From the NCBI GenBank assembly GCA_945828585.1, contig CALZRN010000005.1:1-36661 (forward strand): a DNA stretch of 36,661 bases, in the 5' to 3' direction. The position numbers and the translations under genes were made by a program. Below, in pieces: positions 1 through 36,661 of the stretch; position 1 is the first letter of the stretch; each line of letters starts with the position of its first letter. This stretch comes from an uncultured Bacteroidales bacterium. GTDB taxonomy: Bacteria; Bacteroidota; Bacteroidia; Bacteroidales; Paludibacteraceae. A model generated the notes under the pieces. It was not told where the DNA came from, made no database searches, and saw only the letters and a list, made by a program, of their open reading frames with translations.

Positions 1-3000
1 GAGTATCCACCTCTGGATCCAATCCGCTATACTTAGTAGCACAGAAGAGATTCGATGCAGAGAAGAAGATTCGACAAGTAGAGATATGCGCCTTCTCGGT
101 CCATTTACGAGCCAACGTATAACCGATATTAAGCGACGCTAAACGAAGATAAGACGCATCTTCTACGTATTTGTCTGTCAACACGAGCGAGGTACAGTAC
201 GGATTGGCAACTTTAGCATTTGCATTTTGTTCATCAACATACGCTGCCATAGCTTTGTAAGCATCACCTGTTAAGTTGTTGCCGCTAAACTCAGCGGCGA
301 AACCGCGCATGAAGTTTCCATTAGCATCAAAAAGTGAATAACGTTGATCATAAGCATATGCTGCCAGCAAGTTGCGGTTACGCGTAGAACTACAAACAGA
401 AGAATAATCTAATGCCGCCATATTTACGACATCGTTACCAATAGAATATGTGAAGTTAGCAGCAAAATCAACTTTACCCCAGTTATCTCCACCGACAAAA
501 CAGTTAATATTAAAACCACCAGTTACAGTAGGCAGTGTATTTCCTATTTTCTGGAGGCTATACTCACCCTTTTCGTCTTTTACAATCTTCGGCATACCTG
601 GATAAGCTATTCCTAACGGAGTTTCAATAGCCTTTCCTTCTGCATCCTTCCATCCCCCCATAGCTCCTGTACTTTTGTTATACGAAGCAAAATCAGCTGC
701 AGTATACCATCCGTCTGTTTTGTAGCCATACACATCACCGACAGCAGAACCAGGAGTCAACATATACTCATACTCTTGCGTATAATACGTTGAGAAGCAA
801 CCGGTAGGAACCTTATACGTATCCATACCTCCAAGATCCACTACGGTATTGTGATTATATGACACATTCGCATCGACTGTTAATCCATAAGAAAGGTCTT
901 TGGCGCGTCTATCGAGAATTACGCCTTTAATGGAGAACTCAACGCCCTTGTTATCAGTAGAACCGATATTACGATATTGGTAATTGTATCCACCCGTAGC
1001 CAAACGATAGCGAAGAATCAGGTCGTTAGTATTATTCCAATATAAATCAATTGCACCGCTCAAACGCTCGTTAAAGAAACCATAGTCAATACCAAAATCA
1101 CGGGTAACCGTTGTCTCCCATTTCAAGTTTGGATTAGCAGCGATAAGGTAGTTGTTGGTTCCATTTTGACCATCCGTTAGTATTGTACCCATACCTTGCA
1201 TATATGGAGATTGAGATGCCAGATAATCAAAATGGAGATATCCGAGATCAACTTGATTATTACCAACTGTTCCATACGATAGGCGGAATTTCAAGTTAGA
1301 AAGCCAACTTTGTGCCGGAGCCATAAACTCTTCGTCCACCATACGCCAAGCAACAGCCACGGAGGGGAAGAAGCCCCATTGATTGCCCTTTGTAAATCTA
1401 GAAGAACCATCTGCACGGAAAGTAGCGGTAATGTAGTAACGTCCCTTATAATTATAGTTTGCGCGTGCAAAGAACGAAAGCATATTGTCTGTAGGATCTA
1501 CATAATTCTTGATAGTAGATTTTTGAGCCTGACCAAGTAAACTGAACACCTGCGCCCCAGAGAGCGTTGGATCAAATCCATACCCATATATGGTTCGCAA
1601 TTCTCCTTTGTTAATAGTTTGCTCCTCACCTAACAAAAGTGAAAAATCGTGAGCATTACCGACAAACTTTTGCGCGTATTCAAAGGTGTTAGTTTCCTTC
1701 AAACGAGACGTAACATCGTTTGTCGAAACAGAATGACCGAAGCCCTGACCAACCTGAGCATTACCTTCACCTTGACGTGCATAAAATGTTGTTTTACCAT
1801 AGTAGCGATCTTGAGCTACTGTACGGTTTTCATAACCCAACTCTGCTTTTAAGGTAAAGTACTTCAAGAATTTGTAACTAACATATCCATTCAAAGTAAG
1901 TTTATTATCTACCTTTTTCTTATAACTATCATCAATCGCAATAATCGGATTCCAAAGGTTACCGAGATCAGTATCATCTTCCATATCCTTTATGTAAGCC
2001 TCTATACCTGGAAGAGGAATGAAACTTACTGCATTACGCAAACGGCTCTCACTGGTTGAACCCGCATCTTGGGCGCTGTTTGTTCCTGCGCCCAACACAT
2101 TGGTATTTGTATAACGCGCTGTGGCGGCGATCGTCAAGTTCTTAATCGGTTTGAATTTCGTTTTTAAGGAAATATTGTTTCGGGAGTAGTTAGAACCGTA
2201 CATGATAGAATGATCATCAATACGGTTGTATGTAAAGTTAAAATTAGCGGACTTCATACCGCCAGAAATATTAAAGGTGTGATTGGAATTCAAGTGATTA
2301 CCTCCAAATGTTGCATCTTGCCAATCAATATCACCATTTTCATCTTTAAAAGCATGATATATATCCAACTGATTTTGGCTCATATTGGGAAAAGCAGCAG
2401 AAAGAGCAGACTCGTCAGTACGGAATTTCCTCCATTGTTCAATTACGCTACTAAATGAGCCATGAGTCTTCTCCGTTTTATTATATCCAACGCGATCAAA
2501 ATACTTGTAGAAGTTATCTAATAACTTACTATCTTGTCCTTTTCCATCAAAATATGCATATTCATACTGCATACGGAGAAAATCTTCTCCATCCATCATA
2601 TTATATTTTTTTGCAATATGACGCCAACCCATATATCCAGTATAGTCAGCATGAATAGTCATTTTCTCGCCATCTGCCGATTGTGTATCTTTGGTAGTAA
2701 TGATAATAACGCCGTTCGCACCTTGAGCACCATAGATGGCGGTAGCCGCAGCGTCTTTCAAGACGTCCATCGAGGCGATGTCACTCGGCGCGATATCCGA
2801 GATACTCGACACAGGAAAACCATCCACGATATACAACGGCTCATTACTTTGCGTCAATGACGTACCACCGCGGACACGGATCTTCACGTCAGCATCCGGG
2901 CTGCCTTCCGTCGTTGTAACCGTCACACCGGACAACTTACCTTGCAGCGCTTCCGCAGCAGAAGTAACAGGAATATCCTTCAACTGCTCTGCACCTACAG

Positions 3001-3373
3001 AAGCCACGGATGTCACAACGTCACGTTTCTTCGTCGTACCATAACCGGTTACAACCACTTCCTCAAGTACCTCACTGTTTTCGGAGAGTACTACGTTCAT
3101 CGTGTTGCCGGTGATGTTCAGCTCCTGGGTCTTCATACCGATGTACGAGAAAACCAACACCTTCGCATCGTCGGGGACATCCAGACTGTAGTTACCGTCG
3201 AAATCTGTCACTGTACCAATAGTGGTACCTTTCACGACCACGGAAGCCGAGATAATCGTCTCGCCCGTCTGATCCTTTACCGTTCCGCTAATCACACGTG
3301 CTTGAGCAGCCATACCTACGAAAAGTAAGGCCGAAAGCATCATGGTACGGAACACTGAGAAATTCAATTTCAT
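1..3373 (-). CDS. SusC/RagA-family TonB-linked outer membrane transporter (3' end outside window)
   Basis: This gene encodes the outer-membrane barrel of a SusCD-type nutrient importer, which takes up glycans or peptides using TonB energy. The start at 3373 gives a signal peptide (MKLNFSVFRTMMLSALLFVG..., cleavage near residue 25). A carboxypeptidase-regulatory-like domain follows (about 26-100), then a TonB-box-like stretch EEVVVTGYG (about 104-112). The plug domain carries the SusC hallmarks LYIVDGFPV (about 180-188) and DVLKDAAATAIYGAQGANG (about 203-221). The rest is barrel, rich in aromatic strands. About 1124 residues are visible and the C-terminus lies beyond position 1. A SusD-like lipoprotein would be expected next in that direction but cannot be seen. 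A TACCTTTG promoter box sits about 80 nt upstream. The family is certain; the substrate cannot be told. Confidence 0.95.
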   Translation of the reverse strand, partial: MKLNFSVFRTMMLSALLFVGMAAQARVISGTVKDQTGETIISASVVVKGTTIGTVTDFDGNYSLDVPDDAKVLVFSYIGMKTQELNITGNTMNVVLSENSEVLEEVVVTGYGTTKKRDVVTSVASVGAEQLKDIPVTSAAEALQGKLSGVTVTTTEGSPDADVKIRVRGGTSLTQSNEPLYIVDGFPVSSISDIAPSDIASMDVLKDAAATAIYGAQGANGVIIITTKDTQSADGEKMTIHADYTGYMGWRHIAKKYNMMDGEDFLRMQYEYAYFDGKGQDSKLLDNFYKYFDRVGYNKTEKTHGSFSSVIEQWRKFRTDESALSAAFPNMSQNQLDIYHAFKDENGDIDWQDATFGGNHLNSNHTFNISGGMKSANFNFTYNRIDDHSIMYGSNYSRNNISLKTKFKPIKNLTIAATARYTNTNVLGAGTNSAQDAGSTSESRLRNAVSFIPLPGIEAYIKDMEDDTDLGNLWNPIIAIDDSYKKKVDNKLTLNGYVSYKFLKYFTLKAELGYENRTVAQDRYYGKTTFYARQGEGNAQVGQGFGHSVSTNDVTSRLKETNTFEYAQKFVGNAHDFSLLLGEEQTINKGELRTIYGYGFDPTLSGAQVFSLLGQAQKSTIKNYVDPTDNMLSFFARANYNYKGRYYITATFRADGSSRFTKGNQWGFFPSVAVAWRMVDEEFMAPAQSWLSNLKFRLSYGTVGNNQVDLGYLHFDYLASQSPYMQGMGTILTDGQNGTNNYLIAANPNLKWETTVTRDFGIDYGFFNERLSGAIDLYWNNTNDLILRYRLATGGYNYQYRNIGSTDNKGVEFSIKGVILDRRAKDLSYGLTVDANVSYNHNTVVDLGGMDTYKVPTGCFSTYYTQEYEYMLTPGSAVGDVYGYKTDGWYTAADFASYNKSTGAMGGWKDAEGKAIETPLGIAYPGMPKIVKDEKGEYSLQKIGNTLPTVTGGFNINCFVGGDNWGKVDFAANFTYSIGNDVVNMAALDYSSVCSSTRNRNLLAAYAYDQRYSLFDANGNFMRGFAAEFSGNNLTGDAYKAMAAYVDEQNANAKVANPYCTSLVLTDKYVEDASYLRLASLNIGYTLARKWTEKAHISTCRIFFSASNLFCATKYSGLDPEVDT

Positions 3374-3538
3374 ACAGAGAATTTTGTTTGTTTTTATGAT
3401 ATAGTTAATTTAAATGATATTACGTTTTACGTAAACAGGTGTCAAAAAACGGCGCAAAGGTACAAAAAAAGCGTCAATCTCATGTAGAAAAATTGACGTA
3501 AAAATTACACATATGTACTTTTTTGCTAAATTGACTTG
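3374..3538. promoter_or_regulatory. susC upstream region with TACCTTTG box and inverted repeats
   Basis: This AT-rich spacer separates topB from the SusC gene. On the minus strand, TACCTTTG (3455-3462) matches the Bacteroidetes -7 consensus TAnnTTTG and predicts a leader of about 75 nt. No good TTTG lies 19-20 nt upstream, so the -33 element is weak and the promoter may need an activator. Just upstream is an inverted repeat, CGTCAAT (3472-3478) with ATTGACG (3492-3498), in operator position. The leader holds TTACGT-TTT-ACGTAA near 3420-3434. The role of both repeats is inferred. Confidence 0.55.
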
Positions 3539-5506
3539 TCAAAACGGCTCTGCATAGGTACAACCCTCGCGCCATCTGGAGCAGCCGTAACGCGTATTGC
3601 CGCGGATGATCAAGCCCTGTCGGCAAACGGGGCAAAGCATGCCTGCCTTGTTCGTCTTGACATCTTTGACGACTCCGGAAGTCATCTCCTTGAGTTCCGT
3701 CAAGAAATCTTGCGCTTGATATTCGCCTCGCTCTATCTCACGCAGTTTTTTCTCCCATAGACCCGTCAACTCTGCGGACTTAAGCAAGGGAGAGATAATC
3801 GTGTGAATGAGATCGATACCCACTTGAGTAGCACGGAGCGACTTACCTTGCTTTTGGATATACTTGCGTTGATAGAGTTTCTCGATGATGGCTGCGCGGG
3901 TAGATGGACGACCTATACCATTCTCCTTCATCGCCTCACGTAGTTCGTCATTCTCGACCGTTTTGCCGGCCGTCTCCATCGCGCGCAGAAGAGTCGCCTC
4001 CGTGTAATACTTAGGCGGAGTTGTCGTCTTCTCTTTCAAGAACGGCTCATGAGGCCCACTCTCGCCTTTCACAAACGCCGGCAACGACTTGCTTTCCTCC
4101 TGATTGTCGGAGTTCTCGGCTTCATCGGAGGTATCCTTTGTACTTTGTACTTCGTCACTTTGTCCCTTCTCAAACACGGTTCTCCATCCGGGTTTGAGAA
4201 CCTCCCGCCCGGTTACTTTGAAATCAATCTCACCGGCTTTTGCCAGAACAGTCGTGTTGCTAACCTCGCATTCGGGATAGAAAGCCGCAATGAAATGCAA
4301 TGCCACCAGATCATACACCTTCTTCTCATCCGCCGTCATGGCGTCCGGCCGCTGCCCCGTAGGAATGATAGCATGGTGGTCGGTAACTTTCTTGTTATCA
4401 AACACTTTCTTCGATTTGGGTAATGAGCCGGCACTTTTCTTGCCATCGGCTTTGAGCCCCAATAACGGCGCTACCTGCGGGAAATAGTCTTTGATGCCCG
4501 CCAACGTACCCGGTACTTTGGGGTAGATATCATCACTCAGATAAGTCGTATCCACACGGGGATAAGTGGTCAGACGTTTCTCGTAAAGAGACTGAATGAG
4601 CTGAAGCGTCTGCTCTGCGGAAAAGGAATATTTCTTATTACAATCCACCTGCAGCGAAGTTAGATCATACAGTTTCGGGGCAAACTCCGTACCTTTCTTC
4701 TTCTCCACAGAGGTAATCAGGAACGGCTGGTCTTTGATAGCGTCCACAAGTGCCTGTCCCTGCTCCTCGGAAGTGATGGCATATTCGTCCTCTTCCGTCG
4801 GTAATTGGGCACTAAAAAGTGTGTCGCGGTAGTTGGTTTTCAACTCCCAATAGGTGCGCGGCACGAAGTGATCGATCTCCGCCTGCCGTTTTACCACCAG
4901 CGCTAACGTCGGCGTCTGTACACGTCCCACGGAGAGCACCTGCCGGTCTTTTCCACTCCCGCGCGCGTACCTTATAGTATAGGCGCGCGTGGCGTTCATG
5001 CCTAACAACCAATCGCCTATCGCCCGCATCATGCCCGCCTCATATAAGTGCTGGTATTCGGATTGATCTTTCAGTTGGCGGAATCCCTCACGGATAGCCT
5101 CTTCGGTCAGCGAGTTCACCCACAGACGCTTTACCGGACACTTGCATCCGGCCTGCTGATAGACCCATCGTTGGATGAGCTCTCCTTCCTGACCGGCATC
5201 ACCACAGTTAATGACCTCATCGGCACCCGCAATCAGCGACTTGATGACATTAAACTGCTTATGTACCCCTTCGTCACCGGAGACTTTGATAGAAAAACGC
5301 GGAGGAATCATCGGCAAGGAACTAAGGCTCCAAGCCTTCCATTGGTCTGTATATTCCTGCGGATCGAGCAATGCGCATAAGTGACCAAAGGTCCAGGTCA
5401 CCTGGTATCCATTGCCCTCAAAATAGCCGTCCTTGCGCTGCTTGGCACCCAGGACGTTCGCTATATATGCACCCACAGAGGGTTTCTCCGCTACACAGAC
5501 AATCAC
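3539..5506 (-). CDS. topB: DNA topoisomerase III (type IA)
   Basis: This is a 655-residue type IA topoisomerase that relaxes or decatenates DNA through a 5'-phosphotyrosine intermediate. The N-terminal TOPRIM domain starts with VCVAEKPSVG and has the acidic metal motif at about 103-109 (DAGQEGE). The catalytic tyrosine lies in LTTYPRVDT (Tyr about 315). LSVGRVQTPTL (about 191-201) is the conserved toprim-distal motif. An acidic insertion near 455-480 is unlike the core. The C-terminus has a CPVC...C...C zinc-ribbon-like motif. The start codon is GTG (5504-5506), chosen because it gives the family's usual N-terminus. It follows the wzc-like gene across a repeat-filled spacer. No conjugation genes are near, so this looks chromosomal rather than the TopB of an integrative element. 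Confidence 0.95.
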   Translation of the reverse strand: MIVCVAEKPSVGAYIANVLGAKQRKDGYFEGNGYQVTWTFGHLCALLDPQEYTDQWKAWSLSSLPMIPPRFSIKVSGDEGVHKQFNVIKSLIAGADEVINCGDAGQEGELIQRWVYQQAGCKCPVKRLWVNSLTEEAIREGFRQLKDQSEYQHLYEAGMMRAIGDWLLGMNATRAYTIRYARGSGKDRQVLSVGRVQTPTLALVVKRQAEIDHFVPRTYWELKTNYRDTLFSAQLPTEEDEYAITSEEQGQALVDAIKDQPFLITSVEKKKGTEFAPKLYDLTSLQVDCNKKYSFSAEQTLQLIQSLYEKRLTTYPRVDTTYLSDDIYPKVPGTLAGIKDYFPQVAPLLGLKADGKKSAGSLPKSKKVFDNKKVTDHHAIIPTGQRPDAMTADEKKVYDLVALHFIAAFYPECEVSNTTVLAKAGEIDFKVTGREVLKPGWRTVFEKGQSDEVQSTKDTSDEAENSDNQEESKSLPAFVKGESGPHEPFLKEKTTTPPKYYTEATLLRAMETAGKTVENDELREAMKENGIGRPSTRAAIIEKLYQRKYIQKQGKSLRATQVGIDLIHTIISPLLKSAELTGLWEKKLREIERGEYQAQDFLTELKEMTSGVVKDVKTNKAGMLCPVCRQGLIIRGNTRYGCSRWREGCTYAEPF

Positions 5507-5536
5507 GTGATTTACAATTTAGTCATTTACCATTTA
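5504..5536 (-). repeat. Junction array of TAAATnn units between wzc-like gene and topB
   Basis: Read on the minus strand, the spacer starts at the wzc-like stop codon and runs to the topB start as degenerate 7-8 nt units of the form GTAAATG/CTAAATT. TAA occurs at offsets 1, 8, 16 and 23 and TGA at 12, so all three frames are closed. There is no room for a promoter. It is one of several junctions of this kind in the window. Confidence 0.6.
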
Positions 5537-7819
5537 CGATTTCTGCACTCCGTAACCATACCCGTAACCGGCACGAAGACCCTTCACGCCGTTGAGCACG
5601 CAGGTGACATTATGCATCCTATTCTGGGCGATGACATTATTGATATACTCGATCATCTCCGACGGCGTGTATTTATAACGGCATACAAAGATGGTTATAT
5701 CTGCGATGCGATCCAAGAGATAGGTATCGCTCACCAAAGCCACCGGCGCCGTATCCACGAGAATATAGTCGTACCGCTTACGCAACTCCGCGAAGAGCCC
5801 ATCGACACGCTCGGTCTGCAGTAACTCTGCCGGGTTGGGAGGTATCGTTCCGCAAGGGATGATATCTAAATTCGGATGCTCGCCGCTCGGTACAACGATA
5901 TCGTCTATCGCAACATCCGGATCCGCCAGATAATCCGTCAGATGACCTTTATTGCTCAGCCCGAAATAAGCAGCTAACATCGGTTTGCGGATATCCAATC
6001 CTACCAACGCCACTTTCTTTCCCAAGATAGCCAACGACAAGGCTGTATTACTTGCCACATACGATTTTCCATCTCCGTTGATACATGAGGTCACCAAAAT
6101 GACCGGAGATTTCACATCGGCAGGAATCACATAGCGTAAGTTCGTTCGGATCAGGCGGAACAACTCAGCCGAAACCGTTGACTCGCCTTCATGGATTGCA
6201 ATATGCGCATTCCTGGAGTTTTGTACCAACTGCCCCAACAGAGGTGCATGAATTCGCTTCTCAAACTCCTTCGGATCGTCGATCTTGTCATTGATAAGGA
6301 CGTAAAGATATAGGATTCCTGCGGGTATCAACAACCCCAAAAAGATACATATCAGCATCAGTTTGATAAGCTTCGGAGACTGACTCTTAACATCGCGTTG
6401 CGGGACATCCAGCACTTTCGCCGGCATCGTCGTCGCAGCCAACATCAGGGCATTCTCTTCACGTTTCTCATACAGAAAGACATACAAACGCTCTCGTAAT
6501 TGTTGCTGGCGTACAACGCGTACATACTCACGCTGCTGCTCCGGGGCATCTTTGATTTTACGGGTGTATTTCGAGTCCTGCGACAGAAGATTGCGCTGGC
6601 GGATCTTCAAGCTCTCGCGCACCGACCCTATCGTAGCGATGATGTTTTGACGCATGATAGCGAGTTGCGCATTCATCTGCTCAATAACGGGGTTGTCATC
6701 CGTGGCGGTACGAAGAATACGCATGCGTTGCAGCAGCAAAGCGTTGTATTCCGACAGGCCGCTCGACAGCGATGCATCCGTCACACCGATATTCGAAGGA
6801 ATGAGGCTATTACGTTTGGTTTCGTCCCGCAAGAATTCATCGATATACTCCACCAGACTCAGCTGAGTCTCTATCTCCGCCATTGCGCGTTGCTCCGCAC
6901 TGCTGGCCGAGAGAAATAGTTGCGCTTGGGCCTGGATATCAGCGATGTTATTGCTCTCTTTATAGTCCGAAACAGCATTCTCGGCGTCGGCCAGCTCCTT
7001 TGTGATGATAGCCAACCGCTCCTCGATAAAATTCGCCGTGTTCGTCGCAATCATATTTTTGTCCACCACGGCATTCAGGTTATATTGCTCGATCAGCTGA
7101 TTCAGCAAGGCCTTATCGCGTTCGGGCATGGGGGACTTTATCGACATCTTGATGATGTTCGATTCCTTCTTGTATTGCGAAATAGATAGCATCTCGCCAT
7201 AACCGGCCACTACCAACTCGCGGCGACTGTGAAAAACACGATACGTCGTATCTTGACTCAACGCGCGGTTGGCATGGATCTGTATCGTTCCGATTCCCGT
7301 CTCTATTGGCGCATTCAAACTCTCCACACGGGTTGTCGAACGATGGAAGAAACCGTTTTTGGTTTTTATCTTATACCCTTTTGAGGTGGGTTTTACGATA
7401 ATGGAGAAGGGGGTTTTCTCTGCCCTTTCCGTCAAAGATATATAGTCCACAGAAAAAGCCGGATTCCGAAACTCGCCTTCCCATCTCAGCGAACCTTTTT
7501 TCGCATGTGCATCCCAGAGATCAAGGGCATCAATAGCCTGATACAACAGGCCTCTCGAAGCCAACACCACCACCTCGTCTTCGGCTGCCTGATTGCCGGT
7601 CAAACCCAACATTGACAAAGATGCCATCTCTTCGCCAAAGCCGTCTTTTTGACGCAACATGATGGCGGCATCGGTCGTCCACTTAGGGCTCTTTCGCAAA
7701 TAATAGCAGACACCCAAGAGTACAAAACACGCTACTCCTATCGCAAACCACCACCAGTGCTCCAGCACAATGCGCATCACTTTGCGCAAATCTATCTCGT
7801 TATTTTGATTTGTTTCCAT
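5534..7819 (-). CDS. Wzc-like polysaccharide co-polymerase / tyrosine autokinase
   Basis: This 761-residue inner-membrane protein of the Wzz/Wzc type controls chain length and export of capsule or exopolysaccharide. It has a transmembrane helix at about 24-41, a long periplasmic coiled-coil region, and a second helix near 495-515. The cytoplasmic BY-kinase domain shows Walker A (INGDGKS, about 580-586), Walker A' (LVGLDIRKP, about 605-613) and Walker B (ILVDTAP, about 686-692). The C-terminal tail has a short tyrosine cluster (GYGYGYG, about 751-757), the usual autophosphorylation target. It lies 6 nt after the Wza-like gene, so the two are surely co-transcribed. No glycosyltransferases or flippase are in the window, so the polymer is unknown. 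Confidence 0.93.
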   Translation of the reverse strand: METNQNNEIDLRKVMRIVLEHWWWFAIGVACFVLLGVCYYLRKSPKWTTDAAIMLRQKDGFGEEMASLSMLGLTGNQAAEDEVVVLASRGLLYQAIDALDLWDAHAKKGSLRWEGEFRNPAFSVDYISLTERAEKTPFSIIVKPTSKGYKIKTKNGFFHRSTTRVESLNAPIETGIGTIQIHANRALSQDTTYRVFHSRRELVVAGYGEMLSISQYKKESNIIKMSIKSPMPERDKALLNQLIEQYNLNAVVDKNMIATNTANFIEERLAIITKELADAENAVSDYKESNNIADIQAQAQLFLSASSAEQRAMAEIETQLSLVEYIDEFLRDETKRNSLIPSNIGVTDASLSSGLSEYNALLLQRMRILRTATDDNPVIEQMNAQLAIMRQNIIATIGSVRESLKIRQRNLLSQDSKYTRKIKDAPEQQREYVRVVRQQQLRERLYVFLYEKREENALMLAATTMPAKVLDVPQRDVKSQSPKLIKLMLICIFLGLLIPAGILYLYVLINDKIDDPKEFEKRIHAPLLGQLVQNSRNAHIAIHEGESTVSAELFRLIRTNLRYVIPADVKSPVILVTSCINGDGKSYVASNTALSLAILGKKVALVGLDIRKPMLAAYFGLSNKGHLTDYLADPDVAIDDIVVPSGEHPNLDIIPCGTIPPNPAELLQTERVDGLFAELRKRYDYILVDTAPVALVSDTYLLDRIADITIFVCRYKYTPSEMIEYINNVIAQNRMHNVTCVLNGVKGLRAGYGYGYGVQKS

Positions 7820-7825
7820 ACACCC

Positions 7826-8620
7826 TTAATTTTTTACGACTGTCACAATTATCGTTGCAGCACTCAATGCCGTAGATACTACGCTCAGCCACAAACCGGA
7901 ATTCGTACTACTGATAGCGCGCACCTTGTTCGGCGAGACATAGACAACATCGTTTTGTTGAAGGAAATAATAGGGAGAGGTATAGATATCTGCGTTCCCT
8001 AAATTGAGTCGCGCCAACTCTAATTTTCCGTTTACCTCGCGGGTGATCAACACATTGTCTCTACGGCCATACGGAGTCAGATCACCGGCTGCTGCAAGAG
8101 CGTCAAAGATAGTCATCCGACCACTCGGCATGGATACTTGACTCGGACGGTTCACCTCGCCTAACACCGACACTTTTGCGCCAACAACCGAAACCCGCAC
8201 AGTGGGGTCAATCACCTGTTGGGACAAGACCTTGCGAATCGCCTCCTCTGCCTCGGGACGGCTCAGTCCGCCTACTTGTAACTTTCCCAACACCGGCATC
8301 TCGATATACCCCGCCGCATCCACAACATAGTATTGCAACATCGGAGTCGTCTGAACCTGATTAGACCCGGGAGCCGCATAAATAACCGTCGGAAGGTTAT
8401 AAGGAGCTACTGCCTCTTTATCAAGCGCTGATACAAAAACCGTCAGAGCATCACCCGGACGAATCACATGTTCCGTCCGAGGAGAGTATTTCGCATTGAT
8501 GGAATCAACCTTAGACGCATCCGCATCATGCAGGTAAGTTAATTGTTTCTGCGTTACACAACTCACAGCCGATATAGCGGCTATAATCAACACACAGAAT
8601 TGTCGAGTAATTTTATACAT
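7826..8620 (-). CDS. Wza-like polysaccharide export lipoprotein (SLBB domains)
   Basis: This is an outer-membrane export channel component that partners the adjacent Wzc-like protein. The start chosen is the ATG at 8618-8620, giving MYKITRQF... with a lipobox ending at Cys (AAISAVSC, about 14-21). The longer open frame begins at a TTG that is part of the TACCTTTG promoter box, so it cannot be the start. The polysaccharide-export domain begins at VIRPGDALTVFV. SLBB-type segments follow (KVSVLGEVNRPS and DALAAAGDLTPYG). A hydrophobic helix sits at the very C-terminus (SVVSTALSAATIIVTVV), as in Wza-type proteins. The length is 264 residues. Confidence 0.9.
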   Translation of the reverse strand: MYKITRQFCVLIIAAISAVSCVTQKQLTYLHDADASKVDSINAKYSPRTEHVIRPGDALTVFVSALDKEAVAPYNLPTVIYAAPGSNQVQTTPMLQYYVVDAAGYIEMPVLGKLQVGGLSRPEAEEAIRKVLSQQVIDPTVRVSVVGAKVSVLGEVNRPSQVSMPSGRMTIFDALAAAGDLTPYGRRDNVLITREVNGKLELARLNLGNADIYTSPYYFLQQNDVVYVSPNKVRAISSTNSGLWLSVVSTALSAATIIVTVVKN

Positions 8621-8647
8621 AGTTCTTCCAAAGTATTCAAAAGCGTG

Positions 8648-8678
8648 CAAAGGTACACATTTTTTTTGACATACACAA
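8648..8678 (-). promoter_or_regulatory. Promoter of the wza/wzc operon
   Basis: On the minus strand this is TTG (8676-8678), 20 nt, TACCTTTG (8648-8655), fitting the Bacteroidetes sigma-ABfr consensus. The leader to the ATG at 8620 is about 20 nt. The spacer contains TATGTCAAAAAAAA, identical to that of the promoter at 13434-13465. Confidence 0.75.
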
Positions 8679-8704
8679 GAATATACACTTTTTTTATCAA
8701 ATTA

Positions 8705-8736
8705 TTTGCATATATGCAAAAAATATTGTAATTTTG
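8705..8736 (+). promoter_or_regulatory. Promoter of the sigma-54-type regulator, with 16-bp palindrome at -33
   Basis: TTTG (8705-8708), a 20-nt spacer and TAATTTTG (8729-8736) fit the Bacteroidetes promoter form. The -33 element lies in a perfect 16-bp palindrome, TTTGCATATATGCAAA (8705-8720), a likely protein-binding site between the divergent wza and regulator transcripts. The operator role is inferred. Confidence 0.65.
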
Positions 8737-8759
8737 CATGACATTTTGTCAGGTTTACT

Positions 8760-9935
8760 ATGACGCAACAAGAATTATTAGCTATCAAACAGCGTTTCGG
8801 CATCATCGGTCAAAGTCCGTTGCTGAACCGCGATATAGAGATTGCCGTGCAGGTCGCACGCACGGATCTGAGTGTGCTCATCACTGGAGAGTCCGGTGTG
8901 GGAAAGGAGCATTTTCCGAAAATCATCCATGCTTTCTCTTCTCGCAAACACGGTGCCTATTTTGCCGTGAACTGCGGCGCCATCCCCGAGGGCACCATCG
9001 ATAGTGAGCTGTTCGGACACGAGAAAGGCGCTTTTACCGATGCCAAGAACGAGCACAAAGGGTATTTCGAAATAGCCGATGGAGGTACTTTATTCTTGGA
9101 CGAAGTGGGAGAACTTCCTCTTCAGACGCAGGTTCGTCTGCTACGTGTCTTGGAGACCGGCGAGTTCCTGCGCATGGGCTCCAGCCAAGTCCGCAAGACC
9201 AATGTCCGCGTCGTGGCAGCCACCAATCTGAACATGCGCCAGGCTATAGACGATGGCCGCTTCCGGGAGGATTTGTTCTACCGCCTCAACACCGTAGAAA
9301 TACGCGTACCCGCGCTGCGCGAGAGAAAAGAAGATATACCTCTGCTCTTCCGTAAGTTCGCCGTGGATTTCTGCAACCGATACCAGATGCCCCCTCTCTC
9401 ACTCAACGAAGAGGCTACGCGCTTGCTCCAAAACTCCTATTGGCGTGGTAACATCCGTCAGCTCAAGAACTTAGCCGAACAGATTGCCGTCATCGAGATG
9501 GATCACCAGATCAATGCCGACACGCTCCGCCAATACCTGCCCAAAGAGGAAAACCAACAGAGTATCGTCCTGCGAAAGACGCCGACTGAGTCCACCGGGA
9601 AAGACTACTCACACGAGATTGGCATCCTTTATAATATGGTCATGCAGAATAAGAAAGAGATAGAGGAACTCAAAGAATTACTTCATCCTTCTCCGGCAAA
9701 AGAGCATGAGATCTCGCCCGCAGCGACCATCACCATCTCTCCGTCGCCCGACACAACGCCACGAAAAACCATCGAGGCAGAAGATATCGAAGATAGCTTG
9801 CGCGTGGATGAAGGAGAGAAAGAACTGATCCGACGAGCCTTGGATCTAACGAATGGCAACCGTAAAGAAGCCGCCGCAAGACTCGGTTTCTCTGAACGAA
9901 CACTATATCGCAAAATCAAAGAGTATGGACTATAA
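8760..9935 (+). CDS. Sigma-54-interacting AAA+ transcriptional regulator, Fis-type HTH
   Basis: This 391-residue NtrC-type activator lacks an N-terminal receiver domain and begins almost directly with the AAA+ domain. Visible motifs are Walker A GESGVGKE (43-50), the sigma-54 contact loop GAFTDA (90-95), Walker B LFLDEVGE (111-118) and arginine-finger region REDLFYRLN (about 169-177). A variable linker follows, then a Fis-type HTH at about 350-391 (NGNRKEAAARLGFSERTLYRKIKEYGL region). The contact loop is GAFTDA instead of the canonical GAFTGA. Bacteroidetes usually carry this regulator just upstream of lptE, as here, where the two overlap. No -24/-12 promoter was recognised in the window, so its targets are unknown. 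Confidence 0.92.
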   Translation: MTQQELLAIKQRFGIIGQSPLLNRDIEIAVQVARTDLSVLITGESGVGKEHFPKIIHAFSSRKHGAYFAVNCGAIPEGTIDSELFGHEKGAFTDAKNEHKGYFEIADGGTLFLDEVGELPLQTQVRLLRVLETGEFLRMGSSQVRKTNVRVVAATNLNMRQAIDDGRFREDLFYRLNTVEIRVPALRERKEDIPLLFRKFAVDFCNRYQMPPLSLNEEATRLLQNSYWRGNIRQLKNLAEQIAVIEMDHQINADTLRQYLPKEENQQSIVLRKTPTESTGKDYSHEIGILYNMVMQNKKEIEELKELLHPSPAKEHEISPAATITISPSPDTTPRKTIEAEDIEDSLRVDEGEKELIRRALDLTNGNRKEAAARLGFSERTLYRKIKEYGL

Positions 9936-10509
9936 TAGAGCAAATCAGACTGGCGAGACACTATCGAGACAGAATCGGATCGGTACTAAAAGGGTACTAA
10001 ACAAGAGTAAAGTGCTATCATTCTGCGGTACACTTTTACTCCTGCTGGCCTCTTGTTCTATCTCCTATAAGTTCAACGGAGCGAACATCAACTACCAGAC
10101 TACCCACTCCATCTCCATTGCCGACTTTCCGAATAACGCGCCATTGGTGAACCCTACCCTCAGTAACAATCTGTCGGAGGGCATCCGAGACTTATACCAA
10201 CGTCAGACACGTCTGCAGATTCTACGAAAAGGCGGTGATCTGGAGTTAGAGGGCGAAATAGTAGGATACGACATCTCCCAAGGAGCCATCGGTGCTGACA
10301 GCTATGCTTCGGAAAGTAAACTGACCATCCGCGTCAACGTACATTTCACCAACAACATCAACCCCGAAGACTCGTTCGACAAGACGTACTCTGCATCGCA
10401 GACCTTCGACGCCAGCCGACTCTTGACAGACGTGCAAGACGAGTTATGCGCAATCATCATTCAGGAGATCGCGGAGAACATCTACAACGATACAGTAGCT
10501 AAATGGTAA
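9925..10509 (+). CDS. lptE: LptE-like lipoprotein of LPS transport
   Basis: This predicted outer-membrane lipoprotein is the partner of LptD in lipopolysaccharide insertion. The ATG at 9925 overlaps the regulator gene by 11 nt. It is preferred over a more upstream in-frame ATG at 9853 that lies deep inside the regulator. The protein has 194 residues with a lipobox at LLLLLASC (Cys about 44), giving an unusually long n-region. The true start could be a later GTG. The mature start SISYKFNGANINY, followed by SIADFPNNAPLV, QTRLQILRKGGDLELEGEIVGY and TDVQDELCA, fits the Bacteroidetes LptE family. A terminator follows at once. Confidence 0.85.
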   Translation: MDYNRANQTGETLSRQNRIGTKRVLNKSKVLSFCGTLLLLLASCSISYKFNGANINYQTTHSISIADFPNNAPLVNPTLSNNLSEGIRDLYQRQTRLQILRKGGDLELEGEIVGYDISQGAIGADSYASESKLTIRVNVHFTNNINPEDSFDKTYSASQTFDASRLLTDVQDELCAIIIQEIAENIYNDTVAKW

Positions 10510-10514
10510 TAAAT

Positions 10515-10537
10515 CAGCCCCGAAAGAGGCTGTTTTT
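10515..10537 (+). terminator. Terminator after lptE
   Basis: The stem CAGCC (10515-10519) pairs with GGCTG (10528-10532), with an 8-nt loop, followed by TTTTT (10533-10537). It overlaps the stop codon of the convergent OmpA-family gene (10536-10538), so the two transcripts meet here with no spacer. Confidence 0.75.
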
Positions 10538-11597
10538 ATAGAAGTACAATTTCGACCCGCCGGTTCATCTGACGGTGCTCTTCACTGTCATTAGGCACAA
10601 TCGGATCTCTTTCTCCTCTTCCCTCAATCTCGATCCGGTCTACATGAATACCGCGTCGCTCCATCTCGCTACGCACCTCTTGACATCTGCCTTCAGACAG
10701 AGATTGATTGGAACGGTCCGAACCGATATTATCCGTATGCCCCACAATGCGGATTCGCTGGGTGGGACGGATTCTCAGAAATTGATACAACTCATTCAAT
10801 GCCGGCTCAGAAGTAGCCAGAATACGAGTCTTTCCGTTCGCAAAATAGATGTTATGCAGCACAAATGATTTCACCTCCTTCGGGGACATCACCACTCCGC
10901 CAAACAATGCGGGATCCGTGATAGTATCACGGAAAGGAAAATAGTCCACGGCTGTAGCCTCTATAGTATAATAGGGAATACGGTCATCTAACAACACCGC
11001 CAACACCGAATGCAGCGTATCCGACGTGGTTTGCATGATACGTTTCCGCTCATGATTGCGAACAATAACATTTGCTGCCACCGGACGCGATGTCAGCGAA
11101 TCCGTCACCGTAAATGTCAGACGGGTCTCCGGATACAAATAAACCTTGACGGTATCTTCATCCGCCCGGTGATTAAAACGAACCGTATCAGAAGGAAAGA
11201 ACCCGGTCTTCGCAGCCGCCGCCCAATACTGACCATTCGGCAAGCCGCGGGAGACACGGGCGCGTTTGTTATCCGTGGGCTTGTTGACCTTCGGCTTCTT
11301 ATTCGGACGAGCGTTCTGCTCTTGTACCGTAATATGCGTTGCCGGTAGCGGTTCGCCGGTCTTCTGGTTAAAAGAATAAACGTACAGCAAAGGCCTACCT
11401 TCCTTGATTCTTTTCTTCTTATCTGCTTTCAGCTTTGCTGCCCTTTTCTTCTCTGCCTTGCGCTTCGCTGCTACTCGCTTCTGCTCCGTCTTAGCACGCT
11501 GTTTCGCACGCTTCTGCGCATTCGATGCCGCATACAAATCGCCACCTCCGATCATCAGAGCCAGCGCACATAGATATATCACGATTCGAAAACGCAT
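10536..11597 (-). CDS. OmpA-family protein with lysine/arginine-rich N-terminal region
   Basis: This is an envelope protein of 353 residues. The start at 11597 gives the signal peptide MRFRIVIYLCALALMIGG... The longer frame to 11690 runs into a tRNA gene and is rejected. After the signal comes an unusually basic Ala/Lys/Arg stretch (about 28-65). Then come two beta-rich segments resembling carboxypeptidase-regulatory repeats. The C-terminal OmpA-like peptidoglycan-binding domain (about 240-353) shows IYFANGKTRILATS, RIRIVGHTDNIGSD and RGERDPIVPND...MNRRVEIVL. It probably tethers the outer membrane to peptidoglycan. No clear promoter precedes it, and it may be read from the promoter at 13434-13465 through the tRNA. 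Confidence 0.87.
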   Translation of the reverse strand: MRFRIVIYLCALALMIGGGDLYAASNAQKRAKQRAKTEQKRVAAKRKAEKKRAAKLKADKKKRIKEGRPLLYVYSFNQKTGEPLPATHITVQEQNARPNKKPKVNKPTDNKRARVSRGLPNGQYWAAAAKTGFFPSDTVRFNHRADEDTVKVYLYPETRLTFTVTDSLTSRPVAANVIVRNHERKRIMQTTSDTLHSVLAVLLDDRIPYYTIEATAVDYFPFRDTITDPALFGGVVMSPKEVKSFVLHNIYFANGKTRILATSEPALNELYQFLRIRPTQRIRIVGHTDNIGSDRSNQSLSEGRCQEVRSEMERRGIHVDRIEIEGRGERDPIVPNDSEEHRQMNRRVEIVLL

Positions 11598-11634
11598 AAG
11601 ATACAAACGTTGTTTTTTCTTCTTAAATATCAAC

Positions 11635-11662
11635 AGGAGGATAGTCCCGTGACTACCCTCCT
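11635..11662 (-). terminator. 12-bp hairpin between tRNA and OmpA-family gene
   Basis: AGGAGGATAGTC (11635-11646) pairs with GACTACCCTCCT (11651-11662) with one mismatch and a 4-nt loop. It lies 4 nt past the tRNA 3' end on the minus strand. There is no strong T-run after it, so it may be a weak terminator, an attenuator or a processing signal. Confidence 0.5.
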
Positions 11663-11666
11663 GTCG

Positions 11667-11741
11667 TGGTCCCACTTGGGCTTGAACCAAGGACCCCCTG
11701 ATTATGAGTCAGGTGCTACTAACCAACTGAGCTATGGGACC
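11667..11741 (-). tRNA. tRNA with CAT anticodon (Met, or Ile2 if modified)
   Basis: Read on the minus strand it folds as a cloverleaf. The acceptor is GGTCCCA/TGGGACC (7 bp). The anticodon stem is CCTGA/TCAGG around the loop CTCATAA (anticodon CAT). The T-stem is CTTGG/CCAAG around TTCAAGC. The discriminator base is A, and CCA is not encoded. The D-arm reads GCTC-AGTTGGTTAG-TAGC, one nucleotide longer than the usual form and with a C-T mismatch at the loop end. CAT can mean elongator Met or lysidine-modified Ile. It starts 10 nt after the stop codon of the upstream OmpA-LysM gene, so it is probably cut from that transcript. Confidence 0.9.
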
Positions 11742-11751
11742 GTAGTCAGTA

Positions 11752-13392
11752 TTATTTCTTCTGACGGGCATTGCTGAAGAGCACAAGGCTCTCGTCTTTG
11801 GTAATCTGCATCTCCTTCGCCGTCAACTCCGGAATATTCAGCTTAGTTCCCGGGAGCAACGCATTCGGATTAGAGATCTTCTCTTTATTGGCAATGTAGA
11901 TATATACCCAGCAATAGGTGTTGTTATAGTATTGGCGTGCCAACTTAGCCAGCGTTATGCTCTTCGTTACCGTCACTTCCTCTCCGCCGCGTTGCTGGTA
12001 GGTGTTGACTTTCTCCAGACGACTACTCTCCGTCAGAGGCACTGTCTTCTCGCCCTCCGGGCGGTTGGCTTTCTGGTCATCCAGGTTATTCTTCATACGA
12101 TCGAAGGTCTCCTTATCCACCAGACGGATAGCGGCGCGACGGTTCGGACCATACGAAGTGGTGCTGCGACGAGCGATAACCTTACCCATACCACCGGCAT
12201 GCATACGCTCCATCTCGATGCCGTGCTCCTGAGCCAACTCTTCCACTACATTGTCCGCGCGTCTGTCGCCCAATGCATAATTGAAGCTGTTAGATCCGGT
12301 ATTGTCGCAATAACCCGTTACAATCGCATACAACGTGGTATCCTCTTGCAGACGCTCTGCTACTTGCTGGATAGTGATCAGACCTTCATTGTCAATATCG
12401 GATTTGCCTTTAGCAAAATATACATAGTAGTATTTATCCTGTTCTCTCTCTTTTTCAAACTGGCGAAGCGTCTCGCGGATGATAATCGAGTCACGACGCA
12501 GGATGACGGTGTCATGACAAGGTTTCTGCTCAACCTTCTTCTCCCATGTATCGAATGCGCTGATGTTACGTACGTGGTTCTTGGATTGCGACTCAAATTT
12601 AATACGCATATTCAACGTCACGTCAAAGATACCATCGTTGTTCTTCGACGCAAACGAAGAGGGGCTATACGGGTGATATCCGCGTCCGTCCACGTAGTCA
12701 CGGGTAAAATAGGAATAGTTTGCACGTACACCGAGCGCGAGGGTTCGGTTGAGGTTAAACTCCACATTTACACCTGTCTGCAGGTAACCGATAGACTTAT
12801 AACCCTTATCACGCTCCGGAGCTACTTCACCATCCGCATTGATATACGATGCCGTATTTCCTCTCTTGTGTGTCGGATTATATTCAATGCCCGTACGCGG
12901 ATCAACATAATAATCATCCATATGGTATTTGGTCCTTCTATAGAACGCAACACCACCGCCAACGTACGGAATTACGGAAAGTATCTTCTTTTTCGCACGC
13001 GGGAAGATGAGACTAATAAGGTCCATAGACAAGTAACCTCCAGCTTTATGCATATGACCGGTCAAGAGGGTATCTGCATGGCCTGTTGCACCCGTTACGG
13101 TGTACATATCGTACATATACTCGATACCCAAACTCCACACCGGAGTAAAGTTATACTCCAACGCCAAACCCGCAGCCGGTACTGCAACGGTATGCTTTGC
13201 CTCTGATGTAAAATCTCCATCGAAGGAACTAAATCCTATGTGAGGAATAATCGACCAGTGTGCAAACTCCGGCGGAATATTCTCATTCTCCTCCACTTTG
13301 TAAGGATGAGCACCCTTTGCTTCTTCACTCTCCTGAGCCCACATAGGCAGGCTAAGAAGCAACAGAGACAAGATATATAAGCCTTTTTTCAT
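11752..13392 (-). CDS. Outer-membrane beta-barrel protein with OmpA and LysM-like domains
   Basis: This 546-residue envelope protein starts at 13392, where MKKGLYILSLLLLSLPMWAQ forms a signal peptide. An ATG at 13422 is only a few nt from the predicted transcription start and is less likely. Residues about 45-270 form a beta-barrel-like region (WSIIPHIGFSSFDGDF, VIPYVGGGVAFY, VTLNMRIKFES). An OmpA-like domain follows at about 320-425 (YYVYFAKGKSDIDNEG, YAIVTGYCDNTGSN, PNRRAAIRLVDK). The C-terminal segment about 470-525 (SITLAKLARQYYNNTYCWVYIY...LPGTKLNIP) resembles LysM. Both of the latter bind peptidoglycan, so it likely anchors the outer membrane doubly. Downstream lie the tRNA and a second OmpA-family gene. 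Confidence 0.88.
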   Translation of the reverse strand: MKKGLYILSLLLLSLPMWAQESEEAKGAHPYKVEENENIPPEFAHWSIIPHIGFSSFDGDFTSEAKHTVAVPAAGLALEYNFTPVWSLGIEYMYDMYTVTGATGHADTLLTGHMHKAGGYLSMDLISLIFPRAKKKILSVIPYVGGGVAFYRRTKYHMDDYYVDPRTGIEYNPTHKRGNTASYINADGEVAPERDKGYKSIGYLQTGVNVEFNLNRTLALGVRANYSYFTRDYVDGRGYHPYSPSSFASKNNDGIFDVTLNMRIKFESQSKNHVRNISAFDTWEKKVEQKPCHDTVILRRDSIIIRETLRQFEKEREQDKYYYVYFAKGKSDIDNEGLITIQQVAERLQEDTTLYAIVTGYCDNTGSNSFNYALGDRRADNVVEELAQEHGIEMERMHAGGMGKVIARRSTTSYGPNRRAAIRLVDKETFDRMKNNLDDQKANRPEGEKTVPLTESSRLEKVNTYQQRGGEEVTVTKSITLAKLARQYYNNTYCWVYIYIANKEKISNPNALLPGTKLNIPELTAKEMQITKDESLVLFSNARQKK

Positions 13393-13433
13393 GATAAAAT
13401 GAGATTTTATCGTCATATTCACAATTCAGGGCG

Positions 13434-13465
13434 CAAAGGTACTGCTTTTTTTTGACATATGCAAA
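13434..13465 (-). promoter_or_regulatory. Promoter of the OmpA-LysM gene
   Basis: On the minus strand this is TTTG (13462-13465), 20 nt, TACCTTTG (13434-13441), an exact consensus match. The leader is about 35 nt. The spacer shares TATGTCAAAAAAAA with the wza promoter. Confidence 0.8.
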
Positions 13466-13501
13466 CTTTTTGGCAAAAAAATTTTTTTTTGTTACTCAGT
13501 A

Positions 13502-13532
13502 TTGCATATATGGGATTTATTTTGTATCTTTG
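13502..13532 (+). promoter_or_regulatory. Promoter of the pta-ackA operon
   Basis: TTG (13502-13504), 20 nt, TATCTTTG (13525-13532), followed by a leader of about 42 nt to the pta ATG. It is divergent from the OmpA-LysM promoter; about 36 nt separate the two -33 elements. Confidence 0.75.
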
Positions 13533-13580
13533 CACTCGATTTAGTTACATCGTATTTCAAATACTAAAACGCTATATATT

Positions 13581-14579
13581 ATGGACATTTTAAATCAAAT
13601 GATTGCGCGCGCGAAGGCTAATCCGCAGCGCATTGTGTTGCCGGAAGGTGACGAACCTCGTACGTTGGAAGCTGCAAACATCCTGTTGAGAGACAAGATT
13701 GCGCAACTTATTTTGATTGGTGACCCGGAAAAGATCAAAGCCATGGCTGCTGAAAAGGGTTATGAACACATCCATGAAGCGAAGATTGTAGACCCGATTC
13801 ACGATCCGAAAATGCCGGAGTACGCGAATCTACTCTTCGAGCTCCGCAAGGCAAAAGGCATGACGGAGGAAGAGGCTGCGAAGAAAGCACAAGATCCTTT
13901 GTACCTCGGCTGTCTGATGATCAAGGCAGGTGATGCAGACGGAGAACTCGCTGGTGCACGCGGCACAACGGCAGATACCATCCGCCCCGCATTCCAGATC
14001 CTCAAGACCAAACCCGGTTGCTCCATCGTCAGCGGGGCATTCCTGATGTTCACTCCGGCTAAACACTTGGGAGAGAACGGATTCCTGCTCTTTGCCGACT
14101 GCGCCGTAAACCCGAATCCGGATGCTAAACAGCTGGCAGAGATAGCTATCTCTACAGCAGAGACCGCACGCGCTATCGCAGGCATCGAGCCGCGCGTAGC
14201 TATGCTTTCCTTCTCTACCAAGGGTAGCGCTAAGCATGAACTCGTGGACAAAGTAGCCGAGGCTGCCAAGCTTGCCAAAGAGATGGCGCCTGAGCTGGCT
14301 CTTGACGGCGAACTCCAGGCTGACGCAGCGCTGATTGAGTCCGTCGCTGCTACCAAAGCGCCGGGCAGTCCTGTAGCCGGAAAAGCAAACGTACTCGTCT
14401 TCCCGGATCTCCAGGCTGGAAACATCGGCTATAAACTCGTGGAGCGTTTCAGCGGGGCGGACGCCGTGGGACCGATTCTCCAAGGTATCGCCGCGCCGGT
14501 CAATGACCTCAGCCGCGGATGCAAAGTGCAAGACATTGTTCAAATGGTGGTTATCACTGCCAACCAAGCTATTAAGTAA
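13581..14579 (+). CDS. pta: Phosphate acetyltransferase
   Basis: This cytoplasmic enzyme converts acetyl-CoA and phosphate to acetyl phosphate and CoA. At 332 residues it is the short form, with only the PTA/PTB catalytic domain and no N-terminal DRTGG or P-loop extension. Recognisable stretches are [16 protein letters not shown] near the start, [20 protein letters not shown] (about 117-136), [11 protein letters not shown] and [18 protein letters not shown] near the C-terminus. It is followed by ackA, the partner that makes ATP and acetate, after 86 nt containing a large hairpin. The promoter at 13502-13532 probably serves the whole group through ubiA. Confidence 0.95.
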
Positions 14580-14588
14580 TACATGAAG

Positions 14589-14640
14589 GTTCGGGCAAGT
14601 CGAGTGTAAGCTCGCTTACGCTACTCGACGTAGCCGAAGC
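14589..14640 (+). terminator. Long hairpin between pta and ackA
   Basis: GTCGAGT-GTAAGC pairs with GCTTAC-(GCT)-ACTCGAC, with a 3-nt bulge and a 2-nt apex. An outer TTCGG/CCGAA pairing extends the stem. The run after it (AAAATTTT) is not a clean T-tract. It could be a partial terminator or an mRNA processing or stability element setting the pta to ackA ratio. The function is inferred. Confidence 0.5.
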
Positions 14641-14665
14641 TCCAAAATTTTAATTCATTACAATT

Positions 14666-15856
14666 ATGAAGATTCTGGTATTAAACTGCGGAAGTAGCAG
14701 TATTAAATATAAGCTCTTTGAGATGGAGAGCAAAACCGTGATAGCGCAGGGTGGCATCGAGAAGATCGGTCTGCCGGATTCGTTCCTTCTGGTCAAACTG
14801 CCCAACGGTGAGAAAGTAAAATTTGAGAAACCCATGCCGGAACACACCGTGGGTATCGAGCTCATCCTCGAGAAACTGGTGGATCCGGAAATCGGCTGCA
14901 TCAAGGACCTCAAGGAGATCAACGCTGTCGGTCACCGCGTAGTCCATGGTGGCGAGAAATTCAACAAATCCGTGCTCATCACCCCGGAGGTAAAAGCGCA
15001 GATCGTGGAGTGTATCGACCTCGCTCCGCTGCATAACCCCGCTAACCTCAAGGGTATTGAGGCGATCGAGAAGATCCTGCCGGACGTTCCCCAAGTAGCT
15101 GTCTTCGACACCGCCTTCCACCAAACCATGCCGGACTACGCGTACATGTACGCGCTTCCTTATGAATTATACGAGAAGTACGCCATCCGCCGCTATGGTT
15201 TCCACGGCACCAGCCACCGCTATGTATCTGCACGCGTATGCGAGTTCCTCGGCGTCGATCCGAAAGGCAAGAAGATTGTTACCGCCCACATCGGTGGCGG
15301 CGGAAGTTGCACGGCTGTCATGGACGGCAAGAGCGTGGACACCTCTATGGGGCTGACGCCGGTGGAGGGTCTCGTCATGGGTACACGTGCCGGTGACCTC
15401 GACCTCGGCGCTGCTACCTTCATCATGGACAAAGAGCATATGGATACCGCTGCTTTCAACAACCTCGTCAACAAGAAGTCCGGTCTCCTCGGCGTCTCCG
15501 GTGTCTCCAGCGACTGCCGTGACATTGAAGCGGCCATCAAAGAGGGCAACCAACGCGCTGACCTCGCACGGAAGATGTTCATCTACCGCGTGAAGAAATA
15601 CATCGGTGCGTACGCCGCAGCAATGAACGGCATCGACATCCTCGTCTTCACCGCCGGTATCGGAGAGAACGATCCGTACATCCGCGCAGAAGTGATGAAG
15701 GGTCTCAGTTACCTCGGCATCGAGCTGGACGAAGAGGCGAATAACGTTCGCGGCGAAGAGCGCATCATCTCCAAGAAGGGCTCCAAAGTAACCGTCTGCC
15801 TCATCCCCACCGACGAGGAACTCATGATTGCCACCGATACCCAAGCTTTGGTATAA
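14666..15856 (+). CDS. ackA: Acetate kinase
   Basis: This enzyme converts acetyl phosphate and ADP to acetate and ATP, completing the Pta-AckA fermentation route. Its 396 residues are the normal family length. The ASKHA-fold motifs are complete: LVLNCGSSSIKYKLFE with Asn7, GHRVVHGGEKF with Arg91, VFDTAFHQTMP with Asp148, YGFHGTSHRYVS with His180, the phosphate loop HIGGGGS, and FTAGIGEN near the C-terminus. It lies in the same operon as pta, and the GH13 gene follows after 20 nt. Codon use is strongly C-ending, as in the downstream genes. Confidence 0.97.
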   Translation: MKILVLNCGSSSIKYKLFEMESKTVIAQGGIEKIGLPDSFLLVKLPNGEKVKFEKPMPEHTVGIELILEKLVDPEIGCIKDLKEINAVGHRVVHGGEKFNKSVLITPEVKAQIVECIDLAPLHNPANLKGIEAIEKILPDVPQVAVFDTAFHQTMPDYAYMYALPYELYEKYAIRRYGFHGTSHRYVSARVCEFLGVDPKGKKIVTAHIGGGGSCTAVMDGKSVDTSMGLTPVEGLVMGTRAGDLDLGAATFIMDKEHMDTAAFNNLVNKKSGLLGVSGVSSDCRDIEAAIKEGNQRADLARKMFIYRVKKYIGAYAAAMNGIDILVFTAGIGENDPYIRAEVMKGLSYLGIELDEEANNVRGEERIISKKGSKVTVCLIPTDEELMIATDTQALV

Positions 15857-15876
15857 AAAACACACCACTATCTACC

Positions 15877-17517
15877 ATGAGCAAACCCATTATTTACCAA
15901 CTCTTCCCGCGCCTTTTGGGCAACTACAACGAGACGCGCAAACATAACGGCACCAAGGAAGAGAATGGCTGCGGGCGATTTGTAGATATCAACGAGCGTG
16001 CGCTCAAGTCCATCGCGGACTTGGGTGCCACGCATGTTTGGTACACCGGAGTCATCCGACACGCCACAGCCCAATACAACAACCCGGCTATCACCAAAGG
16101 CAAAGCCGGTTCGCCTTATGCCATCACCGACTACTACGATGTCGATCCCGACTTGGCAAAGAACGAAGCCAAGCGTATGCAGGAGTTCGAAGCCCTTGTC
16201 AAACGCACCCACAACGCCGGACTCGGTGTCATCATCGACTTTGTGCCCAACCACGTCAGCCGCGAGTATAAATCTCTCTGCAAACCTGCTGGCGTAGAGG
16301 ATCTCGGAGAGAAAGACCATCCCGAATGGGCCTTCTCGCCGCTCAATAACTTCTACTACCTGCCGGGTGAACGATTCACGATGGACAAGGACCTCCAGGG
16401 CTATGAAGAGTTCCCCGCCAAGGTCACCGGCAATGATTGTTTCACTTCGCATCCCTCCCTCAACGACTGGTACGAGACCGTCAAACTGAACTACGGCGTC
16501 TTCTATCAGGGCGGGCGGGAGAAGCAGTTCGACCCCATCCCCTCTACTTGGGTCAAGATGCGCGACATCTTGCTCTTCTGGGCGGACAAAGGAATCGACG
16601 GCGTGCGGGTAGATATGGCGGAGATGGTGCCTGTTGAGTTCTTCGCGTGGGCGATTGCAGCCGTGCGGAAGAGACATAAGAAATTCCTTTTTATCGGCGA
16701 GTGTTACGACCCGAACCAATACGACGCATACCTCGCGGCGGGATTCGACTACCTGTACGACAAAGTGGGCATGTACGACTACCTCCGAGGAGTCATCAGT
16801 AAGGGTTGGCCCGCAGAAGGCATCACCGCCAAATGGATGCAGCACGGCGACGAACGACTCAAGCACATGCTCTATTTCCTTGAGAACCACGACGAGCAGC
16901 GACTCGCCAGCGGCTTCTTCAGCGGAGACGGACGGTGCGCCGAACCGGCAATGATTGTGGCGGCTACCCTCAATCAATGTCCCGTCATGATCTACTCCGG
17001 CCAGGAGTTAGGCGAACGGGGGATGGAGATGGAGGGATTCTCCGGCATCGACGGCAGAACCACCATCTTCGATTATTGGGGCGTCAAATCCATCCAGGCT
17101 TGGGCGAACAAAGGTAAGTTCGACGGCGCTAAACTCTCGCCGGAACAAAAAGAACTGCGCGAGTTTTATCAGAAACTCCTAACCCTCACGCGTGATGACA
17201 AAGCGATCCAGAAAGGCCGCATGTACGACATCACCTATGCGCAGGGGGACGGTTTCAATAAACGCCAGCACTTCTCTTTCATCCGGCATATCAAAGGAGA
17301 GACACTCCTTGTGGTCGTCAATTTCCACGACCGCGAGCAGCAGATCCACCTCCGCTTGCCAAACGACGCCTTCGTCTATCTCGAGATGGATGGCAAAGCC
17401 AAAGCGACCGCCACAGATCTTCTGCGTGGAGGCAAACAGCCGATTGATTTTGCCCCGGATGCCTTCTTCGACATCGCGCTGCCTGCTTGGACCGGGGTGG
17501 TCTTAAAAATCAAGTAA
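15877..17517 (+). CDS. GH13-family alpha-amylase, cytoplasmic
   Basis: This is a 546-residue glycoside hydrolase of the alpha-amylase family with no signal peptide, so it should act on internal glycogen or imported malto-oligosaccharides. The catalytic TIM-barrel motifs are present: region I DFVPNH (121-126), region II GVRVDMAE with nucleophile Asp246, region III FIGEC with acid/base Glu275, and region IV ENHDEQR with Asp339. The C-terminal all-beta domain (about 440-546) ends in ...WTGVVLKIK. Its place between ackA and a prenyltransferase in one operon suggests coupling of glucan breakdown to acetate formation. The exact bond specificity cannot be told from motifs. Confidence 0.92.
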   Translation: MSKPIIYQLFPRLLGNYNETRKHNGTKEENGCGRFVDINERALKSIADLGATHVWYTGVIRHATAQYNNPAITKGKAGSPYAITDYYDVDPDLAKNEAKRMQEFEALVKRTHNAGLGVIIDFVPNHVSREYKSLCKPAGVEDLGEKDHPEWAFSPLNNFYYLPGERFTMDKDLQGYEEFPAKVTGNDCFTSHPSLNDWYETVKLNYGVFYQGGREKQFDPIPSTWVKMRDILLFWADKGIDGVRVDMAEMVPVEFFAWAIAAVRKRHKKFLFIGECYDPNQYDAYLAAGFDYLYDKVGMYDYLRGVISKGWPAEGITAKWMQHGDERLKHMLYFLENHDEQRLASGFFSGDGRCAEPAMIVAATLNQCPVMIYSGQELGERGMEMEGFSGIDGRTTIFDYWGVKSIQAWANKGKFDGAKLSPEQKELREFYQKLLTLTRDDKAIQKGRMYDITYAQGDGFNKRQHFSFIRHIKGETLLVVVNFHDREQQIHLRLPNDAFVYLEMDGKAKATATDLLRGGKQPIDFAPDAFFDIALPAWTGVVLKIK

Positions 17518-17547
17518 ACTGAATACTGATAACTGAATGCTGAATAC
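17515..17547 (+). repeat. Junction array of CTGAATA units between GH13 and ubiA-like genes
   Basis: From the GH13 stop codon, the spacer and the first codons of the next gene read as degenerate CTGAATAC/CTGATAA units of 6-8 nt. TAA or TGA occurs at offsets 1, 6, 13, 16 and 20, closing all three frames. The ATG of the prenyltransferase (17537) lies inside the array. Confidence 0.55.
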
Positions 17548-18496
17548 GTTCAAAGAGATCATGCGTCTGGTGAGGTGGAGCAACCTGCTCTTCCTCGCCG
17601 CGCTGATATACCTCATGGAGAAATGGGTAGCCGTACCCATTCTGGATGCGGCGGCATTTGGGGAGCAACTCCCGTGGTTCATCACCCTCCTGTTGGCGCT
17701 GGCGACCGTCCTGATTGCCGCCGGCGGATACGTCATCAATGACTATTTTGATGTCAAGATCGACCGCATCAACCGGCCCGACGAGCTGATCGTCACCCGC
17801 ACCATCCCCAAACCCACTGCCATGCACCTCAGTCTCTGTCTGAGCGGCGTGGGCATCCTCTGCGGACTCGGCATCGCCATACTCCTGCGCAGCATGACCC
17901 TCGGCATCCTGTTTATCCTCGTACCGGGACTCTTGTGGTTCTACTCCTCCTCGTATAAACGCCTCTTCATGATCGGCAATCTCATCATCGCCTTGCTCGC
18001 AGGCCTGACACCGATGTCGGTAGCGATGACGAACGTGGCGCAGCTCCGGCTTCGCTACGCCCCTATCCTGCCTTACACCTCCCTCGAGCACGACCTCTAT
18101 GCCTGGCTCGGAGGCTTCGCGCTCTTCGCGTTCCTCCTTACCTGGATGCGGGAGATCGTCAAGGACATGCAGGACCAGATGGGAGACCGAGAGCTGGAGT
18201 GTCACTCCATGCCGGTCGTTTGGGGAGACACATGGACGAAAATCTTCGTGACAGCCCTGGCGGTACTCACCCTCGCCATCATCGGCCACCTCTGGTACCG
18301 TGTCTTGCCGTTCCCCATCGGATGGAACAGCCTCAGCACGAGATATATTGTCCTGGGAATAATAACGCCCCTCCTCGGGGCATTAGGGTTGTTGTGGGCA
18401 GCGAAGATTCCTTCGGATTATAAGAACTGCCAGCAACTCATCAAGTTCACGATGTTCCTCGGAATGCTCTACAGCATCTGCTTGAGGGCCTTGTAA
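17537..18496 (+). CDS. UbiA-family prenyltransferase
   Basis: This 319-residue integral membrane prenyltransferase has about eight to nine hydrophobic helices. The two Mg/diphosphate-binding aspartate motifs are present: NDYFDVKIDRINRP (68-81) and REIVKDMQDQMGD (205-217). Bacteroidetes proteins of this type are often annotated as geranylgeranylglycerol-phosphate geranylgeranyltransferase. The true acceptor here (quinone precursor, glycerol phosphate or other) is not evident. The start codon sits within the junction repeat. Its last 28 nt overlap the convergent maf gene, so there is no terminator between them. Confidence 0.9.
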   Translation: MLNTFKEIMRLVRWSNLLFLAALIYLMEKWVAVPILDAAAFGEQLPWFITLLLALATVLIAAGGYVINDYFDVKIDRINRPDELIVTRTIPKPTAMHLSLCLSGVGILCGLGIAILLRSMTLGILFILVPGLLWFYSSSYKRLFMIGNLIIALLAGLTPMSVAMTNVAQLRLRYAPILPYTSLEHDLYAWLGGFALFAFLLTWMREIVKDMQDQMGDRELECHSMPVVWGDTWTKIFVTALAVLTLAIIGHLWYRVLPFPIGWNSLSTRYIVLGIITPLLGALGLLWAAKIPSDYKNCQQLIKFTMFLGMLYSICLRAL

Positions 18497-19032
18497 ACGA
18501 GGTGCACGGGGAATCCCATCACGTTGAAATACGACCCTTTCATCTCTGTGCAGGCGATATAACCGATCCACTCCTGCACCCCATACGCACCGGCTTTGTC
18601 AAAAGGCCGGTATTTTTGTATATAGTGCCGGATCTCTTCGTCCGTCAACGCGCAAAAAGTCACATCTGTCTTATCGACCACGGTCTCCATCGCTTTCCCT
18701 TTTTGGACAAAAGTGACGGCGGTGAACACCTGATGGGTCTTGCCGGAGAGGGCGCGCAGCATCGCATACGCCTCCGCCTCGTCGTGGGGCTTGCCTAACA
18801 TCTGCCCCTCCAACCATACTATCGTATCTGCTGTGATAAGGATCTGCCCCTCCTTGAGCTTTCCCTCGTACGCGTGCGCCTTCGCGCGCGATATATAATA
18901 AGGTATATCGCCGCCCTGCAACTCTGCCGGATAATGTTCATCGGCATCGATTGTAACAGCCGTAAATGGCAGGTCTAAACCTGCCATCAACTCGCGCCTT
19001 CTAGGGCTCTGACTTCCTAAGATAATTTCCAT
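18469..19032 (-). CDS. maf: Maf-family nucleotide pyrophosphatase
   Basis: This 187-residue house-cleaning enzyme hydrolyses nucleoside triphosphates (dTTP/UTP and modified relatives in this subgroup) to monophosphates. The signature starts at the N-terminus (ILGSQSPRRRELM). Further motifs are ADTIVWLEGQMLGKP with the catalytic aspartate, FDKAGAYGVQEW and GSYFNVMGFPV. The start is coupled to the end of the topoisomerase gene by a TGATG overlap at 19030-19034. This indicates one operon with the small membrane protein and parC. The 3' end overlaps the convergent prenyltransferase gene. Confidence 0.94.
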   Translation of the reverse strand: MEIILGSQSPRRRELMAGLDLPFTAVTIDADEHYPAELQGGDIPYYISRAKAHAYEGKLKEGQILITADTIVWLEGQMLGKPHDEAEAYAMLRALSGKTHQVFTAVTFVQKGKAMETVVDKTDVTFCALTDEEIRHYIQKYRPFDKAGAYGVQEWIGYIACTEMKGSYFNVMGFPVHLVYKALKQML

Positions 19033-21668
19033 CAGAATAAATCTAATTGTGTATCTTGTGGCTTCTCGAAGGTCATCTTCACGCCTTCCACCTCAATCTC
19101 TTCAGGTGCCTTCTTCTCTTCCTCCTGTAGCGGCGCTTCAGCCTCCTCCTCTGTTTCCTCCTCTACCTTCGGTTCGGGCTCCGGGGCTGGCTCCGGCTCG
19201 GGGGTGATATCTTCGATGCTCGCCACCTCCAGAGTCGTCACGCGTTTACCCTTCGCCTTGGCGGATTTCTCATCGATAAACTCAGCCATCGTGATCTCCA
19301 TCGGCTCGTGTTTCTCGTCGCTGAACAGCACGCGGAACACCGCCTCCTCACGGTCGGATAGCACGACAATCCGGGAGTCTTTGTCTTCGCCTAAGAACGA
19401 TTGAACCTTCGCCTGCGCGTCGTCTAACTTAAACCGCTTTCCGTAGTAGTATTTCAACTCGCCGTTCCATTGAATCAGCGACCATACCTTGTCCGCATCC
19501 AGCTTCTCAATCCGCAGGATGTTATCCTCGAAATGGGCGGTGAGGTCATAACTGGTGGTGTAGTATGTACCATCGTTATTGATCACGAGGATCCGGTCGT
19601 CGTCCCAGAACTCGCCCAGATACACTCCGTGTTCGTCGTAGTTGACGCGCAGCACATCCGGGTCAAACCATACCTTCCGACCGCCGAGCGTCGAACGGCC
19701 TTTCTGTTTCAGAGTGATGGATTTGACTTCGTATTTGGTCAGCAGATTGCCTCGCGCCGTGCGCGATTTGACGGCTAACTCGCTCAGATCCTTGCATACC
19801 TCTAACTTCTTGAGGTGAAGCGCCGGCTTCAGCGCCACGCGGATCACCTCCGCCTCACCGTTCGGGTTGACGGTGAAATACATCACTTTCGACCCCGGCT
19901 TGCCTTGCGTCAGGTCGTACTCCTTATCCCGCGCCACACCGGTCACGGAAAAGCGTTTCATGTAGTACGGACCTTTCTTGCCGTCGCGGTAAACAACGTT
20001 ATACACCGTCCGCTCATCGCCGCGCTGGAACACAGCGATATGCAATATATCCGTCCCGACAAACAGCTTCTCGGCTACCTTCACCACCTTGTATTTGCCA
20101 TCCTTGTGGAAGACGATCAAATCATCGATATCCGAGCAGTCGAACAGGTAGTTATCTTTTTTCAAGCCCGTCCCGACGAATCCCTCTTCGCTGTTCATGT
20201 ACAGCTTGACGTTGTTCTCCACAACCGCCTGCACGTTGATCGCACCGAAGTTACGCACCTCGGTCTTACGCGGATAGGCCTCGCCGTATTTCGCCTTCAG
20301 CATCTCAAACCACGAGATCGTGTAGTCCGTCAGATGGTTGAGGTTCTTGATGCACGCCTTGATCTTCTTCTCCAGTTCCTTCATCAGTTCATCCGCCTTC
20401 TTGGAGTCGAACTTCGTGATGCGCAGCATTCGTATCTCGAAGAGTTTCTCGATATCTTCGCTCCTCACCTCACGGATCAGCTGGGCCTTGAACGGCGTCA
20501 ACGCCTCGTCCACAAACGCAATCAGCTTCTCCTTATTCGGCGCGTTCTCGTAACCCTCCTCTTTATAGATGCGGTTCTCGATGAAAATCTTCTCTAACGA
20601 GGTGTAGAAATACTTCTCCTCCAGCTCCCCTTTCTCGATCTCCAACTCCCATTTCAGCAGCGCTTTGGTATTCTCCGTGGAGAGTTTGAGCAGGTTGCTC
20701 ACAGTAGTGAAGATCGGCTTGCGGTTCTCCACCACACAGCAGTTCGGGCTGATATTCACCTCGCAATCCGTGAAGGCATAGAGTGCGTCAATCGCTTTGT
20801 CCGACGACGAACCCGGCGCCAGCTGCACAACGATACGTGCCTGATCAGCGGTGAAATCGTCAATCTTCTTGATCTTGATCTTACCTTTCTGGTTGGCCTT
20901 GAGGATAGTCTCGATAATCTTCGAGGTGGTAGTTCCGTAAGGAATCTCCGTGATAATCAGGGTCTTGTTGTCGTCCGCCTTCTGGATCCTTGCGCGGATC
21001 TTCACCTGTCCGCCGCGTTCGCCGTCGTTGTACTTGGTCACGTCGATCACGCCGCCGGTCGGAAAATCCGGATAGAGTTGGAACTCCTGACCCCGCAGGT
21101 ACGCCAACGAAGCGTCGCAGAGCTCGTTGAAGTTATGCGGCAGAATCTTCGAGTTCAGACCCACGGCGATACCCTCAACACCTTGCGCCAACAGCAGCGG
21201 GAATTTTACCGGCAGGTGGATCGGCTCGTTCTTACGGCCGTCGTAACTCTTCATCCACTCCGTCGTCTTGGCGTTGAACACCGCCTCTAACGCAAACTTA
21301 CTCAGCCTTGCCTCGATATAACGGGGAGCCGCAGCGCCGTCACCCGTCAGGATGTTGCCCCAGTTTCCCTGGCAATCGATCAGCAGGTCTTTCTGGCCCA
21401 ACTGCACCAGCGCATCGCCGATGGACGCATCGCCATGAGGGTGGTACTGCATCGTCTGGCCAACGATATTGGCGACCTTGTTGTATTTCCCGTCATCCAC
21501 CGTCTTCATCGCATGAAGAATACGGCGCTGAACGGGCTTCAGGCCATCCTCTATCGCCGGTACAGCACGCTCCAGTATCACATACGACGCATAGTCCAGA
21601 AACCAATCCTGGTACATTCCCGTCAAGTGATACTTCACAGCATCATTGAATCCACCCTGACCTGCCAT
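19032..21668 (-). CDS. parC: DNA topoisomerase IV subunit A (GyrA/ParC family)
   Basis: This is an 878-residue type IIA topoisomerase A subunit that works with a ParE-like partner not in the window. The N-terminal domain has the winged helix with the quinolone-region QTMQYHPHGDASIGDALVQL (71-90) and the catalytic tyrosine in GAAAPRYIEARLS (Tyr117). A coiled-coil tower follows. The C-terminal part lacks an obvious GyrA box, favouring ParC over GyrA. The tail (about 815-878) is an acidic Pro/Glu-rich extension ending DTQLDLF. The upstream stop of the small membrane protein is 6 nt away, so the two genes are probably translationally coupled. Confidence 0.93.
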   Translation of the reverse strand: MAGQGGFNDAVKYHLTGMYQDWFLDYASYVILERAVPAIEDGLKPVQRRILHAMKTVDDGKYNKVANIVGQTMQYHPHGDASIGDALVQLGQKDLLIDCQGNWGNILTGDGAAAPRYIEARLSKFALEAVFNAKTTEWMKSYDGRKNEPIHLPVKFPLLLAQGVEGIAVGLNSKILPHNFNELCDASLAYLRGQEFQLYPDFPTGGVIDVTKYNDGERGGQVKIRARIQKADDNKTLIITEIPYGTTTSKIIETILKANQKGKIKIKKIDDFTADQARIVVQLAPGSSSDKAIDALYAFTDCEVNISPNCCVVENRKPIFTTVSNLLKLSTENTKALLKWELEIEKGELEEKYFYTSLEKIFIENRIYKEEGYENAPNKEKLIAFVDEALTPFKAQLIREVRSEDIEKLFEIRMLRITKFDSKKADELMKELEKKIKACIKNLNHLTDYTISWFEMLKAKYGEAYPRKTEVRNFGAINVQAVVENNVKLYMNSEEGFVGTGLKKDNYLFDCSDIDDLIVFHKDGKYKVVKVAEKLFVGTDILHIAVFQRGDERTVYNVVYRDGKKGPYYMKRFSVTGVARDKEYDLTQGKPGSKVMYFTVNPNGEAEVIRVALKPALHLKKLEVCKDLSELAVKSRTARGNLLTKYEVKSITLKQKGRSTLGGRKVWFDPDVLRVNYDEHGVYLGEFWDDDRILVINNDGTYYTTSYDLTAHFEDNILRIEKLDADKVWSLIQWNGELKYYYGKRFKLDDAQAKVQSFLGEDKDSRIVVLSDREEAVFRVLFSDEKHEPMEITMAEFIDEKSAKAKGKRVTTLEVASIEDITPEPEPAPEPEPKVEEETEEEAEAPLQEEEKKAPEEIEVEGVKMTFEKPQDTQLDLF

Positions 21669-21674
21669 CAGCGG

Positions 21675-21839
21675 TTATCCCTTTCTGTTAATGAAAATAT
21701 AGGCTAAGATACCGGCTACCTCACATACCATACCGGCGATTAGCAAACTATTCTCCGGCAGAGCAAACTTGTACACCACCAGGAATAATACACCTAAAAT
21801 CAGGAGACAAACTCCTAAATACTTCTTGAATAATTCCAT
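21675..21839 (-). CDS. Small two-helix membrane protein (54 residues)
   Basis: This short gene begins MELFKKYLGVCLLILG and ends ILAYIFINRKG. It has two hydrophobic segments, about 8-24 and 32-49, separated by a short polar turn (KFALPENS), with positive charges at both ends. It is supported by a good promoter (TTTG-N20-TAAATTTG) 52 nt upstream, and its stop lies 6 nt before the parC start. It is not a family I can name. Its position suggests co-expression with topoisomerase IV, not necessarily a shared function. Confidence 0.75.
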   Translation of the reverse strand: MELFKKYLGVCLLILGVLFLVVYKFALPENSLLIAGMVCEVAGILAYIFINRKG

Positions 21840-21890
21840 AATAACGCGTTATTTCGTTGCCCAAAGGGCATGATTAATCATTTCACGCTG
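21840..21890 (-). promoter_or_regulatory. Structured 5' leader of the membrane protein-parC-maf operon
   Basis: Between the predicted transcription start (about 21884) and the ATG are three palindromes: TGATTAATCA (21871-21880), GCCC-AAA-GGGC (21859-21869) and ATAACGCGTTAT (21841-21852, two bases from the start codon). They could be a repressor site or leader structure. The role is inferred. Confidence 0.45.
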
Positions 21891-21922
21891 CAAATTTACT
21901 ACAAAAAATTTGAATTACCAAA
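21891..21922 (-). promoter_or_regulatory. Promoter of the membrane protein-parC-maf operon
   Basis: On the minus strand this is TTTG (21919-21922), 20 nt, TAAATTTG (21891-21898), an exact match to the Bacteroidetes consensus. Confidence 0.7.
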
Positions 21923-21984
21923 TAAATTGGCAAAAAAAATGAAGAATGCTTGTATTAATGAATGTTTTTGGCGATTTATTTGGA

Positions 21985-22033
21985 GTTCGCTACATTTAGC
22001 GAACGTAACTTCGAGGTGGGACGGCTTGCCGTG
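21985..22033. repeat. Inverted repeats downstream of dprA
   Basis: GTTCGCTA-CATT-TAGCGAAC (21985-22004) is a perfect 8-bp hairpin. Next is GTAACTTCGAG (from about 22005), whose reverse complement CTCGAAGTTAC is in the second of the two direct repeats that follow. A small ACGG-CTTG-CCGT hairpin lies between. It probably ends the dprA operon transcript or protects its 3' end. Confidence 0.5.
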
Positions 22034-22035
22034 TC

Positions 22036-22095
22036 GGTGCCCTCGAAATTACTACAAATTTTTGCAAGGTGCCCTCGAAGTTACTACAAATTTTT
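22036..22095. repeat. Two 28-nt direct repeats at the dprA 3' end
   Basis: GGTGCCCTCGAAATTACTAC... (22036-22063) is repeated at 22068-22095 with one base change, at a period of 32 nt. The second copy contains the last codons and stop of dprA (cta at 22084-22086). The first is a downstream echo of the gene end, as expected from a local tandem duplication. Confidence 0.7.
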
Positions 22096-22986
22096 CATAT
22101 ATACCCCTCCCGGCAGAGCGCGTACGTACCCCTCTATCTCTAACATCGTCAGCTCGGATGCCACCTCGCCATACGCCAGACCGGTCTCCATGACGATAAG
22201 GTTGATATGCATTCCCTCCTCCGCCTCCTGCAGCTTGGCGAGGATGATCTGCTGCTCCTTAGTCAGGTTGTCCATCAGTCCGATCAGGCTGGTCTGCATA
22301 CCTTCCGAAGCACTCTTCCGGGTCTTCCATTCCATCGCCTTAATGAGATCCTCCGCCGAAGTGATCAGGCGGGCTCTACCGTCACGGATAAGGCCGTTGC
22401 ATCCCTCGGAGGCAGGGTCATTGGGCCGACCCGGGAAAGCGAACAAAGCACGGTCGTAGGCTTTCGCCCTCAACGCGGTAGTCAGACTGCCGCCGTGAGC
22501 ATGACTCTCCACAACCACCACCGCATCCGCCATTCCCGCGATAATCCGGTTGCGTTGGATAAAATACGGGGCAAACGGTTCTACGCCTAATTCGTATTCC
22601 GACACTACTCCGCCGTTCTCCATCGCCGCTTCCGCTTCCGGCCGGTGTTGGGACGGATAGATCCGGTCCAGACCGTGCGCCAGCACCATGATGGTCGGGA
22701 TCCCGTACCGGATGGCCGCACGATGTGCCGCGATATCGATCCCGTACGCCCCGCCGGAGACGATGACAAGATCATCGAGACGCTCGTGCAACTCGCGCAC
22801 AAGCTTCTCGGTTAGCTCCTTGCCCCGTTCGGTCGGACGCCGCGTGCCCACGATCGCCACCACATGCCGGCTCTCCGTAGGGATATTACCCCTTACGTAC
22901 AGAGGATTCGGCTTGTCATGGCATGACTGCAGGCGATACGGATAGTCCGCATCTTCGGGAGTCCAAACACGGAGGGGATATCGCAT
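22084..22986 (-). CDS. dprA: DprA/Smf-like DNA-processing protein, short form
   Basis: This Rossmann-like single-strand DNA-binding protein is the factor that loads RecA on incoming DNA in transformation. Of its 300 residues, the core shows VAIVGTRRPTERG (43-55), VSGGAYGIDIAAH (76-88), SEYELGVEPFAPYFIQRNRIIAGM (about 129-152) and FAFPGRPNDPASEGCNGLI (about 182-200). A C-terminal winged-helix-like segment (about 240-300) is present. The N-terminal helix-hairpin-helix/SAM-like domain of longer family members is missing, so this is near the short end of the family. It follows upp by 6 nt. The 3' end lies in a tandem duplication. Confidence 0.92.
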   Translation of the reverse strand: MRYPLRVWTPEDADYPYRLQSCHDKPNPLYVRGNIPTESRHVVAIVGTRRPTERGKELTEKLVRELHERLDDLVIVSGGAYGIDIAAHRAAIRYGIPTIMVLAHGLDRIYPSQHRPEAEAAMENGGVVSEYELGVEPFAPYFIQRNRIIAGMADAVVVVESHAHGGSLTTALRAKAYDRALFAFPGRPNDPASEGCNGLIRDGRARLITSAEDLIKAMEWKTRKSASEGMQTSLIGLMDNLTKEQQIILAKLQEAEEGMHINLIVMETGLAYGEVASELTMLEIEGYVRALPGGVYMKNL

Positions 22987-22992
22987 GATTAC

Positions 22993-23664
22993 TTATCGAT
23001 CGGAGAGATGGATCTTTTGACCATAACATAAATCGCCGGCATCGCCAAGACCCGGTACGATATACTTCTTCTCGTTTAGCACCGGATCGATCGCCGCGCA
23101 CCAGAGGGTGACATCGTCGCGGTCGTTCAGCGCCTTGCGTATGTACTCGATGGCTTGCGGCGTGGCGATAGTGCAGCATAGATGCGTATGCCGCGGCGTT
23201 CCGTGCTTCAGAAGCGCCAGATAACCTACCTCCATCGACATGCCGGTCGCTAACATCGGATCCACTACGATCAGGGTTTTCCCCTCGATAGAAGGCGCAG
23301 CCATGTACTCCGCCACGATCTCTAACTCGCCGTCCTTACCCTCACGCCGATAGGCGCTCAAGAAACCATTGTCCGCATGATCGAAGATATTCAGGAACCC
23401 CTGATGAAGCGGCATGCCGGCACGCAAAATGGTCGCCAGCACCAACTGGTCGGAGATAACATCCACCGTCGTCTTCGCCAGCGGAGTCTGCACGTCCGTG
23501 GACGCGTAGTTCAGCTCCTTGCTCAACTCGATCGCCATGACCTCGCCGATACGCTCGATGTTCCGGCGAAAACGAAGACGGTCTTTCTGGATATCCACGT
23601 CGCGGATCTCGCGAAGGAAATTATTGAGCACGCTATGGTGCTCCGACAGATTGATAACTTTCAT
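22993..23664 (-). CDS. upp: Uracil phosphoribosyltransferase
   Basis: This salvage enzyme converts uracil and PRPP to UMP. At 223 residues it is slightly longer than the classical enzyme, as in Bacteroidetes relatives. The PRPP-binding loop is LIVVDPMLATGMS (131-143). The uracil-binding segment YIVPGLGDAGD (201-211) is intact. ATILRAGMPLHQGF (about 77-90) is the flexible-arm region. The start overlaps the stop of the coiled-coil gene (TAATG at 23662-23666), so the two are translated together. Confidence 0.94.
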   Translation of the reverse strand: MKVINLSEHHSVLNNFLREIRDVDIQKDRLRFRRNIERIGEVMAIELSKELNYASTDVQTPLAKTTVDVISDQLVLATILRAGMPLHQGFLNIFDHADNGFLSAYRREGKDGELEIVAEYMAAPSIEGKTLIVVDPMLATGMSMEVGYLALLKHGTPRHTHLCCTIATPQAIEYIRKALNDRDDVTLWCAAIDPVLNEKKYIVPGLGDAGDLCYGQKIHLSDR

Positions 23665-24305
23665 TATTGCATGGATTTAGCTGCTTTCTGCTCGGCTTTC
23701 ACGCTGGCTACGCGGGCCTTGAGTTCTGCCTCGATACCGGCAAGAGTGGTCGCTTTCTGCGCTACCTCCTGGTTGTAGGTCTGGAGCTTGGTCTGGTGGT
23801 TCTGGATAGCGGTCTCGAGGTCCGATACGGCGCGCTGACGCTCTGCTAACTCGCGAAGCGCATAACCCAACTCCTTCTGCTGTTGCTCCAGGAAAGCCGT
23901 GTACGTCTCGCGCGTCTCTGCGTTCAACTCTTTCTGCTTCGTCAGCATCTTCTGCTGATCTGCTACAACTTTCTGCATCGCTTTCAGTTCGCCCTCTTCT
24001 TTGTCGTAGAGTTTCTTCATCGATTCCGCCATCTTGGTTGCGTCCTTCAGGGAGTTAGCCATCTCTTTCGTGAGCTGCTGCTCCGTCTTGAGCTCCTCTT
24101 TGGCGGCTTTCAGCTCCGCCTCGTTCATCTCCAATGCCTGAGCCACTGCGTCCAACGATGCGCGATACATGATGGGCTCCTTCATGTACAGGACACGCAA
24201 AGAATCTACCTTGAACTCCGCCAGCGTAACCGTTATCGGAGTCACTTTCTGGGCCATGGCGCTTACGCTCATTGCCACGAAAACTATCAAAAAGAACTTT
24301 TTCAT
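23664..24305 (-). CDS. Exported coiled-coil protein, unknown function
   Basis: This 213-residue protein starts at 24305, giving the signal peptide MKKFFLIVFVAMSVSAMAQ. A longer frame to 24380 would cross the promoter. After a short beta-like stretch (KVTPITVTLAEFKVDSLRVLYMKEP), nearly all the rest (about 50-213) is heptad-like and rich in Ala, Glu, Lys and Gln, predicting a long periplasmic coiled coil. There is no lipobox. I do not recognise the family. The promoter 25-55 nt upstream is a perfect consensus match. It heads an operon with upp and dprA. Confidence 0.8.
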   Translation of the reverse strand: MKKFFLIVFVAMSVSAMAQKVTPITVTLAEFKVDSLRVLYMKEPIMYRASLDAVAQALEMNEAELKAAKEELKTEQQLTKEMANSLKDATKMAESMKKLYDKEEGELKAMQKVVADQQKMLTKQKELNAETRETYTAFLEQQQKELGYALRELAERQRAVSDLETAIQNHQTKLQTYNQEVAQKATTLAGIEAELKARVASVKAEQKAAKSMQ

Positions 24306-24329
24306 ATCGATAAACTTTGAATTCCGCTG

Positions 24330-24377
24330 CAAAGATACTAAAAAATTTGCAAATGTCAAAATTTTTCTATATCTTTG
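24330..24377. promoter_or_regulatory. Divergent promoter pair with interlocked -33 elements
   Basis: Minus strand: TTTG (24357-24360), 19 nt, TATCTTTG (24330-24337), for the coiled-coil/upp/dprA operon. Plus strand: TTTG (24346-24349), 20 nt, TATCTTTG (24370-24377), for the DUF5063-like gene. The two -33 boxes are only 7 nt apart inside TTTGCAAATGTCAAA, so each promoter's spacer covers the other's -33 box. The two polymerases would compete. Confidence 0.75.
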
Positions 24378-24400
24378 CACGTTTTTTTATGAATTAAGGT

Positions 24401-24910
24401 ATGAAAAGTTTCGTTTATTCGGATTCTACGATAGCTTTTGTGACTGCGGCGGCGCAGACCTGCCTGCTCATTGAGCAGACCGCGGACCACGATCGCGAGG
24501 AATGGCGGGAGCAGATGTTACGTCTTCTTCCGGTGCTCTATCTGAGGACACGTTTGCTCGAACCGGCTCAGACGGTCATGGAGGACGAGCCGCAGCGCTT
24601 TGTCGCCGAGGAGGATTATAACTTCGCCTTGGTCGGCGTCCGCAACCTCTTGGGGCAGGACGATGCCTACCTCGATGTCTTTGTCGATCAGGGCATCTAC
24701 ACCGACGAGATCCAGACCTCCTACATCTCTGAGGGGCTCGCGGATATCTATCAAGAGTTGAAAGACATGGCGGCAGCGTTCCAGACTGGCGAGGAACCGG
24801 TCATGAACGACGCAGTGGTTCTCTGCCGGGAGGCCTTTAATACGCATTGGGGACGAAAACTACTCTCCGTAATGAGAGCTTTGCATGAGATATCAGACAC
24901 ATCATATTAA
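24401..24910 (+). CDS. DUF5063-like conserved protein
   Basis: This 169-residue, mainly alpha-helical, acidic and probably cytoplasmic protein has no signal peptide. Its sequence (LLPVLYLRTRLLE near 42-54, EEDYNFALVGVRNLLG, SEGLADIYQELKDM, FNTHWGRKLLSVMRALHE near the end) fits the uncharacterised DUF5063 family of Bacteroidetes. Those proteins commonly precede a 3'-5' exonuclease gene, as here. It overlaps that gene by 26 nt, which implies translational coupling and perhaps a shared process in RNA or DNA metabolism. The biochemical role is unknown. Confidence 0.75.
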   Translation: MKSFVYSDSTIAFVTAAAQTCLLIEQTADHDREEWREQMLRLLPVLYLRTRLLEPAQTVMEDEPQRFVAEEDYNFALVGVRNLLGQDDAYLDVFVDQGIYTDEIQTSYISEGLADIYQELKDMAAAFQTGEEPVMNDAVVLCREAFNTHWGRKLLSVMRALHEISDTSY

Positions 24911-25706
24911 CTCCGACCTGCTCCAATGGATGCCGGTGGTGGCATTCGACGGCGAAGTGATTGTGGTGGACCGCGTGGAGCAGGTTCCCGAAGCTGTGGC
25001 ATACCTCTCGGCCCAACCGGTAGTAGGCGTGGATACGGAGTCACGGCCTTCTTTCACACGAGGCATCCATTATCCCACAGCGCTCGTCCAGATAGCCTCT
25101 CATGAGCGGTGCTACCTCTTCCGCCTGACTCATGTCGGCATGCCGCAGGAGCTCGCGGATTTCTTTGCCAACCCCGCGGTCTGCAAAGTCGGACTCGCTT
25201 TCCGCGATGACATCAACGGCCTCCGCCGCAGGCGGAACTTCACCCCTGCCAACTGCGTGGACATCCAGCACATGGTGCCCCAGTACGGCATACTCGACCT
25301 CGGACTCCAGAAGATCTACGCCATCTGTTTCGGCAAGAAGATCTCCAAGAGCCAGCAGCTGACCAACTGGGAGAACACCCACCTCACCCCCGAGCAGGCG
25401 CGCTACGCCTCTACGGACGCATGGGCGACACTCCTTATTTATGAGGATCTGCTCGCGCACGAGCAACTCGCCCCCGACGAGGTCATCGCCCTCAAACGCG
25501 AAGAGAAAGAGCGCCAGATTGAGCACCAGCAACAGATCCAGGACCAGCGCCTCCGCGAGCAGGGCATCGAGCCCCCGCCCCATCTGACCCTCGAGGAGCG
25601 CGAGGAACGACAAGCCGCCAAAAGACGCGAAGCACGCAGACGCAAACGCCATCGCAAAACTGCTAATAAAAAGAATTCATCATCCCGTAATCCCGTAATC
25701 CCGTAA
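24885..25706 (+). CDS. DEDDy-type 3'-5' exonuclease (RNase D-like)
   Basis: This 273-residue nuclease has a DnaQ/RNase D-like fold that removes nucleotides from 3' ends using two metal ions. The exo motifs are VGVDTES (Asp50, Glu52), GLAFRDDINGL (Asp108 or 109) and RYASTDAWATLL (Tyr174, Asp178), giving DEDDy. There is no HRDC domain. The last 75 or so residues are a highly charged Arg/Lys/Glu/Gln tail, probably for nucleic acid binding. The final residues NPVIP and the stop are encoded by a triple 8-nt repeat, so the natural C-terminus may have been altered by repeat growth. Confidence 0.88.
   Translation: MRYQTHHINSDLLQWMPVVAFDGEVIVVDRVEQVPEAVAYLSAQPVVGVDTESRPSFTRGIHYPTALVQIASHERCYLFRLTHVGMPQELADFFANPAVCKVGLAFRDDINGLRRRRNFTPANCVDIQHMVPQYGILDLGLQKIYAICFGKKISKSQQLTNWENTHLTPEQARYASTDAWATLLIYEDLLAHEQLAPDEVIALKREEKERQIEHQQQIQDQRLREQGIEPPPHLTLEEREERQAAKRREARRRKRHRKTANKKNSSSRNPVIP
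25682..25706 (+). repeat. ATCCCGTA x3 at the exonuclease stop codon
   Basis: Three perfect tandem copies of ATCCCGTA (25682-25705) plus A. Each unit junction makes TAA (25688, 25696, 25704). With an 8-nt period, the three stops fall in the three frames, and the last is the one used. Confidence 0.75.
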
Positions 25707-25734
25707 GTACGTCATTACGCAAAAAAAATATCCT

Positions 25735-27159
25735 ATGAAACGATTTGTCCTTATTCTTTATTCCTTACTCATTGTTCTCTCCGCCTCCGCCGAGATCAAG
25801 TACATCTTCTATTTCATCGGTGACGGCATGGGCACCAACCAGATCCTCTCGGCAGAGATGTACCGCTCGGCTATCCAAGGCGAGCCTCTCGGCCGCGTAC
25901 AGACCCTGATGACCACCTTCCCTTACTCCGGGCATGCCTCGACCTACTCCAAATCCAACGGTATCACCGACTCCGCAGCCGCAGGCACATGCCTCGCCAC
26001 GGGCTCCAAGACCACCAACGGCACCCTCGGTCTTGATGCCGACGGCAACCGCCTGACGACCATCGCCGAGGACCTCAAAGCCCAAGGATGGGGCATCGGC
26101 ATCATGACTACCGTCGCGATCGACCATGCGACACCGGCGGCTTTCTACGCCCACGTGGAGAAACGCAGCGACTACTACAAGATCGGCAAACAGCTCTGCT
26201 CCTCGGATTTCGATTTCTTCGGCGGCGCCGGTTTCCATCACCCCCAGGGCAAGCACGACGACAAATCCACCAACCTCTACCGCTTAGCCGAGCAAAACGG
26301 CTACACCATCATCCGCAGCCTCGAAGAGGCTCGCCCATTCATCATTCCATCATTCAGCGGCGAAGCCGCGGCTCATTCCTTCAATAAACTCATCATGGTC
26401 CAGCCCGGCGATACCGGTATGAACCATGGTTCCAACCTCCCCTACGCCATCGACCGCAAGGAAGGCGACTTGACCCTCACGCAGATCGTCTCTACCGCCA
26501 TACCCTTCCTCAATGCCCGCTACGAGCGCTTCTTCATGATGGTCGAGGGCGGTATGATCGACTATGCCTGCCATGGCGACGATGCGGCAACCGCCATCGG
26601 TGAGACTTGGGATATGAACGACGCCATGCAAGTCGCCTATGACTTCTATCTCGCGCACCCCGACGAGACCCTTATCCTCGTCACCGCCGATCATGAGACA
26701 GGCGGTCTGGCGCTCGGCAACAGCGATTATACCCTCCATCTGGACCTCCTCCGAAACCAGAAATGCTCCTCTTGGATCCTCTCCGACCGCTTCACAAAGC
26801 TCTTCAAAGAGAACCCCAAACCCCGCTGGGAGGATGTGAAACGTCTCTACCGCGAGAACCTCGGTTTCTGGGACACCGTGGAGATCTCCGACGACGAGGA
26901 GAAAGAACTGAAAGCCCTCTACAAAACCGCTTGTGCCGGCAAAGCCAAAGACACGAAGAATATGTACAAATCCATCAACGCGCTTGGCGAAGCAGGCATC
27001 GCGTTGCTCAACAAGAAAGCCCACATCGGTTGGACTACCCGCGCCCACTCGGCACACGCCGTTCCGATCTTCGCCATCGGCCCCAACGCCGAACTCTTCT
27101 CCGGCTGGCACGACAACTCCGACATCGTTCCTCTCCTAAGAAAAACGCTTGGCAACTAA
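25735..27159 (+). CDS. Secreted alkaline phosphatase
   Basis: This 474-residue periplasmic phosphomonoesterase belongs to the PhoA superfamily. The signal peptide MKRFVLILYSLLIVLSASA comes first. Metal and catalytic sites are FIGDGMG (Asp30), TDSAAAGTCLATG with nucleophile Ser80, EGGMIDYACHGDD (271-283), TADHETGG (318-324) and the late AHSAHAVPIFA. Its first 28 nt upstream contain no promoter, so it is probably transcribed with the exonuclease gene. A strong terminator overlaps its stop codon. It should supply phosphate from organic esters. No Pho-type regulatory site was recognised. Confidence 0.94.
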   Translation: MKRFVLILYSLLIVLSASAEIKYIFYFIGDGMGTNQILSAEMYRSAIQGEPLGRVQTLMTTFPYSGHASTYSKSNGITDSAAAGTCLATGSKTTNGTLGLDADGNRLTTIAEDLKAQGWGIGIMTTVAIDHATPAAFYAHVEKRSDYYKIGKQLCSSDFDFFGGAGFHHPQGKHDDKSTNLYRLAEQNGYTIIRSLEEARPFIIPSFSGEAAAHSFNKLIMVQPGDTGMNHGSNLPYAIDRKEGDLTLTQIVSTAIPFLNARYERFFMMVEGGMIDYACHGDDAATAIGETWDMNDAMQVAYDFYLAHPDETLILVTADHETGGLALGNSDYTLHLDLLRNQKCSSWILSDRFTKLFKENPKPRWEDVKRLYRENLGFWDTVEISDDEEKELKALYKTACAGKAKDTKNMYKSINALGEAGIALLNKKAHIGWTTRAHSAHAVPIFAIGPNAELFSGWHDNSDIVPLLRKTLGN

Positions 27160-27172
27160 GCCAAGCGTTTTT
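27141..27172 (+). terminator. Terminator over the alkaline phosphatase stop codon
   Basis: AAAAACGCTTGGC (27141-27153) pairs perfectly with GCCAAGCGTTTTT (27160-27172). The six-base loop AACTAA contains the stop codon (27157-27159). The A-run and T-run at the two feet make it able to work in both directions. Confidence 0.85.
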
Positions 27173-27199
27173 CTTGAGGCCTCTGCCTCTCCGTTCCGT

Positions 27200-27341
27200 C
27201 TCCCGCATCCTCTCGTTCCGCCCCTCTGTGCCCCCTCCCGCATCCTTGCGGGCCTATTTCGTCCATTCCGCCGGATGCTATCCGGCACCTCCCGCATCCT
27301 TGCGGTCCCCTCTGTGCATTTCTCGCGCATCCTTGTGCGAG
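27200..27341. repeat. Family of GCA-TCCT-TGC hairpins between convergent operons
   Basis: No gene is seen here. CCCGCA-TCCT-TGCGGG (27237-27252), CCGCA-TCCT-TGCGG (within 27291-27306) and CTCGCGCA-TCCT-TGTGCGAG (27322-27341) share a TCCT loop but differ in the stem with paired changes. A decayed copy starts near 27201. CCGGAT-GCT-ATCCGG (27271-27285) is a further hairpin, and CCCCTCTGTGC occurs twice (about 27211 and 27307). They look like palindromic interspersed repeats. Confidence 0.65.
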
Positions 27342-27350
27342 CCCATACCA

Positions 27351-27380
27351 AACAGCCCTGCCATTTCTGACAGGGTTGTT
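27351..27380. terminator. Hairpin downstream of the minus-strand peptide gene
   Basis: AACAGCCCTG (27351-27360) pairs with CAGGGTTGTT (27371-27380), including one G-T pair, and a further CA/TG pairing in the loop. On the minus strand it is followed by a short T-run. It may end the giant protein-peptide operon. Confidence 0.5.
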
Positions 27381-27417
27381 AAGTTCATTTCGCCATAAAG
27401 GCGAGATTCGCTAATGA

Positions 27418-27561
27418 TTACAGGTTTTCGCCGGGCACAGAAGGTCCTATGCTACGAGCCGGTGCTGGCTCCGGACCAGAACCGGAATCCAGCAACATCA
27501 CATGTGCATCAGCCAACATAGGCTGCATCTCCATTTTCGGTGTATTATACATCTTTTTCAT
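27418..27561 (-). CDS. Small MKK-type peptide (47 residues)
   Basis: This short gene begins MKKMYNTPKMEMQPMLADAH and ends SIGPSVPGENL. The form MKK-x-Y-x-x-P-x-x-E followed by a hydrophobic core and a Ser/Gly/Pro-rich tail (DSGSGPEPAPA) is a pattern I have seen in many short orphan proteins of Bacteroidales. Their function is not known to me. There is no transmembrane helix or cleavable signal of normal length. It is the last gene of the minus-strand set and is separated from the four-helix-bundle gene by the CTAGTNGA array. The ATG at 27559-27561 has the best position; an internal ATG at codon 4 is possible. Confidence 0.65.
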   Translation of the reverse strand: MKKMYNTPKMEMQPMLADAHVMLLDSGSGPEPAPARSIGPSVPGENL

Positions 27562-27588
27562 AATAATTATTGTTTGCGTTGATTATTT

Positions 27589-27633
27589 CTAGTTGACTAG
27601 TAGACTAGTAGACTAGTTTTCTAGTTGACTATC
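27589..27633. repeat. CTAGTNGA array, downstream side of the four-helix-bundle gene
   Basis: The units are CTAGTTGA, CTAGTAGA, CTAGTAGA, CTAGTTTT, CTAGTTGA and CTATC, in exact 8-nt register. The CTATC end overlaps the stop codon of the four-helix-bundle gene (27632-27634). On the minus strand each unit gives TAG, and three successive units cover all frames. Confidence 0.85.
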
Positions 27634-28192
27634 AAAACCCTCTCTTATTCTTCCGAGCGGAAAACATCCGCTCTTTCACGCCGCCCTCGGCTAAGAACTC
27701 CGCCTCTATCTTCTGCAATAATGTCATCAGTCCTTTGTCTGCCTGATGAATCAGCGTCAGAGCTGTATTACAAAAAGTCTCTTTATCCCACTTCTCATAG
27801 TAGGGTGCGTAGTCTTCCACTTCGTTATGCGCCGCGCAGAACTGTAGCATCTTGCCAAATCGTTCGTGGTCGCGCGACCATAATTTCAGGCGGTTGGAGC
27901 GCAACTGGTCTTCGTAGTCTTCGCGCAACTCTTGCAGACTTCCGCGAGCTACATTAACCAAATGCAATCCTGTATCAGTAGATGTCATCTTGTCCTCTAA
28001 ACCCTCAACGATATTCTGCTTGCCGGATCGCGCCGCTTGCTGCATTTGACCGTACGTCCTGTCCGAAGGCTGGAGGTACTTGTCTATATAGTAAATCGTC
28101 ATATCGTATAGAATAACGCTCTTCTTATAGCAGACCAAGTTGCGATACCCTCCCGGATGAATCAGAAACCCGCCAGGGTTTAAAGTAGTCAT
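27632..28192 (-). CDS. Four-helix-bundle suffix-domain protein
   Basis: This 186-residue cytoplasmic protein fits the Bacteroidetes four-helix-bundle suffix family, related to the S23/23S-intervening-sequence proteins. The features are LIHPGGYRNLVCYKKSVILYD (about 10-30), AARSGKQNIVEG (about 53-64, the family hallmark) and VARGSLQELREDYEDQLR (about 81-98). The C-terminal half is helical and aromatic-rich. The function of the family is unknown. Relatives include Avd, an accessory protein of diversity-generating retroelements, but no reverse transcriptase is present here. It is unusual that the gene is bracketed on both sides by arrays of the same 8-nt unit. Confidence 0.85.
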   Translation of the reverse strand: MTTLNPGGFLIHPGGYRNLVCYKKSVILYDMTIYYIDKYLQPSDRTYGQMQQAARSGKQNIVEGLEDKMTSTDTGLHLVNVARGSLQELREDYEDQLRSNRLKLWSRDHERFGKMLQFCAAHNEVEDYAPYYEKWDKETFCNTALTLIHQADKGLMTLLQKIEAEFLAEGGVKERMFSARKNKRGF

Positions 28193-28207
28193 CTTCGTCG
28201 TGATTTT

Positions 28208-28303
28208 GTAGTTTTCTAATTTACTAGTCTTCTAGTTGACTAGTCTACTAGCTGACTATCTTTCAAGTTTTCTAGTAGACTAGTTGACTAGCAGACTATC
28301 TTA
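28208..28303. repeat. CTAGTNGA array, upstream side of the four-helix-bundle gene
   Basis: Twelve 8-nt units run without a single indel from 28208 to 28303: GTAGTTTT, CTAATTTA, CTAGTCTT, CTAGTTGA, CTAGTCTA, CTAGCTGA, CTATCTTT, CAAGTTTT, CTAGTAGA, CTAGTTGA, CTAGCAGA and CTATCTTA. The last unit contains the stop codon of the giant gene (28301-28303). A larger unit, TTTT-CTAG...-CTATCTT, occurs twice. Confidence 0.9.
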
Positions 28304-31300
28304 TTTTACCAACTTTCCGGTTACATCATACATCTGCTCAGCGCGGAGGATGTAAACGTGCTCATTGAGGATAACCTTCTGAACGCCAGTCTCATTAGCC
28401 TCTGCATTTTCCACACCGGTGGTTACTTGCGGAGCCTTCTTGACGAGTAACAGGCCATAGCCTTCGTTGTTACCCTTCGCGAAGTCGCTGGTGTATTCGC
28501 CCATCGACAAGTTCCAGATGATTGCGCCGTTCAGCGTCAGGTAGAGATTTGCGTTGTCCATTGCCGGAGCGCTGATCGTGTACTCGCCAGCCTGCGGAGC
28601 GTAGAGCGTCAAGCTATACTCAGCCTGGTCGTTCACCATCGGAGCGTTAACCATACAGAGCTTCATGCCATAAGCTTTTCCGCTGATACGTGCTACCTTC
28701 GGCATCTGGCTCATAAACATCTTCACAAGGTCTTTGTCTTGCTCATACTCATTGAGAGCATCTTCGCTTGCAGAGATATAGAGTTTGTCTTTGGATACTT
28801 CGTTACCGAAGCGTACTGCGACATTCTTTATCTCATAAGCCTTGTTACGAGCTGGAGCATAGATCGTTCCTACTTCGTCCATCGCAACAACACTTGGTGT
28901 ACTTGCTTTGTAGAAGAACGGCAGACCTACAGGAATCGTCATACCCGGAGTAATAGTCACGTACTCATAGGTGTACGGATCCAGATATTGAGCATTGTAA
29001 GCAAACGTACCGCCAATCCATCTCGGGTTACCGAAACCGTTCCAACCCTTGTCGGAATCTTCACCGGTGCCATCATATGCTTTAGCACTCATACTGTTAG
29101 TCTCACTCATTGCGCCGGTTACAGAAGCTTTGAAGCGGAAGGTCTTCGTGTTACCGTCAACCGTCATCAGGTAGAATACACCCGGTTGCAGGATGCCGCG
29201 ATACTTCTTCCAGCCGTATTGACCGTTAGCACGGATGTCACCATGATAATCCATGATTGCATAGTTCACTTCGTTCTGCAGTTTAGCACCTGTCTCAGCA
29301 TCATAGATACCATTGAGAGCGTCCACTGCGAACGGCAGTGAGAATGCGTGCCATTGGTTCGGATCTGCTGGAACACCTGCCATACTGGTACCTAAGGTCA
29401 AGTCATAGATGATCTCTCCGCCGGTAGCCAGAGTGATGTTGGTTACTTCGTCCAACTCGGTAGCTACACCATGGAAGTCACCATTGTTGTCCGTTACACC
29501 CATCGTCGTGGAGAAGTAAACCGTCGGAGTGGTAGTTGCTGCATGAGCAACAATCTTACTACCATCCTCAACTACTACGCTCTCAGCCGTTGTAGGTTGG
29601 TTAACCTCTACAGTAGCACCGTTTTGAGCAGTAATGCTCTGTGCATTAGTCGGCTCGTCAATCGTCAGTGTTATGCCTTCACCGCTTGCAATAATCGCCT
29701 CACCTTCAGTATAACCGAGGTCAGAGATGTTAATAGTTTCAGTTACCACTACTGCCTTACCGAACAGTTGGATATCCTTTTGAGTACCACCGTATGGTTT
29801 GAAGCGCGGGCTACCGCTATTGTACTGGATTCTCTTAGAACTACTGTTAGTAATATGAACATTATTGCCGCTGAAGCTAATCGTCCAAACTGTAGCATTA
29901 GTTTTCGTATCCCACTTCAGGTCATCATTAGAGTTACCGGTAGAAGTCAAGTAGTTTGCACCATCCTTCGTGATCTTCCAGCCGTTCTCAACTTGCTCAA
30001 GGGTCATTATTAGTACATCCTCCGTGTACGTAGCTACACCATCGCTCAAGCTTACACCATTAGTAATCGAAGCCATATACTTGTTGCTGCCGAGGTCACC
30101 TGCCATTGCGAAGGAGTTCTCTCCATAGCTGCAGCCCAGAGCAATTTGCATTCCGTTAGAGAGTGCGCTTGCGCTGGTTACCATCGACATCTTGTTAACA
30201 GGTACGCTTGCCTTTCTCCATTGAGCAACGAACTCAACGGCTTCTGCCGGCATCGTGAACGAAGCACCTGACTTAAACAGCTTGCTGCCGTACTTCCAGC
30301 CTTGGAAGGTATAACCTTCTCTTGCAATAGCTGCAGCAATCGTGAATTGGTCGCCTGCGTACTGTGCAACCTCTGTCGGAGCGTCAGCCGTACTACCGTT
30401 CATATTATAGGTCACAGCATACGTTGAAGCATTTGTCCATTGAGCGGTCAGCGTAATGTCTTCTTCTACCTCACCAATATTTTGATTTGCTTGGTAAATT
30501 GTGGTAGTCTCATTCAGTTTCCATCCTGCAAACTCGCTATGCGACTTCGTCGGAACATTCTCGCAGATGGTGAACTCACTACCCTTATTGATGATAGCAT
30601 TCTGGCAACCGCCTTCACCACCGTTAGCATCGAACGTGATCGTCACCTTCTCTACCGGCGAAGAGGTGTAGTAGGTCTTGCTGGCATCAAATTCTACATC
30701 AATATTGGTTATGATTGCATTACCACCTTTCGGTACGATATAACCTGCCGTTACAGTCTCGCCGGAGAGATCAAGCGTCTGAGAAGCAGCAGCTGTACCG
30801 GATACAATGTATGCGATATTACCGGAACCGCTATAGTCCGAAGCACTCAAGCCTACAGACTTTGTCGTAGAAGTTGTAATAGCGATGCTGAAGATCTTAC
30901 CCGGACAGTTCGGAATCTTAATAGAGGCATCCTTGTCGGTGTTAATCTGCATACCTTTATTCTTGTATGCTTTAACAATCCATTCGCTACCATCCGTAGC
31001 TGTTACATTAACTGCATTCCCGTAACTTAAGTCCTTATCAGCCACATCAGCCGTGTAGTTCAATACATAGTGATTTGTTTCACCCTCTCCTTCTACTCGG
31101 CTATAGATACCATAGAGACTAACCTCTGCGACACCTGTTTGCGGAGTATATTCCGTAATAGTCGTCGGAGCAACTTCCGTCTCTTCTGCTTGCTCAGTAG
31201 TAGCCCAACCTACGAAGGTGAAGCCTGTCGGAGCCCAAGCAGAACCATCTTGTACGATAGTGAACGCTACATCTTGCTCTTTGTCGATAGATGCTTTCTC

Positions 31301-34300
31301 AACGCCTCCTACCATAAACGAGATCTTAGTTGTAGCAATCTCAACCCATGTTGCTGTAATCGTCACAGCCGCAGCCGGCATTGTGATATATTTGCCATTT
31401 GCATCTTCTGCAATCTCAACTGCATCACCGGAAACTGTCTTCGTTACAGCCCAACCGTTGAAACCATGATTGGCCCAGCTATAGGTATTCTCCGGCAGAT
31501 AAACCTTTGATTCTGCCAACTGAGGATCAATAGCTTGAGGAGCCGATCCTTCGGTTGCACCTCCATTTGCAAACGTTACAGAATAACGTGCACGCTCAGC
31601 GATAACATTTACGGTAAACGTTGTGGTCTTCGCGCTATAGTTGATCGAACCACTATTGTTCGTTGCTGCCAAATTCGCTGTGACAGTAGCCTCACCTGCG
31701 CCAGCAGCATGGAGTTTACCCTCAGCAATCGTCACAACTTCTGTATTACTAGATTCGGTCAGTGTAACAACACCATCACCATCCTTTGTGACGCTAAGGT
31801 CAGCAACAGCGATATCTTCTGTTACATTAACCTCCATCTCAGCCACATTAGCAATCGTAAATTGCGGCGCACGGAGTTGATAAACAACCGTCGAGCTCTT
31901 CAACTCCGGAGTTGCGCTGTTGTAATACTGAATCTTACCCTTGACTATTACATCATCGCTTGCTTTCACATTGCCTTTTGCAGACTCACTTGAAGAGAAA
32001 TACTTACCTTGCCAAATCGTAAACTGATTTGTGCTTTTTCCATCTGCAGAGATATAGTAGGTTCCGCTATTATTTGCATCAGCAACTACAATACCTTTCA
32101 CATAGACATCGTAACTCGACTCGTTCGTACTCTTATAAGCATTAACGATAATGTCGTTGATCTCTGCAGCCGTGTAAGCTGTAGCCTGATCGTTAGCAAT
32201 ATCCTTAACAACTACCTTATAAGTAGCACTCTTACCCTTGTATGTTACTGTGATAGTATTTTCACCTGCCTTAGAGTTATCATATGCTGTAGCATCATCA
32301 AACGAAGCCAACTCTGTTACTGGCTCTTCAGGGATATCCTCTACATATGTAGCCGTTACAACCGGTTTAGTTGGTAATGCGTGACCAACATAAGTTATTA
32401 CGCTTTCGTACGACAAACTGATAGAAGCAACCGTCTTGCTGGTATATGTCACAGCAACTACAGTAGCATCACTCGTCTTTCCGCCATACGCTGCCGTTAC
32501 GTTCACATTTCCGGCTGCTGTTACGATATTCTCAGACAGATTTGTACTCCAAACACCATCTTCATTTGTTACATCCTTAACGTAACCTGTATTGTAGGTT
32601 GCAGTAGCCGTCAAGCCTGCGAACGAGAATATATTATCCTCCGATGAGTAAATGGTCTTAGTCGCTTCACCGCCAATAGCGACGCTACTTACACTTGCAA
32701 CGACCAGCGATGTCAGATAACTATTATCCATATCGTAACTGCCTTGGTAGTTATTCAACTTACCAAATACGCGAACCTTATCACCAATCTTCAAATCGGT
32801 CACATCATTAAAGGCAGCATTGTCGAGACCCTTTCCGCTATAGATACGAACCTTAGCACCACCTTCAGCAGAACCATTGTCGGAAATAAAATAGGTCATT
32901 TTACCTTCATTTACTGACGTTCCGGCTGTACAAACAATACCATCGATATACGTATCGGCGCGTTCGTCGTTGTATTTCGGAATAAGAGCAATAGCCTCAG
33001 CAACCGTAAACGGCAGGCTGATGTTATATGTAGCCTCAGCAACGTCCGAAGCCTCTTTTCCTTCTTCTACTGCATAAGCCTTGACAGTGTAAGTACCGCG
33101 CTCTTTGAGTTCGATTGCTGCCGAATAAGTTTGCTTGGTGCCTGAAGTCTTAGGATCAGAACCATCTAATGTATAATAGATTGTTGCACCATCTTCAGCT
33201 AACATCTCAACAGTCTTAGTTGCATCGAATATTCCACCGTCAGTTAAAACGGGAGTAGTTGCTTTCTGCAAACAAGTTGTTGAGTAATTGCCATAAACAG
33301 GATCAGAAACGGTTTTCTTATAGAAAGCAAGTGTCTGACCACTAATATTGTTACTAATAGATGCATAGCAACGGAAATCCAGTTTATCGGCATAAACTCC
33401 TAAATAACGACCTGTCGTTTGGATATTATATAAGTAACTCTTGTCAATTTTAAAGTTCTTATTGTCTCCAGTACCAACGCGCACGCCATCATTGGCAGTT
33501 GTACAATACAGCCACTTATTTGTTACACCCTTAGGATAGAGCACAAAATTTTCTCCATCCTTAACGATATCCCAAAGAATACTGTCTGCCGGAGAAGCGA
33601 TTTCATCGTTTTCGTCTGTTACTTCTACAGCAGCAGGACCTGCACTTGTGCCTTTATTATTGGACATTGCCCAAGTTGTGGTTTCTGCAGCGACTGTTTT
33701 AGATTCAGTAACGATTACAACGCTTCCACTTTCGATTTCACCCAAAGCAGTCTTTACATAACTCGTAACACCTGCGCTAACTACACTTGCATAAACTGCA
33801 TAGATATGATTCTCACCCTTATTCGGCAGAACGTAAGTAGCGCCCAACTCAGGAGCCGTATTACAATTCTCGTCAGTACTCCAACCCATAAACTCCTTAC
33901 TGCAAGAAGCAGCAGATGTCGGCAGAGTTACTTCTTCTTTCCAATAGTGTGTATTCTCGCTATCGAACGTACTTTCTCCATTCGCATCGTGCAGTTTTAG
34001 TACTGCTACCTCATGGGTGTACGTTACTTCTACCATCACCTCATTATCAGGCATCGTGAACGAACAAGTCGTCTTGTCTTGCGAAACCGAATAGTCTGCA
34101 CCAACTACCGTCCATTCGCTGATCGAATAACCATCATTCGGAGTAGCGGTCAGTACTACTGCTACATCTTTCAATACGTCAGCAATATCAATTACTTCAT
34201 CATCCGAGGTAGCTACCACCGTACCATTTGCACTGGTGATACCAATTTCGTGTCCGCTCGGAGCAGTAACGGTAACTGCACAAGTAGCAGTAACAGTACC

Positions 34301-35932
34301 GGTAACAACCGAAGTAGCGGTAATAGTTGCGGTTCCTTCACCCATTGCTAGTACCGCACCGTCCTCATCTACCATCACTACACCCTGATCGTCAGAATAC
34401 CAAGTAACACCGTTATATGCATCAGCCGGTTCAACTGCCGTTACGCTCAAAGCATCTTCTGCTTCAACCAACAACTCCAACTCTGTCTTATTCAGTGTCA
34501 AGCCTGTTACAGGAATATACTCAAAGGTTGCTGCAATAGCAACATCAGAAGACGGCATCGTAAACGAATATACACCTTGTACAGGAGTAATAGCCTGTCC
34601 GCCTTGCGTTACCGATGCGATTTGATAGTACGTACTTGCTGTCGGAGTAATAGTTACCGTCGCACCTTCTTCAACTTGATCGCCCGAACTAATATCCGAT
34701 CCGCCTACACTAACAGCAACCGAACCTCCCGTCGGAGCACCATTAAATGTTACAGAGTGCTTCGGCAACGCTTTTTTGTAAAGAGTTAATGCCCCGCCGA
34801 TACTACTCGCATAGCAAGCAAAACCAAAAGTTCCATTGTTGCGTAACCATTTTTTGTCACGATCTGACGTAGCAGCGGCACGACCTTTATTCTCAAAATC
34901 GTATGTTGAGCTTCCACTTGCAGTCCAAAGAGCAAAATCTGCAGTTCCTGCATCAAGTAAAGCACCTTGACTCTTTGAAGATGTACCAGCCGCATATTTC
35001 TTAACAGCTGCATTATAAATCGTCCAGTAATCACCGCTTGCAGCAATATGCCAGATAATTGCCTCGTCAGGATTAGTAAGTTTGGCATTTTCAGGGCTTA
35101 CCTCTAAATAGTCAAAGCGACTAGTAGTAATAGTATTTTTCAGTGCTTTACCGCTATAGTAGATTACATAATCACCTTCCACCAAATCACCGGAGAATAA
35201 TGCAAATGTTCCCGTCGGCTCCGAAACTTTCACAGCAGCAAAGCCGGAAGTTGCCGAACCATTATCATCCGTTACAACACAATAGTAATATGTCGTACCG
35301 GCACTTGTCGTCAAAGGGGTGTAGCTAGCATCTGTTCCTACGATCGATGCTCCTTCTGTACTCTTCGTCGTATTGCTATACCACTGATAATGCAAATCAC
35401 CAGCAGATGCCGTTGCTTCTACTGTCAATGCTGTAGCCGATTCTCCAACCACATAATTTGCATCTACTGGGTCTGTAGAAATGGTCGGATTTGCGGGACC
35501 ACCCGGTACTTCTTCCAACCAAACATTAAGTTGACCACTAGAATAGGATCCAAAATTTGCTGTATTAGTTTGGGAATTACATTTCAAACAATAGTTGTTA
35601 ATTTTTAATTGAAGCAAATTAGATGAGTTTGTTATAGCCCAATTAGCTGCGCTTGCAACTACATCGACTTTGCCATTTGCTTTAGAACTTGCTAAGGAAA
35701 GATAGTTTCCACTTTCGAACTGAATACTCCAATTGTCGCCAGATTTTGTAAAAGTAAACACTTCCGCATCTGTTTTGTTTGTTACGGCAGAACCCTGCTT
35801 GCCAGTTGCGGCGGAAGCCCCATGATCAGCTACCGACAAATAATAATCAGTGCTATTGGATTTTGTAGCACCAATGTAATACTTCTTTCCACTTTGAATG
35901 TTTGAGACCGAAGTAATTTTGGCTCCCCACAT
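28301..35932 (-). CDS. Giant secreted multidomain protein with type IX-like C-terminal tail
   Basis: This 2543-residue mosaic is probably a cell-surface or secreted protein. Trefoil-like modules ending in LTLYKK/LAFYKK/IQLFGK occur near 10-140, 245-387, 725-873 and 1915-2058. There is an Ig-like region (148-236) and a Big_2-like domain (474-556). InlB/Listeria-type repeats with FxGW and a final QW or similar lie at about 640-715, 1450-1530, 1537-1612, 1762-1832 and 1838-1905. A chitobiase C-terminal-like domain is at 893-971. OB-fold-like modules are at 975-1080 and 1250-1353. The C-terminal end (about 2505-2543, VQKVILNEHVYILRAEQMYD...) resembles a type IX secretion sorting tail. No catalytic domain is seen. 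The open frame starts at MWGA, but the signal peptide lies just upstream in another frame. Confidence 0.85.
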   Translation of the reverse strand: MWGAKITSVSNIQSGKKYYIGATKSNSTDYYLSVADHGASAATGKQGSAVTNKTDAEVFTFTKSGDNWSIQFESGNYLSLASSKANGKVDVVASAANWAITNSSNLLQLKINNYCLKCNSQTNTANFGSYSSGQLNVWLEEVPGGPANPTISTDPVDANYVVGESATALTVEATASAGDLHYQWYSNTTKSTEGASIVGTDASYTPLTTSAGTTYYYCVVTDDNGSATSGFAAVKVSEPTGTFALFSGDLVEGDYVIYYSGKALKNTITTSRFDYLEVSPENAKLTNPDEAIIWHIAASGDYWTIYNAAVKKYAAGTSSKSQGALLDAGTADFALWTASGSSTYDFENKGRAAATSDRDKKWLRNNGTFGFACYASSIGGALTLYKKALPKHSVTFNGAPTGGSVAVSVGGSDISSGDQVEEGATVTITPTASTYYQIASVTQGGQAITPVQGVYSFTMPSSDVAIAATFEYIPVTGLTLNKTELELLVEAEDALSVTAVEPADAYNGVTWYSDDQGVVMVDEDGAVLAMGEGTATITATSVVTGTVTATCAVTVTAPSGHEIGITSANGTVVATSDDEVIDIADVLKDVAVVLTATPNDGYSISEWTVVGADYSVSQDKTTCSFTMPDNEVMVEVTYTHEVAVLKLHDANGESTFDSENTHYWKEEVTLPTSAASCSKEFMGWSTDENCNTAPELGATYVLPNKGENHIYAVYASVVSAGVTSYVKTALGEIESGSVVIVTESKTVAAETTTWAMSNNKGTSAGPAAVEVTDENDEIASPADSILWDIVKDGENFVLYPKGVTNKWLYCTTANDGVRVGTGDNKNFKIDKSYLYNIQTTGRYLGVYADKLDFRCYASISNNISGQTLAFYKKTVSDPVYGNYSTTCLQKATTPVLTDGGIFDATKTVEMLAEDGATIYYTLDGSDPKTSGTKQTYSAAIELKERGTYTVKAYAVEEGKEASDVAEATYNISLPFTVAEAIALIPKYNDERADTYIDGIVCTAGTSVNEGKMTYFISDNGSAEGGAKVRIYSGKGLDNAAFNDVTDLKIGDKVRVFGKLNNYQGSYDMDNSYLTSLVVASVSSVAIGGEATKTIYSSEDNIFSFAGLTATATYNTGYVKDVTNEDGVWSTNLSENIVTAAGNVNVTAAYGGKTSDATVVAVTYTSKTVASISLSYESVITYVGHALPTKPVVTATYVEDIPEEPVTELASFDDATAYDNSKAGENTITVTYKGKSATYKVVVKDIANDQATAYTAAEINDIIVNAYKSTNESSYDVYVKGIVVADANNSGTYYISADGKSTNQFTIWQGKYFSSSESAKGNVKASDDVIVKGKIQYYNSATPELKSSTVVYQLRAPQFTIANVAEMEVNVTEDIAVADLSVTKDGDGVVTLTESSNTEVVTIAEGKLHAAGAGEATVTANLAATNNSGSINYSAKTTTFTVNVIAERARYSVTFANGGATEGSAPQAIDPQLAESKVYLPENTYSWANHGFNGWAVTKTVSGDAVEIAEDANGKYITMPAAAVTITATWVEIATTKISFMVGGVEKASIDKEQDVAFTIVQDGSAWAPTGFTFVGWATTEQAEETEVAPTTITEYTPQTGVAEVSLYGIYSRVEGEGETNHYVLNYTADVADKDLSYGNAVNVTATDGSEWIVKAYKNKGMQINTDKDASIKIPNCPGKIFSIAITTSTTKSVGLSASDYSGSGNIAYIVSGTAAASQTLDLSGETVTAGYIVPKGGNAIITNIDVEFDASKTYYTSSPVEKVTITFDANGGEGGCQNAIINKGSEFTICENVPTKSHSEFAGWKLNETTTIYQANQNIGEVEEDITLTAQWTNASTYAVTYNMNGSTADAPTEVAQYAGDQFTIAAAIAREGYTFQGWKYGSKLFKSGASFTMPAEAVEFVAQWRKASVPVNKMSMVTSASALSNGMQIALGCSYGENSFAMAGDLGSNKYMASITNGVSLSDGVATYTEDVLIMTLEQVENGWKITKDGANYLTSTGNSNDDLKWDTKTNATVWTISFSGNNVHITNSSSKRIQYNSGSPRFKPYGGTQKDIQLFGKAVVVTETINISDLGYTEGEAIIASGEGITLTIDEPTNAQSITAQNGATVEVNQPTTAESVVVEDGSKIVAHAATTTPTVYFSTTMGVTDNNGDFHGVATELDEVTNITLATGGEIIYDLTLGTSMAGVPADPNQWHAFSLPFAVDALNGIYDAETGAKLQNEVNYAIMDYHGDIRANGQYGWKKYRGILQPGVFYLMTVDGNTKTFRFKASVTGAMSETNSMSAKAYDGTGEDSDKGWNGFGNPRWIGGTFAYNAQYLDPYTYEYVTITPGMTIPVGLPFFYKASTPSVVAMDEVGTIYAPARNKAYEIKNVAVRFGNEVSKDKLYISASEDALNEYEQDKDLVKMFMSQMPKVARISGKAYGMKLCMVNAPMVNDQAEYSLTLYAPQAGEYTISAPAMDNANLYLTLNGAIIWNLSMGEYTSDFAKGNNEGYGLLLVKKAPQVTTGVENAEANETGVQKVILNEHVYILRAEQMYDVTGKLVK

Positions 35933-35988
35933 TTGCCCTAAGCCTACAAATAGGCATAGGAATAATGAAAAAAGTTTAGTTTTCTCAT
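35933..35988 (-). other. Out-of-frame signal peptide segment of the giant gene (T6 run)
   Basis: An ATG at 35986-35988 opens MRKLNFFHYSYAYL and stops. After a T6 run (plus-strand A6 at 35968-35973), the frame of the giant gene reads SLFLCLFVGLGQMWGA, a signal-peptide core that has no start codon of its own. One extra T, or a -1 slip in TTTTTT, joins them as MRKLNFFSLFLCLFVGLGQM. Phase variation, slippage, a true mutation or a sequence error are all possible. Confidence 0.75.
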
Positions 35989-36139
35989 AATGTTAATGAA
36001 TTGAATTGTTTGTATATAAATTTTATTGTTTAACTAAAATAAATGATTTATGAAACACTTATTAACTTTTTTGAGGCATGACGTTAGTGCGACGTTGGCT
36101 TTGACCGTCGGTTGACCGTCGTTCGACCGTCGGGGGACT
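35989..36139. promoter_or_regulatory. Divergent intergenic region with an 11-bp phased repeat
   Basis: The left part is AT-rich and likely holds both promoters, but no exact TAnnTTTG box was found. The right part (36079-36134) carries five GAC(G/C)(T/G)T hexamers beginning at 36080, 36091, 36103, 36114 and 36125, spaced 11, 12, 11 and 11 bp. The last three are GACCGTCG. All lie on one face of the helix, ending 6 nt before the ATG of the plus-strand gene. Confidence 0.7.
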
Positions 36140-36661
36140 ATGCTAAAACACTATGCTTTCATGCTGCTGTTTTTGCTCGGTAGTTTGAATGTGTGGGGAG
36201 CTAGTCCTGTACAGAGTACATTCTCCAAAAATAGCACGATTAGCAATAATCAAGTAACAGAAGGCGGTGTAACTTGGACTATTAACACGGGAACTAAAAC
36301 AGGTTCTCCAGCCGCGCCTGCTGGTGCTAACTTTCAAAGGAGTACAGGTCTCAAGTTCGGGGAAAGTGGATCTAAATATTACAAACCCGTAACATTTACA
36401 ACTTCCTATTTTGATGATTACAATGTAACAGCAGTAGAAGTGTATATCTGTAATAATGGTAATAAAGCGGGAACTCTTACAGTAACGCAAGGCAGTACGC
36501 AAATAGGAACTCAAACAGAAACATTTGGCACGACATGGACCGTTTTAAAAGCTGAAACCCAGAGTGGTAATGGAGGTGCATTGAGCATTTCTTACTCTGT
36601 GGATCAGGCCTTCTGTATTAATTACATCAAAGTCACCTATACTGGCTCAACAAATCCGACC
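36140..36661 (+). CDS. Secreted protein, N-terminal part (3' end outside window)
   Basis: The visible 174 residues start with the signal peptide MLKHYAFMLLFLLGSLNVWG. A beta-sandwich-like domain rich in Thr, Gly and Asn follows (STGLKFGESGSKYYKPVTF, AVEVYICNNGNKAGTLTV, FCINYIKVTYTG). It is open at the window end. Domains of this look occur at the front of large Bacteroidales surface proteins, together with Ig-like and chitobiase-like modules. With the divergent giant gene, it suggests a pair of related surface proteins controlled from one region. The start is the first ATG after the phased repeat; a second in-frame ATG eight codons in would spoil the signal peptide. Confidence 0.8.
   Translation, partial: MLKHYAFMLLFLLGSLNVWGASPVQSTFSKNSTISNNQVTEGGVTWTINTGTKTGSPAAPAGANFQRSTGLKFGESGSKYYKPVTFTTSYFDDYNVTAVEVYICNNGNKAGTLTVTQGSTQIGTQTETFGTTWTVLKAETQSGNGGALSISYSVDQAFCINYIKVTYTGSTNPT

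Follow-up and report, generated by a model that had tools for sequence, protein, structure and literature searches.

Why do short tandem arrays of unlike sequence recur at the stop codons between neighbouring genes of one bacterial chromosome? The question is raised by a stretch of 36,661 nt from an uncultured Bacteroidales bacterium of the family Paludibacteraceae (GenBank assembly GCA_945828585.1, contig CALZRN010000005.1), hereafter the window. Intergenic heptamer repeats, among them the STRR of cyanobacteria, have been described several times, and regulation, G-quadruplexes and slippage have been proposed for them, none of which is settled. The first-pass annotation of the window, made from the letters alone, had read the arrays either as a device that closes all three frames against readthrough or as the trace of a repeat-making process acting at stop codons. 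We found stop codons to be secondary in this. The arrays go together with a gene family, IVP (23S rRNA intervening-sequence protein), that this annotation had not seen, and many junction arrays look like arms or leftovers of a small, barely studied element carrying a four-helix-bundle gene.

All five arrays named by the annotation were recovered where it had placed them, beyond the level of dinucleotide shuffles (0, 1, 10, 0 and 0 per 1,000 in the order of Table 1, the array at 17515 being the weakest), and each closes all three frames on the sense strand. The window contains one full long-type element and three solo arrays. The array at 17515 reaches from the stop codon of an alpha-amylase gene into the first codons of a UbiA-type gene, and the upstream arm of the element sits behind the stop of the gene at 28301-35932. 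The ATCCCGTA triple is found at two further sites of the genome (G000:C2:35390-35413 and C56:4189-4212, loci L001 and L005), in L005 immediately after another stop codon. A separate 11-nt unit, TTGACCGTCGG / CCGACGGTCAA, whose period lies outside the 7-8 class, occurs in three tandem copies at 36101-36133 of the window and at L020:11601-11633.

Table 1. Arrays and IVP element of the window, with the number of dinucleotide shuffles (1,000 each) that reach the score of the array
Feature	Position	Strand	Shuffles	Remarks
Solo array, ATCCCGTA x3.1	25682-25706	+	0/1000	Period-8 self-match to 25719; encodes the C-terminal RNPVIP and the stop codon of exonuclease gene 24885-25706; copies four and five (span 25682..25719) degenerate
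Solo array, TAAATnn	5504-5542	-	1/1000	Score 9.5; starts from the stop codon of gene 5534-7819 (minus)
Solo array, CTGAATA/TAACTGA type	17515-17545	+	10/1000	Score 8.5
CTAGTNGA array, downstream arm of the IVP element	27586-27631	-	0/1000	
CTAGTNGA-type array (read with the gene, TAGTCAAC), upstream IVP arm	28209-28298	-	0/1000	
IVP gene, predicted four-helix-bundle protein with suffix domain, 186 aa	27632-28192	-		TIGR04258, 58.7 bits (cut-off 40)
Full long-type (CTAG) element	27586-28298			

We then scanned 792,363 of the 1,834,372 bases of this genome (43%) for arrays with a self-match score of at least 10, a conservative cut because the arrays at 5504 and 17515 fall under it; genes were predicted with a home-made caller, so that junction counts are approximate. 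Arrays were detected at 105 of 473 co-directional junctions, compared with 3.5 by shuffling, at 6 of 37 convergent junctions (shuffle 0.15) and at 3 of 33 divergent ones (shuffle 1.0), and in 4 of 260 coding segments of equal length taken as a control (first half of the sample). Intergenic short-period arrays are real and common in this genome. Periods of 7 (n=43) and 8 (n=40) account for 83 of the 105 co-directional arrays, periods of 9 to 12 also occurring, and 56 of the 105 have their 5' end between -10 and +6 nt relative to the upstream stop codon, where uniform placement gives 23.7. No unit common to all arrays of this genome was found, and the first-pass proposals of one plan carried by differing sequences and of a repeat-making process acting at stop codons are both supported, the process being one that would make arrays there repeatedly. 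These arrays fit the class of intergenic heptamer-type tandem repeats, being dispersed and mainly in co-directional spacers.

Closure of all three frames, which the annotation had claimed for the arrays it named, holds for a part of the arrays genome-wide: 58 of the 105 co-directional arrays close all frames in sense, compared with 24.0 in shuffles, and the property does not extend to all. Closure in antisense was observed for 45 of the same 105, and the excess of sense over antisense is weak (26 versus 13 discordant arrays, p = 0.05). Closure is largely arithmetic: by its third copy, any unit with a stop codon and a period indivisible by 3 has put a stop in each frame; none of the 8 arrays with period 9 or 12 closes all frames. 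The downstream arms of IVP elements (described below) close in sense in 27 of 103 cases and in antisense in 50 of 103. The idea of a general design against readthrough finds no support in view of orthologous junctions of close relatives that have no array, the arrays of period 9 and 12 that never close, and downstream arms that are mostly open in sense. A wider regulatory role, with the arrays as binding sites, quadruplexes, or translation-coupling or frame-closing signals under selection, would be consistent with the sense closure above shuffles and with the placement near stops and starts and the transcription of the repeats described in excerpts of PMC4679880 and PMC4692102, but we consider it improbable given that units differ or are missing between species at one and the same junction, that the arrays of this genome have no unit in common and that periods 9 and 12 leave frames open.

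What the annotation had overlooked is that the two CTAGTNGA arrays frame a single gene, in the same (direct) orientation. In addition to the profile match listed in Table 1, this IVP gene scored 23.1 bits against TIGR02436, just under the cut-off of 24, and 24.5 bits against PF05635 (cut-off 33.8); its sisters in L029 and L030 score above the TIGR02436 cut-off. A structure model of the protein (mean pLDDT 79.8) matched 2gsc (Xcc0516) at rank 1 (prob 1.00, TM by target 0.79, E 0.018) and 2rld (BT_0352, S23 family) with prob 0.99, all matches having E values of at least 0.001. As modelled, the window protein has a four-helix-bundle fold like that of Xcc0516. Four-helix-bundle IVP genes are common and structurally characterised, with no known function. 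Profile searches gave no match of the IVP gene to a transposase family, and no match to the IVP protein L069 was detected among 50,697 phage records. The window gene is flanked by protein-coding genes and so lies outside 23S and 16S rRNA; none of three 23S rRNA motifs was present in the IVP loci. The genome has five IVP genes, all five framed by arrays and each with a unit of its own.

This arrangement extends to other genomes. In a set drawn from the genus and family, we used 62 of 63 IVP loci (one was dropped for a short flank), of which 46 lay above the 95% shuffle level; comparison of the upstream flank with the reverse complement of the downstream flank gave a median score of 20, against 10 for cross-locus pairs. 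According to their record titles, the 80 named public loci that we examined next span about a dozen phyla, and many of them are MAGs; of their 95 IVP ORFs we kept 91, discarding four whose flanks measured less than 100 nt, and 7 of the 91 are shorter than 90 aa. An array was present in either flank of 70 of the 91 IVP genes, compared with 98 of 595 control genes (16.5%) from the same 80 loci, and in both flanks of 42.9% compared with 2.2%; at the cut used, 21 of the 91 had no array. Upstream and downstream arms are typically reverse complements of each other, and an inverted match between the flanks was found for 50.5% of the IVP genes and 2.9% of the controls. The arms also have a fixed polarity in 138 of 168 cases (p = 9e-18), G-rich 5' of the gene (61/79) and C-rich 3' of it (77/89), and the predicted pairing of arms is stronger within a locus (median -46.4 kcal/mol) than between arms of different loci (-33.5 kcal/mol). 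Both neighbours are read in the direction of the IVP gene in 61 of 69 cases, compared with 397 of 621 controls; where the neighbours are like-stranded, the IVP gene shares their direction in 61 of 62.

On cyanobacterial plasmids (12 examined of 30 matching plasmid records), all 12 IVP genes are accompanied by an array on one side or both, as in Nostoc edaphicum pNe_5, where AGTAGGG units stand before the IVP gene and CCCTACT units after it. Two of these 12 genes are antisense to both neighbours, so that sense insertion is a tendency and no rule. In L361, L365 and L370, from cyanobacterial plasmids as well, the IVP gene is located between cas genes, cas6-cas4 in Pseudanabaena and Anabaena 90 and cas10/cmr2-cmr3 in PCC 7003, with an array in at least one flank. 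IVP genes have been counted in cas loci (18 in PMC3936711, excerpt) and named as partners of cas loci (PMC10910872, figure legend); those of the three plasmid loci look like insertions and no cas genes, and the partners counted in the excerpts may likewise be passengers.

We think it probable that the arrays are part of a family of small intervening elements built as a short-period array, an IVP gene and a matching array. A close known case is that of the intervening sequences of 23S rRNA, which carry the S23p/IVP family, have complementary borders and are excised by RNase III in Coxiella (PMC4990558, excerpt). The likeness to those of Leptospira and Coxiella extends to the protein family, the patchy distribution and the status of presumed parasite (same excerpt). 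Unlike them, the elements described here lie outside rRNA, at operon junctions, and are bordered by tandem arrays; complementary borders are a property of the short type, whereas the arms of the long type, including those of the window, are mainly direct. The short type in mRNA spacers has the same plan as the 23S rRNA intervening sequences and is for this reason taken as an IVS-like element at operon junctions. We infer that such elements were inserted there and that many solo arrays are their remains. The element would be gained at operon junctions, where an insert that begins at the stop codon would spare both genes. Its arms could pair in the transcript into a long hairpin whose loop holds the IVP gene, the arrangement of 23S rRNA intervening sequences, and RNase III could then excise the hairpin or separate the cistrons. 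Loss of the gene and of one arm would leave solo arrays, seen as three-frame-stop junctions, whose units would change by slippage, and arrays would recur as elements recur. Pairing in the cell, processing, binding and movement of the elements are all putative.

The two types differ in protein and in arms. In the short type, the protein measures about 120 aa and the arms, of period 7, are mostly inverted. The long type, to which the window gene belongs, has the suffix domain, mainly direct arms, often CTAG/CCTA cores and periods of 8-10; an array was found in 20 of 26 long-type loci and in both flanks of 14 of 26. With direct arms no hairpin closes by simple inversion, and the units of the long-type element of the window are partly palindromic. 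Direct arms would also fit the insertion of a gene into a standing array. Similar long-type proteins go with similar arrays (rho 0.46, 0 of 999 permutations in a Mantel test), a correlation partly confounded by common context: five pairs were excluded as orthologous, and L031, L334, L337, L341 and L359, which have common context, stayed in. L031, from the window, and L334, from another species of the genus, had been considered as one element with unrelated outer flanks, a candidate dropped as evidence of mobility after full alignment because their settings proved to be alike, downstream of a gene that ends ..YILR.E.MYD.TG.LVK and upstream of a small MKK peptide.

We compared IVP-bearing with IVP-free genomes after leaving out the junctions that adjoin IVP genes as well as G065, in whose stretches no genes were called. 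In the 7 genomes that bear IVP genes, arrays were present at 149 of 697 co-directional junctions, and in the 11 IVP-free ones at 28 of 428 (p = 0.005; p = 0.015 within the genus alone). A strict dependence of arrays on IVP is nevertheless ruled out by four genomes, three with arrays and no detected IVP gene (G019, 13 of 49 junctions; G048, 6 of 38; G067, 5 of 45) and one, G061, with 8 IVP genes and arrays at only 1 of 38 junctions; neither the short nor the long type was detected in G019 (L278-L281). Lost or unassembled IVP genes, or another source of arrays, would explain the mismatched genomes. The solo arrays of the window's genome match the arms of its own five IVP genes only slightly better than others (12.0 versus 11.0, p = 0.02), a weak case for copies of these arms that counts against the preferred reading. 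Within the public loci, the match between solo arrays and arms was stronger, 0.32 versus 0.23 (p = 5e-6, base composition uncontrolled).

These comparisons bear on the reverse order of events, in which arrays arise first, by slippage on short repeats in stop-start spacers, where alone sequence is free to vary, and mobile or passenger IVP genes settle in them. This order would fit the direct arms of the long type, the arrays of some IVP-free genomes and the sheer number of solo arrays (105 junctions in the 43% of the genome scanned, where the whole genome has 5 IVP genes), and anchoring at the stop could likewise reflect the need to spare both genes. We nonetheless find it doubtful: insertion into a single array would not yield the inverted arms and fixed polarity of the short type, and coding and divergent regions are poor in arrays, as are most IVP-free relatives despite having the same kind of spacer.

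To follow one junction through many species, we turned to the kdgK-eda spacer, matched in 55 genomes, and examined the best 30 of them, labelling states by eye (L207 has no full kdgK match). Of these best 30, 6 contain full IVP elements, 1 a gene-less pair of arms, 12 solo arrays that differ in unit, 4 a bare spacer and 7 other inserts, the bare spacers measuring 12-16 nt; both empty and filled states are present, and among the elements compared no recent jump was caught. The pair of arms in L217 has a predicted hairpin of -53.7 kcal/mol (z -7.4). Over 53 positions, the solo array of L198 agrees with the 3' arm of the L193 element at 51, including 12 in codons of eda, and in a tree of kdgK and eda the two are close together, with IVP-bearing species scattered; no other observation here speaks as strongly for solo arrays as possible leftovers of an element. 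Where the window has the 25682 array, two species with a 97% and a 96% identical exonuclease show nothing but an overlap of 4 nt. With its nearest relatives bare, the array probably arose within this lineage, rewriting the last residues of the exonuclease. The orthologous junction of L239 has a different array. The 17515 junction has orthologues too. No IVP gene was found at this junction itself among the relatives examined, one adjoining the exonuclease gene in L245.

Gene-bearing elements flanked by short repeats have counterparts in the REP/RAYT and MITE systems, where short non-coding repeats are spread by, or left from, a gene located between two of them. The elements described here share with these the gene between repeats and the occurrence of paired arms without gene (L217), but their gene encodes a predicted four-helix bundle and their arms are arrays without fixed sequence. 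A different kinship leads to diversity-generating retroelements, whose Avd is a related four-helix-bundle protein (PMC10053308, excerpt). We think it very unlikely that IVP elements are non-autonomous retroelements relying, like Avd, on a reverse transcriptase acting in trans. Their sense orientation within transcribed spacers would be consistent with this, as would the kinship with Avd, the score of L069 against the Avd model being 29.3 bits for a cut-off of 80; however, no RVT_1 match was obtained in this genome, unlike in diversity-generating retroelements, and RVT_1 is found in 14 of 61 genomes of the genus compared with 48 of 61 for IVP, which argues against a retroelement with its own enzyme.

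The preferred reading, that of an intervening-element family, also touches the published heptamer repeats, which include the TAACTGA repeats of Beggiatoaceae, cyanobacteria and Bacteroidetes (PMC4679880, excerpt) and the GGGAATC / GGGGAYT repeats of Xanthomonas and Nostoc (PMC4692102, excerpt). As far as the two excerpts go, these resemble the arrays described here in their period of 7, their location in co-directional spacers near stops and starts and their scarcity between divergent genes, and differ in that the present genome has many units and also periods of 8-12. MacGregor had already pointed out that stops within the repeat unit restrict overlap with genes (excerpt). In the part of PMC4692102 covered, G-rich sense repeats lie behind stops and antisense ones before starts, a placement that matches the two arms of the element, and inverted repeat pairs are given for Xanthomonas (70 and 75 cases). 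The parts of PMC4679880 and PMC4692102 covered contain no mention of IVP, and in full-text searches of the open PMC library no paper turned up that joins IVP or four-helix-bundle genes with heptamer or tandem repeats. We regard as evenly poised the wider proposal that IVP genes together with short-period arrays constitute a single class of intervening element, present in about a dozen phyla and mostly in sense at operon junctions, with an IVP protein that would help to copy or recognise the arms; the intergenic heptamer repeats of cyanobacteria, Beggiatoaceae, Xanthomonas and Bacteroidota would then be its arms or footprints, and the IVP genes associated with cas and other operons would be insertions and no working parts. 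Joining the two gives both the heptamer repeats and the IVP genes a testable origin.

Two minor observations concern individual loci. The long-type IVP-like genes of L347 and L352 overlap their neighbours by 4 nt, have no arrays and may have been taken into other operons; the protein downstream of the former is, judging from its N-terminus, presumably a type I restriction specificity subunit. In L338, the frame upstream of the IVP gene ends in a repetitive tail rich in S, R and K (..SRNSRDPRKSRESRKSRDSRK..), as if an array were translated.
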